Below are positions 1 through 64,000 of a stretch of DNA of 64,000 nucleotides, in pieces. The DNA lies in assembly GCA_937128505.1 (NCBI GenBank), contig CAKZMM010000176.1, positions 1 through 64,000 of the forward strand, given 5' to 3'. Every line of letters starts with the position of its first letter. Position 1 is the stretch's first letter. The translations under genes were made by a program, and so were the position numbers. The notes beneath the pieces were generated by a model. That model worked only from the letters and a program-made list of their open reading frames with translations, was not told where the DNA came from and searched no databases. This stretch comes from an uncultured Thermogutta sp. Its GTDB lineage: Bacteria > Planctomycetota > Planctomycetia > Pirellulales > Thermoguttaceae.

Positions 1-29
1 CATTATCTTTCGTTTAGGAAGGTTTAATC

Positions 30-1181
30 ATGTTTTCCGATGCACGTTTCGCCTCTTCAATTTTTTTCGGCACCGGGGCGGATGTACCCAGTGGAATGGC
101 GGTCGTCCAAAAGTGGGTAGAGAGATTGGCCGCTGTGGCTAATTCTCTGGCGGGGGGTACATCGTCCGCGGAGCCCCAGGCAGTAGCCGAGCTGGTGAGC
201 CTCTTTTGGCGGATAAAACGAGTCGGCAGAGATTTCGTCGACGAGCTTGGCGCGAAAGCTCTGATTAAGAAGGCAGAGGGGATTTTGGGGCAGGTTTCGG
301 AGTCGCAACTTCGGGCCGTGATGGATGCGTTTTCGGCCGAGGTCTGGATCCGGCAGCTCGAGCGGTTGGCCGACTTGCATGAGGAATCCAATCGGGTAGA
401 TGCGGTTGCCCCGCTTGCCCAGAGTTTGTTGGAGGAGCTCGACCGGGTTGAGCTGATCGAGGTCGAGTTAGCCAAGCGTGGAATCGTGGAGGAGAATTGG
501 GCTTCTTCCATCGGCAGTTGTGTGACGGCTTTGCTTGAGAATCCTGACCTGTTTTGGGTCGTGGGTACTTGGGTGAAAGGGGTTTGCGAGCTTATCGCGG
601 AGGACGTGGAGGATTCCGATCCGGAATTGGCCTGCACGACGATCAAATTCCACGAAATCGTGGCGAGTATACAGGCCGAAGCGGAGGCAATTGCGCGCGA
701 ACGGGCGGGAAGTTTCACTGCTGAGCAATTGCGGATGATTTACGAGGCGGCCACCCGGGCCGGCTTGCCGCGGGGTTCAACAAAACCGGCGGACGGTGTG
801 GGCTCGTCCGTGGAGCCCTCGAGGCCCGATTGGTGGCTCCCACCGGTGAGCAGCCCCGTGGTGGCAGCCGCGGCCTCGGAAGTCTCGCCCCGGTATTTAC
901 CGCCGTTGAAATGGCGGTCGCCGTTGGGGGATTATGAAGCCCGGTTGATCATGCCAGAAAGGCCTCTGCATGGAGAGGAGGAAGCGGTACATGTGACGTT
1001 TTACAATTCAGCGAATAAACCGGCTGAAATGTTGACCGGCGCGGAGGTGGAACTGGCAGGATGCTCCGGCCGGATCGATTCGGAAGGAAAGGCTGCATTC
1101 AAATTGGGCGAATTGCGGGCCAAGGGGAAGCCTCCGGAGTTGCTGGTAAAGGGGATCGCGTGGACTGTGCTCAATCCTTGA
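30..1181 (+). CDS. Unrecognised protein coupled to a Lon-CARF-like protease; possible partner or substrate
   Basis: 383 aa. The start is supported by AGGAAGG seven bases upstream of the ATG. I do not recognise the family. Residues 1 to about 240 look mainly alpha-helical, with charged amphipathic stretches and no signal peptide or membrane segment. Residues about 245-295 form a Pro/Ser/Ala-rich, probably flexible linker. The last ~85 residues look like a small beta-sandwich of the kind that follows a 'G-x-I-D-S-E-G-K-A-A-F' turn, reminiscent of carboxypeptidase-regulatory-like folds. The stop codon overlaps the ATG of the next gene by one base (TGATG), so the two products are probably made in a fixed ratio and act together. 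By analogy with CalpL/CalpT, where a Lon-type protease cleaves a partner protein, this could be the cleavage target, with the linker as the cut region. That is inference from context only. Confidence 0.75.
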   Translation: MFSDARFASSIFFGTGADVPSGMAVVQKWVERLAAVANSLAGGTSSAEPQAVAELVSLFWRIKRVGRDFVDELGAKALIKKAEGILGQVSESQLRAVMDAFSAEVWIRQLERLADLHEESNRVDAVAPLAQSLLEELDRVELIEVELAKRGIVEENWASSIGSCVTALLENPDLFWVVGTWVKGVCELIAEDVEDSDPELACTTIKFHEIVASIQAEAEAIARERAGSFTAEQLRMIYEAATRAGLPRGSTKPADGVGSSVEPSRPDWWLPPVSSPVVAAAASEVSPRYLPPLKWRSPLGDYEARLIMPERPLHGEEEAVHVTFYNSANKPAEMLTGAEVELAGCSGRIDSEGKAAFKLGELRAKGKPPELLVKGIAWTVLNP

Positions 1182-2602
1182 TGGTGCGAAAGGTGCGACC
1201 GCTGCGGGCCGAGATGTTGCGGGTATTTCACGGACGCTGCGAGTCCCCGCGGTGCATGAGTGAATTGGCTTGTCTATTGGGCTGGCTTGCGCCTTGGTGG
1301 ATGACCGAGCAAGCACGGCGCGTTGCGGTAGGGGATGAGCCGTGGCGTTCGCGGCCGGAGCACAGCCGGTGGTTGCTTACCCGTCCTTCGATTCCTTCCG
1401 CGAGTGGAAGTTGTTGGTTGGTGGCCGGTCAATGCGCGGAATTCGATTTTCTTGAACCGGCTTTGGTTATTCCCTTGCGGTGGCGACTGGGCACGGGTCA
1501 TTCGCCGGAACTGCCAGCGACTCTTCGGGAACTGGCTGATGAAGTTCTTGGGGAGTTCAACACCTCGGATCGTTTCAGCACGACCGCCCCTTGGGGGTTA
1601 GGGTTTCCGGAGGGTTGTGAGGGGGTTGATTTGAGTGAATTGGAATTGGAGGTCGCCTCGGGGAAAGCGGCGCTTGTCGGCGGGCTTTTCCTCGCGCACT
1701 GGGATGTTCATGCGAACGTGGCAGTGGGAATATCCGCAACTTGGGGAGAGGGCCGCGATCATAATCGGGTCGGCTTTTTGGAAGCGAAACTTCTGGAAGC
1801 GCAGCGGTTTGGTTGTCGGGTTTTCTTCGTTCCGGAGGGGAGTGCGAACGAAGCAAAGCGTTTTCGCGACCAATGGGGATGGAATCTGGAGATTGCCGGT
1901 TTGGAGCTAGGGCCTTTGACGGGGAGAATCGATCGATCTGCCCTCGAAAGGGTCCTTGGACCTTACCTTGAAAAGCTGGATTTGCCGCCGGCAGCGGCCG
2001 TTGGGGCAATTACCCCCTCGGAACAGCGATGGTACATCCGGCAGGCGCGGCGGAATGAGTCGGTGGCCCGACGGTACTATCAAAAGTGCTTTTTGAAGCG
2101 GATTGTCGCGGGTTATCGGGAGCAAGTTTTGGCGGAACTTGGCCGGCAGGCAGATACGGTACCGACTCACCTAGTGAGCGTGCTGAGCAATAACTGGGAA
2201 CTGATTCCGTTGGTGGCCGCAAGCCACCGGGTAAAGAGGTGCTTGGTCTTTCGCGATCGGAAGCAGTTCGGTGGGCAACAAGATTTAGAAGCGGAGATTC
2301 AGGGGATTCTGGGTGACCTATATGACTCGGAGCCGATTCCGGAGGTGATTTGGGCGGATTTCGATTGGAATACTGGGAGCCAAGATTGGGAGGACCAATG
2401 GCGGAAAGAGGGATACGAGTTTTTGAAGGGGGTGCCGCCAGGTGGGGCACTCATCGATGTGACGCCGGGCAAAAAAGAGATGTCGTTTCTCTTGGCCTTT
2501 CGGGTGGCGCGGCCTGGGGATTGGCTCCATTATGTGCGTCATGAGCAAGAGGCTCGGGTGGTGGTGCCCGGGACGGAAAAATCCGTCTATTGGAAGCGTT
2601 AA
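1181..2602 (+). CDS. Lon-like Ser/Lys protease fused to a C-terminal CARF-like nucleotide-sensor domain
   Basis: 473 aa from the ATG at 1181, which overlaps the previous stop. An upstream in-frame start at 1061 would run 120 bases inside the neighbour and is less likely. Residues about 150-215 match the Lon proteolytic core. Ser160 (V-A-S-G-K-A-A-L) is followed exactly 43 residues later by Lys203 in G-F-L-E-A-K-L-L-E-A, the same spacing as Ser679/Lys722 of E. coli Lon, and then by the typical hydrophobic strand ending in V-P-E-G. There is no AAA+ ATPase module. Residues about 330-473 resemble a CARF Rossmann fold of the Card1/DUF1887 kind: an opening strand H-L-V-S-V-L-S-N-N (from 330) and D-V-T-P-G-K-K-E-M (426-434), like the D-x-T-G-G-T-K-x-M loop that contacts cyclic oligoadenylate. 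I infer a ligand-activated protease analogous to CalpL, which uses a SAVED sensor. No cas gene is visible in the window. The protease part is fairly strong, the CARF part moderate. Confidence 0.72.
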   Translation: MVRKVRPLRAEMLRVFHGRCESPRCMSELACLLGWLAPWWMTEQARRVAVGDEPWRSRPEHSRWLLTRPSIPSASGSCWLVAGQCAEFDFLEPALVIPLRWRLGTGHSPELPATLRELADEVLGEFNTSDRFSTTAPWGLGFPEGCEGVDLSELELEVASGKAALVGGLFLAHWDVHANVAVGISATWGEGRDHNRVGFLEAKLLEAQRFGCRVFFVPEGSANEAKRFRDQWGWNLEIAGLELGPLTGRIDRSALERVLGPYLEKLDLPPAAAVGAITPSEQRWYIRQARRNESVARRYYQKCFLKRIVAGYREQVLAELGRQADTVPTHLVSVLSNNWELIPLVAASHRVKRCLVFRDRKQFGGQQDLEAEIQGILGDLYDSEPIPEVIWADFDWNTGSQDWEDQWRKEGYEFLKGVPPGGALIDVTPGKKEMSFLLAFRVARPGDWLHYVRHEQEARVVVPGTEKSVYWKR

Positions 2603-3606
2603 GCCCGGGGTGTTTTAAACCGCATGCCTGCTTGTCCGGCCGGAAGCGGTGTTGGACCGTTTCTGGTCTTCAAATTCCCTTACTCTCTTTTCTTTAACCG
2701 GTTTGCTTTTTGTTCTCGCGGGCCCCCGTCCGCCGAAATCCGCGTAGGATTTCTTGCGTAATTCTTGGCTAATTCTTGTCTGATTCCTGCCAAAATCTTG
2801 CCCGATCTGATATCTGTCTGAATTATTCATAGGTGTCTGATCTTACCTGTAATGTAATCTCATCAATCTTTTATCCATCTGATGCTTGATTCTTGATTCG
2901 TGCCGAATTCTCGTCTGGTAGCTGTCTGATTTTTCAGTGATTTGCTCACCGAATTTGCCCGCGTATCTCTCCTTAAAGTCCTTTTGCCTTCATGCTGAGG
3001 TGAAAGCCGCCACGTAGATGGTCAGTTGAACGATGCGACGCACAGGATGAGTTGAGGGGCAGGACGCACGTCGACGCGGGCAGGCCCGTCGGGATCGCTT
3101 CCGGCGAAAGACATTCAAAGCGGGACATATTTTGGGGGGATATTTATGCCTATTTTGCTTGATATAATTTGGCGAATGACACCTGTAAATCTTTCTGGGA
3201 ATTGCGGCGGTTGGGCGAGCTGCTCATGCCAAGGAGCCGGCTTTGGTGGTGCGGAGGGAGTGTTCTTTGCCGAGGCAGGATCCGCGGAGCTCAAGAAGGC
3301 TTTGAACGTCCGCAACCGTTGGCGGCAGGTCGTGGTCAGGGTTTAACGCTCTATGTTGTAACGCTTTTGGCTGAGGTTCCCGGGGTGCAAGTTGGCGAGA
3401 GGATATCGCGTCAGGTCGGTGCAAGGTTGGAGGGGTTGGTCGAAGGTCGGGTTCTAAGAGGTCGAAGCTCGAGGTCAGAAAGTCGAAAGTCGGGATTTAG
3501 CGGGATTTAGTTAGTCGAAGGTGGGGACTCAAGAAGCAGAGTGAAGGATTGAATTTGGGGACTGGAAGACCGAATTTCTCAACCACACGAGTTGGAGGAA
3601 TGAAAG
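2603..3606 (+). other. Gene-free spacer with degenerate short repeats
   Basis: About 1 kb without a credible gene. From about 2750 to 2945 the sequence is a pyrimidine-rich patchwork of near-12-bp units built on 'aattcttgtctg', too degenerate to phase throughout. The last ~20 bases carry the ribosome binding site of the aldehyde dehydrogenase. Short open frames here have no ribosome binding site or recognisable domain. Confidence 0.5.
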
Positions 3607-5097
3607 ATGGCTCAGGCGACGATCGAGCTCGCTCCGGAAGTACGTCGATTTTTGGAGGGGAGCCCTTTAGGCGGTATTGTCGGCGGTCAAGAGTTGCCCG
3701 CGTCAAATGGCGGCACCTTCGTCACGTATGACCCCGGTTCGGGGGAAAAATTGGCGGAGGTGGCGAATTTTCAACCGGAGGATGTAGATCGGGCCGTGCG
3801 CGCGGCGCAACGGGCGTTTGAGGAGTCGACTTGGGCGACAATGTCTGCGCATGAGCGCGGTGCATTACTGCATCGCTGGGTAGAAGAAGTGGAAAGACAA
3901 AAGGATGTGATCGCGCGGATTGAGTCGCTGGATTGCGGGAAAATTCTCCGCCAGGCCGAAAGCGATGTACAAAATTTCATCGATACTATGCGTTATTTTA
4001 TTGAGATGTCGCTGCATCTTTCGCCCCGATCGGTGCTGGCGGTGCCCCGATATGAAGCGTATTTGTACCGGGCAGCTTGGGGGCCGTGCGGGTTCATTTT
4101 TCCCTGGAATTTTCCCCTGCTTTTGCTGGGCTGGGGGATTGCGCCGGCGTTGGCTGCCGGGAATACGGTGGTGGTCAAGCCCGCGGAAGACACACCGCTT
4201 TCGACCTTGTACGTCGTGCGGTTGGCGAAGGAGGCCGGCATCCCCGATGGCGTCATGAACGTGGTGCCGGGGTTGGGGAAAGTGACAGGGGCCGCGCTTT
4301 CGCAGCATCCCGGTTTGCGGCGAATGTCGTTTACAGGTTCGCCGGAGGTGGGGCGTTTGGTGGCGGAGGCATGTGGTCGGAATCTGATTCCCGTCAAATT
4401 GGAACTCGGGGGTAAGGGGGCGGCGATTGTCTTCGACGACGTCGATCCCGAGGCTACCGCCGATCGTTTGGCCGAAGCTGTGACGTTTCATTGCGGGCAG
4501 GTCTGCTGTACGGCGACGCGGTGGATCATTCATCGAAAGATCTACGATCGGTTCATCGAGCGTGCCCGGGCAAAATTGGGGAGCTTAAGGATCGGCTATG
4601 AGCTGGATTCCCACGTCGATTTGGGGCCGGTCATCAATCGCAAACAAAAGGATCGGATCCTCTCTTACATCGAGCGGGGCGTGGGCCAGGGGGCAAAGCT
4701 TTTGCTCGAAGGCGGTGAGGCGGAGGTGCCGGGCCGCCGCGGATTCTACGTGAAACCTGCGCTGCTGGCCGGATCGCTGGATAATGTGGCGGCTCAGGAG
4801 GAGATTTTTGGGCCGGTGGCCTACGTCACTTCCTTCGAGGATGAATCAGAAGCCATCGCGAAAGCCAACTACACGCAGTACGGGTTGGCCAACAGCGTCT
4901 GGTCGCGGGATTTGGATCGGGCACGTCGCGTTGCCGAGGGTTTGGAAGCCGCCAATAGTTGGATCAATGCCCACAATCTCTTTCCTCATGGGGTGCCGTA
5001 CGGTGGGATCAAGAAAAGCGGGCTTGGGGGCGGGGTACTTTCCGAGCAAACGTTCCTCGATTATCTTCGCAGTACCTCGGTGGTTCGTCCCCTGTGA
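3607..5097 (+). CDS. NAD(P)-dependent aldehyde dehydrogenase
   Basis: 496 aa, the normal length of the ALDH superfamily. It oxidises an aldehyde to the acid with NAD(P). The start has a near-perfect GGAGG eight bases upstream. Visible motifs: P-W-N-F-P at about residue 160 in the cofactor-binding fold; the F-T-G-S-P-E-V-G segment; general base Glu266 in L-E-L-G-G-K-G; catalytic Cys300 in G-Q-V-C-C; and E-I-F-G-P-V in the C-terminal part. It is closest in style to betaine-aldehyde/phenylacetaldehyde-type dehydrogenases, but the substrate cannot be told from sequence. It has no signal peptide and is cytoplasmic. It stands alone between two spacers, so context gives no pathway. Confidence 0.95.
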   Translation: MAQATIELAPEVRRFLEGSPLGGIVGGQELPASNGGTFVTYDPGSGEKLAEVANFQPEDVDRAVRAAQRAFEESTWATMSAHERGALLHRWVEEVERQKDVIARIESLDCGKILRQAESDVQNFIDTMRYFIEMSLHLSPRSVLAVPRYEAYLYRAAWGPCGFIFPWNFPLLLLGWGIAPALAAGNTVVVKPAEDTPLSTLYVVRLAKEAGIPDGVMNVVPGLGKVTGAALSQHPGLRRMSFTGSPEVGRLVAEACGRNLIPVKLELGGKGAAIVFDDVDPEATADRLAEAVTFHCGQVCCTATRWIIHRKIYDRFIERARAKLGSLRIGYELDSHVDLGPVINRKQKDRILSYIERGVGQGAKLLLEGGEAEVPGRRGFYVKPALLAGSLDNVAAQEEIFGPVAYVTSFEDESEAIAKANYTQYGLANSVWSRDLDRARRVAEGLEAANSWINAHNLFPHGVPYGGIKKSGLGGGVLSEQTFLDYLRSTSVVRPL

Positions 5098-5598
5098 CGG
5101 GAAGCTTGCGACGAAGCGATCAGCCGAGCACTATTAAGGTCTTGGACCACCGTGCCGAGAGCGCTTCTGTGCCCGCGAATGGAGCTGCACCGGCAGGTGC
5201 AATCCGTATCAAGATGCTTGAATGAAGTGCGGTTTTTCGCAGAGAGCAAAGGGGGAATCATGTTGCGCGCTTGCTCGGCGCGCAAGATGCCACCGAAGCT
5301 GCACGCCAGATGCCCCCGAAGATAACGGTGACGGTGCCCCGGAGATTCCCCGCGGAAATATCTTCAGGGCAATGTCCTGAATACCTGTGATCGTAGGGGC
5401 ACACACCGGTGTGACAAGAAGCGCTTGTGGGGGAGCTTCTCCGCAATAGCGCGAGGCTTTCGGGGAGGTTCGCCCCAGGGAAAGCCCTGCTTCAAAGGAC
5501 CGATGGCTTGCTACAAAGGATATTAGGTTTCCAGAGGGTTTTTCTGGTGCAAGTTCTTCCGAAATTCTTCCAATGAATCCACCGTCAAAGGATTTGTC
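5098..5598 (+). other. Spacer, no gene seen
   Basis: About 500 bases with only short, unsupported frames. There is a GC-rich inverted stretch near 5268-5285 (gcgcgcttgctcggcgcgc). The final 10 bases contain AAAGGA, which serves the next gene. Nothing else recognisable. Confidence 0.5.
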
Positions 5599-8496
5599 AT
5601 GAGCGCTTCGAACCTTGCGAGTGCGGCGGGCCGGAAAGGGGAGTGGTCGCTACCGGAGAAGCGGTATCCCGGCCTTCCTCGGGAAACTAGCGAATCGATG
5701 CCCGGTTCAAAAGGGGCGAAAAGATGCAGGAGCAGTCGCGTTAGAAGCGAAGCAATCGGCAGTCGGTATTGTGAAGAATTTTCCACGCGAAAGTTCTGCG
5801 GATCTTCGACTGGATGGTGCGGATGTGCCCCGGTTTTGATCGCGTCGCTCGTTTGGTCTTGGGCTATCGGGGCGAAGGTGCTGGCGGAGCCGGACAAGGC
5901 GGCGGAGGCTCGGCGCACCGTGACGATTTTCGTAGCTCCGCAAGGCAAAGATGCGTTTTCGGGCCGATTGTCGGAGGCGAATGCCGTGGGCACGGATGGT
6001 CCGTTTGCCACCTTGGAGCGTGCGGTGCAAGAGGTCGTTGAATTGCGGAAGCGCGATCGGTGGCCGGCCGGGGGGGTGATGGTCGTACTTCGCGGCGGGG
6101 CATATCCCCGCCGTGGTCCGCTGAATTTGGGGCCGGAAATATCGGGAAAACCGGGGGCCCCTACAGTCTTTTGGAATTATCCGGGGGAGCGTCCGCGGCT
6201 TTTCGGGGGGATAGTGCTTCGGGAATTCCAGCCGGTGAGCGATCCGCAGATGCTGGAGCGGCTTTCGCCCGAAGCACGCCCGCATGTGCTTCAGTGTGCA
6301 GTGCCGGAGTTGACAACCGAGGAAATGGGACGGCCCGCCGGGGGTGGCTGCGAATTGTTTTTCGACGGGGCTCCGATGACTTTAGCACGTTGGCCCAACG
6401 AGGGGTTCACGCGGATTGCCGGGGTGCTCAACCAGCAGCCGGTTGATGTCCGCGGTACCAAGGGGGATAAGGTCGGACACTTCGTGTACGAGGGGGATCG
6501 ACCCGCTCAGTGGGTCCAGGAGCCGGAACCTTGGGTACATGGGTATTGGTTCTGGGATTGGTCGGATCAACGGCACCCGGTGGAATCGATCGATACGGAG
6601 CGGAAGATTCTGCGGGTTAAGCCGCCGTATCACGGCTACGGGTACCGCGCGGGGCAGTGGTACTACGCTTACAATCTGTTGTGCGAGTTGGATCGTCCGG
6701 GGGAATGGTACCTAGACCGCACTGCGAAAATCTTATATTTTTGGCCGCCCACCGACGCGGAAACCCTCCGCCAAAAGGGGGCCGTGCTTTCTGTAGCAGG
6801 AGATTTGATTCGCCTGGAGGGCTGCGAACATGTAGGCTTTGTGGGCCTGAATCTCGAGTATGCCCGCGGGAGCGGCTTGGTGGCCAATAAGTGCCGCGAT
6901 CTTGTGGTGAGGGATTGCACGCTCGCCAATTTGGGGGGATATGGGGTGCAAATCAATGGGGGTTCCGGGGGACTGGTGCGCGGTTGCCACCTTTACAATC
7001 TAGGCGATGGGGGCGTGGTGCTTACAGGGGGCGATCGGCGCACTCTTTCGCCGTGTGGTCACCAAGCCCTGGATAATCACATTCATCATTACGGGCGGAT
7101 CAACCCGATGTACCGTGCCGGTGTGTCGATCGGTGGGGTGGGAATTCGTGTTGCTTCTTGCCATATTCACCATGCGCCGCACCAAGCGATCGGCTTCAGC
7201 GGCAATGACCATGTAATCGAACACAACCATATTCACCACGTGTGTCTGGAATCCAACGATGCCGGGGCGATTTATGCGGGCCGCGATTGGACGATGCGGG
7301 GCACAGAGATCCGATACAACTATTTTCATGACATTCAGGGCTTCGAAGGCCGGGGATGTGTGGGAGTGTATCTGGACGATATGTACTGCGGGACGGTGAT
7401 CCGCGGGAACATCTTTGTGCGGGTGACGGCTGCCGCGTTTATCGGCGGGGGGCGGGACAATCAGGTGCTCAATAACCTGTTTATCGATTGCCGACCGGCG
7501 GTGCACGTGGATAGCCGCGCATTGGGTTGGGCCAGCTACCATGTCCCCACCACAATGAAGCAGCGATTGGAGGCGGTGCCCTATAGCGAATCCCCGTGGA
7601 AGGAGCGGTATCCGGAATTGCTGACCCTTTGGGATGATGAGCCGGCTGCCCCCAAAGGAAATGTGATTGTCCGCAATGTGTGCGTAGGGGGGCAGTGGGA
7701 TCGGATCGATTCCCGGGCCCGGCCATTGGTTCAACTTGCCGATAATTGGGTGGTTCCGGCAGGAACGGATATCGGCTTGGTGGATGCGGCCGGTGGGGAT
7801 TTCCGGCTTCGGCCCGATGCACCGCTTCTGAAACAAATTCCTTCTTGGGAGCCGATACCGGTCGAAGAGATCGGTCCGGAGCCTGTGCCGGCTCGGGTCC
7901 TACGGTGGGAAGAAGCGATACGCAAGTTTGAGCTTCAGGATGAAGCGAACAGGCCGCCCACCGGGGGCGTGCTTTTCTTGGGCAGCTCGACGATCGTTCG
8001 CTGGGATTTGGGGAAGTTCTTTGCGGATTGGCAGGCGATCAATCGGGGGTTTGGGGGATCGCACGTTGAGGATTCGCTTTATTTTGCCGATCGGGTTGCC
8101 GTGCGGTATGCACCGCGGGTTATCGTCTTTTATGGGGGGGACAACGACTTGGCGGAAGGGAAAAGCCCCGAGGAGGTCGCCGAAGATTTCCGGCAATTTG
8201 TGGACGCGATTCATGCGGCTTTGCCGGAGACGAGGATCGTCTTCCTGGGGATCAAGCCGAGCATTCGGCGCTTTCATCTTTTGGCCCAGGGGCGGGAAGC
8301 CAACCAAAAGATCCGCCGGCTATGTGCCCAAGATGAGCGGCTGGAGTTCGTCGATGTGGAACCGGTGATGCTCGATTCGGAGGGAAAGATTCGGCGGGGA
8401 ATGCTGGTGGAAGATGGGCTTCATTTAAGTGAAACTGCTTACGAGGAGTGGAGCCGGCTTTTGCGCCGGGTGGTTCAGAAGTGGCTGACGCCTTAA
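5599..8496 (+). CDS. Secreted beta-helix protein fused to an SGNH/GDSL hydrolase
   Basis: 965 aa. AAAGGA lies seven bases before the ATG. A long basic N-terminal region of ~75 residues precedes a hydrophobic segment (about 76-96, ending in A-K-V-L-A) that looks like a signal sequence. A start at 5698 is an alternative. Residues ~110-720 form a right-handed parallel beta-helix, with repeated short turns such as N-H-I-H-H and several G-N/N-N-L-F steps, as in pectate-lyase-like polysaccharide-active proteins. Residues ~785-965 are an SGNH hydrolase: block I F-L-G-S-S (Ser797 as nucleophile), block II N-R-G-F-G-G, block III G-G-D-N-D (Asn849), and block V D-G-L-H with Asp939 and His942. The pairing suggests binding or cleaving a polysaccharide and removing acyl groups from it. 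The following gene is also carbohydrate-related. Confidence 0.85.
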   Translation: MSASNLASAAGRKGEWSLPEKRYPGLPRETSESMPGSKGAKRCRSSRVRSEAIGSRYCEEFSTRKFCGSSTGWCGCAPVLIASLVWSWAIGAKVLAEPDKAAEARRTVTIFVAPQGKDAFSGRLSEANAVGTDGPFATLERAVQEVVELRKRDRWPAGGVMVVLRGGAYPRRGPLNLGPEISGKPGAPTVFWNYPGERPRLFGGIVLREFQPVSDPQMLERLSPEARPHVLQCAVPELTTEEMGRPAGGGCELFFDGAPMTLARWPNEGFTRIAGVLNQQPVDVRGTKGDKVGHFVYEGDRPAQWVQEPEPWVHGYWFWDWSDQRHPVESIDTERKILRVKPPYHGYGYRAGQWYYAYNLLCELDRPGEWYLDRTAKILYFWPPTDAETLRQKGAVLSVAGDLIRLEGCEHVGFVGLNLEYARGSGLVANKCRDLVVRDCTLANLGGYGVQINGGSGGLVRGCHLYNLGDGGVVLTGGDRRTLSPCGHQALDNHIHHYGRINPMYRAGVSIGGVGIRVASCHIHHAPHQAIGFSGNDHVIEHNHIHHVCLESNDAGAIYAGRDWTMRGTEIRYNYFHDIQGFEGRGCVGVYLDDMYCGTVIRGNIFVRVTAAAFIGGGRDNQVLNNLFIDCRPAVHVDSRALGWASYHVPTTMKQRLEAVPYSESPWKERYPELLTLWDDEPAAPKGNVIVRNVCVGGQWDRIDSRARPLVQLADNWVVPAGTDIGLVDAAGGDFRLRPDAPLLKQIPSWEPIPVEEIGPEPVPARVLRWEEAIRKFELQDEANRPPTGGVLFLGSSTIVRWDLGKFFADWQAINRGFGGSHVEDSLYFADRVAVRYAPRVIVFYGGDNDLAEGKSPEEVAEDFRQFVDAIHAALPETRIVFLGIKPSIRRFHLLAQGREANQKIRRLCAQDERLEFVDVEPVMLDSEGKIRRGMLVEDGLHLSETAYEEWSRLLRRVVQKWLTP

Positions 8497-8716
8497 AGGA
8501 AACGGGTTATGGGTTCGTGTAGCTTGGAGGCCGATACGAAGGGTGACGGTTCCTCGCGGGGTGGCACCGGGGTTTTTGGGGGGCGTGAGTCGCACTCCTG
8601 TTAGAGTGTGGAGAGAAGCTGGGAGAGGGCTGCGCCCATTCTCCCAAGGCTGAAGTCTCCCTCGTGTAAAGTCTCCCCAGTTGAAAGCTTGTATTCAGAA
8701 AGAAGGGTTTTTGGCC

Positions 8717-10174
8717 ATGAATCGCCGTCAAATCCTCCAGGGTGTCGTAGGGTTATCGCTAGGTGTTGCTGCACAAAAGATCGGGCTTGGGAGCCCCAGG
8801 GCATCGATGGGAATTTTCGGGGCCGGATGGGGACGGGAGGCCGGGGAGGAAGCGTCGCGGCTGGGGCCGCTTCGGGTCCACCCGGAAAATCCCCGCTATT
8901 TCACGGTGGATGGGAAGAGCGCGGTTTATGTGACCGGGGCACACACGTGGGCCAATTTGCAGGATCAAGGGGTGACGGATCCGCCGCCGGCTTTCGATTT
9001 TGCGGCGTACTTGGATTTCTTGACGGCTCATGGGCACAACTTTATACGGTTGTGGCGATGGGAGGTGCCCAAATGGAATTACGGCCAGGCGCGGCGTGGG
9101 CAGATGAGCTTTTGCGAGCCGCATCCGTGGCAGCGCCCAGGGCCGGGGACGGCCGCCGATGGAAAGCCTCGATTCGATTTAACCCGTTTCAATGAGGGAT
9201 ATTTCCACCGGCTGCGCGAACGTGTCGTGGCTGCTGCGACGCGGGGAATTTATGTTTCGGTGATGCTCTTCGAGGGGCACTGTTTGCAAATTGCCGAGCA
9301 ATCGTGGGTCTTCCATCCGTTTCATCCCCAAAACAATGTCAATGGAGTGCAATTGGAGTGGGCCGATTATTACGGGCTGAAGAATGCGGATTGTCGGCGG
9401 TTTCAGGAGGCGTATGTCCGTAAGGTAATCGAGACGGTGGGCGATCTGGATAATGTGCTCTACGAGATCTGTAATGAGGCGGGGGGATATTCGACCCAGT
9501 GGCAGTATCACTTGATCCGCTTCATCAAGGACGTGGAGCGCGAGCGGGGGCGAAGTCATCCGGTGGGGATGACCTTTCAATACCGGGGTGGCTCGAACGC
9601 AGTTTTGTTCGACAGTGCGGCGGACTGGATTTCCCCCAATCCGGAAGGGGGTTACCGCGAGGATCCGCCGGCTAATGATGGCCGGAAAGTGGTGCTGAGC
9701 GACACGGATCATCTTTGGGGCGAAGGGGGAAATCCGCCGTGGGTTTGGAAAACCTTCTGTCGGGGTCATCATCCGCTTTTTATGGATCGGATCGCTGCCT
9801 TGACCAAGCGGGTGGTGACATGGGCCGGACGGCAGCCGGAAGAGGATATCCCGGGGGCAGAGCAAATTCGCAAAGCGATGGGGGTAACGCTGCGGGTGGC
9901 ACAGAAGCTGGATTTGGCGCGAATGCTGCCGCTACCGCAGTTAGCCTCCAGCGGTTACTGCTTGAGCGAACCGGGCCGCCAGTATGTCGTCTATGTACCG
10001 GAGGGGGCACAGGTGGAGGTCGATCTCCGCGCCGGCCAAGGGCGGTTGCAGTGCCGATGGGTGCACCCGATTGACGGCAGCATGACGGAAGCTCCGCCGG
10101 TAGCGGCGGGATCGTGGCAGAAATTCGAGGTGCCTCCGGATGGAAAGCGCGTTCTTTTGTTGCAGGCTGGTTGA
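8717..10174 (+). CDS. Exported TIM-barrel glycoside-hydrolase-like protein
   Basis: 485 aa from the ATG at 8717 (AGAAGG upstream). A longer frame starting at 8681 would place extra residues before the export signal. The N-terminus M-N-R-R-Q-I-L followed by a hydrophobic stretch is a plausible Tat signal. The body resembles the DUF4038/cellulase-like group of clan GH-A barrels: an N-terminal 'H-P-E-N-P-R-Y-F' start, aromatic-rich strands, and Y-E-I-C-N-E (Glu254), which matches the usual acid/base position. The last ~90 residues look like a small beta domain ending in L-L-L-Q. It probably acts on a sugar polymer outside the cytoplasm. The substrate is unknown, and I could not place the second catalytic acid confidently. 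It lies 220 bases after the beta-helix/SGNH gene. Confidence 0.8.
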   Translation: MNRRQILQGVVGLSLGVAAQKIGLGSPRASMGIFGAGWGREAGEEASRLGPLRVHPENPRYFTVDGKSAVYVTGAHTWANLQDQGVTDPPPAFDFAAYLDFLTAHGHNFIRLWRWEVPKWNYGQARRGQMSFCEPHPWQRPGPGTAADGKPRFDLTRFNEGYFHRLRERVVAAATRGIYVSVMLFEGHCLQIAEQSWVFHPFHPQNNVNGVQLEWADYYGLKNADCRRFQEAYVRKVIETVGDLDNVLYEICNEAGGYSTQWQYHLIRFIKDVERERGRSHPVGMTFQYRGGSNAVLFDSAADWISPNPEGGYREDPPANDGRKVVLSDTDHLWGEGGNPPWVWKTFCRGHHPLFMDRIAALTKRVVTWAGRQPEEDIPGAEQIRKAMGVTLRVAQKLDLARMLPLPQLASSGYCLSEPGRQYVVYVPEGAQVEVDLRAGQGRLQCRWVHPIDGSMTEAPPVAAGSWQKFEVPPDGKRVLLLQAG

Positions 10175-10565
10175 TCCGGATTAGGGCGATCTGCTGGGAA
10201 AAGGGGCGGGCGAGACCTGTTTCCGAGGGATATCCCATTGTTTTGCCTCTGGGAGGCCGAGGCTCTCCTCGGGGGCAGCTTGCAGTGGCACGAGGAGCAG
10301 AAGTAGTTTATTTTGCTGGTTTGTCCGCCGGAGGCTGTCTGCGGCAGGAGATTGCGGAAGGTGCGCTCAGGGTGGGGCCTTGCTCAGGATTGCAAGAGTC
10401 AACCATTTCGGCCGGATCACTATTTTTCGTTTAGCCACGGAAGGTCGTAGGTTGCACCGGGTGGGGAAAGAGGGCGACTTTCTGCATGGGGGCAAAAGTC
10501 GGTAAACTTAACCGGACCCGAATGCTAAGCAAGCTCCAGTAAAGAAAAGCACTCAGTAAAAGAAG
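10175..10565 (+). other. Spacer before the moeA region, no gene seen
   Basis: About 390 bases with no supported reading frame. The end (from about 10535) contains two degenerate forerunners of the 17-bp repeat that follows. Confidence 0.45.
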
Positions 10566-10718
10566 TTGGAAAAGAACTTCAATGGAGGCAAGAGTTCGGT
10601 GGAGGCAAGAATTCAGTGAGGGCAAGAATTGAGTGAGGGAAAGAATTCAGTGACGGAAAGAATTCAGTGAGGGAAAGAATTCAAAGAAGGCAAGAGCTCA
10701 GTGAAGGAAAGAACTGAG
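10566..10718 (+). repeat. 17-bp tandem repeat, nine copies, directly upstream of moeA
   Basis: Nine head-to-tail 17-bp units with consensus tgagggaaagaattcag. The central copies differ at one to three positions and the outer ones are more degenerate. The array ends 19 bases before the moeA ATG. Seventeen is not a multiple of three, so the array is not coding. The units are purine-rich on this strand and contain Shine-Dalgarno-like GGAAAG or AAGGAAAG, which could influence moeA translation; that is inference. Confidence 0.9.
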
Positions 10719-10737
10719 GAACGACCCGGGGATTGCG

Positions 10738-11964
10738 ATGAGTTTGCCGTCGGCCATGCAACCATTTCTGAGTCGGCGCACGGTGGCGGAGGCTTGGAGC
10801 TGGATCGATTCCCATGCTTCGTGGTTACCGGCGGAGTGGGTACCGATAGATGGGTCTGCGGGGAGGGTGTTGGCTGGCGAGGTCATTAGCCCGGTGGCGG
10901 TGCCGGGCTTTGTGCGGGCCATGATGGATGGGTATGCCGTGCGGGCCGCGGATACTGAAGGGGCCTCGGCGTATAATCGATTGCCCCTGCGGTTAGTGGG
11001 GGAGGTTCGTCCGGGGCAAGCTCCGACGGTGTCAGTCGGCCCGCAGGAAGCCGTGCGCATTGCCACCGGTGCCCCGCTTCCGCCGGGGGCAGACGCGGTG
11101 CTGCCGGTGGAATGGGCGGCGGAATTCGCTGAATATCTCGAGGCAATGGCGACCGTGACGCCGGGAAGGCACACCAGTCCGGTGGGCGAGGATATTTCGG
11201 CGGGGCAAATCCTTTTCCAGCGTGGGCGGCGGTTGAGACCGCAAGACCTGGGCGTATTGGCCTCCGTGGGGATTGGTCAACTGAGCGTGGTGCGGCGGCC
11301 GACGGTGAGGATCCTCGTAACCGGGGATGAGCTTTTGCCGGCAGGCTCGCGGCCGGAAGGCTACCGGATTGTCGATGCCAATGGGGTAATGCTCGCGGCC
11401 TTGGTGGAGCGGGACGGTGGTCTGATCATCGATCGGCGTCTGATTCCCGATGATCCTGCCGTCGTATGGGAGGCGATGCGGCAGCCGGCGGATGTGGTGT
11501 TGATCTCCGGCGGTTCGAGCGTGGGACATTTAGATTATGCGCCGCGACTGCTCCGCGAGCACGGCGAGCTTGCCATTCATGGGGTAGCCATGCGGCCCAG
11601 CAGCCCGGCGGGGATGGGCCGGTTGGACGGTCGATTTGTGTTTCTTTTGCCGGGGAATCCGGTCTCGTGCTTGTGCGCTTACGATTTTTTTGCAGGCCGG
11701 GCCATTCGACTCCTGGGCGGCCGATCGGCCGCATGGCCTTATCGATCCATCCGCGGGGTGCTTGCGCGAAAGCTGAGCTCGGTCATCGGCCGGGTGGATT
11801 ACGCGCGGGTGCGGATCACGCCGCAAGGAATAGAACCGGTGGCAATCTCCGGGGCATCGCTTCTGAGTTCGACGACCGTGGCCGACGGCTTCGTGGTCAT
11901 CGAAGCGGATAGCGAGGGCTATCCGGAGGGAAGCGAGGTAGAGGTTTTCCTTTACGATATCTAG
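10738..11964 (+). CDS. moeA: Molybdopterin molybdenumtransferase (MoeA), first copy
   Basis: 408 aa, the usual MoeA length. MoeA inserts molybdate (or tungstate) into adenylylated molybdopterin in the last step of molybdenum cofactor synthesis. Visible family motifs: M-D-G-Y-A-V-R-A near residue 62, R-I-A-T-G-A-P-L-P, V-T-G-D-E-L, I-S-G-G-S-S-V-G in the MoCF domain, and L-P-G-N-P-V-S near residue 305. The segment usually reading 'x-K-P-G-K-P' is R-P-S-S-P-A-G here, a deviation near the active cleft. The stop codon lies inside the first unit of a 16-bp tandem repeat that fills the gap to a second moeA. Cytoplasmic. Confidence 0.93.
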   Translation: MSLPSAMQPFLSRRTVAEAWSWIDSHASWLPAEWVPIDGSAGRVLAGEVISPVAVPGFVRAMMDGYAVRAADTEGASAYNRLPLRLVGEVRPGQAPTVSVGPQEAVRIATGAPLPPGADAVLPVEWAAEFAEYLEAMATVTPGRHTSPVGEDISAGQILFQRGRRLRPQDLGVLASVGIGQLSVVRRPTVRILVTGDELLPAGSRPEGYRIVDANGVMLAALVERDGGLIIDRRLIPDDPAVVWEAMRQPADVVLISGGSSVGHLDYAPRLLREHGELAIHGVAMRPSSPAGMGRLDGRFVFLLPGNPVSCLCAYDFFAGRAIRLLGGRSAAWPYRSIRGVLARKLSSVIGRVDYARVRITPQGIEPVAISGASLLSSTTVADGFVVIEADSEGYPEGSEVEVFLYDI

Positions 11965-12199
11965 GGCGTATGACACGCAGGGCGTATGGGAGTAGATCTT
12001 ATGTGAGTAGACCGTATGACTTGTAGGGCATATGACGTCTAGGGCGTATCACCTGTAGGCCGTATGACAGTAGACCGTATCACCTGTAGGCGTTATCACA
12101 TGTACATCGTCTCAAATGCACACCGTATGTCGTGTAGGCCGTACGACATGTACACCGTGTCGCATGGAGACCGTATGACTTGTGGGCCGTGTGGGGAAG
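11963..12199 (+). repeat. 16-bp degenerate tandem repeat filling the gap between two moeA genes
   Basis: Fifteen consecutive units of 15-16 bp with consensus agrccgtatgacatgt (r = a or g). The first unit begins inside the stop codon of the first moeA, and the last ends about 30 bases before the second start. The four 15-bp-class units lack one base at the same end. The core CGTATGAC is kept in many copies. The array occupies nearly the whole intergenic region, leaving little room for any other element. Confidence 0.9.
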
Positions 12200-12234
12200 G
12201 AGCGTAGGAAGAAAATCGGTGGGATGCGGTGCCA

Positions 12235-14163
12235 ATGGTGCAAGAGCAATTCTTGGAGGTGGTCGATCGAGACGAAGCCCAGCGGCGGTTCCACGCAGCC
12301 TTGCGGCTGGAACCCTTGGGGGAGGAAGTGGTCGCTTTGCCGGAGGCTTGGGGCCGAGCTTTGGCCACGGAGGTCGCAGCGCCGATCGATGTACCGGGTT
12401 TCGACCGGTCGAATTACGACGGTTATGCGGTGCGGGCTGCGGATACGTTCGGTTCCTCGGAATTAGCACCGCGCGCACTTTCAATTTTGCCGGGGGTGGT
12501 CGAGCCGGGTGAAGTGCCGTTGCAGCAGATTGGGCCGGGTCAAGCGATCCGGATCGCTACCGGCGGGATGCTCCCCCGCGGGGCCGGTGCGGTGGTGATG
12601 GTCGAGGATACCGACGAAGCCGACGGCCGATTGTGGGTGCGGCGGGCGGTAAGCCCCGGTTTCGGCGTATCCTTTGCCGGCACGGATATCGCACGGGGTG
12701 AAGTCGTGCTGCGACCGGGGATTGTGCTGAGCAGCCGCGAGACAGCCCTCCTGGCCGCTTTGGGGATCGATAAAATCCGGGTGTGGCGGCGACCCAGGGT
12801 TGCCATACTTTCCACCGGCAATGAACTTATTCAGCCGGGGGAGCCGCTGGAGCCGGCCAAGCTGTACGATTCTAATGCGCAGATCTTGGCGGATGCGGTT
12901 CGGGAGCTTGGCGGGGAGCCGGTGCGGTGCGGCATCGTGCGGGACGATTACGACTTGCTGGTGGGGCGATTGGCAGAAATTCTGGTTGATTCGGATCTCG
13001 TACTCCTGTCAGGCGGGACGAGTAAGGGGGCGGGCGATATTTCCTACCGAGCGGTGGGGGCGATCTGCCGGCCGGGGGTCATCGTGCATGGAGTAGCGAT
13101 CAAGCCGGGCAAGCCGTTGTGTCTTGCGGCCCATGAAGGCAAAGCGGTGGTGATCTTGCCGGGGTTTCCTACCTCGGCGATCGTGACATTTCACGAGTTT
13201 GTGAGCCCGCTGTTGTGCCGCCTGGGGGGGCGGAGACTTCCCGAGGAGGCCTCGCGCTGGGCGCGTTTGGCCGTGCAGGTCAATTCGGAGCCCGGTCGCA
13301 CCGAGTACGTGCTGGTGCGGTTGGTGGGGAGCGGGGATCAATGGACGGCATGGCCGATCGGGAAAGGTTCCGGTTCAGTATCCGCGTTCAGCGTGGCCGA
13401 GGGGTATATCACGGCGGAGCGTTGGGAGGAAATTCTGCCGGCGGGAGAGGAAAGGAAGGTACGTCTTTTGGCGACACAAACTCGGCCGCCCGATCTGGTG
13501 GCCATGGGAAGCCACTGCGTGGGTCTGGATTACCTGCTGAGTGTCTTGGATCGCCGAGGGATGACGGGCGTATTAATCCCCGTGGGGTCCACGGCTGGGC
13601 TGGCGGCAGCACGTCGCGGTGAATGCGACCTTGCGGGGATTCATCTGCTGGATCCTGCTACAGGTCGTTACAATGAACCGTTTCTTACGCCCGATTTGGA
13701 ACTCATCCGCGGCTACCGACGGTTGCAAGGCATTGTGTATCGGCCGGGTGACCCGCGATTCCATGGGCGGAGCCTGGCGGAAATCCTCCAGACGATTAAG
13801 AACGATTCAAGCTGCCTGATGGTCAATCGCAATCAGGGGAGTGGGACGCGGGTTTTAATCGATCGGCTTCTCGGTGGCGTTCAACCCCCGGGATACGCTG
13901 TCCAGCCGAGCACGCATCACGCCGTGGCGGCCGCCGTTTCGCAAGGCCGCGCGGATTGGGGGGTGACGATCGAATGGGTAGCCGGGCAAAACAAACTGGG
14001 CTTCATCCCGCTGGAGGAAGAGTGTTACGATTTTGTGGTGCCGAAGGCCCGATGGAGCCGCCCTGCTATCCAGGCGTTTCGGCAACTTTTGACGGAAGCG
14101 GAAATTCACGAAGGATTGCGGCGGTTTGGCTTTCGGGCCGCCGATTCGCTGGGAACCGGGTGA
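12235..14163 (+). CDS. MoeA fused to a periplasmic-binding-protein-like domain
   Basis: About 642 aa from the ATG at 12235; GTG codons at 12229 and 12238 are possible alternatives. Residues 1 to ~405 are MoeA: S-N-Y-D-G-Y-A-V-R-A, I-A-T-G-G-M-L-P, L-S-T-G-N-E-L, L-S-G-G-T-S-K-G and a canonical I-K-P-G-K-P near residue 290. Residues ~415-640 resemble the PBP-like domain (LysR-substrate-binding or molybdate-binding fold) found at the C-terminus of some archaeal and bacterial MoeA proteins: G-S-H-C-V-G-L-D-Y-L-L, then G-S-T-A-G-L-A-A, N-R-N-Q-G-S-G-T-R and a late A-D-W-G-V. The fused domain may bind oxyanion or sense metal supply. Unlike the first copy, the K-P-G-K-P motif is intact. Two MoeA forms with distinct features may serve molybdenum and tungsten separately, which is inference. 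Confidence 0.9.
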   Translation: MVQEQFLEVVDRDEAQRRFHAALRLEPLGEEVVALPEAWGRALATEVAAPIDVPGFDRSNYDGYAVRAADTFGSSELAPRALSILPGVVEPGEVPLQQIGPGQAIRIATGGMLPRGAGAVVMVEDTDEADGRLWVRRAVSPGFGVSFAGTDIARGEVVLRPGIVLSSRETALLAALGIDKIRVWRRPRVAILSTGNELIQPGEPLEPAKLYDSNAQILADAVRELGGEPVRCGIVRDDYDLLVGRLAEILVDSDLVLLSGGTSKGAGDISYRAVGAICRPGVIVHGVAIKPGKPLCLAAHEGKAVVILPGFPTSAIVTFHEFVSPLLCRLGGRRLPEEASRWARLAVQVNSEPGRTEYVLVRLVGSGDQWTAWPIGKGSGSVSAFSVAEGYITAERWEEILPAGEERKVRLLATQTRPPDLVAMGSHCVGLDYLLSVLDRRGMTGVLIPVGSTAGLAAARRGECDLAGIHLLDPATGRYNEPFLTPDLELIRGYRRLQGIVYRPGDPRFHGRSLAEILQTIKNDSSCLMVNRNQGSGTRVLIDRLLGGVQPPGYAVQPSTHHAVAAAVSQGRADWGVTIEWVAGQNKLGFIPLEEECYDFVVPKARWSRPAIQAFRQLLTEAEIHEGLRRFGFRAADSLGTG

Positions 14164-14403
14164 ATCGGATTGTTGCCCGATGGAACGCGTTGAATTCTCC
14201 GTAGGGGAGGATGTTTTATGGAGGTCATCCTCAATATTTTTTCAAATGAAGGGAGTCTCGCACGGGTTTTTTAAATCAAGCGGCTCTCGCACGGGATGAG
14301 ATTCGAGGGACTTTCTGGTGGTGGGAAGTAAACAACAGTCTGCGGAAGAGGCCGAAGGTCACTAGAAAGCCGCCTGGCGGAAAAACCTAGGGGTCCTAAG
14401 AAA

Positions 14404-15483
14404 ATGAGCGAGCGACTAAGCCTGAACGGTGTGGCCACAGCGGAAGCCTTGGCTCGGATCGAAAGGATCGAGAATCTCGAGCAACTCGAGGATCTGCTAA
14501 GTTGGCCCACGGCGGAGGTGGTGGAACTTTTGGGCCGGCTGGAGGGGGATGTCATAGTGCTGGGGGCCGGCGGGAAGATCGGCCCGAGTTTGACGAGGAT
14601 GATCCGGCGGGCGAGCGATCTGGCGGGAAGCTCGCGGCGAATCGTAGCGGTGGTGCGGCGGTCGGATCCGGCTTTCGAAGCTCAGATGGCCTCTGCGCGT
14701 GTCGAGGTGCGACGGTGCGACCTTCTGGATCCGCAGCAATTGGCGGCATTGCCGGATAGTCCTTGGGTGTTTTACCTGGCCGCTATGAAGTTCGGCACGA
14801 CGGGTCAGGAATCCACCACTTGGGCGTTGAATAGCTTTTTGCCCGGATTGGTGTGCCAGCGGTATCGGCACAGTCGAATCATCGCCTATTCCACGGGCAA
14901 TGTTTATCCCTTGGTGCACCCGTGTAGTGGCGGCTCGCGAGAGGCGGATCCACCGGCCCCGATCGGGCAGTACGCGATGAGTTGTCTAGGACGTGAACAG
15001 ATATTCACATATTTCAGTCGAACTGACGGGGTTCCCACAGCCATTCTGCGCTTGAATTACGCGAACGAGATGCGTTATGGGGTCCTCACCGATATTGCCC
15101 AGCAGGTGTTGGCGGAAAAGCCTGTGGATTTGAGCATGGGCTACTTCAATGCGATTTGGCAGGGGGATTCCAATGCGATGACCATTCGTGCCATGGCCCA
15201 TGTCGCCTCGCCGCCGAAGATCATCAATATCGCGGGACCGCAGATCCTTCGCGTCCGTGAAGTGGCCAAAAAATTTGGGCAAATCTTTGGTAAACCGGTG
15301 CGTTTCGGAAGTACCGAAGGGCCCGATGCTCTCTTGAGCAATGCGCAGGAGGGCTACCGGCTTTTGGGCCATCCGCTTGTGCCCGAGGAACAGTTGATTC
15401 GGTGGGTTGCCGATTGGCAAATCCGCGGCGGACCGACGCTAAAAAAGCCGACAAAATTTCAAGTGCGCAATGGCAAATTCTAG
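14404..15483 (+). CDS. NAD-dependent epimerase/dehydratase-like extended SDR
   Basis: 359 aa. A ~45-residue N-terminal helical region precedes the Rossmann motif V-L-G-A-G-G-K-I-G (G-x-x-G-x-x-G type) at about residue 50. Further strands Y-L-A-A-M-K and Y-S-T-G-N-V-Y-P follow the extended SDR pattern, with a C-terminal substrate domain. The normal active-site pair Y-x-x-x-K reads Y-A-M-S-C here (about residue 192), so the lysine is missing while the tyrosine is kept. The protein may be a non-catalytic or altered member, or the family may differ here naturally. The G-R-E that follows is typical. It stands alone. Substrate unknown, probably a nucleotide sugar or a sugar acid. Confidence 0.8.
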   Translation: MSERLSLNGVATAEALARIERIENLEQLEDLLSWPTAEVVELLGRLEGDVIVLGAGGKIGPSLTRMIRRASDLAGSSRRIVAVVRRSDPAFEAQMASARVEVRRCDLLDPQQLAALPDSPWVFYLAAMKFGTTGQESTTWALNSFLPGLVCQRYRHSRIIAYSTGNVYPLVHPCSGGSREADPPAPIGQYAMSCLGREQIFTYFSRTDGVPTAILRLNYANEMRYGVLTDIAQQVLAEKPVDLSMGYFNAIWQGDSNAMTIRAMAHVASPPKIINIAGPQILRVREVAKKFGQIFGKPVRFGSTEGPDALLSNAQEGYRLLGHPLVPEEQLIRWVADWQIRGGPTLKKPTKFQVRNGKF

Positions 15484-16088
15484 GGAACACTTGCCGGCGG
15501 GGCGAAGGATTCGCGGCATAGAATGAGTGTTTGGTGGGCGAGGTAACGGCAACGTGATGCTTCGCAGGCCAGGTTTTTTGGAAAACGAATTTGCCTCGGG
15601 AAAAGGTTTTCGGCGGTAAGATATGCATGTCGCAAGAAGTCTTTGCATGTCGCCGGAAATCCGGGAAGAACTTATGGCTTGTCGGCCGTCCGAGTCGAAG
15701 CTGATCATACGATTTTGGCGGGGAAAAGTCGCTCGGTGAGGCGGAACTTTCCCGGCTTTGGGCACGGATCCCCCAATACCGGCAGCATGCGAAAGCGTTT
15801 CTGATAACTTAGCGGTCTTATCTTAGGGTGCATTTTTCGCGGGCTTACGAGAAGAATCGGGCAAGAAGCAGTAGAATAGTTTAGCATTCATGCAAAGCGA
15901 AAGCCTTCGTGCAAAGCACACGTGTTTTCGCGAAAAAAGTATCCCGGAACGAAAGAAAGCATCCTAGCAGGCAAGCTTGCAGCGATTCTGGGGTTTTTCC
16001 ACGGGGATTTAAGTGACATTTTGCAAAAGCTTTCGGTTGTTTTTTTAAATTCGAAAGGCCGGCGTAGCTACAAGGGGCTTGGTCAGGC
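15484..16088 (+). other. Spacer upstream of addB, no gene seen
   Basis: About 600 bases. Near 15880-15915 the words 'catgcaaagcgaaagccttcg' and 'tgcaaagcacacg' give short imperfect repeats of 'tgcaaagc'. No other structure or frame is supported. Confidence 0.45.
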
Positions 16089-19000
16089 GTGGCAGCAACG
16101 GTCAATATCCTGGTCGGTGGGGCGCAGTGGGGCAAAACGACCCGTTTGCTGGGGCTTTATCGTGACGAGTTGAAAAGCCGGGGTTGGGGCAAGGTGCTGT
16201 GGCTTGCGCCGAATCTTCGCGCCGTTCAGGTGTTGCGCGAACGGCTGATTGACGCGGGGTTGGCGGCCTGTCTAGCGCCGGGCGTCATCACCTTCGAGAA
16301 ATTGGCAGGTAGCCTTCTTCAATTCTCTGCGGGAGGATTCCGCCCGCTTCCCCGCGACATGCAGTGGGAGCTGATTCGGCTCGCGGTGCAGCAATTGGCC
16401 GAGAATGGACAGCTCCAATACTTTGCCTCCATCGCGCAAACGGCAGGCCTAATCGATGAAGTTTACCATGCGATCAACCGGCTGAAACGGGCCGGAATTG
16501 AGCCCGAAAAATTGCTGCGGGCTGCCGAAAGTGCTCGTCTGGGGCCGCGCGGGCGTGATCTGGCCACCATTTATGGCCGCTATGAGCAAATGCGCCAAAA
16601 GCACGGTTGGTGCGACCAAGAAGGAAGGTTTTGGGCAGCGTGCGAGTTGCTAGCTTTCGGGCCGAAGCCGCCCTTCGAAGCAATCGAAGTGCTTATTGTG
16701 GATGGCTTTGCGCACTTTACGCCCGCTCAATATCGAATCCTCCAGATCTGGAGTGAATGGTTGGACGAGCTTTGGATCAGCTTAACATTCGAAGAATCGG
16801 GCCGAGAAGATTTGTTCGTTAAGCCCCGGCACACCTTGCAAGAGCTTCGGCGATTATTTCCCTGCGTTAAGATTCATCAGCAGCAGCTTCTTCCTTCGGA
16901 AGATCGCCTGCCGCCAGTTTTGCGGTACTTGGAGCGAGGTGTATTCAGTTGGCAGCAAACCGGCGAGAAACCGACGGACGCTTCCTGCGTAAAAATTGTG
17001 GTGGCCACCACACAGCTTAATGAATTGGAACAAATCGCCGGAAAGATCAAACGGCTTTTGGTCGACGGTGACCTGAGGGAGGGCACTGGGCCGGTGCCGC
17101 CGGACCAAATCGTCGTAGTCTTTCGATCCTTGTTCGGGATTTCGGGGTTGGTGCGCGAGGTCTTCACGCGGTTTGGAATTCCGTTTTGGTTGGAATCGGG
17201 ACGGCCGCTTTGGGACGTGCCTTTGATCCGATTCTTCCTGAAGCTTGTAGCCTTGGGCTGCGAGGAGTGGTCTGTCGATCGACTGATCGGCGTGTTGGGA
17301 AATAACTACTTTCGTCCCCCTTGGCCGGAGCGGAATTTATCGGGGTGGCTTTTTTGTGTCGGGACGGCACTGCGAGAAGTGGGGGTGGAATCGCCGCGAA
17401 AAGTCCTGGAGCTTTCGCAGCAGCGGGCATCCTCTGTTGCCGTTGTTGAAATTCTCACCGGCGGCGAGAATCCAAAAGAAGGCGGCTTACCGGGTTTCTT
17501 GCAAGCGGGGCGATCTGCGACCTCACCAACATCAGGCAGGGGGACCGCGCGGCTGAATCCCGAAGTTCGAGCCGCCGGCAATATAAGCAACAATTCGACG
17601 GATAATCCTGCGAAAGCCGCCGCCTTTTACGCGGAAGATGACGGATTTGCCGAGACATATGAGCGGCGGTTTCAATTGGCCGAGCAAGCGGTCCGACAGT
17701 TGCGAGAATGGTTTCAGGATTGGGCGGAGCCGAGTACCCTCGAGCGGTGGATTGCGCGGTGGGAAAGATTGGCCCAGGCGACGGGGTTGCTCGAAGCTAG
17801 CGAGGTCGTTCCCGGCTGGCAAGGGTGCGCTTTCGGTGGGCGAAGGGATGGATCACCGGGGGAATTCGCCCGTAAGTCCCCCCCCTGCCCCTCGCCTCCT
17901 CGGCAGCTTTTTGCATGCGTCGACGATACGTTGGAAGGGAATGTGCTGGCGGACCGGCAGGCTTGGGCCAAATTGCTGTCTGTGCTGCGGAAATTGGCGG
18001 ACTTGGTTGCGGAAATCGACCCAAGCCACCCGAAGCTCCTTTCCGCCAAGGAAGCCCTGGAGCTATTACGGGAAATGGTCCGAAGACATGCTTTGCCGCC
18101 TCCGGTGGATGATTCGGGCCGTGTGCGGATCCTTTCGGCTACGACGGCACGCTCCATTCAGGTTCCCTACCTTTTCGTGGCCGGATTAACGGAGGGGAGT
18201 TTTCCGGCGCGGCAGGCGGGCGGCATCTGGGATCTGGCGGAATCGGAAAAGCTGGCTGCGCAGGGATTGAACTTGCCGCGAGAACGAGAGCGGCCGGAAG
18301 AGGAGATGTTCCTCTGTTACGAAGTTCTTAGCCGGGCTACCGGGCAAGTTGTGTTGAGCTATGCGGCAGTCGATGACCAGGGCGAAGCGGTACTAAAGAG
18401 TCCGTTTTTGGAAGAAGTGGAGTTGGCTTTAGGGCCGGGGGGTTTTTCCCGGGAAGAACTTCCGGATTTGGTCCCCGTGCCGCGGCACGAGGAGCCGTTC
18501 ACGCTGCCTCAGTGGCGGGTCAAGGCGTTGGCCGACGCGCTGGCGGGGAATATCGGCCCCCTGAAACGCCTCCTCGAGCAGGCGGAACTTTGGCTGCTGG
18601 GCGAGAGTTTGCGGGCCAGCTTGCACCTTTACCGCTGGCGGCAGCGATTTGGTGTTTTCACACCATTTGATGGTCTTCTCGCCAGCCGGGCAGCCCGGAG
18701 AAAATTGGCCCAAGAGCTCGGGAAAAATCACATTTTTTCCCCGACCTCCTTGGAAAACTACGTGGCATGCCCGTTCCGCTTTTTGCTCATGGAAATCGAG
18801 CGCATCGAGCCGGTTGCGGAAGAGGGGTTGGGTACCGATTTCTTGCTTCGGGGCAAGCGGTTCCATCAAAGCATCCGGAAATTTCATGAGCGACTCATCG
18901 AGCGTTTCGGAAGGTATGTTTCTTTCAAAGCACTTGATGGGCTTTCCGCCGACGAGCTTGCCCGGATCTGGGAGGAAAGCTTTCCGGAGCTAGATGCGTC

Positions 19001-19772
19001 CGTTAGGAACCCGGTGGCTCGGGCCTATTATGAAGTCGATCGACAGATTTGGTCGAGGCTTCGCGAAAGATACCTCGAGCATTGGCAGGCTTACGACCGG
19101 GAATGTGAAAAAAGATACGGCACGGTTTTTTGTCCGGCGCGGTTCGAGGTGGCTTTCGGAAAGGAATGGGGTGCGGACTACGCCCGGAGCCGTGCGCCGG
19201 AGGCGGATTCCGCGTCTTCGGCTACTTTTGAGCTGCGGATATCGCGGAAGGAAAGCGTTCAATTTGCAGGGCAGATCGACCGTATTGACGTGGCAGAGCA
19301 AAAAGGGCAGGCCTATTTCAATATTATCGATTATAAAAGCGGAATGGTACGATTGGGCGGGACGCTCGGCTGGGAAGATCTTGTGCGTCAAGGTGCGGCC
19401 TTGCAGTTGCCGCTTTATGTACTGGCGGCTCAAAAACTGAATCTGGTCGGTAACGAAGGGATTCCGGTTGCCGCCGGTTACTGGGAATTAAGCGGAGGGG
19501 GATTCAAAACAAAACGAATCCTGGAATGCTGCGCCTCGGAGCGGCGGCGGGATGATGAGGCCGGGGCCATCGGTTCTCCCACCCCTACCTGGAAGGATAT
19601 TGCCGGGGAGGTCCTTCCGGAGACGGTGGGCAAATTAGTGGGAGCCATGCGTCGCGGGGATTTTCCCGTCGCTCCCCGAGACGAAGATTGCACGCGCAAT
19701 TGCCCGTTCCGCGAGGTGTGTCGCATCGCCGAAGTTCGATCACTGAAAAAAGGGCGGGATTGGAAGACGTGA
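16089..19772 (+). CDS. addB: AddB-type helicase-nuclease subunit
   Basis: 1227 aa from a GTG start with AAGGGG upstream. AddB partners AddA in resecting DNA double-strand breaks for recombination. The N-terminus carries a P-loop G-G-A-Q-W-G-K-T (Lys16), and the body is UvrD/AddB-like. The C-terminal PD-(D/E)xK nuclease shows G-Q-I-D-R-I-D and I-D-Y-K with Asp1081 and Lys1083. Four cysteines expected for the AddB iron-sulphur cluster are present: C894 in N-Y-V-A-C-P-F-R-F, then C1201, C1205 and C1211 in C-T-R-N-C-P-F-R-E-V-C. Two low-complexity Gly/Pro/Ser-rich stretches, around residues 455-515 and 575-615, look like in-frame insertions. The stop overlaps the GTG start of addA (GTGA), so the two are co-translated. 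Confidence 0.9.
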   Translation: MAATVNILVGGAQWGKTTRLLGLYRDELKSRGWGKVLWLAPNLRAVQVLRERLIDAGLAACLAPGVITFEKLAGSLLQFSAGGFRPLPRDMQWELIRLAVQQLAENGQLQYFASIAQTAGLIDEVYHAINRLKRAGIEPEKLLRAAESARLGPRGRDLATIYGRYEQMRQKHGWCDQEGRFWAACELLAFGPKPPFEAIEVLIVDGFAHFTPAQYRILQIWSEWLDELWISLTFEESGREDLFVKPRHTLQELRRLFPCVKIHQQQLLPSEDRLPPVLRYLERGVFSWQQTGEKPTDASCVKIVVATTQLNELEQIAGKIKRLLVDGDLREGTGPVPPDQIVVVFRSLFGISGLVREVFTRFGIPFWLESGRPLWDVPLIRFFLKLVALGCEEWSVDRLIGVLGNNYFRPPWPERNLSGWLFCVGTALREVGVESPRKVLELSQQRASSVAVVEILTGGENPKEGGLPGFLQAGRSATSPTSGRGTARLNPEVRAAGNISNNSTDNPAKAAAFYAEDDGFAETYERRFQLAEQAVRQLREWFQDWAEPSTLERWIARWERLAQATGLLEASEVVPGWQGCAFGGRRDGSPGEFARKSPPCPSPPRQLFACVDDTLEGNVLADRQAWAKLLSVLRKLADLVAEIDPSHPKLLSAKEALELLREMVRRHALPPPVDDSGRVRILSATTARSIQVPYLFVAGLTEGSFPARQAGGIWDLAESEKLAAQGLNLPRERERPEEEMFLCYEVLSRATGQVVLSYAAVDDQGEAVLKSPFLEEVELALGPGGFSREELPDLVPVPRHEEPFTLPQWRVKALADALAGNIGPLKRLLEQAELWLLGESLRASLHLYRWRQRFGVFTPFDGLLASRAARRKLAQELGKNHIFSPTSLENYVACPFRFLLMEIERIEPVAEEGLGTDFLLRGKRFHQSIRKFHERLIERFGRYVSFKALDGLSADELARIWEESFPELDASVRNPVARAYYEVDRQIWSRLRERYLEHWQAYDRECEKRYGTVFCPARFEVAFGKEWGADYARSRAPEADSASSATFELRISRKESVQFAGQIDRIDVAEQKGQAYFNIIDYKSGMVRLGGTLGWEDLVRQGAALQLPLYVLAAQKLNLVGNEGIPVAAGYWELSGGGFKTKRILECCASERRRDDEAGAIGSPTPTWKDIAGEVLPETVGKLVGAMRRGDFPVAPRDEDCTRNCPFREVCRIAEVRSLKKGRDWKT

Positions 19773-22700
19773 GCCGATTGACCGAAGAACAGCAAAAGGC
19801 GGTCGAATTGAGGCATTCGTCCGTGGGCTTATCGGCCGGCGCCGGCTGTGGCAAAACCCATGTACTTACTCAGCGATTTCTGCGCGAGTGCGAAGAACTT
19901 GCGCAAGCCGCACAGGGGATCGAAAGCGGGGGTGAGGAGCAATGGGCGGAGTCGGATGCGGAGGAGGTGCTCCGTCAATTGGTAGCCATCACGTTCACCG
20001 AGCGGGCGGCCCGACAAATGCGCGACAGAATCCGTCGGGAGTGCCGGGCCAAGGCATACGGGGGGCCCCGGAAGGAGCAGCCGTTTTGGCGGGGATTACT
20101 GCGGGAATTAGACCAGGCGCGCATCGGCACCATCCACTCGTTTTGTGCGGGTTTGCTACGGGCGTATCCGGTGGAAGCCGGCGTCGCTCCGCGCTTTACG
20201 GTCCTGGCCGAAGGGTCTGCCGCTTTATTGCTCTACCAAAGTACTCAAGAGGTCCTTACCAGGAAACTGGAGCAGCCGGACCCGGCGATCATCGAATTGG
20301 TGGTGACGCTCGGGGTGGAAAGGCTTTTTGAAAACATTGCCGAAATCTTAAATCAGCGTCCAAACGTCGATTGGTCCAATTGGCTTAATTGGACGCCTGA
20401 AAAGTTGGCGGCACATTGGCAGCGGCTTTTGAGCGGCGAGTGCATCCCGCAGAAAGTGCAGTCCTTGCTCGCATCCCCTCATTTTACGGAGCTCCTGGGT
20501 TTGGCGTGCCGGTTGCCTGTGGAGGATAGCCTGATGCGGCAAAGGTGCCAGGGGCTCCAGCATTTGGCTGCGGTGCTCCGAGACCGGCAAGGTGATCTCA
20601 AATCGGTATTGCAGGAAATTTTGGAACATGCTCGGGTACAAGGGGTGCGAAAGAACGCGGCTTGGTGGGACGGGAATTATGAACGATTTAAAGACTGTGC
20701 CCATGCGGTTCGGGAAGAAGTGAAGCGATTGTTGCCGCTGGTTGAAGTGAATATTTCTACCTGGCAAGACGTGGCCCGCCTGAGTCTCGCCCTCTTACAT
20801 CTGGCCCACGAGGTGCTCGAGCATTATGAGGGGCAAAAAACGGCATTACCGGCCTTGGATTTCCACGATTTAGTCCTCCGCGCGGTGAAGCTTTTGGAGG
20901 GTGCGGAGGGCTCCGAATATCTCTCCCGGTGGACTCGGTCGATTCGCTTGCTGATGGTGGACGAGTTCCAGGATACGGATCTGCAACAAACGGCGTTGAT
21001 TCGCCGGATATGCGGCGAAAAGCTTTGCGCCGGCAAACTTTTCTTTGTGGGGGATTACAAACAGTCGATCTATCGTTTTCGCGGTGCCAATCCCGAAGTT
21101 TTCCACCAGTTGCGGGGCGAACTTCCCGCGGAAGGTCAGTTGGCCTTAACCCAGAATTTTCGCAGCCAACCGGGGATTCTGCATTTCGTCAATGCGCTTT
21201 TTTGCGATGTTTTCGGGGAAAGCTACGAGCCGTTACGGGCGCACCGACCGCAGGTGAATTCGGAGCCTATCGTGGAGTTTCTCTGGGCGGCTGTCGATCC
21301 GCCTGAGGAGGCCGAAGGGATCGGGGAAGGATGGGTAGGACAGGCGGCGTTGCGGCAGGCGGAGGCCGAATGGATTGCGCGTCGGCTGCGGCAGATGTTC
21401 GATCGCCGGGAGCGTTTAGTCGCCGTCCCTCCTGATTCGCAGCATTCGCAGTGGCGACTTCGGCCTGTGCGGCCGGGCGATGTGGCGATTCTTCTGCGGG
21501 CTTTATCAGACGTGGAATTGTACGAAGAGGCACTTCAGCGTTACCAAATCGAGTATTACTTGGTCCGCGGACAAGCATTCTATGCCCAGCAAGAGGTGTT
21601 CGATTTGATGCACTTGCTTCGGGCGATTTGCGACCCGTGCGACGCCCTTTCGTTGGCCGGCATGCTCCGCAGCCCTTTCTTTTCGTTAGATGACGAAACG
21701 ATTTTTTGGTTGGCCCAGCAGCCGGGTGGGCTGGCGGCCGGGTTTTTCGCCCCGCGGCTACCGGCGGAGCTCTCCGACCGACGGCAAAAAGCAGTGCTTC
21801 GAGCGCGGGAGATTTTGGCCCGGCTTCGTGCCGTGAAGGATCGCCTTTCGGTTGCTGAACTCATTGAAGCGGCTTTGGAATGGACTGGATATGATGCGGC
21901 GGTACTGGCGGAGTTTTTGGGGACCCGAAAATTGGCCAACTTGCGAAAGTTGCTGGAGCAAGCGCGGAGCTTCGATGCGGAAGCCTCCTTCACCTTGACC
22001 GATTTCGTGTGGCAACTGTCGGAATTCGTGGCCCGGCAACCCCCGGAAGCTCTTGCCCCGATGTATCCGGAAGCTTCCGACGTCGTTCGGCTCATGACTA
22101 TTCATCAAGCTAAGGGGCTGGAATTTCCCGTGGTGGTGGTGGCGGATGTGGATCGCTCGATGAGAGGGCCGGTGGCAAGCCTGATTTTCTCGATGCAAGC
22201 CGGCCCGATGCTTCGGTCCGAGGTCGCTGATGATTCGTTGAAGGCCTTCGTGAGTGAATTCGAGAATCAGGAAAAACTTCCGGAATTGATGCGGCTGTTC
22301 TACGTGGCGACAACTCGGGCGGCCGATTATTTGATCGTTTCTGCCGGCTTACGCAGTTCTCAAGAGCCGCAGGGCCCCTGGACGATGTTGCTCGAAAGTC
22401 GCTTCGATCTTTTGACCGGAGAACTAACCGGCGAGCTGCCTGCCGGCTACGAGGTCCCCCGGGTGAAAGTCACATATGAGAAGCCTTCGGCGGAAGTGGT
22501 GCGAGGAAAAACGCAACCACGCGTAAAACCGCAGGAAGTGTTGAGCTTGCTGCGGAGGGCCGAGTCCGCGGCGGATGAAAGGCAATGGCGATTTCTGGCC
22601 AAGATTCTTCCGGACACACAGCGGCGCCGCGAGTACTCGTATACGGCGATTCGCACGGAGTGGAAAGCTTCGGAGTTGGTGGAATGGGCGGCAGAGGAGC

Positions 22701-23386
22701 CGAGTATCGTGGATGAAGATCGCTGGGAAGGAGCTGCGCTCAGTGGGGACGAGGCTGCGGTTTGGTTGGCCGGCGGCAAGGCGGACCGGTGGAAGCTTGG
22801 GGAGGTGACGGCGGAATCGGACGACGGGATCGAAGCAGGGCTATTGGCTCATGAGGTGCTGCGTCAAGCGGATTTTGCTACTCCGGAGAGTGTTCTCCCC
22901 ACCTTCGAGCGGCTTGCCGTGCGTTTCCGGGTGAGGGAAGAAACTCGGGGAGCACTTCGGGCGGCAATCCGGGGATTTGTGGCGAGTGGTCGGGGGCGAA
23001 AGATCGCGGAGGCCCGACAGATCTTTCGCGAGGTGGAATTTCTGCTCGGTTGGCCGCCGGGGAGCGACAAACCGGGACGCCCATTTTTCCGCGGCTTCAT
23101 CGATTGTTTGTATGAAGATGCTGAGGGTCGCTGGCGGGTGCTGGACTACAAGACTGCGTATGCCGGTCCCGGCAAGTTAGAAGCGGAAGCGGAGCGATAC
23201 CGTCTTCAGCTCTTTTTGTACGGCTTGGCCGCAGAAGAGGTGTGCCGGCAGCCACCGGCGGAGCTTGTCCTTTGCTTTCTCCTAAGCGGCGACGAATACG
23301 CGATGGGTTGGGATTCTTCGGTGCGCCGCGAGGCAATCGATCGGATCGAGGCCCGCTTGAACGAAATACGGCAAATGGGCCGCTGA
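19769..23386 (+). CDS. addA: AddA-type UvrD-like helicase-nuclease
   Basis: 1205 aa from the GTG at 19769, which overlaps the addB stop. An earlier in-frame start at 19688 would overlap addB by 85 bases and is rejected. It is the ATP-driven DNA translocase of the AddAB complex, with its own nuclease domain. Walker A is G-A-G-C-G-K-T (Lys29); V-D-E-F-Q-D-T-D (DEFQDTD Walker B) is near residue 395; the superfamily-1 motif G-D-Y-K-Q-S-I-Y-R-F-R-G follows, then Q-N-F-R-S. M-T-I-H-Q-A-K-G-L-E-F-P and L-F-Y-V-A-T-T-R-A are the late helicase motifs. The C-terminal nuclease has G-F-I-D and L-D-Y-K with Asp1126 and Lys1128. Cytoplasmic. Confidence 0.93.
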   Translation: MSRLTEEQQKAVELRHSSVGLSAGAGCGKTHVLTQRFLRECEELAQAAQGIESGGEEQWAESDAEEVLRQLVAITFTERAARQMRDRIRRECRAKAYGGPRKEQPFWRGLLRELDQARIGTIHSFCAGLLRAYPVEAGVAPRFTVLAEGSAALLLYQSTQEVLTRKLEQPDPAIIELVVTLGVERLFENIAEILNQRPNVDWSNWLNWTPEKLAAHWQRLLSGECIPQKVQSLLASPHFTELLGLACRLPVEDSLMRQRCQGLQHLAAVLRDRQGDLKSVLQEILEHARVQGVRKNAAWWDGNYERFKDCAHAVREEVKRLLPLVEVNISTWQDVARLSLALLHLAHEVLEHYEGQKTALPALDFHDLVLRAVKLLEGAEGSEYLSRWTRSIRLLMVDEFQDTDLQQTALIRRICGEKLCAGKLFFVGDYKQSIYRFRGANPEVFHQLRGELPAEGQLALTQNFRSQPGILHFVNALFCDVFGESYEPLRAHRPQVNSEPIVEFLWAAVDPPEEAEGIGEGWVGQAALRQAEAEWIARRLRQMFDRRERLVAVPPDSQHSQWRLRPVRPGDVAILLRALSDVELYEEALQRYQIEYYLVRGQAFYAQQEVFDLMHLLRAICDPCDALSLAGMLRSPFFSLDDETIFWLAQQPGGLAAGFFAPRLPAELSDRRQKAVLRAREILARLRAVKDRLSVAELIEAALEWTGYDAAVLAEFLGTRKLANLRKLLEQARSFDAEASFTLTDFVWQLSEFVARQPPEALAPMYPEASDVVRLMTIHQAKGLEFPVVVVADVDRSMRGPVASLIFSMQAGPMLRSEVADDSLKAFVSEFENQEKLPELMRLFYVATTRAADYLIVSAGLRSSQEPQGPWTMLLESRFDLLTGELTGELPAGYEVPRVKVTYEKPSAEVVRGKTQPRVKPQEVLSLLRRAESAADERQWRFLAKILPDTQRRREYSYTAIRTEWKASELVEWAAEEPSIVDEDRWEGAALSGDEAAVWLAGGKADRWKLGEVTAESDDGIEAGLLAHEVLRQADFATPESVLPTFERLAVRFRVREETRGALRAAIRGFVASGRGRKIAEARQIFREVEFLLGWPPGSDKPGRPFFRGFIDCLYEDAEGRWRVLDYKTAYAGPGKLEAEAERYRLQLFLYGLAAEEVCRQPPAELVLCFLLSGDEYAMGWDSSVRREAIDRIEARLNEIRQMGR

Positions 23387-24101
23387 AGGTTTCAGGGGCC
23401 GCTATTTTCCTCGGCTTTCCACAATTTGGCGATAAGGGGACCATTTGTGGCCCGTTCTGGCCCACTGGATCCAAAAGGTTCCTGCGGGCTTCCACAATTT
23501 GGCAATAAACTCAAACTGTTAACGGAAAGGCAGGATATGTAACTTAACCCCTTTTGGGACAATCAGTGAGGTGTATTCAAGAAATGTGTCTGTTCCTTGC
23601 ATTCGGCGGTCATCTAGCAGGCCGTTTTCCGGCCGTTCTCGCTCGCTCCAGGTGATGCCGTTTACAGTTTGAGTGTGTGATAAAGTGAGCACTTGGGCCA
23701 TGCCCGGCGAACGGTTTCAAGCGGCCTACGGGGGGCAAGGACGCCGGGCCAGCCCCCCGTCTGGAAACGTGCACGTCGGAGAAAGCCGACATGGGTGTGC
23801 GCAAGAAGGATCTTTAACTCCAGAAAGATCTTCGACCAAACACACTTCAATCGCGGCGAAGCTTACGTATTTTTAAGAGGGGAATGATCTGCCGAAGCAT
23901 CCTTCGTAAAATAGGGCCAAATGGCCCCCATGAGTTTATCCGGAAGTTTCTGCGACGTGGCGGAGCGAAAAAGGGAACATTCTGCTCCGCTTGGCCAAAC
24001 TGCTCAAATGGGAAAGGTTCCGGCAGCGTGGGGTCCTTTATGAAATGGATTGATTTTATCGAATCGCTCGGCGAAAAATCTCAAGCAGCCTGTAACGCCC
24101 C
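23387..24101 (+). other. Spacer with a spaced direct repeat, no gene seen
   Basis: About 715 bases. An imperfect direct repeat of about 21 bases, gcttccacaatttggcaata at 23488 with a near copy from 23414 to 23435, has a period of 74 bases. The rest is unremarkable and carries no supported gene. The start of the next gene has no obvious ribosome binding site. Confidence 0.5.
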
Positions 24102-25415
24102 ATGATTCCGGCCGATCCCCAAAAACAGCGGGAGTTTGCCACCAGGGTAGTTCGAAGGCTTCGCGAAGCCGGTTTCGAGGCTTATTGGGCCGGCGGATGT
24201 GTGCGCGACCAACTGCTGGGGCGCGTACCGCGAGATTACGACGTCGCCACAAGTGCACGGCCGCATCAAGTGCGCAAAATCTTCGGCTACCGGCGGACAA
24301 TCCCAGTGGGAGCGGCTTTCGGGGTGATCACCCTGCTCGGGCAGCGCGGCGAGGGCGAGATCCAAATCGCCACCTTTCGCCGCGACGATCGGTACAGCGA
24401 TGGTCGGCACCCAGACCAGGTCCATTTCAGCACCCCGGAAGAGGACGCTAAACGCCGCGATTTTACGATCAATGGGCTATTCTTCGATCCGCTGAATCAT
24501 CGCGTGATCGATTTCGTGGGAGGCCAGGAAGATCTGCGGCAACGGATGATTCGTGCGATCGGCGAGCCATATGATCGGTTCCAGGAGGATAAGTTGCGGC
24601 TTTTGCGGGCCGTGCGGTTCGCAGCTACCTTCGGTTTCCAGATCGAGGCGAAAACCTTTGAAGCGATCCGACGGTTAGCCCCGGAAATCGTCGTGGTCAG
24701 TGCCGAGCGAATTGCCCAGGAGATGGAACGAATTCTGTGCGAAGCAGATCCTCGGCAGGCCATCGAATTAATGTGGGCAACGAGCTTAGCCCGGGCAGTC
24801 ATCCCGGAAATTTTCTCCGAAAATCCGCGGGCACAAACAACCCTCCGACATAACCTGGAACTTTTAAAGCGATTGGACCCTCGCACTTTTCCACTGGCAC
24901 TGGCGATCTTGCTCGAGGGCCTCTGCACGCCCGAAGAGGCGAGCAATATCGGCCGACGCTGGCGACTATCGAACCAGCAAGTCCGCACGGTGGCTTGGTT
25001 GCTTGAGAATCGGCTTTTGTTGGAGGCAGCACCCCGGCTGCCGTGGTCGCGGGTGCAGCCGGCCATGTTGGATCGCGATTTACCCGAACTATTGCGCTGG
25101 GCAGGATTGCTCCATGAAGCCGGCGAATTGCCCGCCGAGGTACTGGCCTGGTGGCAGGAAAAATCGCAGCTACCGCAAGCCGTGCTCAATCCACCCCCCG
25201 TACTCACCGGGGAAGATTTGAAGGAAATGGGAATTGTGCCGGGGCCGCTTTACCGTCGGCTTCTCCATGCGGTGCGATGCGCGCAATTGGACCGGCAGAT
25301 CGCCACGCCGGCCGAAGCCAGGGAGCTTGTCCAGCGTTTGGCAGCCGAAATGTGCAAGGAAGAGTTATCCAATAACGAGGAATCGACGGAGGGCACAGGA
25401 GAGAAGCGTCCATAA
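24102..25415 (+). CDS. tRNA CCA-adding-type nucleotidyltransferase / poly(A) polymerase family
   Basis: 437 aa, normal for the class II CCA-adding/poly(A) polymerase family. It adds nucleotides to tRNA 3' ends, using CTP and ATP if it is CCA-specific. The catalytic head is clear: W-A-G-G-C-V-R-D-Q-L-L-G near residue 30, followed by R-D-Y-D-V-A-T, the two-Asp metal site of the nucleotidyltransferase superfamily. Next comes R-R-D-F-T-I-N-G-L-F near residue 120, then the helical neck with R-L-L-R-A-V-R-F. Sequence does not separate a full CCA enzyme from a CC-, A-adding or poly(A) form. No HD domain motif is evident at the C-terminus. No strong ribosome binding site is seen before the ATG. mobA follows 64 bases later. 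Confidence 0.9.
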   Translation: MIPADPQKQREFATRVVRRLREAGFEAYWAGGCVRDQLLGRVPRDYDVATSARPHQVRKIFGYRRTIPVGAAFGVITLLGQRGEGEIQIATFRRDDRYSDGRHPDQVHFSTPEEDAKRRDFTINGLFFDPLNHRVIDFVGGQEDLRQRMIRAIGEPYDRFQEDKLRLLRAVRFAATFGFQIEAKTFEAIRRLAPEIVVVSAERIAQEMERILCEADPRQAIELMWATSLARAVIPEIFSENPRAQTTLRHNLELLKRLDPRTFPLALAILLEGLCTPEEASNIGRRWRLSNQQVRTVAWLLENRLLLEAAPRLPWSRVQPAMLDRDLPELLRWAGLLHEAGELPAEVLAWWQEKSQLPQAVLNPPPVLTGEDLKEMGIVPGPLYRRLLHAVRCAQLDRQIATPAEARELVQRLAAEMCKEELSNNEESTEGTGEKRP

Positions 25416-25479
25416 TCCCGACTTTGTAAGCTCCTTATCGCCCGGTGAGCATCCCAGAGAAGTGCGAAGGGATCATCCC

Positions 25480-26169
25480 ATGCTCGGACCCCACCCGCCA
25501 GAAAAGCTCGGTGTCTTTTCGGTGGCTGCGGTTGTGCTTTGTGGGGGGGAAAGCCGGCGAATGGGGCGGCCGAAAGCTTGGCTTCCTTTCGGTCCGGAAT
25601 GCTTACTTCAGCGGGTGGTGCGGCTGGCCGGCCAGGTCACGGCTGCGGTTTTCGTGGTGGGACAGCGCGGGCAACCGCTGCCACCCTTGCCGCCGAATGT
25701 AGAAATCCTCGCCGACTTGCAGCCGGGACTCGGCCCTTTGGCGGGCATCGCCGCCGGATTGGCACGCTGCGAGAAATCCTGGGAGTATGCCTGGGTGCTT
25801 GCCGGCGATTTGCCGCTGCTTCGGCCGGCATTAGGATTGCGGCTCCTGGAGCTGGCCCGCGGAGAAGAAATCCTGATACCACTTTGCGAAGATCGGCTCC
25901 AACCCCTGCTTGCTTTGTACCGAACCTCCTTGGCCGGCAAAGTCGCGGAATTACTGGCATCCGGAAGCCGGCAACCGATCGATCTCCTTGAGCACGCTGC
26001 GTTCCGAATGGTTACCCCCGTGGATTTTCGCGACGTGGATCCCCAAGGGGAAAGCTTCTTCAACATCAACACATGGGAGCAGTACGAGCAAGCAGTGCGG
26101 ATGGCGGGGTTAGGATCTGCCGATTCTTCGGCAACCGCTACCGATTCGCCGCGCCTTTACCGGGAGTAG
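25480..26169 (+). CDS. mobA: Molybdenum cofactor guanylyltransferase (MobA)
   Basis: 229 aa from the ATG at 25480, with GAAGG eight bases before it. A longer frame from 25234 would overlap the previous gene and is not needed. MobA attaches GMP to molybdenum cofactor to make the bis-MGD form used by DMSO-reductase-family enzymes. The N-terminal nucleotide-binding signature L-C-G-G-E-S-R-R-M-G-R-P-K is nearly canonical (L-x-G-G-x-S-x-R-M-G-x-x-K), followed by G-P-L-A-G-I-A-A-G and L-A-G-D-L-P-L-L, a D-x-P metal site. The C-terminus has F-x-N-I-N-T, typical of MobA. With the two moeA genes, this window holds three late-stage cofactor genes but no recognisable molybdoenzyme. It overlaps the 3' end of the convergent gene by 32 bases. 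Confidence 0.93.
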   Translation: MLGPHPPEKLGVFSVAAVVLCGGESRRMGRPKAWLPFGPECLLQRVVRLAGQVTAAVFVVGQRGQPLPPLPPNVEILADLQPGLGPLAGIAAGLARCEKSWEYAWVLAGDLPLLRPALGLRLLELARGEEILIPLCEDRLQPLLALYRTSLAGKVAELLASGSRQPIDLLEHAAFRMVTPVDFRDVDPQGESFFNINTWEQYEQAVRMAGLGSADSSATATDSPRLYRE

Positions 26170-29100
26170 CGAAGGGGCGGGTGGAAAGCTCGATTCGGTC
26201 AAATCGCGCCGGGCCACCCATGGCGGTGGGGGCAAGCCCCGTGAGCGTAAACTCGCCGAAATCTTGCCACAAATCGCGTTCCACTACGATCCACTCCTGG
26301 GGGGCTTCACCGGAAAGTTGCACGGCGGCCCAGCCCGTGGTGTTCTCTCCTGCACAGTATCGCCGCACGGGTTGCTCCGCAGGGGGCCACGCGCCATCCG
26401 CGGCTAACTCCAGCATGATCCCCTTCGCTCCCCCGGATTTCCAAGCGAAGCGTAGATAGCGGAATTCCCCAGGCTTTGGATTTTCCCTAATTCGGAAATC
26501 CCATCCGGGAATTCGCGCGTTATACCGCTGAAGGGGGGAAACCCATAAGCAGAAATGCCCCGCATAGGCCTCTTGCGGGTCTAAGCGTAAGGTACCATCC
26601 CCCTCGTTCAGGTGGAGGCACAGGTCGGAAGCCTCATCGAAAAGCACGAGCGATTGCGCCGCTTGGCTCCCCCAAACCTCCCGCAGGTATCCGAGCAGAT
26701 CGGCCACATCCTGGGGCGAGACGAGCTTTTCCATGTCCTGAGGCATCATTGAAAGCTCCGAGGCTTCCAGTTGCTCGATCTGACTGCGCAGCAGGACCGT
26801 TTCCACCCCTTGTTCCTGCCGGAGGATGATGCTCGTGGCGGTTTCGCCGGCAAGAACGCCCGTAAACACTTGGCCACGTTCCGTAATGACGGTGTACTGA
26901 CGATAACCGACGGTGATCTGTTGGTTAGGATCCAAGATATCGGCGATGAGGGTTTCGTCGGGCCGGGTCTGCGAACTGAGCAGATCGGGTCCCACGGCAT
27001 GCCCCAGGCCGTCGAACAAGTGGCACTTGCTGCATTGCTCCTGAAACACGATCCGGCCCCGAGCCGGATCTCGCGGCAATTCCAAGGCTCGATGGTACTG
27101 GGCGAGCAGCTCCTGTCGGAAAGCATCGCCGCCAGCGGCCTCCAGCAGCTTCTCCGCCCGACGACGAATCGCGGCCTCCGGATGGTGCAGCAAGCGATTG
27201 CGAATGGTTGCGTCCAAGTCCGCCGGTTTAATCGGGCCTGCTTCCAAAGCATCCAGAAGCGCAAGAAGACGCTTTTGCCGGGCGACCAAGCTCTGCAAAA
27301 CCACTTGTTGCAACTTCGGGGTGTACGTGGACCAATTGCCGATCAGTAACTCGGCCACGCCGTCTTCTTCCCGTAGCGATAAAGCCTCGATGCTCGCCAA
27401 TTGTAGCTCGATGGGTTGTCGGGGTTCTAGCAACGAGGTGGCTACGTCGCTGAGTTTTTCCCAAGGGGCGGAAGCTAACAGGCTTGCCGCTTCAATCCGC
27501 TCCTCAAGCGGTTGCTGAGGATCCAGGCAGCGGTCCGCAGCCTCTTCGAACCAGCTAGCCAGCTCCGGCTCATCCGCCAACTGGGCCGAGGCCATAAGAC
27601 GCATCAACATTTGCCGGAGCTCTGCATCGTGCCGATTTTCCCGGATTAGCTTGATCACTTCAGCGGCCAGGACCCCGGTACCTGGGAGCGCTACCCTACG
27701 CCGGGAAAGCCCTTCTAAAATGCCCCCGAGGATCTGGCGGACTAGACGAGCATTTTCGGGCGATTCCGGGCCGGGCAACCGCGCAAGCACGTCGGCAAGC
27801 TCCGCGGGGCTGCCGCTGGCGGCTAAGGTGGCGGCCAGCGGTTGCAGGATTTCCGCGGCCGTCTCGCCCCGCTTGATCGCTGCGCGCAAAAGCCGACTTG
27901 CATGCCGATAGGGGGTCGTAAGGACCGCCGCTTGACCCCAAGGCCGCAACTCGGGATCCCATGCTAATTCCAGCAAGGCTTCGAGCGCTTCGTCCGAAGT
28001 GCAAGAGCCCAAACTCAGACCAGCCTGAAGCCGAACCCAAGCGTCTTCGTCCTTCGCAAGCCGCAGCGCAAGCTCCTGCAAACGCTGGTGATGGGGTAGC
28101 CAGCGCTCGGCCAACTGTAACCCATGAACCCGAAGAGCGAAATGCGGATCCAAGAAAGCTTGCCGAACGTCCTCCGGGCAAAGTGCCCCCAGCCCCTCCA
28201 AACAGTAAAGGGCGTGCAATCGGGCCTGCGGTGAAGGATGTTCGAAAAGGAGCTTCCGAACCTCCGGCACCACGGCGGTCGCGCGCTGCTCGAGGAGCAA
28301 TCGCTGCGCGGTGAGCCGCCACCAGGCATTATCGTGGGTAAGGAGTGCGACAAGCGCTTCCGGCCGGCAAGCCTCGACCCGCGGAGGTGGCCCCGGGGCG
28401 GATTGCTGGGGAGCCACGCGCCAAATTCGCCCCCGATCGGCCCCCGCAATCAGCGACTGCACATAAATCTGTTGCAAAAACCGCGGAATAGCCGAATAAT
28501 CCTCGATGATCGCTCGGTACATATCTACGATGTAAAGGGCCCCATCTGGTCCTACGACGAGATTCACGGGGCGAAACCACTGCTCGCGAGAAGCGACAAA
28601 TTCCACCGCTTCCTCGGTGGCCCGGACCGCTTGCAAGCCGACCCCGTGCCGCCGAAGGAGGCAACGATGGATCAAGTTTTGTGCGTTATCCACACTGAAA
28701 TGGTTGGACCAATATTCCTCCGGAAATAATCGGGCTTGATAGATGACTTGGCCACTGGCGGCCGTGAAAAACCCTTGTGCTGTCGCCTCCGTTTCGCCGT
28801 AAAAGCGGACCCACTGCGGGTCGCGACTGCGAGCCAACCGCCAGGGATCCGGTTCACTGATCGGGTACACCCGCGCAGGATGCCCGTAGGTGCAAATATT
28901 GACGACCGGATCCGGTACCGGATAAAAGGGGTTGCGAACTGCGTAGCGATACTCCAGGGGCATTAAGAAGAGGACATGTTGCTGATTGGTCACCAGAAAG
29001 CGATAACCCCAATCATCTAGGGCTTGCCCGAACCCACTGGTGGCGCCGGCTACCGGCTCCAAAGCCGTTCCATCCGAACGAAAGCGGAAGCACATTGCTC

Positions 29101-30028
29101 CCATTGGCACCGGCTTAGGGAGATAAGGTCCGGTGATGGTGCCGCCGCTTTGGATACCGCTGGCTGCATAGATCCAGTTGTCTACCGATTGCCGCGGGTT
29201 GTTGATCCGCGACCATAACTCGTAGCAGCCAAAGCCGGCAAACAGCACCTCGCGGTGGTCGCAGAGATCGTCTGCATCTCGGTCGGCCAGATACACAATA
29301 TCGGGGGCGCAAAGCACAATCACCCCATCCCGGGCAGGCACCACGCCGTAACAAGGAGGTAACCGGTCGGCCCAGACGACCATGTGATCGAAAAAGCCGT
29401 CGCCGTCCGGATCAGTCAGTCTTTTAACGGTGCCGTATTGCTCCTTTTCGGCCTGGCGTCGAGCGGCTTCACCAGCGGGAATCCGCCGCACTTCCCGGTC
29501 CAAGACGCCCGTCTTATTCAATTCCAACACATCGAGGTATCCTTCGAGGTTGTAGCCGTGGATTTCGCAAACGAACATGCCGCCGCGGTGATCGAAGGCC
29601 ATGGCCACCGGATCGGCCAGTTGGGGCTCGGCGGCCACTAAATCGATCCGAAAACCCGGCGCGAGTTGAAACCGCTTCCGGCTTTCTTCAGGGCTCAGGG
29701 GACCGGGCGCATCGGTCGCAAGCGGAATCTCTGCCGCGAAGGCGGAGACGGGGCCGCACGAAAACCCACCCAAATTGGGCAGGCTTTCTGCCGCGAGCCA
29801 GAAAGTGGCCACCAGCAGAAGCCAGAACCGGCAAGGCGGGCAGAGCGGCCGCCCCTCGCCCGAGAACCACCAGCTTAAACTTTTTTTCTGACGGGGGAAG
29901 CCACGCAGGCTTTTGGCGTCGGATAAATCCCCACCGGATAAGGGAGATTTCCCGCCGCTATGGCCGCCTGAATGCTCGGAGTCTCCGAGGGTGCCGAAAA
30001 TCCGCTGAGGTCCGCCCCCATACTTCAT
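26138..30028 (-). CDS. Large secreted PVC-type protein: dehydrogenase-like N-terminus, HEAT-like repeats, haem domain
   Basis: 1296 aa from the ATG at 30028 (GGTGAGG upstream). A frame extending to 30391 would overlap the next gene. A ~75-residue basic leader precedes a hydrophobic export segment ending near residue 100 at A-F-A-A-E. Residues ~105-545 match the 'membrane-bound dehydrogenase' N-terminal domain of planctomycetes and verrucomicrobia, a beta-propeller with D-P-V-A-M-A-F-D and D-x-D-x-D-G segments. Residues ~560-960 are alpha-helical HEAT-like repeats. Residues ~980-1110 are the planctomycete haem-binding domain with C-S-K-C-H at 999-1003 and G-P-D-L. The last ~180 residues look like a beta-sandwich. 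It is probably extracytoplasmic and redox-active, with an unknown substrate. Such proteins are numerous in this phylum. Confidence 0.88.
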   Translation of the reverse strand: MKYGGGPQRIFGTLGDSEHSGGHSGGKSPLSGGDLSDAKSLRGFPRQKKSLSWWFSGEGRPLCPPCRFWLLLVATFWLAAESLPNLGGFSCGPVSAFAAEIPLATDAPGPLSPEESRKRFQLAPGFRIDLVAAEPQLADPVAMAFDHRGGMFVCEIHGYNLEGYLDVLELNKTGVLDREVRRIPAGEAARRQAEKEQYGTVKRLTDPDGDGFFDHMVVWADRLPPCYGVVPARDGVIVLCAPDIVYLADRDADDLCDHREVLFAGFGCYELWSRINNPRQSVDNWIYAASGIQSGGTITGPYLPKPVPMGAMCFRFRSDGTALEPVAGATSGFGQALDDWGYRFLVTNQQHVLFLMPLEYRYAVRNPFYPVPDPVVNICTYGHPARVYPISEPDPWRLARSRDPQWVRFYGETEATAQGFFTAASGQVIYQARLFPEEYWSNHFSVDNAQNLIHRCLLRRHGVGLQAVRATEEAVEFVASREQWFRPVNLVVGPDGALYIVDMYRAIIEDYSAIPRFLQQIYVQSLIAGADRGRIWRVAPQQSAPGPPPRVEACRPEALVALLTHDNAWWRLTAQRLLLEQRATAVVPEVRKLLFEHPSPQARLHALYCLEGLGALCPEDVRQAFLDPHFALRVHGLQLAERWLPHHQRLQELALRLAKDEDAWVRLQAGLSLGSCTSDEALEALLELAWDPELRPWGQAAVLTTPYRHASRLLRAAIKRGETAAEILQPLAATLAASGSPAELADVLARLPGPESPENARLVRQILGGILEGLSRRRVALPGTGVLAAEVIKLIRENRHDAELRQMLMRLMASAQLADEPELASWFEEAADRCLDPQQPLEERIEAASLLASAPWEKLSDVATSLLEPRQPIELQLASIEALSLREEDGVAELLIGNWSTYTPKLQQVVLQSLVARQKRLLALLDALEAGPIKPADLDATIRNRLLHHPEAAIRRRAEKLLEAAGGDAFRQELLAQYHRALELPRDPARGRIVFQEQCSKCHLFDGLGHAVGPDLLSSQTRPDETLIADILDPNQQITVGYRQYTVITERGQVFTGVLAGETATSIILRQEQGVETVLLRSQIEQLEASELSMMPQDMEKLVSPQDVADLLGYLREVWGSQAAQSLVLFDEASDLCLHLNEGDGTLRLDPQEAYAGHFCLWVSPLQRYNARIPGWDFRIRENPKPGEFRYLRFAWKSGGAKGIMLELAADGAWPPAEQPVRRYCAGENTTGWAAVQLSGEAPQEWIVVERDLWQDFGEFTLTGLAPTAMGGPARFDRIELSTRPFATPGKGAANR

Positions 30029-30276
30029 TTTCGCATCCTCACCCGACAAGGTGGCTTTTGTATCGAACCCGCTGCGGATTTTAGCCTCGGCGTTTGCGTG
30101 AAATCTAGAACGAAGATGCAAAACTCCAAAAGTTGGGTACCCGCGGAAAGGACGATAGGCTGACGCGTAGGTCTTTGAGGTGCCGCAAGCCAGTGGCATT
30201 GACGCAAATTGCCGGGGGGCAGAGTTTTGAATGATGATGCGGCCGATCACCCATACGCGCGGGGGGAGGGGCGCGA

Positions 30277-31533
30277 TCACCAATCGTGACGGCGGGAGAA
30301 GGCGATCCCCTCGATTTCCACCAGCAACTCCGGTCGGCAGACATCCGCGATTGCATAAACCGTCGGTAGTTCGCCGAGGCGCTTTTCGCACACGGCCCGG
30401 GTTTTCGCATAATCCTCTTGTCTCTTGATATACACGCGGGCCAGTGCCAAGCCGTCCAAACCAGTTCCCAGGCCGCGCATGCCGTGACGAGCAAGGTTGT
30501 AATCCGAGATCAAAGCCTCGATGTTATCGAGCGTTTGATGAGTTTGCTTCTCGACGTCGCCAATGAAGCGGGTTTCTTCGTTGGTGATACTGGCCGTTCC
30601 GGAAACAAAGATCGTGGCAAATGGTCCGCAAGAGAGTGCCATCGCCCGGGAAAACTTTGGGCTCTTTGAGCCATAGCAAGCCGAATACTTGAAGGCCGAG
30701 GTCTGCAAGGGGTTTTCCAGCGGCATCCCCACGATATCCTGGCGAGTGGTTTGCAGGGCGATGCAGCTCATGACGATATCGCGGCCCTCCGTGCCGATTC
30801 CCGTGCTGGCGGGGTAAACCGTGGGGTTTTGGCCCGGGGGGAGCTTGCCGGCTCGGAACCGGATCGGTTCATAGAAATCCGTCCTTGCGCGATTGAGTTC
30901 CTTGTAGCGTTGGGTCTCGCCTTCGGCCCCCACGATGTCGCCCAGGTAAAGCCACGTGCGGATAACTTCTTCAAAACCGACGCCGGCCCGGGCAAGCTTC
31001 GCCTGCATCTGCCGAAATGCGTCCAAGCTGCGTTCATAAACGCCAGTGGCAGAGGTTTTCGGCACAATATCGGCGCAGTGGACCCACGAAACGCCGCTGT
31101 GCGAGGCGATCACAAGCTGATCATCCAATCGGAGGACTTGCACTCCCTCGTGGGCCCGACCTACGCCGAGTGCCTCGATGGCGACAAGCTTTCCTTGACA
31201 GGGGGGTTGGAGGATGTAAGTGGTGGCCGGCATTTCGGGGCCGTAGAAGTCGCGGATCAGCTCGCGACATTCCCCAAGGTCCTCTGCCCGACTTACGAAG
31301 ACCGCCTGCTGAATGATTGAGCCGCGAATTCCCTCGTCGGCATTGACCTGACGGATGGTTTCCAAGGCATCGAGGATTTGCTCGCTGAGAGTTTGACCCC
31401 GACGCGGAACAGCCGATGCGAAGACATGCCGAACGTCATTCAGTTCCACGACCGAATAGCCGACGCCTTCGATGGAATGCTTCCGCACGAAAAATGGTTC
31501 GCTTTTCAGGGAGGAAGTTACTCGGCCGCTCAT
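30277..31533 (-). CDS. Double Rid-fold (YjgF/chorismatase-like) protein
   Basis: 418 aa from the ATG at 31533; a TTG at 31599 is an alternative and neither has a strong ribosome binding site. The C-terminal ~150 residues fit a YjgF/YER057c/UK114 (Rid) fold: S-G-T-A-S-I, then a late V-Y-I-K-R-Q-E-D-Y and E-I-E-G-I-A-F ending. The N-terminal half has a similar layout, as in two-domain chorismatase-like proteins (FkbO/Hyg5/XanB2 type). Rid proteins deaminate reactive enamines; chorismatases hydrolyse chorismate. The key residues of either activity cannot be assigned from here. No signal peptide. The gene is divergent from the following spacer and lies just upstream of the large haem protein on the same strand, with a 248-base gap. 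Confidence 0.75.
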   Translation of the reverse strand: MSGRVTSSLKSEPFFVRKHSIEGVGYSVVELNDVRHVFASAVPRRGQTLSEQILDALETIRQVNADEGIRGSIIQQAVFVSRAEDLGECRELIRDFYGPEMPATTYILQPPCQGKLVAIEALGVGRAHEGVQVLRLDDQLVIASHSGVSWVHCADIVPKTSATGVYERSLDAFRQMQAKLARAGVGFEEVIRTWLYLGDIVGAEGETQRYKELNRARTDFYEPIRFRAGKLPPGQNPTVYPASTGIGTEGRDIVMSCIALQTTRQDIVGMPLENPLQTSAFKYSACYGSKSPKFSRAMALSCGPFATIFVSGTASITNEETRFIGDVEKQTHQTLDNIEALISDYNLARHGMRGLGTGLDGLALARVYIKRQEDYAKTRAVCEKRLGELPTVYAIADVCRPELLVEIEGIAFSRRHDW

Positions 31534-33275
31534 CGGGGCGTTCCAATGTGAGGGATTATCGTTCGGCGGAAGTCGGGGATTTTCTACTCGCTGTGTCAAA
31601 AAACCATTGACCCTCGGACCACTTGCTTACCTTGCTTTGAACCGCCTGTTGGCGGACAACATGGCCAAATCCGTGGGACCAATCGGTGCGATCCCTGCGA
31701 TGGTAAAGGGAGTTTGGTTGGAGGGAGTCCTTTCCGAGTTTTGCCACACAATAACCACATTGCAGTTTATGAAATCGGCTCCGACCGAAAGTATTCCCGC
31801 TGTCGAACCACGACACCCATCAATTTTTGGTAGCCCCATATGGCTATGGTAAGCTACTTCAAGCCCTTGCTTAAGCACCTGTCTAATAATTCGAATAATC
31901 ATTACTTTTATTACACGCTTTCCCAAATTTCGCGAGTTAGATGCCCTCCGTACAAATCTAAAAAACTCGGGTACTCCAATTTTCCCTAAGGTCCTTTGTA
32001 ACTATGGGTTGGCAAGCACTTTTGGGAAGCGGCACGGTTTGGCGCGAGCAGTCAAGGACGTCATTAGAGGGAGAAAGAACTCGCTTTTTTCCTACGCTAC
32101 CCAAGCGTCTTTTTGAGCCTAAGTTAACTCAAGCTGGGATGGTACGCCCCGCGGTTATCGAACTTCTCGAGTTCTCACCCAAGTCATACCGGCTTTTGTC
32201 GGCAGGCTAACAGGCATTGCCGGCGGGTGGTGGCCCCCCTTGCCTTGCCCACTCGTGGCTTGCCCTGCCAGGGGGCAATACCTTCTACTAACCCACCGGC
32301 TTTTCGGCTCTGCGCCTGCGACTGGAAATTGTCGGTATTGACGGTCTTGGAGGGAAAGCTTTTCGATACCACCCTTGGGGTTGGAAAATCCTTTCAGCTT
32401 CTCCCGATGTTTTTTGAAGGATCGGTTTCATCCGCCGTGCTCCCGAGCGGCAACCTTCGGGGCAGAGATTTGGTATGGTGTCGCATCATGCCACCTTTGG
32501 TTCGCCTCATGCCGGCGGGGGATCGATGTGGGTCTTTAACGCCTCCCACTACTCGAAATCTCTAATGCCTCAAACTACCCTGAAATAACAAAGCGGAATC
32601 TAAAACGAAAAATACGCCGATTCCACCGGGGTGAGCTTGCCGCCAGGGTCCCGAGGAAATACGCCAACTTTTCTTTCGCCAGTAGTTTGATTCAAACGAA
32701 TGACAGTAGTCTGATTCAAACGAATGAAACGTCTTGCCATTCCGCGCATGGGCGGTTGAAAGCTGAAAATCACCAAGTATGCTTCACTCATGAAGCAGCT
32801 CGGCAAATTCCTACCCTCCATTAAAGTTAGCATTACGAAATATTTTAAGCCTTTGAGTCCTTGAATGAAAGAATTTTTGGGAATGCCTTAAAATCCTCGA
32901 GAAGCCCTCCCAAAAGCGTTTGGGTTTCTTCGGAAGCGTTGTTTTGATTGGGGGAGGTGGAATCGGTAGGTCCAATCACTTGCCATTTATGGGAGGTTTT
33001 ACTTCGGCAAGTCGATCACTTTGGGATCGAACCTTGCGGCGTAAAGGTTCAGGCTTTCGTTCTCTAAAGAGTTTGCCCCCCCTATCTGAAAACGATTGAC
33101 CTGCCTTGCAAAAACGGGAAAGATCGCGTCTTGGTTCCCGGACATGAAGGATTTTGTCGATAGCCGCCTTATCCGAACGAAGCAACCTTCGGAGGTCTAT
33201 CGGAGGTATATTCGGCCCGTGAAGCTACGCAAGTTCGGCGGATACCCTCTCTAAGGCCCTGACGGAGGTTTGGCG
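31534..33275 (+). other. Long gene-poor spacer with direct repeat
   Basis: About 1.7 kb with lower GC than the flanking genes, especially 31850-32000 and 32560-32900. I see no credible gene. A minus-strand frame at 32600-32833 contains a duplicated stretch: at 32676-32724 the sequence has two copies of 'agtagtttgattcaaacga' about 24 bases apart, on the plus strand. Fragments around 32200-32330 are GC-rich but have no recognisable coding content. It may hold decayed genes. Confidence 0.45.
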
Positions 33276-35438
33276 ATGGTAAATCGTGCTAAGGCCCTCT
33301 GGCTTAAAAAAGCTATCAACGTGCTCTTTGGCCTCGTGGTCGTTATGCCCGCGATGGTTCATTCGGGAGCTTCCTGGGTTTTTGCCCAGGAGGCTTCTGC
33401 GTCCTTAGGAGGGCTTAAGGCCTGGATGTATTTTGTTCAAGGTGAGGAACGATACGGTGGGACACCCTATTATTGGCTGGGGCGGTTTAATTTGCAATTA
33501 AACATCCGGTACCCAGCCTCGTCAAGTGAGGTGTTGGAACTCCTTTGGGGAGCGAAAAACGATCAGCGTGAAGCCGTGCTTCAGATCGGGGGGCAACAGA
33601 TTCGCTTATCCGCCGGTGGCTACGACGGTTTTCGCTGGCAGAGGGTTCCGCTTCCGCGTGGGCTTCCGGCGGAGGATTTCAGCGTGGATATCAGGGCCGG
33701 CGAGGGAAAGCCTGCCTTCTTGGCAGCCGTCCGTGTGGTGGACCCTTCGGTCCCTGTGCCCGAGGATATCGACGGTAGTCTCCCTAGGGAGCATTTGATC
33801 ACGTTGAGCTTTGAGCCGGCGCGGCCTGCGGCCCCTCCGGAGGCTTTTCCGGAGAAACGTTCTTTTTGGGACCAACCCTTCCCGGCTATTCGGCCGCGTG
33901 TAGCGGAGCCGGAAGTTCAAGCCGCCTTCCTAGAGGCTGAACTCCATGCCCGACAAGCGAACGAGCAATGGTTCCGCTGTCGGAAGTTTCTGGAAGGTTG
34001 GGTGAATGAAGCGGATCCGGCGACCGGGCTAATCCCGAGGAATTTGAGCACGGATCGCGACATTTGGAATGCCGCCGATGCTGCCGCGGATAACTATCCG
34101 TTCATGGTGCTCACGGCGGCCCTCACCTCGCCGGAGCTATTTGCCGGAAAAATGCGCGAGCTGCTGGAGACGGAAACCCGGCTGACATGCCGCCTGGACC
34201 GCCTCCCCGATACGTGGTCGTTTTCCCGACAGGGGTTCCGAAGTGAGCAAATCGATTTATCGGCGATCATCTTCGGTGCGTCGGAATACACCAAAGACGG
34301 CTTGCTTCCTTTGACGGAGTATTTGGGGCCCTCTCCGTGGTCCGATCGGCTCCTGGGGATTTTGGATGATATTTGGAAGCATGCTCCGATCGAGACGCCC
34401 TTCGGGCGGATTCCCTCGGAAAATGTGGAGATCAACGGCGAGCAGCTTCAGGTCCTTTGCCGCATGTTTTGGATGACCGGCGAGACAAAATATTTGGATT
34501 GGGCCATTCGCTTGGGGGATTATTACCTGCTCGGCGGGAATCATCCCACGCGAAATATGGAGCGGGTTCGGCTCCGGGATCACGGGTGCGAGATCATCTC
34601 CGGTCTTTCGGAATTGTATTTGGCGACCCACTTTGCGCGTCCGGAGAAAAAGGCCACCTACCGCGAAGCCGTCCATGCCATGTATGACCGAATCCTGGAA
34701 ATCGGTCGAGATCGTCGCGGGATGCTCTATAACTGGATCAATCCCCAGACCGGGGAACACGATGCGAATATCTGCGACACCTGGGGCTACAACTACAACG
34801 GCATCTATACGGTTTATTTGCTCGACGGCCGGGCCGATTACCGCGACGCGGTCCGCCACGCCCTGCGACACCTGCCGGAACTGACCGAGTACCATTGGGG
34901 AAGTGCCGACGAATACGCGGATTCCATTGAAGGGGCCATCAATCTATACAATCGCGAACCGGTTGAAGAGGCCCGGCAGTGGATCGACAGCGAAATCCGC
35001 GACATGTGGCGTCCGCAAAGGCCGGATGGGATCATCGAAGGTTGGCACGGCGATGGCAACTCGGCTCGCACGGCCATTATGTACGCGCTGTGGAAAACGC
35101 AGGGAATAACAGCCCAGCCGTGGCGGGAAGATCTTTTGCTGGGGGCAACTCGCCGGGGCGAGAAGCTTTTTGTGGTGCTTTCGGCAAGTAGCCCTTGGGA
35201 GGGGAAGATCTGTTTCGATAAGCCCCGTCATCGACAGCAGATGCGGCTGCCAATCGATTATCCGCGGATCAACCAGTTTCCCGAGTGGTTTACGGCGGAA
35301 CCGGGTAGAGCGTATTCGATTTTGGATCCCTCAACCGGAAAGAAGCAGAGTTTTTCCGGCGAGGATCTCCAGCGCGGAATTCCCATGACGCTGGAGCCGA
35401 TGAAAGAACTGCGTTTTGTGGTGCAAGTGCAACCGTAA
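33276..35438 (+). CDS. Secreted protein of probable (alpha/alpha) barrel glycosidase type
   Basis: 720 aa from the ATG at 33276, with GGAGG eight bases upstream; a TTG at 33270 is less likely. A clear signal peptide spans residues 1-36: basic start K-A-L-W-L-K-K, a hydrophobic stretch, and a cut near W-V-F-A-Q. Residues 40-180 look like a beta-domain. Residues ~230-630 are helical and rich in W, Y and D, with pairs such as W-D-W-A-I-R-L-G-D-Y-Y and G-Y-N-Y-N-G that fit a six-hairpin glycosidase or a GH127-like catalytic barrel. The C-terminus is a short beta region. I do not recognise a named family and cannot point to catalytic residues. Neighbouring exported sugar proteins, including an aldose epimerase 325 bases on, support a carbohydrate role. 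Confidence 0.75.
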   Translation: MVNRAKALWLKKAINVLFGLVVVMPAMVHSGASWVFAQEASASLGGLKAWMYFVQGEERYGGTPYYWLGRFNLQLNIRYPASSSEVLELLWGAKNDQREAVLQIGGQQIRLSAGGYDGFRWQRVPLPRGLPAEDFSVDIRAGEGKPAFLAAVRVVDPSVPVPEDIDGSLPREHLITLSFEPARPAAPPEAFPEKRSFWDQPFPAIRPRVAEPEVQAAFLEAELHARQANEQWFRCRKFLEGWVNEADPATGLIPRNLSTDRDIWNAADAAADNYPFMVLTAALTSPELFAGKMRELLETETRLTCRLDRLPDTWSFSRQGFRSEQIDLSAIIFGASEYTKDGLLPLTEYLGPSPWSDRLLGILDDIWKHAPIETPFGRIPSENVEINGEQLQVLCRMFWMTGETKYLDWAIRLGDYYLLGGNHPTRNMERVRLRDHGCEIISGLSELYLATHFARPEKKATYREAVHAMYDRILEIGRDRRGMLYNWINPQTGEHDANICDTWGYNYNGIYTVYLLDGRADYRDAVRHALRHLPELTEYHWGSADEYADSIEGAINLYNREPVEEARQWIDSEIRDMWRPQRPDGIIEGWHGDGNSARTAIMYALWKTQGITAQPWREDLLLGATRRGEKLFVVLSASSPWEGKICFDKPRHRQQMRLPIDYPRINQFPEWFTAEPGRAYSILDPSTGKKQSFSGEDLQRGIPMTLEPMKELRFVVQVQP

Positions 35439-35513
35439 GGAGGACGCCTGCGTTTAACCGCCGCGCTGAAAGGCAAAGCTGCCCGGCACCCGCTCCTATG
35501 CCCCAAGAAGCGG

Positions 35514-35655
35514 CTTTGGACACAGCTTTGGGATAAAGCCTTTGGACAAACTTTTTGGCTAAACCCTTTGGCTAAAGCTTTTGAACAAAGCTTTTGCCTA
35601 ATGCTTTCGGATAAAGCTTTTGGACGAAGCTTTTGGAGAAAACTCTTGGGCAACC
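35514..35655 (+). repeat. 13-bp degenerate tandem repeat
   Basis: About eleven units, most of them 13 bp with a consensus close to ttttggataaagc, laid end to end in the spacer between the secreted protein and the aldose epimerase. The outer units are 12 and 14 bp. Individual copies differ at one to four positions. AAGCTTTTGG is the most frequent core. There is no supported reading frame across the array. Confidence 0.88.
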
Positions 35656-35763
35656 TCAAACGAAGGTCGCGGCTTGTGCGAAAACTGGCCTCAAATACTC
35701 GCGCTAATTCGGCAGGCCGAATCGCGGAGTAATCGGGCTAATGCCGAATGGCAAAAAATCGGT

Positions 35764-36966
35764 CTATTCCTGAACCCCGAATCGGTGGATGGTCACCTGA
35801 TGGTAGGTTTCGCCGGGACGAAGGACGGTGCTGGGGAATTCCGGCCGGTTCGGTGAATCCGGGAAGTGCTGGGTCTCTAAGCAGAATCCGTAGTGCTTCA
35901 GGCACGGTTTGCCCGCCACCCGAAGGGAACCATCCAAAAAATTCCCTGTGTAAAACTGCATGCCCGGTTGGGTGGTATAAACTTCCATCGTGCGACCGGT
36001 GTTGGGTTCGTACACTCGGGCTGCTAACGACAGCTCCCCCGGCACGGCTTTATTGAGCACGTAGCAATGATCGTATCCGCCGCGGACTTCCCCGATCCGC
36101 TCGCCGATCGGTTTGGGTGTGCGAAAATCCATGGGGGTATCCGCCACCGGGGCAAGTTCGCCGAGTGGGATCAGACCTTCGTCCACCGGCAGATACCGGT
36201 CGGCATTAATCATCATGATGTGGTCTAGGATGTCCCCGGTTCCGGCACCGGCCAGGTTCCAATAGGCATGATTGGTCAGATTCACATGGGTCGGCTTATC
36301 GGTGGTGGCCCAATACTCCATCCGCAATTCGTTATTTTCGTTGATGGCATACAGGGCTTCCGCCTGAAGTGTGCCGGGATAACCTTCTTCCATATCGGGA
36401 CTAGTGCGTTTCAGCCGCACTCCTGCCCAATCGGGACCCTGCACCGGTTCGGCTCCCCAAACGTATTTGTCAAATCCTTTGCGGCCCCCGTGCAGGTGGT
36501 TTGGTCCGTTATTGGCGGCCAATGGGTACTCCACCCCATCTAGGACAAAGCGTGCTTTGGCGATCCGGTTGGCGTATCGCCCCACCAGCGAGCCAAAGAA
36601 CGGATGCCCTTTCAGATAATCTTGTAGGGTATCTAGATAGAGAGTAATGGGGGCGGGTTTCCCGTTGCGATCCGGAGTTTCCACCGTAATCAACGTTCCT
36701 CCATAGGTCCAAATACGGACGCGAAGGCCGCGAGAATTACTGAGGATGTATTCGTGCACTTCGGTGCCATCGGGCAATTTTCCGACGGATTGCTTCACGA
36801 TTTCCATGGCCTGTGCTGCTCCTGAGGTGAAATAGTCGCCAGCTTGACCCAGCAGCGCAATTCCTAAGCCCAGCGTAGCGAGGCACCCAACCCGGAGGAT
36901 CCCCCCGGCTAAAGGCGCGACCAAAGTTTCTGCCGACTTTCGCCTTGCAAGAATCGTTTTTGCCAT
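35764..36966 (-). CDS. Exported aldose 1-epimerase (galactose mutarotase family)
   Basis: 400 aa. The start is supported by GGGAG in the eight-base window before the ATG. Residues 1-50 form an unusual leader: a basic start M-A-K-T-I-L-A-R-R-K, then a hydrophobic segment ending A-A-Q-A, consistent with export. The rest is the beta-sandwich mutarotase, with G-R-Y-A-N-R, the T-N-H-A-Y-W-N-L-A-G catalytic strand (His acid), G-Y-D-H-C-Y-V-L and E-T-Q-H-F-P-D-S-P-N-R-P near the end. It interconverts alpha and beta anomers of free sugars. An extracytoplasmic location suggests work on sugars released by secreted glycosidases. Cytoplasmic GalM proteins are usually ~340 aa, so the excess is the export leader. 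Confidence 0.9.
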   Translation of the reverse strand: MAKTILARRKSAETLVAPLAGGILRVGCLATLGLGIALLGQAGDYFTSGAAQAMEIVKQSVGKLPDGTEVHEYILSNSRGLRVRIWTYGGTLITVETPDRNGKPAPITLYLDTLQDYLKGHPFFGSLVGRYANRIAKARFVLDGVEYPLAANNGPNHLHGGRKGFDKYVWGAEPVQGPDWAGVRLKRTSPDMEEGYPGTLQAEALYAINENNELRMEYWATTDKPTHVNLTNHAYWNLAGAGTGDILDHIMMINADRYLPVDEGLIPLGELAPVADTPMDFRTPKPIGERIGEVRGGYDHCYVLNKAVPGELSLAARVYEPNTGRTMEVYTTQPGMQFYTGNFLDGSLRVAGKPCLKHYGFCLETQHFPDSPNRPEFPSTVLRPGETYHQVTIHRFGVQE

Positions 36967-37190
36967 ACTCTGATCTCCCGGGAGCTGCTACCCAAATAGA
37001 GATGATTCTTACCCTCTCCCCTATCGTCGGCTTTCTCGGCGGATGCCGATCGGCCTTTGCCGACAAATTTACCCCTACAGTGTAGCACGAGACGGCGGCG
37101 AGAAAATGGGGACTCACCAGCAAAAACCTCATGGGGGAAAAAGGTCCTCCAGTGTGGTACAGGATGCCCGCGGGAAAACGGGGGGAGGGA

Positions 37191-38489
37191 CTACCCGTTG
37201 GAAAGCGGGCCGGTAAATTGGCCTTCTAGTAGCTCGATCCGCACGCGCTCCACGCGACGATGCGTGGCATCCATCACGCGGAATCGTACCCGATCCCGCA
37301 CAAGCTCATCCCCCACCTTGGGTACCCGCCCCAGTTCCGAGAAAAGAAGCCCGCCAATCGTCTCCACTTCCCCGTTTTCCGGCAGGTTTAGCGCGAGTTT
37401 TTCGTTCAATTCATCGAGCCGCGCACGACCAAGAACCTCGGCAGTCCGCTCATCGATCTGGCGGATTTCCTCGATTTCATCCTCATCTAATTCATCGGCG
37501 ATTTCGCCAACGATTTCCTCAAGTACATCCTCCAGGGTCACTACGCCGGACATCCCGCCGTATTCATCCAGCACGACTGCCATGTGGGTGCGCGTCCGCT
37601 GGAAGTGCTGCAACAGATCGTCCACCGGCTTGGTTTCGGGGATGAAGATCGGCTCGCGAATCAAATCGCTCCACGGCTTCTGCGGCTCGCCCATGCATTG
37701 GGCCATTACCGGAAGCAGATCCTTAATGTAGAGAATCCCGACGATATCGTCGCGATTTCTGTCGTAGACAGGAATCCGGGTATGCCCACTTTGGACCACC
37801 AGCTCGAGCATCTCCTTCCAAGAGAGCGATTTGGGGAGAGAAAACACGTAGGTTCGCGGGGTCATGATTTTGGAGACCACAGCATCGCTGAGCTTGATGA
37901 CCCCTTCGATCATCTGCTGGGCATCCGCCTCGAGCAGGCCCTCGCGATGTCCTTCGCTGACTACGGTGCGGATTTCCTCCTCGAGCGATGCTTCTTCTCC
38001 CGGCGGAGATTGCCGTCCCAAAAGCCGCCTCACAAAAAGTTCGATCACGAGCCCCGTACCCACTAACGGCCGCAATACCCGGGGGGCCCAACGCCAAATC
38101 GGCCACAAATAGTAAACCATCGGTGCGGCCCAGAACCACCCGACCACCCACGGCAACCATAATCCGGCCGCTAGCACGGCCACCAGGAGCCCGAATCCCA
38201 AGCCGATCTGGTCCCACAGGTGGCCCGGTCCACGGGCCGAATGCTCCACCCAAGCCCAAGCCAAACCCCCGCAAACGATGAGGCCCAGCGCCTGGAGCGA
38301 CTCCACGGCGAGGGCCGCTTCATCGTGGGTTTTGAGAATCTCACTCAATCGGGCAGGGGTTTTCCACCGGTTACAGAGCGCCTCCAATTCGTGCCGGGAA
38401 AACTCCCGCAACGCTTTCACACCACTGGTGGCCAAAAAAGTGACCACCAAGACCCCGCCGAGGATGTAAAACAGAATCTGCGAACTCAC
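37191..38489 (-). CDS. CorC/HlyC-type CNNM transporter with tandem CBS domains
   Basis: 432 aa. The ATG overlaps the ybeY stop by four bases (ATGA). Residues ~1-145 contain three to four hydrophobic helices of the DUF21/CNNM membrane domain. The region R-T-V-V-S-E-G-H-R-E-G-L-L (about 171) leads into two CBS motifs, with the I-M-T-P-R-T-Y-V-F start near 209 and M-A-V-V-L-D-E-Y-G-G in the second. The last ~85 residues form a CorC_HlyC domain, with L-P-E-N-G-E-V-E-T-I-G-G. Family members move magnesium or cobalt, or modulate such transport. It is the last gene of the phoH-pgpH-ybeY-corC operon on the minus strand. Confidence 0.92.
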   Translation of the reverse strand: MSSQILFYILGGVLVVTFLATSGVKALREFSRHELEALCNRWKTPARLSEILKTHDEAALAVESLQALGLIVCGGLAWAWVEHSARGPGHLWDQIGLGFGLLVAVLAAGLWLPWVVGWFWAAPMVYYLWPIWRWAPRVLRPLVGTGLVIELFVRRLLGRQSPPGEEASLEEEIRTVVSEGHREGLLEADAQQMIEGVIKLSDAVVSKIMTPRTYVFSLPKSLSWKEMLELVVQSGHTRIPVYDRNRDDIVGILYIKDLLPVMAQCMGEPQKPWSDLIREPIFIPETKPVDDLLQHFQRTRTHMAVVLDEYGGMSGVVTLEDVLEEIVGEIADELDEDEIEEIRQIDERTAEVLGRARLDELNEKLALNLPENGEVETIGGLLFSELGRVPKVGDELVRDRVRFRVMDATHRRVERVRIELLEGQFTGPLSNG

Positions 38490-39307
38490 CCCGAGCTCCG
38501 TTGTTTTTTCGAGCGGCGCAAAGGGACTGGCTGGCCGGAAGATTTCTTCCGCGCTGCCGGCGCCAATCGCACTTCGTAGCCAAACAGTCGGAGTAACTCG
38601 CGCTGTTTCCTTTCCATTTTCATCCGCTGCCGCGTCGTGCGGTCATCGTAACCTGCCAAATGCAGCACGCCATGGAGAACGTAAAGGAGCGATTCGCTTA
38701 CAGGATCCGTGCCATAGTCTCCGGCGACTGCCACGGCTTGCTCCGTGCTGACGACGACTTCCCCTTCCCAATTTCGCCGCGAGGTTTCAAGGGGAAAACT
38801 CAGGACGTCGGTCGCTTCGTCCTCTTGTAAGAAAAGCCGATTCAGCCGCCGGATGGTTCGGTTATTGACGAGGGCCACGCCCACAGTACCCTTGCGAATT
38901 CCCGATTGCACCAAAGCCGCGCGGACCAATTGCCGCAACACCACCGGATCGAGCTTTACGTGATGTTGATGATCCGCTAGGTGAACCTTGATCCCCGCAC
39001 CATCCGCAAGCCAGGCTTCGAGCTTTTTTCGATCGGCTTCGCTTGGTAACCTCGGCGGTGCAGGGAGCTTGAAGTGCGGAGGCCTTTTCCGCCGGCTTAC
39101 AGACCGAGAAGGTTTGCCGATGGAGGCGGGCGGCTTCGCGTGTTGATCGGAAGTTTCCGAGCCCACCACGTCGCCTTCGGCCGGGGAGTTGGAAGCGGCG
39201 ACTTCGGCTTTCACGACTCTCTCCTCCGCACAAGCGGGTTCGGGGCGGGTTTGAGGCTGCCGAAGCCCGGCGTGCTGCCGAGCCTGTTGCCCATCTTCGA
39301 TCCTCAT
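38486..39307 (-). CDS. ybeY: YbeY-type endoribonuclease with a long disordered N-terminal extension
   Basis: 273 aa, against ~150 for typical YbeY. The ATG overlaps the pgpH stop by four bases, supporting this early start. Residues 1 to ~105 are low-complexity, rich in Ala, Pro, Ser, Arg and Glu. The core follows: V-A-L-V-N-N-R-T-I-R-R-L-N, D-V-L-S-F-P, and the metal motif H-G-V-L-H-L-A-G-Y-D-D with His212 and His216. The third ligand of the usual H-x3-H-x5-H is Asp222 here. YbeY processes the 3' end of 16S rRNA and assists late ribosome maturation. It sits between pgpH and corC, an order also seen in other phyla (phoH-yqfF-ybeY). Confidence 0.9.
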   Translation of the reverse strand: MRIEDGQQARQHAGLRQPQTRPEPACAEERVVKAEVAASNSPAEGDVVGSETSDQHAKPPASIGKPSRSVSRRKRPPHFKLPAPPRLPSEADRKKLEAWLADGAGIKVHLADHQHHVKLDPVVLRQLVRAALVQSGIRKGTVGVALVNNRTIRRLNRLFLQEDEATDVLSFPLETSRRNWEGEVVVSTEQAVAVAGDYGTDPVSESLLYVLHGVLHLAGYDDRTTRQRMKMERKQRELLRLFGYEVRLAPAARKKSSGQPVPLRRSKKQRSSG

Positions 39308-40989
39308 CGTGATGATACCGACTCGGTGGCCGGATAGCGAATCCGCCCGTGATAATTCGCCACCAGCGATTTGATCAAGCTGTTTTCGACGGTTCGAAGC
39401 TCTCGCAAAGTAATGCCGCTCTCGTCGAATTGACCATCCTCCAATTTAGCTCGGGCGATCTGCCGAACCAAATGCTCGATCCGCGAGGGGCTTGGATCCT
39501 CGAGCGCTCGGCAAGCACCCTCCACCGAATCAGCCAGCATGAGCACGGCGGCTTCTTTAGTTCGGGGTTTCGGACCGCGATATCGGAACGTCGATTCCTC
39601 AACGGCCGGCAAGTCCGGCGAGGCCCGCCATTGCTCGCTGGCCCGATCGAAAAAGTACCGCACCAACGTGGTCCCATGATGTTGCTCGATAAAGTCGATA
39701 ATCGGCTGGGGGAGCTTGTATTGCCGAGCCAAGTCGGCACCGTCCTTCACATGGGACATGATTAGTAGCGTGCTCATGGCTGGTCGAAGATTCTCGTGGC
39801 GGTTCTCCCCGCTTTGATTTTCCACATAAAACTCCGGCTGGAGAATCTTGCCGATATCATGATAGTAAGCCCCTACCCGGGCAAGCAGGCCGCGAGCCCC
39901 GATAGCTTCGGCGGCCGCTTCGGCCATCGCCCCCACTAGGATCGAATGATTGTACGTGCCCGGGGCGCGGCGTAACAATTCCTGGAGGAGGGGCTGCGAC
40001 ATATCGGCAAGCTCCAGGAGGCTGATGTCGGTAAGGACCCCGAAGAGCCGTTCAATCGGCTGAAGCAAGCCCCACATCAGAAAGCCTGCCGCGATTGTCC
40101 ATAGGGCGTTCTGGATCGCTAATCGCACGGCAAACCAATCGATGCTGGCTTGGCGGAGGAGATCCCCGGCTAAACTCAGCCCAAATGCCGCCACCGCCGC
40201 CACGCAAGAGACCTGAATCAGTTTGCTTCGGGTTCGCACGCGGCCTAACTGTACCACGGCCGTGGCCATCACCCCGAGAAGCACTAAAAGATGCGGAAGC
40301 GATTGGCCCAAAGCCAAAACGATCGCAAGCGCGACGATGCTCCCCAAAAGGATGGCCAGCTCTCGCCTCAAGGCGATGGCCACCGACTGACTGAAAAGAA
40401 GGAGCGGAATGATTTCGCCCCTCCACGGGTCCGGCGCTACCCATCGCGCCAAAGCCGCCGCTCCTAGCGCTGTAGCCAGCAAAAGGAGCAGCCGCTCACT
40501 CTCCAACGCAAGATCCGGGCGGCGGACAAAAATGTAAACGCCGGCTAAACCCACCAAAACTAGGAGCAGGACGAAAACAGCGGCAAACCGCAGCAGCTTC
40601 ACCCCCACACCGCGGCCCTGAAGCACCGCCAAGTGCTCGGCCCAAAGAATCTGGATCTGCTCCTGCCGCAGCGGCTTGCCTGCCTCGGCAAGCTTCTGAC
40701 CTGCTTGGTAGCGAATCGGCTCCTCGTCGACGCTCATCAAATTGGGCATCTGAAAATCGACGCGGCTTAAGAGGTCCCATTCGGGAACGTCCCCAGCCCG
40801 AAATGGGAAAGGCGGGTCCCAAGCAGCCGTCAGAATACACCAAGCGCCCACCAGCAAAATGGAGTAGCTAATGTTGAAGGCAATCGGGGGACGGAGCAAC
40901 TCCTGTCCCATCCGCTGCCACCAGCTTTGGACACTAGCAAAGGCAGCCACACGTTCTGCGCGAGTCCGAGGCGAACCGGTTGCTGCCAT
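39304..40989 (-). CDS. PgpH/YqfF-type 7TM-HD cyclic dinucleotide phosphodiesterase
   Basis: 561 aa, shorter than the ~700 aa Firmicute PgpH because the extracellular part is small. An N-terminal membrane anchor (residues ~32-52) and a short outer segment (~55-115) precede six to seven hydrophobic helices (~120-310). The C-terminal HD domain (~330-540) shows P-G-T-Y-N-H-S, V-G-A-Y-Y-H-D-I-G-K (the HD pair), E-N-Q-S-G-E-N-R-H-E-N, then a second H-x-x-H-G-T-T. The family degrades cyclic di-AMP. It is translationally coupled to ybeY. The start is 11 bases after the end of phoH. Confidence 0.9.
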   Translation of the reverse strand: MAATGSPRTRAERVAAFASVQSWWQRMGQELLRPPIAFNISYSILLVGAWCILTAAWDPPFPFRAGDVPEWDLLSRVDFQMPNLMSVDEEPIRYQAGQKLAEAGKPLRQEQIQILWAEHLAVLQGRGVGVKLLRFAAVFVLLLVLVGLAGVYIFVRRPDLALESERLLLLLATALGAAALARWVAPDPWRGEIIPLLLFSQSVAIALRRELAILLGSIVALAIVLALGQSLPHLLVLLGVMATAVVQLGRVRTRSKLIQVSCVAAVAAFGLSLAGDLLRQASIDWFAVRLAIQNALWTIAAGFLMWGLLQPIERLFGVLTDISLLELADMSQPLLQELLRRAPGTYNHSILVGAMAEAAAEAIGARGLLARVGAYYHDIGKILQPEFYVENQSGENRHENLRPAMSTLLIMSHVKDGADLARQYKLPQPIIDFIEQHHGTTLVRYFFDRASEQWRASPDLPAVEESTFRYRGPKPRTKEAAVLMLADSVEGACRALEDPSPSRIEHLVRQIARAKLEDGQFDESGITLRELRTVENSLIKSLVANYHGRIRYPATESVSSR

Positions 40990-41000
40990 CTGAAATCGTC

Positions 41001-41990
41001 CTAACTTTCCTGTTTCTTTCGCGGGCGCTCTTCGTACGCTTCAACGATGGACTGGACTAACGGATGACGTACGATATCCGAGGTGCTTAAATGCACAGCC
41101 GCCAGTCCCGGCATCCCCCCTAGGCGCCGAATGGCATCCACCAAGCCGCTCCGCGTCGGGGGCGGAAGATCAATTTGCGTAATATCCCCGGAAACGACAA
41201 TCTTCGAGCCGATCCCCATTCGCGTCAAAAACATCTTCATTTGGGGCACGGAGGTATTCTGGGCCTCGTCGAGGATCATGAACGCCTCGTTGAGCGTCCG
41301 GCCCCGCATGTACGCTAGCGGAATTATCTCGATCCTATCCTCCTCCTTGAGACGCCGAAACATCTCATAATCCATCATCTCGCTTAATGCGTCCATGAGC
41401 GGCCGCAAATACGGGAACAGCTTGGCCTGCAAATCCCCAGGCAAATAGCCTAGGCTCTCTCCTGCCTCCACCGCCGGACGAGCCAGCACAATCTTCCGCA
41501 CCAAGCTGGATTTTAAAGCCGCCACGGCCATCGCCACGGCCAAATACGTTTTACCGGTGCCGGCAGGACCGGTGCACAAGACGATGTCATGCTCGCGAAT
41601 CGCCTGCACATAGGCCAACTGCCCGGGAGATCGCGGCCGAACTCGTCGCCCTTGATACACCTCGATCGTCGGATAAACCGCCGGCTTTCGCCCGTCTTTG
41701 ACCTCCGACAAGGCCTGCGTGATGTCATCCGGCGTTAAGCTGCCTGTCCGCTCTAACTGCGCTTGGAGCTGCTCAAAGACCTGCGTGGCGTAACCGACGG
41801 CCTCCTCTTCGCCTTGAATGTAGATGTGGCCGCTTCGCGCAGAAATCCGTACCCCGAACGCCTCGCGGATCTTCCGGACATGCTGATCGCAAGTCCCAAA
41901 CAGTCGGATAAGTGCTTCGGAGCTGCCTACTGAAATAATCGATTCATTCATTCGACAGTGGCGCCGGCGTCGTACGGCGCTTCTACCCAT
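41001..41990 (-). CDS. phoH: PhoH-like P-loop ATPase/RNA-binding protein
   Basis: 329 aa from the ATG at 41990; GGAGG lies only three bases upstream. An ATG at 41951 gives a more family-like N-terminus (M-N-E-S-I-I-S-V) but has no ribosome binding site. Residues ~20-100 hold a KH-type region (I-R-E-A-F-G-V-R-I). The PhoH ATPase follows with Walker A G-P-A-G-T-G-K-T, A-R-P-A-V-E-A-G-E-S-L-G-Y-L-P-G, Walker B-like M-I-L-D-E-A-Q-N-T, then S-G-D-I-T-Q-I-D-L-P. It is probably linked to RNA metabolism, consistent with ybeY two genes on. First gene of the operon. Confidence 0.93.
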   Translation of the reverse strand: MGRSAVRRRRHCRMNESIISVGSSEALIRLFGTCDQHVRKIREAFGVRISARSGHIYIQGEEEAVGYATQVFEQLQAQLERTGSLTPDDITQALSEVKDGRKPAVYPTIEVYQGRRVRPRSPGQLAYVQAIREHDIVLCTGPAGTGKTYLAVAMAVAALKSSLVRKIVLARPAVEAGESLGYLPGDLQAKLFPYLRPLMDALSEMMDYEMFRRLKEEDRIEIIPLAYMRGRTLNEAFMILDEAQNTSVPQMKMFLTRMGIGSKIVVSGDITQIDLPPPTRSGLVDAIRRLGGMPGLAAVHLSTSDIVRHPLVQSIVEAYEERPRKKQES

Positions 41991-42053
41991 ACACCTCCGA
42001 AAGAACCGAAGCCAGACCCCAAGAGTGCTTAGGAAGACCTTGAATCGCTTCTT

Positions 42054-42154
42054 TAAATTCCCTGCAAATTCCTAAATTCCGTGGAAATCCTCAAAGTCCG
42101 TGCAGATTCCAAAATACCGTCCAACTCCCTTCTCCGAAATTCCGTGCTCCCGTC
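42054..42154 (+). repeat. 19-bp degenerate tandem repeat upstream of phoH
   Basis: Four contiguous 19-bp units from 42054 to 42129 with consensus taaattccgtgcaaattcc. After a six-base break there is a fifth copy starting gaaattccgtg at 42136. The array lies 60-160 bases upstream of phoH, where its promoter or leader would be expected on the minus strand. Confidence 0.85.
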
Positions 42155-42448
42155 TGTTATTAATAACGCGAACCCCCACCCCGGCATTACCTGCCGCTAT
42201 CCGAAATTAAACTTTTGAACTCTTTGATATCGCCCCTAACGGTCTTGAAGTCGCCTTTGATCATCCCGGCCCGCCTTACCACCCCTTTATCGTGATTCTG
42301 TCGGTTTGAGATACATCGGCTAGCGTGGATCGACGACTTACCTAGCTCGGCAATACCCCTCGGTAATCCACTCTTAGCCGCTCGGAGTTCAACACGTTTT
42401 TGGATGGCGAATTTTGCAAATCTCCTTTAGCCGTTTTCGCCCGGGCTC

Positions 42449-42479
42449 AAAATGCAAAAGGCCGCGAGAACCAGCGGCC
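42449..42479 (-). terminator. Possible rho-independent terminator
   Basis: On the minus strand the sequence reads GGCCGC, an 8-base loop, GCGGCC, then TTTTGCATTTT. The stem is a perfect six-pair GC helix, but the T-run is interrupted. It is positioned to stop transcripts from the zinc-ribbon gene, although 800 bases away. Weak to moderate. Confidence 0.4.
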
Positions 42480-43291
42480 ATATTTGAACCGGGAATTCGG
42501 TTTTTTGGTTTGGTAAGAATCAGCCTCGCCTTTCCGGTTCTCGAACGTGGGTTGACCCCGTTGATCAACCGCTCTTGGTTCCTCCTCTTTTTGAGCTCTT
42601 TATCCAATGTTGTGCGTACTTCGTTGTCCCTACTCAATTGTACTCAACCGGATTGCTGCCACAAACATGTAGCCGCTTTATTGGGTCTTATTCCTCTTTG
42701 CCAGCTAAGAGATGCGGAAATGCCGAAACCTTATTGCCTTAGTAATGATGGCTCGCAGGAAAGGTGTACCGAGCTAACGTCGGACCGCCCCCAAGCATCT
42801 ACTTGATGCACCGGCAGTCCGATGAGCTCCTGGGCCCGGGAACGCTTAAGTAGATAATCTCGGGAAGGGCATCCGTCAACACAATATATGCCCTCATGTC
42901 ACGATATATCAATAAGATTGTCTATTTAGTGCTGTATAGGAAGGGTAATTGTAGTTAGAAAACGATAAACGATATCAGACATCAAGGAAAAAAAGTACGG
43001 CATCAGACAAAAAACGGAATAAGATGCCAAACGATGGAAACTTGCGTCGGTTCAGCGAACCGGTGCATAAGGGAATAGGTCGATATGTTTGCAAATTACA
43101 TGAAGAATTGGTGAGGTTCTATGAGATTGAACGAAGAGGGCGAGGAATGGAGTCTCTAATAGAGGAACGGAGAATGGGCATCAAAATGCTGCATCCCGTG
43201 TATCGGCTAATACTTGTGCCCCGGTGAGCGGGAAGTGCCGATTCCTCTGACAGCGGTCCGCGACTGGCTCCCGGGGCTGCGGGTAAGCCAA

Positions 43292-43651
43292 TCAAATCTC
43301 TCCCAATTCAGCCACGTAAGTCTTGCAGTTGGGGCAGATTCTCATTCCGCCAGGAATGGCGGCGTTACACCGCGGGCAAGCCTTGCGAGGCGGAGTGGGC
43401 CCCTCCGTAGCGCGTCTTGCCGCCGCGCGCTCCGCCATCGGATCCAGTCCGGACGTGTCTTTGGCCTGCTGCCGCCAGTTTTGATTTCCTGAGCTGATGA
43501 TCTCGAGGATGTCGTCTTCCGTTAGTCCGCCGGCTACAGGTTCCGGCACCTTGATTTTTGCCTTGCAATGCGGGCAAAGGCCCGTCTTGCCCGCCATGTC
43601 GTCCGATACCTTTAGGGTGTGGCCATTAGGACAGGTAATTTTGATCGGCAT
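43292..43651 (-). CDS. Small protein with two zinc-ribbon motifs
   Basis: 119 aa. GGAG lies eight bases before the ATG. The N-terminus is C-P-N-G-H with C-P-H-C 20 residues on, and the C-terminus has C-P-R-C and C-P-N-C, i.e. two treble-clef or zinc-ribbon-like knuckles joined by an acidic-to-basic helical linker (about residues 40-85). Such small zinc-binding proteins of unknown function are common in planctomycetes. The first knuckle resembles the N-terminal motif seen in larger planctomycete proteins, where it precedes a variety of domains. Function unknown. The gene is monocistronic on the minus strand. Confidence 0.8.
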   Translation of the reverse strand: MPIKITCPNGHTLKVSDDMAGKTGLCPHCKAKIKVPEPVAGGLTEDDILEIISSGNQNWRQQAKDTSGLDPMAERAAARRATEGPTPPRKACPRCNAAIPGGMRICPNCKTYVAELGEI

Positions 43652-45152
43652 GATCGGTCTCCGTTAACCTGGGCCAACCGATGGCCAGATTACTTCCAGT
43701 TGAGAGTACTTTTAGAGTACGTCTCCGAATAATCTGTGGATAAATATGAGTAATCTGTGGATAGTTAGGACCTAAAAGACTGCTTCTGTAAACGCCGATC
43801 TTTGAAAATGCTTTGGTCAAAGGATCTTACCCGCGGGAAAGCCATGAGCAACCTTACCCGCTGGCACCACACCTGAGGCAAGGAGCGACTTACTCCGAAT
43901 CTTGAAAAGAAGTCTAGATCAAAAACACTGCCGGATCCCGCTTATAGTTTCGACGCTCGAATTGTCGCCTCAGTTCTCCCCGAGTACACGGATTTTGGGC
44001 AATCGAAAGTGCGCCCTTTGAGCTACCCGGAGTAACCCTCCGCCACGTTGCGATACACGGCGGCCCCACGCCCAAAACTATTAAACGATGATTGCCCCCC
44101 GACGGTGGCACTCCGACCCAATTTTTGCCGGCGAACCAACGAAGTGAAACAGACTGCCAAGTATTGGCCACCGTAATCCTCGATTAATTTTGGTAACAAA
44201 GTTGATCTTCACAACCAATTTTATCATAGCCTCCGGTGGTAGACAGAGAAAGGGTTTTTTCTCGAGAAGTCCCCTCAATCGGGTAAGAGAGGCGTTTGCG
44301 CACCGGCACAAAGAAGCGTTTTTGCAATGGTACCAACAAAAAGGTTTCTTTGGCCCGAATGCATCGCAAGAATTACGGAGATTTCGGGAGGAGGAAGAAA
44401 GTACTTACTCGGCCTAACACCGGAGAGATTGTGGGCTTACATCGCACGAATCTTTCAACAGTTGCGAACGACGAAACCTGGGAGCGGTATCTTCCGCGGC
44501 AGGAAGGTGGGAGGGCCAATCAGGGCAAAAATCACCCGCCGCAAACTGTGATTTGAAAGTGCTTATGAGACCCCCAATTCGGGGGATATACGGCCTGAGG
44601 CTTGTCGCCCAACCTTGCCCACGCTCCTTACCGCCTGCTAGACAGCGGCACGACGCCGTGCGAAACTAATTCCGGCCGGTCCTCGGGAAGATGCGATCAA
44701 GAGCGGGAAAATGCGATGGAGTTCACAAATCATATCCCACTCATATCCCACAAATCATGTACGAAGATGGAGCTTACGAATCAGAAAGAAGCAAGATTGC
44801 GGAGCACTGAGTCGGCCGAGTCGGCAGGATTCGGTGAGAGCTGAAATCAAGGCGGGTTTCCTCGTGTACCGTCTCCCTGAAAAAGGTGCCGAATAGCCAG
44901 GACCGCGTTAGAGTTGAAATCAAAAGCGGACGAGATCGCGCGCCATGACGGCAGCCTTGTGAGTTCCGTTTTATGGTCGGCACCTCGGTGGGATCGTGTG
45001 GATGCGTTTAGGGGCTCGGAAGCTGGCTCACTGCAATTTAGCTCGTTGCAATTTGCACCGATCTCCGCTTTTTTGATGGGGTGCTCCGGTCGGCATGGGC
45101 CGCGACGGTTGCCCAGAAGAGAGGGATAGATCTCTTTTGATTGGGTCGAGGG
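43652..45152 (+). other. Long gene-poor spacer
   Basis: About 1.5 kb. Frames at 43914-44171 (minus), 44190-44417 and 44602-44844 (plus) have no ribosome binding site or domain, and their overlapping frames are equally open. I see no RNA gene or mobile element. An imperfect repeat of 'aatctgtggataaatatgag'-like words lies at 43728-43765. Confidence 0.4.
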
Positions 45153-45407
45153 ATGGGAAAGGGAAAATCGACGCGGAATAGCGGGCCTCCTGCTCCGGTT
45201 AGATCGGCGGCAAAGCCGACTCGTAGTGCTAAGGGCAAAGGGAGCCTTGTTTCCCGATGGCGGCGGATTGCGGCTTTGGCCCGCCAGGGCCTCGATGATC
45301 TGGACGATGGCCGGCTCGAGGCCGTGCGGTCCTCGTTGGAAGCGATCTTGGCGGTGGCCAATTGTGCGGCAGCTCATGAGATGCAGATATGTCAGATGCA
45401 GCAATGA
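45153..45407 (+). CDS. Small basic protein, hypothetical
   Basis: 84 aa from the ATG at 45153, preceded by GGGTCGAGGG. Residues 1-35 are Lys/Arg/Ser/Gly/Pro-rich and probably disordered. Residues ~36-75 form a likely amphipathic helical hairpin (R-W-R-R-I-A-A-L-A-R-Q-G-L-D-D-L, then V-R-S-S-L-E-A-I-L-A-V-A). It ends with M-Q-I-C-Q-M-Q-Q. The base composition is more like that of coding regions than the AT-richer spacer on its left. No family recognised; it could be a nucleic-acid-associated peptide. Moderate support only. Confidence 0.45.
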   Translation: MGKGKSTRNSGPPAPVRSAAKPTRSAKGKGSLVSRWRRIAALARQGLDDLDDGRLEAVRSSLEAILAVANCAAAHEMQICQMQQ

Positions 45408-45971
45408 GCGTACTCAACAGCCGCAGACATTCGGATGGGAAATGCCGGAGCCGGAAACCTCGCGGAGCCTGCCGTAAAAAACCGCCCTGCAAGAAACGCG
45501 GATAGCAGCCAGAAATCCTTCCTTCGGGTGCCCCGCCTCTATGGGAGTTTAGGAGGCCGATGGGGACCCCCGTTTACTACCCGCGAGTTATTGGCCTGCC
45601 CTGAAGCGATATAACTCCGAATGACCTCGAAAAATCGGATTGCCGCAGGACCTATGGACGCGCGGTGCTTGCGCGCGACCGGGGGAATGAGTGGTCCCGT
45701 GGCTAGTGAATCAAACGATCAGTGTCCACCGAAGAGTCACATTTTTGCCCAGGTTTTCGAGGGTTTTGGGTGGATGATCCCTCGTGAGTCGCCGGGAGAG
45801 CGTCCGCGGGTTTGACGGTGCAGAAGGGTGCCGTTCCATGCACCTTGTGCCGGCTTGGGGGGTGGAGTGGGCGAATGATAACCGTCTCGTGCGGCGATGA
45901 TGTACGGTCAAAACCGGAGTTTTTGGGTGTTAACCAGGGTCCTATTTTGTCAGTTTTGTAGGAGTTCGACC
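45408..45971 (+). other. Spacer, no gene seen
   Basis: About 560 bases between the small basic ORF and the Gfo/Idh/MocA gene. A frame opening at 45897 continues into the next gene but lacks a ribosome binding site. Nothing else recognisable. Confidence 0.4.
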
Positions 45972-47357
45972 ATGATCGCAAAGCGGACCAGACGCGCGGT
46001 TCTGAAGGGGCTTGCAGTGGCGGGGGCTGGGTGGTGGATCCTGCCTCGGAGTGCTTCGGCTTTCACCTACGAAGTGAACGAGCAATTGGCTATCGCGGCC
46101 GTCGGCTTGGGAAGCCGTGGCAAATGGTTGGCGGAAAGTTTTCCGCGGTTGCGGGAGCGCGTGGTGGCGGTCTGCGATTCCAATCGAAGCCGCATCGACG
46201 AAGTGAAGAAACAGCTCGGCGACGCCGAGGTATTCCAAGACTATCGCAAAATGCTCGACGCTTTAGATCAGCGGCTTGATGCACTGGTGGTCGCCACGCC
46301 GGATCATACGCACGCGATCATTTCGGCCGCTGGGATTCGCCGCAACAAACACGTCTATTGCGAAAAGCCAATTGCCCACAATGTTCGCGAAGCAAGAGAG
46401 CTTCGGTTGCTAGCGGCGCAAATGGGCGTGGCTACGCAGATGGGCAACCAAGGGATGGCGACGGATTCATTCCGCGGGACCCTCGAATTCATTGAGGATG
46501 GGGGATTGGGGGAAATTCGGGAGGCTCATGTATGGTTTGTATTCGGGGGAAGTGGGCCGCGAACTTTGCCGACCGACCGGCCGCCAATCCCTCCCGAGTT
46601 GGACTGGGATGTATGGTTGGGCCCGGCTGCGGAGCGACCCTATCACCCGGAGTATGTCTTTGGCTGGTTCGGATGGTGGGACTTCGGTACCGGATGTCTT
46701 GGGGGTGGGGGTTCGCACTCGTTGAATCTGAGTTTCAAGGCCCTTCGTTTGCGGACATTGTGGGACGGGCCCGGCGCGCCGAGCGGCATCATCAAGATCG
46801 TTAGTCAAATCCCCGAACGGGCCGACCACGGATTTCCCCGCTGGCAAGTCGTTCAGTTCCACATTCCGCCGCGCGGGAACATGCCACCGGCGGTCATTCA
46901 TTGGTACAATGGGTCGGAAGAAGAGCTCAAACGTCAGGGGATCTGGCAGAAGTTGGAAGAGATAGTTGGCGGGGATCTGGAATGGAAAGATGGGAGCTGG
47001 ACGCCGCGCTCCGGCACGCTCCTCGTCGGCAGCAAAGGGGTCGTGCATACCAATGCCCATAATTCCGTTTGTCGTGTGCTTCCGGCCGATAAGTTCGAGG
47101 GAGCGGTAAAGCCCCCGCGACGGCTGCCTCATGTGGCCGGTCATCAGCAGGAGTGGATCGCCGCCTGTAAGGGAAGGGGAGTGCCGATTTCGAATTTCGA
47201 TCATTCTGGGCCGGTAATCGAACTGTTGCTGGCGGCGAATGTCGCCGGACGTTTCGATGAAGCGCTGGAGTTTGATCCCGCGGCATGCCGCATCGTGAAC
47301 AGCGCCGAGGCCGATGCGTTATTACGTCCCCCGTATCGCAGCGGATGGTCGCTATGA
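45972..47357 (+). CDS. Exported Gfo/Idh/MocA-family oxidoreductase
   Basis: 461 aa from the ATG at 45972, with GGAG in front; the longer open frame to 45897 is not used. The N-terminus K-R-T-R-R-A-V-L-K-G-L-A-V-A-G-A-G is a Tat-type signal, suggesting the protein is exported folded with its NAD(P). The Rossmann fold has V-G-L-G-S-R-G-K-W, then the conserved E-K-P-I near residue 140, with the C-terminal substrate domain including G-C-L-G-G-G-G-S-H. The family oxidises or epimerises sugars, inositols or related alcohols. Planctomycetes carry many such proteins next to secreted hydrolases. The uroporphyrinogen-decarboxylase-family gene follows 335 bases later on the same strand. Confidence 0.92.
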   Translation: MIAKRTRRAVLKGLAVAGAGWWILPRSASAFTYEVNEQLAIAAVGLGSRGKWLAESFPRLRERVVAVCDSNRSRIDEVKKQLGDAEVFQDYRKMLDALDQRLDALVVATPDHTHAIISAAGIRRNKHVYCEKPIAHNVREARELRLLAAQMGVATQMGNQGMATDSFRGTLEFIEDGGLGEIREAHVWFVFGGSGPRTLPTDRPPIPPELDWDVWLGPAAERPYHPEYVFGWFGWWDFGTGCLGGGGSHSLNLSFKALRLRTLWDGPGAPSGIIKIVSQIPERADHGFPRWQVVQFHIPPRGNMPPAVIHWYNGSEEELKRQGIWQKLEEIVGGDLEWKDGSWTPRSGTLLVGSKGVVHTNAHNSVCRVLPADKFEGAVKPPRRLPHVAGHQQEWIAACKGRGVPISNFDHSGPVIELLLAANVAGRFDEALEFDPAACRIVNSAEADALLRPPYRSGWSL

Positions 47358-47692
47358 TAGATACGCCGACGACCGAAGGTGAAGAAATCTTTCCATCGGA
47401 TGAATCCTGGACGATGCCGCTCAATCCACGATGATCCCGCGGGTATGGCGCAGAGCACGGCGGAGGCACGATGAGATCGTGAACGCCTACGGTTGATCTC
47501 CGGGGAAGGCCGTAAAGCCCTTTTTTTGTTGGCTCGATGAGCGGTTAGCCCCGACATAGAATGCAGCTTGGATCTTGTGCCTTTGGGGGGAAGGCGGCCC
47601 GGTAGGACCCGGGTTTTGTCGGCATATTATCGGCGGGGCTTTGGGGAATAGGATCGCACGCTAGCGGTGTGAAGGCCTTAAGGTCAATCGCC
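47358..47692 (+). other. Spacer, no gene seen
   Basis: 335 bases between the Gfo/Idh/MocA and UroD-family genes. Neither strand has a supported frame. A weak AAGG lies about 8 bases before the next ATG. Confidence 0.4.
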
Positions 47693-48733
47693 ATGCCATA
47701 CGAAGGTGTGCTCGAGGAGGTACGCCGCGCGATCGAACTGAAAAGACCGCGGCGGTTGCCCGTCTTTGCCCACAGCGAAGAGTTCGACGTGAAATGGTAC
47801 GGGCGATACTGCTACGAGGAGGTCTGCCAAGACGGCAATAAGATGGCGGAGGTGTGGATCGCTGCAATCGAGGAGTTCGACTACGATTGGGCATGGCTTC
47901 AGGTGGATGACTGCTTTGAGTTTGAACCGCTGGGCGTGGGGACGCATGGTGAAGGAAATATCCTGCGGGCTACCCGGGACTATTTGCCGGCGTGTCGGGA
48001 GAGCTTGGACCGGCTGCGGATTCCGGATCCCTGGCGGGAAGGGCGAATGCCTCAAAAGCTCTTGGCTTTGCGTCGGCTGCGGGAGCATTTCGGCGATAGC
48101 GTGCTGGTTGTGGGCAGTTGTGCGGCTCCGTACAGTTCCGCTGGATTGTTGTTCGGCTTGGAAAACGCGATGATCCTCGGCTTGACCGATCCGGAACTGC
48201 TCGCCGCGACATGCGAGTTTTTTGTGGATTTGCAAAGCAGGTGGATCGAGGCTCAAGCGGAAGCCGGCGCGCATGCGATTTGGCTGGGCGATTGTAACGC
48301 GTTTTCGGGGATGCTTTCGCTGAAGCAATATTGCGATTTTGCGCTTCCATGGTGCAAAAAGCTGATTGAGCGCGTCCGTCGGCTGGGGGTGATCATCTAC
48401 CTGCATAATAGCGAGATTGCAATCGGACACTTGGAGGCCTCTGCCACCAGTGGGGCCGATATTATCAACTGTGGTCCTGCGGCTGACCTCGCGGCCGTGC
48501 AAAGTGCCCTAGCAAACAAGGTGTGTTTCAGCGGGAACCTTGATCCTCTTGGGGTTCTGTTGAATGGGACGCCGGCGCAGGTGGCTCAGGAGACCGAGCG
48601 ACTGATCCGGGTTGGCTCCCGCCACGGGGGATATCTGTTTAACACCGGGGAAATGAATCCGCGGGATGTTCCGGTGGAAAATATGAAGGCAATGGTGCGG
48701 GCGGTGCGCGAGAGTTCCCGCTCGCTGGACTAA
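47693..48733 (+). CDS. Uroporphyrinogen-decarboxylase-family protein
   Basis: 346 aa from the ATG at 47693; a GTG at 47669 is possible. The fold is the UroD/MtaA-like TIM barrel: an N-terminal R-R-L-P-V-F near residue 22 (in place of the usual 'R-x-P-x-W' start), V-G-S-C-A-A-P-Y-S near 142, L-H-N-S near 240 and C-F-S-G-N-L-D-P near 275. In this superfamily some members decarboxylate uroporphyrinogen while others transfer methyl groups to corrinoid or thiols. The H-N-S segment and the lack of the full HemE N-terminal signature suggest the second group or an uncharacterised branch. No adjacent corrinoid protein is seen. Cytoplasmic. Confidence 0.82.
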   Translation: MPYEGVLEEVRRAIELKRPRRLPVFAHSEEFDVKWYGRYCYEEVCQDGNKMAEVWIAAIEEFDYDWAWLQVDDCFEFEPLGVGTHGEGNILRATRDYLPACRESLDRLRIPDPWREGRMPQKLLALRRLREHFGDSVLVVGSCAAPYSSAGLLFGLENAMILGLTDPELLAATCEFFVDLQSRWIEAQAEAGAHAIWLGDCNAFSGMLSLKQYCDFALPWCKKLIERVRRLGVIIYLHNSEIAIGHLEASATSGADIINCGPAADLAAVQSALANKVCFSGNLDPLGVLLNGTPAQVAQETERLIRVGSRHGGYLFNTGEMNPRDVPVENMKAMVRAVRESSRSLD

Positions 48734-48927
48734 GAGGGCTTTCCCGCGCGTGTACTCAAGCTCTTGCTCGGTGAGAGGCTTCAGGTAAGAGACGAACGAA
48801 ATCTCGAACCTTTAGCGCGCGAGTGCCCAACGTTTCGCCCGTTGAAATGCTTCTTTAGGTGCATCGGCGACGCCGATGGGGGAAAACTTTCCGCCGCCAC
48901 GCGATCGCGGGCAAAGCGACTCGTTCG

Positions 48928-50376
48928 CTACCACGCTTGGGTTTGGCCAGGCATCGCACAGGGGTAAATCCGTTTTTCGTTGGGCTTTACCGGCGGTTCG
49001 GCATCCCACGTGTACTGGCGAGGTGACAGATCGAGTTGGGAATTGATGGCTTGCTCCCAAGTGACTTCTTTTCCGGAATAGGTGGCCATTCGGCCGAGGA
49101 TAGCCGTCATAGAGCTTTCGGCAGCCCAATCGCATTCGTTATAGGGTTCGCCGGCCAAGAGGGCAGCGAATAGGTGGTCTTGCTCCAATTGATGGCCAAC
49201 GGGGCCGCGTTCCCATCGCACGGGGTCTTTGCCCTGAATGCGGAGAATGGCGTGCCCATGCCCTTGAATTTCGGCATCGCCGAGTGTGCCGTGGGCAAAT
49301 TCAGCGAAGGCGTTCCAGCAACCAGGCATATGCCGGCAATAGCTGTAGAATCGGACCCCATTGGGATATTCGAATTCCACGGCGTGATGATCGAAGATTT
49401 CGCCCACAGCATCGGGTCCGTAACCTTGCGCTTCGGCCCATTCGGGAGTTCGCGCCTGACGCCCTCCCATTCCGTTTGCGCGGATGGGGTGGGTTTGCAT
49501 GATCCAATTGGCGACATCGATATCGTGGACATGCTGCTCGACGATGTGATCGCCAGAAAGCCACGTGAAGTAGTACCAGTTCGCCACCTGGAATTGCATT
49601 TCGGTTTGGCCGGGCTTTCGGGGCCGGAACCATACGCCCGCCGAGTTGAAGTAGGCCCTCAGGAAGCGTACTTCGCCGATGGCACCGTCGTGAATCCGGC
49701 GGATCACCTCACGGTGTTTCACCTCGTGCCGCAGGTGGTGGCCCACTGCGACCAGGAGTTTCTTTTTCTTCGCCTGTTCATTCGCGGCGATGACGCGGCG
49801 GACTCCCGGCGCATCCACGGCCACGGGCTTTTCCATGAAGACGTGTTTTCCCGCGCGGACGGCGGCTTCAAACTGCATGGGGCGAAAACCCGGCGGCGTG
49901 CACAGGAGGACCATGTCCACATCGCTCTCGATCGCCTTCTGGTAGCCATCCAAGCCGACAAAACGCCGTTCCGGAGGGACATCCACCTGATTGGGGCAGC
50001 GAGCCGTGATGGCCCGGAGACTGTTTTCCAGCGGTTCAGGGAATGCATCGGCCATTGCGACGAGCTTGACGTTCTTGGTGGCGGCATTTTGCAGGGCATC
50101 GATGGCCGCGCCGGTCCCCCGGCCTCCGCACCCGATCAGCGCGATGCGAATCAGTTCGTTTCCTGCCGCATGGGCAGCCCGTGCTACCGCGAGCGTGCCT
50201 GTCGCCCCCACAAAGCTAGCACCGGTTGCGGCGATTCGCGCCGACTTGCTGGACTGGTCTCTATCGGTACCCGGCTCGCAGGAGATTGGACGGCATTGAG
50301 CCGAAACTCCACAGCCGGTGTTAGAGGCCCCCGCTGGAAGTTCCGTTTTCGCCACTTCTCGAGACGATTTCATCAT
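48928..50376 (-). CDS. Exported Gfo/Idh/MocA-family oxidoreductase, second copy
   Basis: 482 aa with GAGGAGG seven bases before the ATG. The leader is long and polar (residues 1-45, including two Cys), followed by a hydrophobic stretch (about 47-70, A-R-I-A-A-T-G-A-S-F-V) that may serve export but is atypical. The body has I-G-C-G-G-R-G (Rossmann) and E-K-P-V (about residue 180). The C-terminal domain is rich in H and W, as in planctomycete homologues. Probably acts on a sugar or inositol derivative. It is convergent with the UroD-family gene, the two ends lying 195 bases apart. A 586-codon open frame on the opposite strand over this gene is a shadow. Confidence 0.92.
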   Translation of the reverse strand: MMKSSREVAKTELPAGASNTGCGVSAQCRPISCEPGTDRDQSSKSARIAATGASFVGATGTLAVARAAHAAGNELIRIALIGCGGRGTGAAIDALQNAATKNVKLVAMADAFPEPLENSLRAITARCPNQVDVPPERRFVGLDGYQKAIESDVDMVLLCTPPGFRPMQFEAAVRAGKHVFMEKPVAVDAPGVRRVIAANEQAKKKKLLVAVGHHLRHEVKHREVIRRIHDGAIGEVRFLRAYFNSAGVWFRPRKPGQTEMQFQVANWYYFTWLSGDHIVEQHVHDIDVANWIMQTHPIRANGMGGRQARTPEWAEAQGYGPDAVGEIFDHHAVEFEYPNGVRFYSYCRHMPGCWNAFAEFAHGTLGDAEIQGHGHAILRIQGKDPVRWERGPVGHQLEQDHLFAALLAGEPYNECDWAAESSMTAILGRMATYSGKEVTWEQAINSQLDLSPRQYTWDAEPPVKPNEKRIYPCAMPGQTQAW

Positions 50377-51875
50377 CTTTTGCCTCCTCAGGAATCGGTC
50401 GTATTAGATCGCTGCTTTTTCAAAGGATTTCGGGAGAGTTTTGGCGCCCTGAGCCTGGAAAACTCGGCTTCCCCGGAAGACCACTTTGCTCGGAAGGCGT
50501 TTTGCCAGCAAAGCTTTTTACCGGTTGCCGACAAAGCTTGTTCATTGACAAATCTTGTTGGGGAAGGCTTTTTTATCCTCGAGATTTATCGCTCACAAAC
50601 CTTTTTCGGCCTCATGCGGCTTATTGCCTACTGCGGTTTTCGCTGCGGGTACCCGTTTTTTGTCCGCAGGGAATGTTTTCTTCCGTTACGGAAGCCTCTG
50701 TCACCTACGAAAACTCACTTGTCAATGAAATATTTCTTCCAGCGAGGTCGTGGGTGCAGGTTGGGTTTTTGCACGCATCAAAGCGTTTTGCGAATTTGTA
50801 GACGTTTTGTTGTCTTCATAGACTTTCTTGCCGAACGAGGTTCGCTCACCACGATGCTGAGGAGCAAAGGGGGCATCTGCCCTCGTGCCTTCGGGCCATC
50901 CGGCTTACGATCGAACTTTATCGGTTTGGGCTGATTTAGCAACATGTGTTTGGGGATCACCAGGTGCTCGGGGTCATCCGGACTGACTTTATCGCTAGGG
51001 GCTGGTTTAGCATCAATTGTTTCTGCCCAATCTTGAACCGATTGGGTTTGCTCGCTAAGGGGGACGCCTCGACCTATCAAACTGCGAAACCCCTGACCAT
51101 TTCTGATTTTGATCCCCGAGAGTTTTGACTCCCTTGTGATTGCACAATTTCGGGTAAAAATTTCGGTGGTTGAGAAATGGTAGCCTCGGGAGCTACCGAA
51201 GAAAAGGGTTTGAGGGTTTTGCGGATCAACCCTTGTAATGGGCCCAACTTAGGCAATCACGCACGGCGCAAGCGGAGCCTTTGGTCTTTTGCGGGATGCG
51301 ATCGAATTGGTGCACTTTTCTGTGTGTTGGTGGGCCGCTTTTTGCCAGATTGCGGTTTCCTTTGCGGAGACCGGTTTGAGCCGTGTGTTTCGCGTTCTAA
51401 GTGCCAATTCGTGGGTTCGTCGGTCCGTTGGAGCCAGTCCGCCGATTCTTCGTAGCGGGATAGCCGGCAGAGACCGTGACCCTGTTTGGAGCCCTCGACT
51501 TTCCGCGGTAGAATCGGGGCTCTTCGCGATGACCTAAATGTGGCGTATAACTCGCTTGCCACGTCCCCAGGGCCCCGTGTCGATTAAAAATGGCCAAATT
51601 TCGTTTGAAAGTTGCAAGAGAAAAAGTTTCAAAAGAATTTGGAGAAAAGTCTTTTCTTTGGGAAAGAAACTTCGGGCTTACATGGGGGTTTAATCTATAG
51701 CCGGAAGGGGGGAGGAACCGTCGAAATATCGCGATTTTTCGGCGGGAAAACGCGCGGAAAAAAACAACTCGGGGGGGCACCGGATTTCGAGAAAAACCGG
51801 CTCAAAATGCGCGCAAGTTTGGAAGTCCCAGTGGGCGTTTGGCAAGGTTAGGTTTCAATCAGGCGGAGGAGAACC
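50377..51875 (+). other. Long spacer with repeat-like tracts
   Basis: About 1.5 kb. At 50490-50575 there are near-17-bp repeats of 'gacaaagcttgttcatt' style. A 100-codon minus-strand frame at 50778-51080 has a plausible protein-like composition (many D, P and K) but contains an internal direct repeat (tttatcg...gctgatttagca / tttatcg...gctggtttagca at 50920 and 50988) and no ribosome binding site; I do not call it. The sequence turns purine-rich from 51580 to 51790. Confidence 0.4.
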
Positions 51876-52829
51876 ATGCGAAGAATTCTGTGGACCATCA
51901 CGGCCTTTGCCGTTTTGTTCGGTGGGATGGTTTTGGCTCAGCAGGCTGCTCAGGAGCGACCGCGCGGCCCTGGGGGACCTGGCGGCCCCGGGGTAGAACC
52001 GTTGATGCGCTTCAATCCGATCTTTCGACTTTTCGACACTAACCAGGACGGTGCGATCACCGAAGCGGAGTGGAACAAAGCTTCGGAGGTTTTGGCGAAA
52101 TTGGATCGGGACGAGGATGGGCGGGTGGTGCCGCAGGAATTGCGCGATTTGATCCCGATAGGTCCGGGGATGGGCCCGCCGCCGGGCTTCGGTCCGCCGG
52201 GTGCCCGGCCGAGTGGGCCACCCGTCGCAGCCCCACAGGGTGGTGCGGATTATGAGAATCCCCTTTTGGCGAAAGACGACGGCGAGGAGCGGGTCCTTTC
52301 GGTCCTCCAGGAGGTCGGCAAGCTGCGGCGGTACCAAATCGTTTCGGAGACCGACGGTCGCTTGCTGCGGCTTTTAACCGAGACCGTAGGGGCCAAGCGG
52401 GTGGTGGAGATCGGCACCTCCGTGGGATACTCCGGCATTTGGTTTGCGCTTGCGCTGCGCAAGACATCGGGACATTTGTACACCCATGAAATCGACTTAG
52501 AACGTGCACGGATGGCCCGCGAACATTTCGAAAAAGCCGGTTTGGGCGATCTGGTGACGATTATCGAGGGTGATGCCCATGAGACAGTCAAACAGCACAA
52601 GGAACCGATCGATATCCTTTTCTTGGATGCCGACAAAAGTGGCTACATCGACTACTTAGAAAAGCTGCTGCCTTTGATCCGGCCGGGCGGTCTTATCATT
52701 GCGCACAACATGCGGCGGCCGGCGGCGGATCCTCGATTCGTCGAGGCGATTACAAAAAATCCCGACCTCGAAACGAGTTTCCTGCTGATGGAAGGGGCGG
52801 GAATCAGCGTCACGCTTAAGAAGCGCTAA
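51876..52829 (+). CDS. Exported EF-hand protein fused to a class I O-methyltransferase
   Basis: 317 aa. GGAGGAG lies a few bases before the ATG. A signal peptide covers about 1-22 (M-R-R-I-L-W... ending V-L-A-Q). Two EF-hand calcium loops follow: D-T-N-Q-D-G-A-I-T-E-A-E at 54-65 and D-R-D-E-D-G-R-V-V-P-Q-E at 77-88. A Pro/Gly-rich linker (about 90-125) leads to a SAM-dependent O-methyltransferase of the caffeoyl-CoA/catechol type: E-I-G-T-S-V-G-Y-S-G near 179, I-D-I-L-F-L-D-A-D-K near 245, and R-P-G-G-L-I-I-A-H-N near 270. An extracytoplasmic SAM methyltransferase is puzzling, since SAM is cytosolic. Export may be wrong, or the enzyme may act in an unusual compartment. A strong terminator follows 150 bases later. 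Confidence 0.85.
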   Translation: MRRILWTITAFAVLFGGMVLAQQAAQERPRGPGGPGGPGVEPLMRFNPIFRLFDTNQDGAITEAEWNKASEVLAKLDRDEDGRVVPQELRDLIPIGPGMGPPPGFGPPGARPSGPPVAAPQGGADYENPLLAKDDGEERVLSVLQEVGKLRRYQIVSETDGRLLRLLTETVGAKRVVEIGTSVGYSGIWFALALRKTSGHLYTHEIDLERARMAREHFEKAGLGDLVTIIEGDAHETVKQHKEPIDILFLDADKSGYIDYLEKLLPLIRPGGLIIAHNMRRPAADPRFVEAITKNPDLETSFLLMEGAGISVTLKKR

Positions 52830-53378
52830 GCGGACCCAATGCTGAGTGCGCTGCTCCGGGGCAGCGGTTGAGGTCGCTCCTTCAGCTTTCCCGGGGCAAT
52901 TGATTGCGTGAAAGTGCTTTCTTCCATCGCTTGAATTGGGTGAAACTGCTTTCTTCAAGAGCTTAGTGTAACGGAGATGAGCCGCCGGGGTGATTATCCC
53001 CGGCGGTTTTCTTTTGGCAAGCCGCCAAAAATCAAGATACCCATCGGCAGGGGTGTAAAAACCGAAGGCCTGCAAAGCGCCCAGAGTGAAACATCAGTCA
53101 ATCCGATCTAACACAGCTCGAATGCAGCTTATCGATCTGATGCACCCTACTACGGGGAAAGCTAAGGCGGGGCTGCCAGCGCAGTTAGCCGCGAATGAAG
53201 ACACATCCGCGATACGAACGCGAAAACGGGGGGAATTCCGAGGTTCGACAAGGCCGAAAAGACGCCTCTTAGAGCAGTAGAAATTGGAGTAGTAGAAGTT
53301 GGGTAGCGGCAATACCTTCAATAGTGGCTCCTCACGCCCTCCTCGGGCGAAAGGATCCGCGACCTGCACCTCCCTCCC
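52830..53378 (+). other. Spacer with repeats and a terminator
   Basis: About 550 bases. At 52905-52960 two near-identical 'gtgaaagtgctttcttc' and 'gtgaaactgctttcttc' words occur 40 bases apart, close to the terminator listed separately. No gene is supported. Confidence 0.5.
52982..53015 (+). terminator. Rho-independent terminator after the EF-hand methyltransferase
   Basis: A perfect nine-pair stem CCGCCGGGG / CCCCGGCGG with a seven-base loop (tgattat), followed by TTTTCTTTT. This is the clearest intrinsic terminator in the window. It sits about 150 bases after the methyltransferase stop, before the convergent small jelly-roll gene. Confidence 0.85.
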
Positions 53379-53708
53379 TTAGCACTCCTCGATGAGAATG
53401 ACGACAGCAGAGGGCGGCTCGGCAGCGGGTTTCTCCTCCGCCGGCTGCCGGGTGTGCCAAACAAGTTCCAGCTCATTCCGGGGAAGAAGCAATCGGCTTA
53501 CTTCCCAGGACGTGCGGCTTTCTGCCGAGGCCGTTCCCAAAAGTTGATGGTTGAGGTAAACTTCACACGCCCCGCTGTGGTTGTCGATTTCGATCCAAAC
53601 ATTTTGGTGCGGCGATAGGCCGGTTGGCCGCCCAAAGCATCGGTGGAAGACGAGCCGTGCTCCGTCGAACCAACTTTGCCACGGCTTGCGTAGACGAATG
53701 CGATGCAT
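53379..53708 (-). CDS. Small jelly-roll (galactose-binding-like) protein
   Basis: 109 aa. The pattern A-R-L-V-F-H-R-C-F, then V-W-I-E-I-D-N-H-S-G-A-C-E-V-Y-L-N-H-Q-L-L-G and N-E-L-E-L-V-W resembles the beta-strands and central turn of the galactose-binding jelly-roll of GH2-type beta-galactosidases, here as a free-standing unit. No signal peptide is apparent. The last ~20 residues, Glu/Pro/Ala-rich then V-V-I-L-I-E-E, form a tail. No upstream ribosome binding site is clear. It could be an accessory sugar-binding protein or a piece of a larger lost enzyme; the compact end-to-end length argues for a real small gene. Confidence 0.6.
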   Translation of the reverse strand: MHRIRLRKPWQSWFDGARLVFHRCFGRPTGLSPHQNVWIEIDNHSGACEVYLNHQLLGTASAESRTSWEVSRLLLPRNELELVWHTRQPAEEKPAAEPPSAVVILIEEC

Positions 53709-55267
53709 CCTGCAATGGCCTGTAGAGTACTTTGGTGCACAAAAATCTAAACCGATTTACTGCTTTATAGCGTATTTACTGCATAACTTTGCTACTACCA
53801 ATGTAGCGTGTGGCGGCTGCGATCAAGCGATCTGCAATTGTTATGCCTAAAGCCGCACTGTATTTTAAGTGTGAGTTTCCGTGCAAAGAGGGATCAGGGT
53901 GGGCTGTGATTACTGTGGGCTTCACCTCGAGATGCTTGTGACCCAAAAATCGGGGCACTTCGCCGGAGAATCTTTGGCAAAACGGTGGCATATCCCGCGA
54001 GCCTGAATGCATCCGGGAACCCAGAACCGGCTAAACGCCGGGCGGGAAAAAGCCGAGTTGGCTCGTTTAACACCCGAGTGTGCTTCATGGGCTCAGTCTA
54101 TCTCGGGCCTAAGTTGCGGGGAGTGGTGTGCTGCGAATGGATTTGGTGCCCAACACCATCAAAAAACGCACACAAAAACCGGTCAAAGGAGGAGCTATAG
54201 GCAAAAGGCGTGGTTTGAGCAAAAGATTGCTTTTGGCATGTAAAAGCTCGAGGAAATCGTACGTAAGACCAAAAGATACTGGGACCTAAGTCATCATTCA
54301 CAAGGGGGAGAGCGGTTAAACGAGAAACAATAGCTCATTGGTCGTATTTCTCAAAGCGGCCCGGTGGGAATGTCGTTAACCGGAAAAGCTGCTGTATGTT
54401 GCGCGTTTAAGTTAACTTCGCGCATTTTATTTCTGAAGACCTCTAGCTACACTAAAATGCCCCATTGATGCCCGAGCACAGTTCCCGCCAAGAATCCCGG
54501 GCAAAACTCGAAAACCACTAGCAAAAGCTGAAAAATTTTCGGCAACGACTGAAGATCACAAGTTGAGAAGCAAAAATTATTGGTTGAGAGGCAAAAACAG
54601 TGAGTTGAGATCCAAACAAAAGAAGCGAAAAGAGGTGAAAATCATAAGTTTACAGTTAGCGATGAAGCTGATATGCGTTCTTATAAAGGCCTTAGGGCCA
54701 TCGACGGACCACGCGCCGTGTAGAAGGCGAATTACGAACGTATCGCTGAAGAATGCACGTTGGGTTTCCTCTACCGGCAGCAAATTTTGACAGGCACGAA
54801 TCAACAATTCCATAGGATCATTAACCCGGTACCTTTTAATGCCGGGGCTGAAGGAATCGTGCTTTGGGTCGGTGAAAGATCCGGGCAAGAGCTGTTGTCA
54901 ACCAGGAAATGGCCACTTCAGCGCCGCGGCTCGAATGAGTCGGAGATGTCTTAGCCCGAGAGCCTGACGTATTGTCGAGATAGTAAGGCGATGGCGCCTT
55001 TCGGGTGGAACCGGTTTTGCAAATGAATGCAACGCTTTCGGCATTCAGGTAGCCGGAAAGTTGTCGTTCAGCATGTGCCATGAAGTCAGCCTATAACAGC
55101 ACGTGCAATGGACGGAGCGCATGTTCCAAGGGGCAATTCTCCCAAGGCGATGCAAGCTGCTTGTGGGAGGAAGAGGCTCGAAGGCGGAGCGCAAGCCATC
55201 TCGCAAATCAAGTGGTTCGCAGCAAACGAAGCTCATCTCTTAAAGGCGGAAATGGGTACGCAAAGCT
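53709..55267 (+). other. Long spacer with short repeats, no gene seen
   Basis: About 1.56 kb, GC-poor between 54380 and 54700. At 54558-54618 three words 'gttgagaagcaaaaattatt', 'gttgaga..caaaaac' and 'gttgaga..caaac' give a short irregular repeat of about 20 bases. No frame longer than ~100 codons has a ribosome binding site, and no tRNA or mobile element is recognised. Confidence 0.4.
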
Positions 55268-56344
55268 ATGGCTAAGGTCCTGGTAACCGGAGCAAGTGGG
55301 TTTATCGGCTTCAATTTAGTGCAGGAGCTGGTGGAGCGCGGGGATTGTGTCACCGCGTTAGTGCGATCCACCTCTCGGATTGACCGCTTGAAGGATTTGC
55401 CGGTTACCTTGGCATCGGGGGATGTGACGGAGCCGGCGTCGCTTCGGGACGCGGTTGGCGGGCAGGAGATTGTGTACCACATTGCGGGGCTTACGCGGAG
55501 CTTAAGCGCTGGTTGGCTATGGCGGGTTAATGAGGAGGGGGTGCGGAACGTCGCGCAGGCTTGTGCCGACAGTTCTCGGCCACCGGTGCTTGTGGTGGTT
55601 TCCTCGTTGGCTGCGGCGGGACCGGCGCCGAAAGATCGCCCGCGTTGCGAGGACGATCCGCCGCAACCGGTGTCGTTTTACGGGCGAAGTAAGTTGGCCG
55701 GCGAACAAGCCGCCCGAGCTTTTGCCGATGCGGTCCCGATTACCATCGTGCGCCCGCCAGTGGTGTTTGGCCCCGCCGATGTCAACGGTTTACCCATGTT
55801 TCGGACGGTCAAGCGCTGGGGGATTCATCTTGTGCCGGGCTGGGGGCGGCGGCGATATTCGCTGATCCATTCGGAGGATTTGGTCGAGCTTTTTATTCTC
55901 GCTGCTGAAAAAGGGGAACGCCTTCAGCCGAATTCCACCTCAGCGGCCGTTAAGCCCGATCAAACAAGCGGGGCCGCTCAGGAGGTTGCGACGGTCCCCA
56001 CGGAGGGAATCGGCCGCGGGATCTACTTCGCGGCAGGGCCCGAGTATCCCACCTGGGCGGAGCTGGGACAATTGGTGGCCCGAGCGGTGGGACGTCGGAA
56101 AGCCTGTATTCTTCGCGTGGCCAAGCCCGGTGTGTGGATGATTGCCGGCTGCGTGGAATTGCTGGAACGGCTGCGGCGTCGGCCCATGTATCTCGATTTT
56201 GACAAGGCCCGGGAAGTCAATGCAGGCAGTTGGGCCTGCTCGTCGCGGAAAGCCTTTCAGCAGTTAGGATTCGCTCCAAAGGCGCCGTTGTTCGAACGCC
56301 TGCGGCAAACCGCCGATTGGTATCGCGCCCAAGGGTGGCTCTAA
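55268..56344 (+). CDS. NAD-dependent extended SDR (epimerase/3-beta-HSD-like)
   Basis: 358 aa. Rossmann motif V-T-G-A-S-G-F-I-G-F-N at residues 6-16, the usual G-D-V-T near 50, and a conserved Y-G-R-S-K (Y-x-x-x-K) catalytic pair near residue 138 with V-R-P-P-V-V-F-G-P downstream. It resembles HpnA-like or UDP-sugar/steroid-type extended SDRs; the substrate is unknown. A ~30-residue low-complexity Gln/Thr/Ala-rich insertion sits between the substrate-binding parts (about residues 218-250). No signal peptide. Only a weak ribosome binding site (GGAAATGGG, 12 bases away). Confidence 0.88.
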   Translation: MAKVLVTGASGFIGFNLVQELVERGDCVTALVRSTSRIDRLKDLPVTLASGDVTEPASLRDAVGGQEIVYHIAGLTRSLSAGWLWRVNEEGVRNVAQACADSSRPPVLVVVSSLAAAGPAPKDRPRCEDDPPQPVSFYGRSKLAGEQAARAFADAVPITIVRPPVVFGPADVNGLPMFRTVKRWGIHLVPGWGRRRYSLIHSEDLVELFILAAEKGERLQPNSTSAAVKPDQTSGAAQEVATVPTEGIGRGIYFAAGPEYPTWAELGQLVARAVGRRKACILRVAKPGVWMIAGCVELLERLRRRPMYLDFDKAREVNAGSWACSSRKAFQQLGFAPKAPLFERLRQTADWYRAQGWL

Positions 56345-56460
56345 CGCCAGAAAGTGGCTCTCACCCCCGAAAATAATTCTTCGACCAATCAGTCCTCACA
56401 ACCTAAAAAGCTTACTTTCGCCGTATTGAATCGAGCAATGCGGGAAGCTTTCCTTTCCCC

Positions 56461-56631
56461 TCAAAGTCGCCACCCGAAAATCAGTATCGCGGAAACGATG
56501 ATCGCCAAAACCAGGGCCGGTACCCGGCTCTTGTGGGTGGTGGGATCGGTCAGTTTACTCTCGCGTACCGCGTAATAACCCATGGCCAAAAGCACAAGCA
56601 AACTGACCGTCGAGATCAAAGCCTTCGACAT
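56461..56631 (-). CDS. Small two-helix membrane protein
   Basis: 56 aa from the ATG at 56631; the longer frame to 56718 has no better start. Residues 4-20 (L-I-S-T-V-S-L-L-V-L-L-A-M-G-Y-Y) and 37-53 (P-A-L-V-L-A-I-I-V-S-A-I-L-I-F-G) are clearly hydrophobic, separated by a polar loop with charges. No ribosome binding site is obvious. Function unknown; it may be a real small membrane protein because hydrophobicity is sustained and regularly spaced. Confidence 0.5.
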   Translation of the reverse strand: MSKALISTVSLLVLLAMGYYAVRESKLTDPTTHKSRVPALVLAIIVSAILIFGWRL

Positions 56632-57165
56632 AAGTGGTGTGGGGGTTTTCAGTGTGCCGGCAACAGATCGGGAAGCTCTAACGTGAATCCTGCCCCAGTG
56701 ATATGAATTGCGCCCCACTTATAAGAACTATAAGAACTTTTCGGTCGCCATTTTTAGTCCAGTCATGCCTAATAGGTTGGCTTGAGGAGAAGAGGAAAAT
56801 AGATTTCTTGAGCCAGAAGGGGCACTCATAACGGAAGCAGCCCGGGGTCAAAAGAGGTGCTCAGAATTAAAAAAGCACCGAAAGCCAAAACTAGGTATCC
56901 AGAACCTACAGGAGCAAATGAAAAGCTCAAGCCGCCGCGCTGATTACATGGCGGTTTTACCCAGGAGTTTTCTTCCGTCGGTTCCGCCAAACCATCCTCA
57001 GCGCAAGCCGCGGGTATCCCGCCCAAAAAGGGAAAATTGGCAACCACAGCGGAGATTGCCGCCAAAGATCTCGTGCGTTCATCCAAGGATTCTGCCAAAC
57101 GAGGGCCGCGTGGCCCGCACCCCCGTCAGCCAGAAACTTTCAGCAGTTGGTTCAGGGATTCTGGC
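56632..57165 (+). other. Spacer, no confident gene
   Basis: About 530 bases. A minus-strand 90-codon frame at 56826-57098 ends in a hydrophobic stretch but has no ribosome binding site, and the overlapping plus-strand frames are equally open. I call no gene. Confidence 0.4.
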
Positions 57166-58092
57166 CTAAAGCAGACGGGTGCCGGCCTCGACTTGATCGG
57201 CCTCAAACGGCTCGACGTGTACGAGAACCTCAACGACCTCCTGCACCTCGGCAATCAGTCGATCGCGGACGGCCGTCGCAATATCGTGCCCTTCCCGAAC
57301 GGTGATTTCCGGGTCCACCAGGATGTGCAAATCCACATGTACCCCAGGCCCGACATAGCGTGTCCGCAGTTTATGCATCGCCTGAACGCCTTTGGTGCGC
57401 AACACTAGCTGCACCAAATTTTCGACTTGCTCCTCGGTCATGCCACGGTCGGTCAATTCATGAAAGGCGGGAACCGCAACGGTCCAGGCGGCATAGAGGA
57501 TCAAAGCCGCGACAATCACCGTGGCCACATGATCAAGATGGCCCCACTGGGGGTTCAATTGGCTTCCGGCCACAGCAAGAGCAACCGGCAGCGAGCTGAG
57601 GGCATCGGTCCGATGATGCCAGGCATTGGCGATGATCGCCGCCGAGCGAATGCGGCGACCGATCGCCGCGGTCCACCGATAAAGCCACTCCTTGGCAACG
57701 ATCGACACACAAGCGACCACGAAAGCAGGCCAGGTGGGCACCACCGTCTGCCCGGCATGCAGCGCGGAAATAGCCCGATAGGCCAGCCCAATCCCGACGC
57801 TGGCCAATGCCAAGCCAATCAGCCCGGTGATGAGCGTTTCAATCCGCCCGTGCCCGTGCGGATGGCGGCTATCCGCCGGTGCACTCCAAACGCCGGTCCC
57901 TACCAGGACCATCGCATCGGTAAACAAATCCGACAAGCTATGGACCGCATCGGCCACCAAGGCCTGACTGGATGCCGTAATCCCCCACACAAACTTGGCG
58001 AAAGCCAAAAGGGCGTTGACCACCAGCCCCCACCAAGTCACCTGTCGGGCCGCTCTGCTGACGTCGATTTCGGCAAGAACTTCAGAAGGCAC
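57166..58092 (-). CDS. Cation diffusion facilitator (CDF) metal efflux transporter
   Basis: 308 aa from a GTG start, with GCGGAAAG upstream. It exports zinc, iron, cobalt or similar divalent metal from the cytoplasm by proton exchange. Six membrane helices are visible. Metal-site residues are in A-D-A-V-H-S-L-S-D-L-F-T-D (helix 2; D-x-x-x-S-x-x-D variant with His) and N-A-W-H-H-R-T-D-A (helix 5). The H-P-H-G-H-G segment after helix 2 fits the usual histidine loop. The cytoplasmic C-terminal domain is present (about 215-300, with H-V-D-L-H-I). Metal specificity is not clear. It is the only transporter of its kind here. Confidence 0.93.
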   Translation of the reverse strand: MPSEVLAEIDVSRAARQVTWWGLVVNALLAFAKFVWGITASSQALVADAVHSLSDLFTDAMVLVGTGVWSAPADSRHPHGHGRIETLITGLIGLALASVGIGLAYRAISALHAGQTVVPTWPAFVVACVSIVAKEWLYRWTAAIGRRIRSAAIIANAWHHRTDALSSLPVALAVAGSQLNPQWGHLDHVATVIVAALILYAAWTVAVPAFHELTDRGMTEEQVENLVQLVLRTKGVQAMHKLRTRYVGPGVHVDLHILVDPEITVREGHDIATAVRDRLIAEVQEVVEVLVHVEPFEADQVEAGTRLL

Positions 58093-58187
58093 GGACTTTC
58101 CGCGAATTTCAATACTTTCGTTTAGGGTGAACGCATTGGGCTTTCAGTTACCGCAGGATCCACGAGGCACATGTCTTCAAAGTGCCC

Positions 58188-60377
58188 TTAAGGATTTGCA
58201 CTTTCCTGCCGGACAGGAACGATTTCTAGGCGGTCTAACCAGCCCAAGCGCTCGGCCACCTGGCGGGGGTAAACCCAAGCGTCGACCTCGCCCGTTTCAA
58301 GCCAAATCGGACATCGCTCCATGACCATAGCCACCACTTGGGGCAAATCCAAAAAACGCTCTACGTTTAGCACGATGGGACCGTCGCGGTGACGCGCCCG
58401 CAATCCGCTGAGCCGAAGCTCGGCCAGGTTCGGCTCGAAGACCGCCGCATAAAGTGCCCAGCCGGCCGCACTCCCGCGGCCCTCCAGCACCAGCGGCCGA
58501 CTCTCAAACCCGGGCAACCGCCGCACTGCTTGAACGGCGCGACGCACGTCCCAAATCCGCATTCCCTCCACCGATTGGCCCAAAAGCATGAATCGCCGCC
58601 GGATCTGCACTTGTTTTCGTTCATTTGGATTCCAAGCATCCGGACCGATCCCTCTCGGCGGGAAGATGATCAAAGCACCGACCTCGCCGCCCAGCCGGCC
58701 GCAAAGCTGCCGGAAAAGCTCGTCGCTCGGTTCAGGCAACGAGAGCTTCGGCTCCACTCTTGCATCCCCGTCGATTACTCCCGGCAAACCCGCCCGCATT
58801 GCCGCCACAAACCGATCCCAACCCTCCTGATCGACTACCTCCAAAACCACGTTTCCTGCGCTAGCTGCTTCGGAAGCTGTGATCACGTAGCACCGCAGAG
58901 CCACTCCCGGCTGACTCAGAAAATCTACGGCAAGGACCGTCACGCCCTTTCCCGAGGCCCGATAAGTTACCCGCGGATCCGCCGTCGCCGTATCGTGAGG
59001 CCATGCCCGGAAACTTTTTTCCAGCAATAAGCCGTACCACCGCTCGCTTTGGTTTTTCCAACTCTCCAAGGAATCGGGCACCGTCGGCACCGAAGCTGAA
59101 GGGACAAACACTTCGTGAATGGTGGCGTTCAGTTGATCGGCGGGTAATTCCGCAAACACCTTCAGTTGTTCCGGTTGGAAGGGCTTTTCCGCAGGAATTT
59201 CGATCGGCCGCTCGATGCCCTTCAAATGCTTATCGAACCACCGAAATGCCGCTTGCTGAAGCTCTTCGGTATCTTCATGCCGACCTGGATAAAGCGCAAG
59301 CCCCACTTTATCCGCGGCCCCAACAACGGTGTACAAGTTTTTGACCTTTTCAAATAGCCGCTCCACCCCATCCTGCGGAAAGATGTCGTCATTATCCGTA
59401 TTGCCAATCAAAAGGGCCCGCGGCGCTATCAGGGCAGCTACCATCGGATAATCCCACCGATAGGTATTAACGATGTACATGCAGTCGCAGTGGCCCTCCA
59501 CGCAGCCATCCGGCACATGATCGGCCAAATCGGTGATGCCCGCCACAGGAACCGCTGCCTTAACACGCTCGTCAATGGCGGCAATCCACCAACTATAAGC
59601 CCCACCACCACTGCGGCCGGTGACGCCGATTTTTTCGGGATCGACTTCCGGACGCGATTGCAGGTAATCGATTGCCCGCATCCCGTTCCAAGCCTCGACC
59701 CCCGCCGGCGTATACCCGCGGTTATTCCACCACCACATCCCGTAGCGATACGTTCCGTGGTGGATCCCCTCGATTTCGCCGAGTTGAACCGAGTCGATCA
59801 CCAGGCAGACGTACCCCAATCGGGCAAAGCGGACTCCGTGGTGTTGGTACGCACACTTGTTCCCGTAGCTGATCCCCTCCTTGCGCACCCCTGCATGACC
59901 ACACACATAGAGGATGGCTGGCACTCGGCCCGAAAGCTCCTTCGGACGGTACAAGTTGCCGGTCACATAAAGCCGCGGCATCGACTGAAAATAAAGCTTT
60001 TCCACCACAAAATCATCTGTCTCAATGGTACCGGTTACCGTCACTTGCAGGTCGGTCCTCTCCGGAAGGGGATCCAGTCCCAACATCTCCATTAGTTGCC
60101 GACGATACTCCGCCCGTTGAGCCTCCCATGAGGCCCGATCCGGAAGAGGGTTCAAGCAGCGGTCGCCGATCAAAGCGGTTTGCAACTTGAAGTATTCTGC
60201 AAGATGTTGATCGCCGGGTCGGTCCCCCAATTTGATCCAGTCTGGCCGCGGAGCCCCGACCACATTCGAAGCCGCAAATAGCACGGCAAAAAGCATCAAG
60301 GTCCTTTGCACCCAGGGCACAGAAGCCCGCTGTACCCGGATCCCGGTCGAGCTAAATCGAATTGCTCTCAAACCCAT
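58188..60377 (-). CDS. Secreted acetyl-xylan-esterase-like alpha/beta hydrolase
   Basis: 729 aa. A signal region at residues ~25-42 (Q-R-T-L-M-L-F-A-V-L-F-A-A-S-N-V-V-G-A) follows a basic leader. Residues ~70-410 are an alpha/beta hydrolase of the AXE1/dienelactone type: V-C-G-H-A-G near 155, the nucleophile in G-V-T-G-R-S-G-G-G-A-Y-S, the acid in I-G-N-T-D-N-D-D-I-F, and the base in P-G-R-H-E-D-T. Residues ~420-729 are a second, poorly conserved domain that also reads like an alpha/beta hydrolase fold without a clear catalytic triad. It probably removes acetyl groups from polysaccharides outside the cytoplasm, which fits the other secreted sugar proteins. Confidence 0.85.
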   Translation of the reverse strand: MGLRAIRFSSTGIRVQRASVPWVQRTLMLFAVLFAASNVVGAPRPDWIKLGDRPGDQHLAEYFKLQTALIGDRCLNPLPDRASWEAQRAEYRRQLMEMLGLDPLPERTDLQVTVTGTIETDDFVVEKLYFQSMPRLYVTGNLYRPKELSGRVPAILYVCGHAGVRKEGISYGNKCAYQHHGVRFARLGYVCLVIDSVQLGEIEGIHHGTYRYGMWWWNNRGYTPAGVEAWNGMRAIDYLQSRPEVDPEKIGVTGRSGGGAYSWWIAAIDERVKAAVPVAGITDLADHVPDGCVEGHCDCMYIVNTYRWDYPMVAALIAPRALLIGNTDNDDIFPQDGVERLFEKVKNLYTVVGAADKVGLALYPGRHEDTEELQQAAFRWFDKHLKGIERPIEIPAEKPFQPEQLKVFAELPADQLNATIHEVFVPSASVPTVPDSLESWKNQSERWYGLLLEKSFRAWPHDTATADPRVTYRASGKGVTVLAVDFLSQPGVALRCYVITASEAASAGNVVLEVVDQEGWDRFVAAMRAGLPGVIDGDARVEPKLSLPEPSDELFRQLCGRLGGEVGALIIFPPRGIGPDAWNPNERKQVQIRRRFMLLGQSVEGMRIWDVRRAVQAVRRLPGFESRPLVLEGRGSAAGWALYAAVFEPNLAELRLSGLRARHRDGPIVLNVERFLDLPQVVAMVMERCPIWLETGEVDAWVYPRQVAERLGWLDRLEIVPVRQESANP

Positions 60378-61031
60378 GGCATAAGCTCCCCTTCAATGGT
60401 CACGCTGCCCTACCTGCGATCCGCAAGTTTCCTTTACCTTCGCATTGAATTCGCGTGATCTCAGCGTGATAGCAGCTCACACTTTAGCAACGTGATTCCC
60501 TTGGCAAAAGTTGGGAGGAAATTTGGTAAAAAATATTGTCCCGAAATTTAAACGACTTTATTATAAAGCTACTTGGTGATTTTTGCGCGATCGCCGTGTT
60601 GCGACGATAACCCCTGAAATACCTAGCCGACAGGACTGTGCTAGCCCTCCGAGTGGGCCCAATCGAGATTGCTCCGGAATCAAACCCCCGATTTATGCAC
60701 CTTACTGCCTTCCATCCAGTTGATCTGCCTTGATTGCCCCGGAGGGGCGAAAAGTTTTTGTGCTCCCGCTTCGCATATTAGACCCAACCAAGATGCGGCC
60801 GCATTGAAGCCTTCTTAAACACCAAAACCGTGCCCCATTCGCAGTAAGTACACGCAGCTTTTTGGGTCACCCGGTTGCTCGTTAGCCTCCGGTAAATTGG
60901 TAACTATAGCTTCCGGCGGATTGGTAGATTGTGGTGAATCGGTAGATTCTCGCGGATCGGTTTCTAAAGCTCATTTGATTTTTGCTCGGAACGGGCAAGT
61001 AACCTGGGGCGGGCATAAAGGAGGATCGCTG
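60378..61031 (+). other. Spacer before the HzsA-related gene
   Basis: About 650 bases. The segment 60500-60580 is AT-rich (aaatttggtaaaaaatattg) and could hold promoter elements, but I cannot place them. From 60884 to 60970 there are short repeats of the form 'ggattggtagatt' spaced 18-24 bases apart. An open frame runs from 60897 into the next gene, but the strong ribosome binding site at 61017-61024 favours the later ATG. Confidence 0.45.
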
Positions 61032-63758
61032 ATGCGTAGCTACGATTTGCCCCTAGGAAAACGACATTCGAGGCCGGCATTTCACGGACTTGCCCCTCGG
61101 CCGGAATGGAAAAACGAGGCGGCTGATGCCGTAGGCGGGGATGGCGGGCGTTTGCGCCCTAGAACATCCGGCGCCAATCGGGGTTCGCTCAAGGCATGGG
61201 TGTATGCCAATGATTCGGTCGCTGCTTCCACCATGGCTCCCTGGTGCTCTTTAACCGCGTGGGTTGCCTTGCTCATCGTTTTTGTCCCATGCGGAGGAAG
61301 TTGGATTCATTCGGCCGAGGTTAGCCCGGGATTTCAAAAGGGGCCCCTTTTGGAAAAGTTCTTGAATTCGCCAGAGGCCGACTTCGACGAGATCATCTTC
61401 GCCGTACGTGTCCCAGGCCGGGACCATTGGTATGTCACTTTTGGCAACTACTCGGATCATTCCGAGGATCCGGCGCAAAAACTCGGCTTTAAATTCGAGG
61501 ATGGAGTCTACTGGGGCTACGGGGAAGGGGGACGTCTTTGTCGTCTGAACCTCCGTACAGGTGAATTGAAGGTGCTCCTGGAGGATCCCCGCGGAGGTGT
61601 CCGCGATCCTCAGGTCCATTATGATGCTCGAAAGATCCTCTTTGCGTATCGGCCCGGCGGGCAACACGCCTATCATCTTTACGAAATTGAAGCCGATGGT
61701 ACAGGTCTTCGGCAGTTAACTTTCGGGCAAGACGACGAGATCGAGCCCACTTATTGCCCGGATGGGAGCATTGTATTTTGCTCCTCGCGTTGTCAGCGGT
61801 TTGTGAACTGTTGGTATACCCGCGTCGCCACACTTTACCGCTGTGAAGCCGATGGCTCGGGGATTCGGATGCTTTCCAGCAACAATGACCACGACAATAC
61901 GCCTTGGACCTTGCCCGACGGTCGGATCCTCTACATGCGTTGGGAATACGTGGACCGTAGCCAGGTACATTACCACCATCTTTGGGTGATGAATCCCGAT
62001 GGTACCCAGCAAATGGTCTTTTACGGCAACTTTCATCCCGGCGTGGTGATGCTGGATGCCAAGCCGATCCCCGGCACCAAGAAGGTGGTGGCTTCTTTTT
62101 CGCCGGGGCACGGGATGCCGGAGCATTTGGGCTATGTGACGATCGTCGATCCCGCCATGGGCCCCGATCATCTCCCTTCGGCCAAAACCATCACCCGGCA
62201 CCCGCGATGGAAAGACCCCTATGCCTTTAGCGAGGAGTGGTTCCTTGTGGCAAGTCCCCAGGGGATCCACATCATGGACAGTTCGGGCAATGCGGAGTTG
62301 ATCTACCGGTTGCCCGAGGGCGAAAAGCATCTCCAGTGTCACGAGCCGCAACCGCTGCGTCCTCGGCCGCGAGAGCCGGTGTTGGCCAGCCGGGTCAACC
62401 TGGCCAAGGCTACAGGGCGAATGATCCTCGAGGATGTCTACCGCGGGCGAAAAATGCATTCAGTGCCCCGCGGCACGATCACCAAGCTTTTGGTTCTCAA
62501 GCAGCTACCTAAACCGGTCAATTTTTCCGGCGGAATGGAGCCGCTCACCATCGGCGGGTCGTTTACCTTGGCGGAAATCGTGGGCGAGGTGCCTGTGTAT
62601 GAAGATGGCTCTGCTTACTTCGAGGTGCCGGCTTTGCAGTCGCTGTTTTTCGTCGCTCTGGATGCCCAAGAACGGCCGGTCAAGCGCATGCACAGCTTTG
62701 TCACTTTGCAGCCCGGCGAGACGATGAGTTGCGTCGGCTGCCACGAGCATCGCATCCAGACGCCTCACTCCGTTCCGAACGATTTGATTGCCTTGCGATA
62801 TCCGCCCGTGCCCGTCAAGCCCATAGAAGAAGTGCCGAAAGTCTTCGATTTTCCGCGGGATATTCAGCCGATTCTGGATCGCCACTGCGTCGCCTGCCAC
62901 AACCCGGATCGTCGCGAAGGGAAGGTCGATTTAACGGGCGATCGCACCATGTGGTATTCGATTTCTTATTGGACGATGCAAACCCGGGGACTTGTCTCCG
63001 ACGGGCGGAACCGCCCCCAGAGTAGCTATGACCCATATGCGATCGGCAGTTCGGCAAGCCGCCTGATGAGCTTTTTGGACGAAACTCATTATGGCGTGAA
63101 GCTCACAGAACATGAACGCCGGATGATCCGACTTTGGATCGAAACCAGTGCCTGTTTTCCCGGCACTTACGCCGCTCTGGGGTGCGGTCGCTATCCCGTA
63201 CACTTGCCGTATGGGGCCATGATGCAGCGGTGCGGCGAATGTCACGTCAAGGACGTGACGATCAATGGCCAGTCGCTAAAGCGGTTTGTCGCCTCCGGCG
63301 GCTGGGGTGGCGAGCTGGAGCCGCTGTGCAATATTTCCCGCCCGGAGAAGTCCTATTTGCTCCTGGGCCCACTGGCTCGATCGGCCGGCGGATTGGAGCT
63401 ATGCGGCAAGCCGATCTTTCAAGACCGAAACGATCCTCTTTATCAGCACATTCTTGCGGCAATCGAGAATGCTCATCGCCGGCTAGAAGTCGGCAAACGC
63501 TTCGATATGCCGGGCTTTCGACCCAACGAGCATTACATCCGCGAAATGCAGCGGTTTGGGTTTCTTCCCAAAGATTTGAGCCCGGAACAGCCGATCGATG
63601 TCTACGCTGTGGATCGCGCATATTGGGATTCGTTTCTGTATCCGTCGCGCAGCACTTATCCCGGGGCGTTCGAAAACCCTGGAACGCGGCTCAAAACCCC
63701 GGAGCAAGTGGCACAGCATGGAAGCGACGCTGTCTCTTCCCCACCCGAAACCCGGTGA
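61032..63758 (+). CDS. HzsA-related secreted multihaem cytochrome c with beta-propeller
   Basis: 908 aa from the ATG at 61032, preceded by AAAGGAGG seven bases upstream. A long ~65-residue leader precedes a hydrophobic export segment (about 70-90, A-W-V-A-L-L-I-V-F-V). Residues ~100-470 are a beta-propeller with PD40-type turns (L-Y-E-I-E-A-D-G-T-G, L-W-V-M-N-P-D-G-T-Q). The middle domain (~470-570) matches the hydrazine-synthase-alpha-like family: D-V-Y-R-G, P-R-G-T-I, V-P-V-Y-E-D-G-S-A-Y-F and L-Q-P-G-E. Haem motifs are C-V-G-C-H at 567, C-V-A-C-H at 619 and C-G-E-C-H at 734. The family name comes from anammox hydrazine synthase, but related proteins occur widely in planctomycetes with unknown substrates. 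No partner HzsB/C gene is visible. Confidence 0.88.
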   Translation: MRSYDLPLGKRHSRPAFHGLAPRPEWKNEAADAVGGDGGRLRPRTSGANRGSLKAWVYANDSVAASTMAPWCSLTAWVALLIVFVPCGGSWIHSAEVSPGFQKGPLLEKFLNSPEADFDEIIFAVRVPGRDHWYVTFGNYSDHSEDPAQKLGFKFEDGVYWGYGEGGRLCRLNLRTGELKVLLEDPRGGVRDPQVHYDARKILFAYRPGGQHAYHLYEIEADGTGLRQLTFGQDDEIEPTYCPDGSIVFCSSRCQRFVNCWYTRVATLYRCEADGSGIRMLSSNNDHDNTPWTLPDGRILYMRWEYVDRSQVHYHHLWVMNPDGTQQMVFYGNFHPGVVMLDAKPIPGTKKVVASFSPGHGMPEHLGYVTIVDPAMGPDHLPSAKTITRHPRWKDPYAFSEEWFLVASPQGIHIMDSSGNAELIYRLPEGEKHLQCHEPQPLRPRPREPVLASRVNLAKATGRMILEDVYRGRKMHSVPRGTITKLLVLKQLPKPVNFSGGMEPLTIGGSFTLAEIVGEVPVYEDGSAYFEVPALQSLFFVALDAQERPVKRMHSFVTLQPGETMSCVGCHEHRIQTPHSVPNDLIALRYPPVPVKPIEEVPKVFDFPRDIQPILDRHCVACHNPDRREGKVDLTGDRTMWYSISYWTMQTRGLVSDGRNRPQSSYDPYAIGSSASRLMSFLDETHYGVKLTEHERRMIRLWIETSACFPGTYAALGCGRYPVHLPYGAMMQRCGECHVKDVTINGQSLKRFVASGGWGGELEPLCNISRPEKSYLLLGPLARSAGGLELCGKPIFQDRNDPLYQHILAAIENAHRRLEVGKRFDMPGFRPNEHYIREMQRFGFLPKDLSPEQPIDVYAVDRAYWDSFLYPSRSTYPGAFENPGTRLKTPEQVAQHGSDAVSSPPETR

Positions 63759-63820
63759 CCGAGCGCGGCAAGCATTCCGACCCGACGGCGCACCCGCTCC
63801 GACGGAGTCTCGCCGCAAAC

Positions 63821-63904
63821 CCATCTTCATATCAGGCAAACCGATATGGATATGCGGCAAATCGCTATGCCCAGGAGGCAAACGGATATTCGTTTGCGGC
63901 ATAC
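63821..63904 (+). repeat. 21-bp degenerate tandem repeat near the window end
   Basis: Four consecutive 21-bp units with consensus cgatatgnatatgcggcaaac (n = any base); unit boundaries fall at 63841, 63862, 63883 and 63904. Twenty-one is a multiple of three, but no gene is supported across it. It follows the HzsA-related gene in the window's last 240 bases, which otherwise hold nothing recognisable. Confidence 0.82.
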
Positions 63905-64000
63905 GCGGAAAGCCGAACGCAAATGCCGGTTGCTCAAGCGGGGCAATAGCAAGTTCTGAAACCGCTCAAAAAACTCGGGTAGAAGCAGCATCCTCGCATG

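What the first reader, a model, noticed from the sequence alone, without database searches (positions are those of the whole stretch)
1181..2602. Lon-type protease fused to a CARF-like sensor: a possible ligand-activated defence protease
Seen directly: a Lon-like core with Ser160 and Lys203 exactly 43 residues apart (the E. coli Lon dyad spacing), followed by a C-terminal Rossmann-like domain with D-V-T-P-G-K-K-E-M at 426-434. Established: CalpL pairs a Lon protease with a SAVED sensor in type III CRISPR signalling, and CARF domains bind cyclic oligoadenylates. Inference: this planctomycete protein uses a CARF-like sensor to switch on proteolysis. Domain order (protease first, sensor last) parallels CalpL. 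No ATPase module is present.
Basis: partly seen in the sequence, partly recalled or inferred. Interest (0 to 1): 0.9.

Follow-up and report, generated by a model that had tools for sequence, protein, structure and literature searches.

The report
CRISPR-signal protease with sigma-factor cassette
The gene encodes a known but untested kind of protease that is probably switched on by a CRISPR alarm molecule, and its relatives sit in a conserved gene set suggesting that it cuts a partner protein to release a transcription factor, so that a virus alarm changes gene expression.

Summary
Observation confirmed. ORF 1181-2602 (+) encodes 473 aa with a Lon-type Ser160/Lys203 dyad and a C-terminal CARF domain. 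It matches PADLOC's CARF_m2--CARF_LON model (E=1.8e-78). A family profile hits solved Lon proteases and Csm6/Card1 CARF domains, and the modelled sensor superposes on Csm6 (Z 12.5). The dyad is kept in 19 of 19 homologues. The fusion is therefore not new; its cassette I saw in no paper. The gene overlapping its start (30-1181, "C") is a dedicated partner, modelled in a relative as a helical and a beta domain on a disordered linker. C precedes CARF-Lon in 14 of 19 assessable loci, and an ECF sigma factor lies further upstream in 13 of 18. One homologue is fused to, and two adjoin, a ring nuclease of a cA4-cleaving family; CARF-Lon genomes are enriched for Cas10. Best reading: a CARF-based analogue of CalpL/CalpT/CalpS, where cA4 activates CARF-Lon, C is cut and a sigma factor is freed. 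Ligand, proteolysis, substrate and sigma inhibition are inferred. The window starts at a contig end, so its own sigma gene is unseen.

The parts
1181..2602 (+). CARF-Lon protease gene (473 aa)
   Evidence: PADLOC PDLC01981 E=1.8e-78, residues 24-472
1652..1846 (+). Lon catalytic segment, residues 158-222, with Ser160 (1658-1660) and Lys203 (1787-1789)
   Evidence: dyad aligned to a solved Lon domain, conserved in 19 of 19 homologues
2159..2599 (+). CARF sensor core, residues 327-473; motif DVTPGKKEM at 2456-2482
   Evidence: CARF by profile and by fold
30..1181 (+). partner gene C (383 aa), candidate substrate/anti-sigma factor; its stop shares one base with the start of CARF-Lon (TGATG)
   Evidence: window C recovered at E=1.1e-26 by a profile that left it out; in 392 phylum genomes C was found in 6, all with CARF-Lon
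750..896 (+). Pro/Gly/Ser/Ala-rich stretch of C (residues 241-289, limits set by eye) within the region that aligns with the disordered linker of the modelled homologue; candidate cleavage region
   Evidence: 55% PGSA against 30-34% on either side; low pLDDT in the homologue
897..1178 (+). conserved beta C-terminal domain of C (residues 290-383)
   Evidence: pLDDT 78-94 by block in the homologue

Best explanation
A CRISPR-signalled regulatory protease. SHOWN by sequence or fold: an N-terminal Lon-type Ser/Lys protease fused to a C-terminal CARF sensor; a dedicated partner gene C that overlaps its start; in most relatives an operon-like order sigma factor (A) - B - C - CARF-Lon. INFERRED: Cas10 makes cyclic oligoadenylate, most likely cA4, on phage RNA; the single CARF domains pair to bind it, activating the Lon domains; the protease cuts C, probably in its disordered linker or beta domain; C, which normally holds the ECF sigma factor (and perhaps B), lets go; the sigma factor drives a defence regulon. 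It works like CalpL/CalpT/CalpS and like the type III-E Csx29/Csx30/CASP-sigma system, but with a CARF sensor and with a partner that is not recognisably related to a solved protein by sequence.
For: Protease and sensor: PADLOC CARF_LON E=1.8e-78; profile to solved Lon 1.7e-5, Csm6 1.1e-7, Card1 8.5e-5; CARF fold, Tth Csm6 Z 12.5, VIA rows 1-35 all CARF proteins or ring nucleases, then methyltransferases from 6.8 down; dyad in 19 of 19. Partner: C upstream of CARF-Lon in 14 of 19 assessable loci; in 392 phylum genomes C occurs in 6, all with CARF-Lon. Sigma factor: the gene A profile lists only sigma factors in PDB down to E=0.49 (best RpoE/SigE 2e-7, SigK 1.1e-6); Pfam Sigma70_r2 9e-9 in L032, Sigma70_r4_2 1.3e-9 in L086, sigma70-ECF 1.2e-11, over its cut-off, in L032; supported in 13 of 18 assessable loci, in 10 genera of four families. 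C of a homologue: helical domain, long low-confidence stretch, beta domain, a layout like that reported for Csx30 (PMC10028731, passages read). Signal: Cas10 in 12 of 14 CARF-Lon genomes of the family against 21 of 105 others, p=2.3e-6; both Cas10 genes of this genome carry GGDD; a Crn2-type ring nuclease fused to CARF-Lon in L086 and within 4.6 and 8.4 kb of it in L031 and L029, Csx3/Crn3 overlapping its end in L036 and L037; Crn2 and Crn3 cleave cA4 (PMC12409355, passages read).
Against: No activity, binding or cleavage shown. The window's own sigma and B genes are not seen: the contig starts 29 bases before C, and no other contig shares its first bases. The second cassette of this genome has a sigma gene interrupted by an in-frame TGA, and a further sigma gene in this genome is frameshifted. 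One relative of the same genus has CARF-Lon alone (L033). In L036/L037 neither C nor sigma is detected by profile; in L083 and L087 sigma is by position and eye only, and C of L087 is not recovered when left out (E=0.3); C of L086 reaches only 0.0011. C has no significant match in Pfam, NCBIfam, PADLOC or PDB and no informative fold match, so 'anti-sigma' rests on gene order and analogy. Two of 19 CARF-Lon genomes have no detected Cas10. This genome has no Crn2. Of 16 Foldseek matches of the CARF-Lon model at E<=0.001, ten are CARF proteins and six are other folds, mostly methyltransferase-like.
Confidence: 0.66

Rival explanations
1. CARF-Lon is a direct abortive-infection effector: once activated it degrades host or phage proteins broadly, and C is only a chaperone or inhibitor of the protease.
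For: Many CARF effectors are toxic enzymes (general knowledge); the 2022 review speculates that CARF-Lon cleaves essential proteins or acts promiscuously (PMC9704534, passage read). One relative has CARF-Lon without C (L033).
Against: C and an ECF sigma factor are found with it in most loci (14 of 19 and 13 of 18), which a broad killer protease would not need.
Confidence: 0.17
2. The cassette is a protease-released toxin system: C is an antitoxin that holds B, and cleavage of C frees B; the sigma factor is only a regulator of the operon.
For: B (about 260 aa) sits between sigma and C and has invariant His/His/Thr/Trp residues in 8 of 8 sequences that recall nuclease toxins of the barnase-EndoU-RelE type (recalled, not tested).
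Against: B has no significant match in Pfam, PADLOC, NCBIfam or PDB; the B2 type of other loci shows no detectable relation to it (hhalign probability 0.2%), whereas the sigma factor is shared.
Confidence: 0.12
3. The system has lost its function in this genome: a decaying copy whose sigma gene is gone or broken.
For: The cassette-type sigma genes found in this genome are interrupted or frameshifted; the window copy has no visible sigma gene.
Against: CARF-Lon and C in the window are intact with catalytic residues kept; the missing genes lie beyond a contig end, and the breaks could be assembly errors.
Confidence: 0.05

Closest known systems
CARF_m2--CARF_LON (PADLOC PDLC01981; predicted CARF-Lon effectors)
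   Same: Same domain order and full-length profile match (residues 24-472, E=1.8e-78).
   Different: Nothing in the protein itself; a partner C / sigma cassette was not mentioned in the passages read nor found by the searches. The 2020 classification paper was not held.
CalpL/CalpT/CalpS (SAVED-Lon protease, anti-sigma, ECF sigma)
   Same: Lon protease first, cyclic-oligoadenylate sensor last; ECF sigma factor and a further protein encoded beside it (mechanism as in PMC11417357, passages read).
   Different: One CARF domain instead of SAVED; C has no significant sequence match in PDB; no entry named CalpL or SAVED was among the 48 hits of the CARF-Lon profile (that CalpL is in that copy is assumed); extra gene B.
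Type III-E Craspase/CASP: Csx29 - Csx30 - Csx31 - CASP-sigma
   Same: Four-part logic: protease, two-domain substrate with linker, a further conserved protein, ECF sigma (PMC10028731, passages read).
   Different: Protease is Lon, not TPR-CHAT; the trigger would be a CARF ligand, not a crRNA complex; B and C match no NCBIfam model; sigma matches the III-E sigma model only at 0.0014, 0.0072 and 0.13. Csx30 is cut in a loop of its C-terminal domain; the cut site in C is unknown.
Thermus thermophilus Csm6 (CARF-HEPN)
   Same: Closest solved CARF domain: profile 1.1e-7, Z 12.5, rmsd 3.7 over 178 residues.
   Different: Its effector part is an RNase (endoribonuclease by its PDB name), and its CARF domain is N-terminal (chain residues up to 187).

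Membership tests
CARF-Lon (PADLOC PDLC01981) | full-length match to the family profile | tested here: met
   E=1.8e-78, residues 24-472 of 473 on profile 20-407 of 408
Lon proteases (S16 proteolytic domain) | Ser/Lys dyad in register with solved Lon | tested here: met
   family profile to 1z0e E=1.7e-5, Ser and Lys aligned without gap; 19 of 19 conserved
Lon proteases (S16 proteolytic domain) | single-sequence match to Pfam Lon_C | tested here: inconclusive
   no hit for P0001 at E<=1; homologue L033 0.098; the profile-level test is the more sensitive one
Lon proteases (S16 proteolytic domain) | peptidase activity | not testable with these tools
   needs protein
CARF superfamily | Rossmann-like CARF fold with conserved D-x-T-x-G motif | tested here: met
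   profile hits Csm6 1.1e-7, Card1 8.5e-5, Can2 8e-4; VIA rows 1-35 all CARF proteins or ring nucleases, Z 12.5-7.5
CARF superfamily | binds cyclic oligoadenylate | not testable with these tools
   context only: Cas10 and ring nucleases
CalpL/CalpT/CalpS | SAVED sensor (two fused CARF-like units) | tested here: not met
   a single CARF core at 327-473 ends the protein
CalpL/CalpT/CalpS | ECF sigma factor in the operon | tested here: met
   in 13 of 18 assessable relatives; for the window itself not visible
CalpL/CalpT/CalpS | partner related to CalpT | tested here: inconclusive
   profile of C finds nothing significant in PDB sequences; fold search uninformative
Type III-E Craspase | TPR-CHAT protease with Cas7-11 | tested here: not met
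   protease is Lon-type
Type III-E Craspase | Csx30/Csx31 relatives | tested here: inconclusive
   B and C match no NCBIfam family and no PDB sequence significantly
ECF sigma / anti-sigma pair | C binds and inhibits sigma | not testable with these tools
   gene order only; one divergent C (L086) carries H-x3-C-x2-C like zinc anti-sigma factors (motif recalled; expected 0.0006 by composition in that one protein, noticed after the fact), no Pfam hit

The most novel reading that the evidence does not exclude
A further, independently evolved CRISPR pathway of the form signal - protease - anti-sigma - sigma: CARF-Lon with its own unrelated substrate C and a sigma factor, plus a fourth protein B as a second arm, spread across Planctomycetota. 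The transcriptional response would then be a recurring principle of type III immunity (SAVED-Lon, Csx29, now CARF-Lon).
Probability: 0.6. Interest if true: 0.82.

Novelty: new variant of a known kind. Interest (0 to 1): 0.7.

Why it matters
In the papers seen, CARF-Lon is only a predicted effector, with speculation that it kills by cutting essential proteins or by broad proteolysis (PMC9704534, passage read). A conserved partner and sigma factor give it a concrete, testable substrate and output. If right, CRISPR-controlled sigma factors have arisen repeatedly with different sensors and different anti-sigma proteins, and the pair CARF-Lon/C would be a compact protease and substrate controlled by a cyclic nucleotide.

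Tried and rejected
Single-sequence scan of genome contigs with P0001 found no relative. Alignment A1 was too diverse for that tool; the five-sequence alignment A5 found five loci, all on contigs I already held unnamed (L089-L093 have the contig lengths of G028, G027, G029, G001 and G002).

The window's missing upstream part: no other contig shares its first bases (14 matches, the best other one 22 bases); the B2 protein of L029 has no match in this genome; a frameshifted sigma gene at C36:12062-13130, 0.7 kb from a contig end, resembles the sigma of L026 (29%, E=2.6e-10), but I could not show that it adjoins the window.

C by sequence against PDB, Foldseek (none at E<=0.001) and VIA (best Z 7.5): generic helical bundles, no conclusion; its beta domain was hardly tested. 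CalpT, Csx30 and anti-sigma factors were not in the rows shown; absence is not a test. B against PDB: nothing. B2 was scanned against NCBIfam only. B and B2: no relation shown. The Lon half of the P0001 model had low confidence and was not matched by fold. ECF-type promoter pattern upstream of gene A: none by one pattern in seven loci. Crn2 in this genome: none. Rfam on the window: none.

Slips found and corrected: a first ORF caller took a wrong frame for CARF-Lon of L029 (corrected); the first ring-nuclease test in L086 used a wrong frame (corrected); one B row (L009) was out of frame in the first B profile, right in A3; no count rests on it.

Rows left out: L038 (contig edge, only the end of CARF-Lon) from both counts; the window also from the sigma count. 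Of the 82 of 392 phylum genomes that ring with A1 I took seven as CARF-Lon because their matches cover 259 or more of 466 positions; the others, by their short matches to one half only, I took for housekeeping Lon or other CARF proteins, and tested one, L088, which is CARF-HEPN. The neighbours of the 20 loci were scanned selectively, not all.
Full report
WHAT IS THERE. Its start shares one base with the stop of a 383-aa gene at 30-1181, here called C (TGATG). The window starts at base 1 of contig C176 of a 5.58-Mb, 198-contig assembly, so nothing upstream of C can be read. Of the five named records of relatives, three are titled Thermoguttaceae, one Pirellulales and one Planctomycetota.

PROTEASE AND SENSOR. 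Pfam and NCBIfam do not see the protein, but PADLOC's CARF_m2--CARF_LON model covers residues 24-472 at E=1.8e-78. A profile of 13 homologues (A1) finds, among PDB sequences, Csm6 (1.1e-7), Card1 (8.5e-5) and Can2 (8e-4) with its C-terminal part and Lon (1z0e, 1.7e-5) with its middle part; Ser and Lys align with Ser and Lys of Lon. S160 and K203 are present in 19 of 19 homologues. The AlphaFold model has mean pLDDT 62.6, with 67-88 by block in the CARF core and 35-83 in the Lon segment. Foldseek puts Tth Csm6 first (4.9e-6); of its 16 matches at E<=0.001 ten are CARF proteins (Csm6, Cam1) and six are other folds (nicotianamine synthase, DOT1L, CysM). The second look by VIA ranks 35 CARF or ring-nuclease rows first (Z 12.5 to 7.5; Tth Csm6 rmsd 3.7 over 178 residues), methyltransferases following at 6.8 and below.

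THE CASSETTE. I collected 20 CARF-Lon loci: two in this genome, 13 from other family members (14 of 119 family genomes have one) and five from other families in an even sample of 392 phylum genomes. L038 is only a contig-edge fragment. C is recognised upstream of CARF-Lon, on the same strand, in 14 of 19 assessable loci: window, L009, L026-L032, L034, L035, L083, L084, L085. When each C was left out of the profile (together with its close relatives for seven of the rows), 14 of 15 aligned rows were recovered at E<=1.1e-6; the window's C came back at 1.1e-26, or at 3.8e-14 when its two nearest relatives were left out as well; L087 did not (0.3). The distance from C to CARF-Lon ranges from an overlap of 37 bases to a gap of 604 in the ten loci measured. 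L086 has a weak match (0.0011); L036 and L037 have an ORF of similar layout by eye only; L033 has none. In what appears to be the same sample of 392 phylum genomes the C profile rings in six, at the cassette in each; the seventh CARF-Lon genome of the sample is G214 (L086). All six were rows of the profile, so the point is the absence of C elsewhere.

Further upstream lies gene A. Its profile finds ECF sigma factors in PDB (2e-7, 1.1e-6); single members reach Sigma70_r2 9e-9, sigma70-ECF 1.2e-11, over its cut-off, and Sigma70_r4_2 1.3e-9. A is supported in 13 of 18 assessable loci: L009, L026-L032, L034, L035 (a piece at the contig edge), L084, L085 and, by Pfam alone, L086. Left out one by one, 10 of the 12 aligned A rows were recovered (weakest L084, 1.3e-4); L083 (0.55) and L087 were not, and count as unproven. 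A was not found in L033, L036 and L037. Between A and C lies B (about 260 aa, eight aligned) or, in other loci, B2 (five aligned); in L086 another ORF stands there. B has no significant match in Pfam, NCBIfam, PADLOC or PDB; B2 was tried against NCBIfam only; the two show no relation. In this genome the second CARF-Lon is on contig C99, whose first 77 bases equal the last 77 of C29, and C29 ends with A, B and C; I infer that cassette two reads A-B-C-small ORF-CARF-Lon-Cas6.

LINK TO TYPE III SIGNALLING. Cas6 follows CARF-Lon in L010 and L028 (Pfam), and a Cas6 match is in one frame with CARF-Lon in L083. Cas10 or RAMP genes are beside the cassette in L029, L083 and L085, and a Cas10 lies within 4 kb in L086. 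In the family, 12 of 14 CARF-Lon genomes have Cas10 at E<=0.001 against 21 of 105 others (15 of 105 over the Pfam cut-off) (Fisher p=2.3e-6; the genomes are related, so this is indicative). Of all 19 CARF-Lon genomes 17 have Cas10. Both Cas10 genes of this genome have GGDD. Ring nucleases of the Crn2 type (PF08960) lie 4.6 kb (L031) and 8.4 kb (L029) from CARF-Lon, and one shares an uninterrupted frame with it in L086; Csx3/Crn3 overlaps its end in L036 and L037. Crn2 and Crn3 cleave cA4 (PMC12409355, passages), which is why I favour cA4. In all, 9 of 20 loci (L010, L028, L029, L031, L036, L037, L083, L085, L086) showed such a neighbour; the neighbours were not all scanned, and several contigs end close by. 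In the window itself no cas gene is visible.

C AS SUBSTRATE. The modelled C of L091 (mean pLDDT 69.6) has a helical N-domain (16-224), a stretch mostly of pLDDT below 50 (223-269 and 280-297) and a beta C-domain with 78-94 by block. In the window's C, residues 241-289 are rich in Pro, Gly, Ser and Ala (55%, limits set by eye). Two domains on a flexible linker is the layout reported for Csx30, whose C-terminal domain binds the protease, is cut in a loop, and whose N-terminal domain binds sigma (PMC10028731, passages). By analogy the conserved beta domain of C would dock on CARF-Lon and the more variable helical domain would hold the sigma factor. The divergent C of L086 has H-x3-C-x2-C at residues 37-44, which recalls zinc anti-sigma factors (recalled; no Pfam support; noticed after looking at many sequences). 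Fold searches with C gave nothing usable.

MECHANISM. Most likely: Cas10 makes cA4; two CARF-Lon chains share it (one CARF per chain, so dimerisation is expected from other CARF proteins; inferred); Lon is switched on; C is cut; sigma A is freed. In three relatives of one genus a sigma70-like box (T[GA]GACA-17-TAC[TC]AT, 9 of 12 consensus bases) precedes gene A, which would keep the cassette present before infection; it was chosen after an alignment, had no shuffle control, and is tied with another site in L028.

NOVELTY. CARF-Lon as a fusion is known (PMC9704534). In the library searched and in passages of PMC9704534, PMC12669027, PMC11229360, PMC11417357, PMC12751052, PMC12409355 and PMC10028731 I saw no mention of its partner or sigma factor. 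The primary 2020 classification paper was not held, so I cannot say that it is silent on this. No entry named CalpL or SAVED was among the PDB hits of the CARF-Lon profile, and C had no significant match there, which fits separate origins without proving them.

Noticed in passing
L086:8947-11160 (G214): CARF-Lon and a Crn2-type ring nuclease (PF08960, 1.4e-21) share one uninterrupted frame: possibly a self-limiting protease fusion.
   Followed up: partly
L083:417-2150 (G257): CARF-Lon appears fused at its C-terminus to the beginning of a Cas6 (PADLOC Cas6 8e-8, residues 500-563).
   Followed up: no
L009:6191-6193 (G000:C29): The sigma gene of this genome's second cassette is split by an in-frame TGA.
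   Followed up: partly
L043:12062-13130 (G000:C36): A frameshifted sigma gene similar to the sigma of L026, 0.7 kb from a contig end; it may or may not belong to the window's cassette.
   Followed up: partly
L010:3-344 (G000:C99): A 113-aa (5' open) glycine-zipper protein with a zinc-ribbon-like end sits between C and CARF-Lon in this genome's second cassette (all Pfam matches below the cut-off).
   Followed up: no
gene B, e.g. L091:4961-5725: Conserved protein of unknown family with invariant W39, H41, H46, W54, T145, W162, Y173, W213 in 8 sequences; possible nuclease or second effector, like Csx31 in being an extra conserved gene.
   Followed up: partly
window 10571-10713, 11962-12190, 35515-35649: Degenerate short tandem repeats (periods 17/34/51, 15-16/48, 13/39).
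   Followed up: no
L033:9319-10725 (G004, same genus): A CARF-Lon without C, B or sigma detected around it, in a genome with Cas10.
   Followed up: partly
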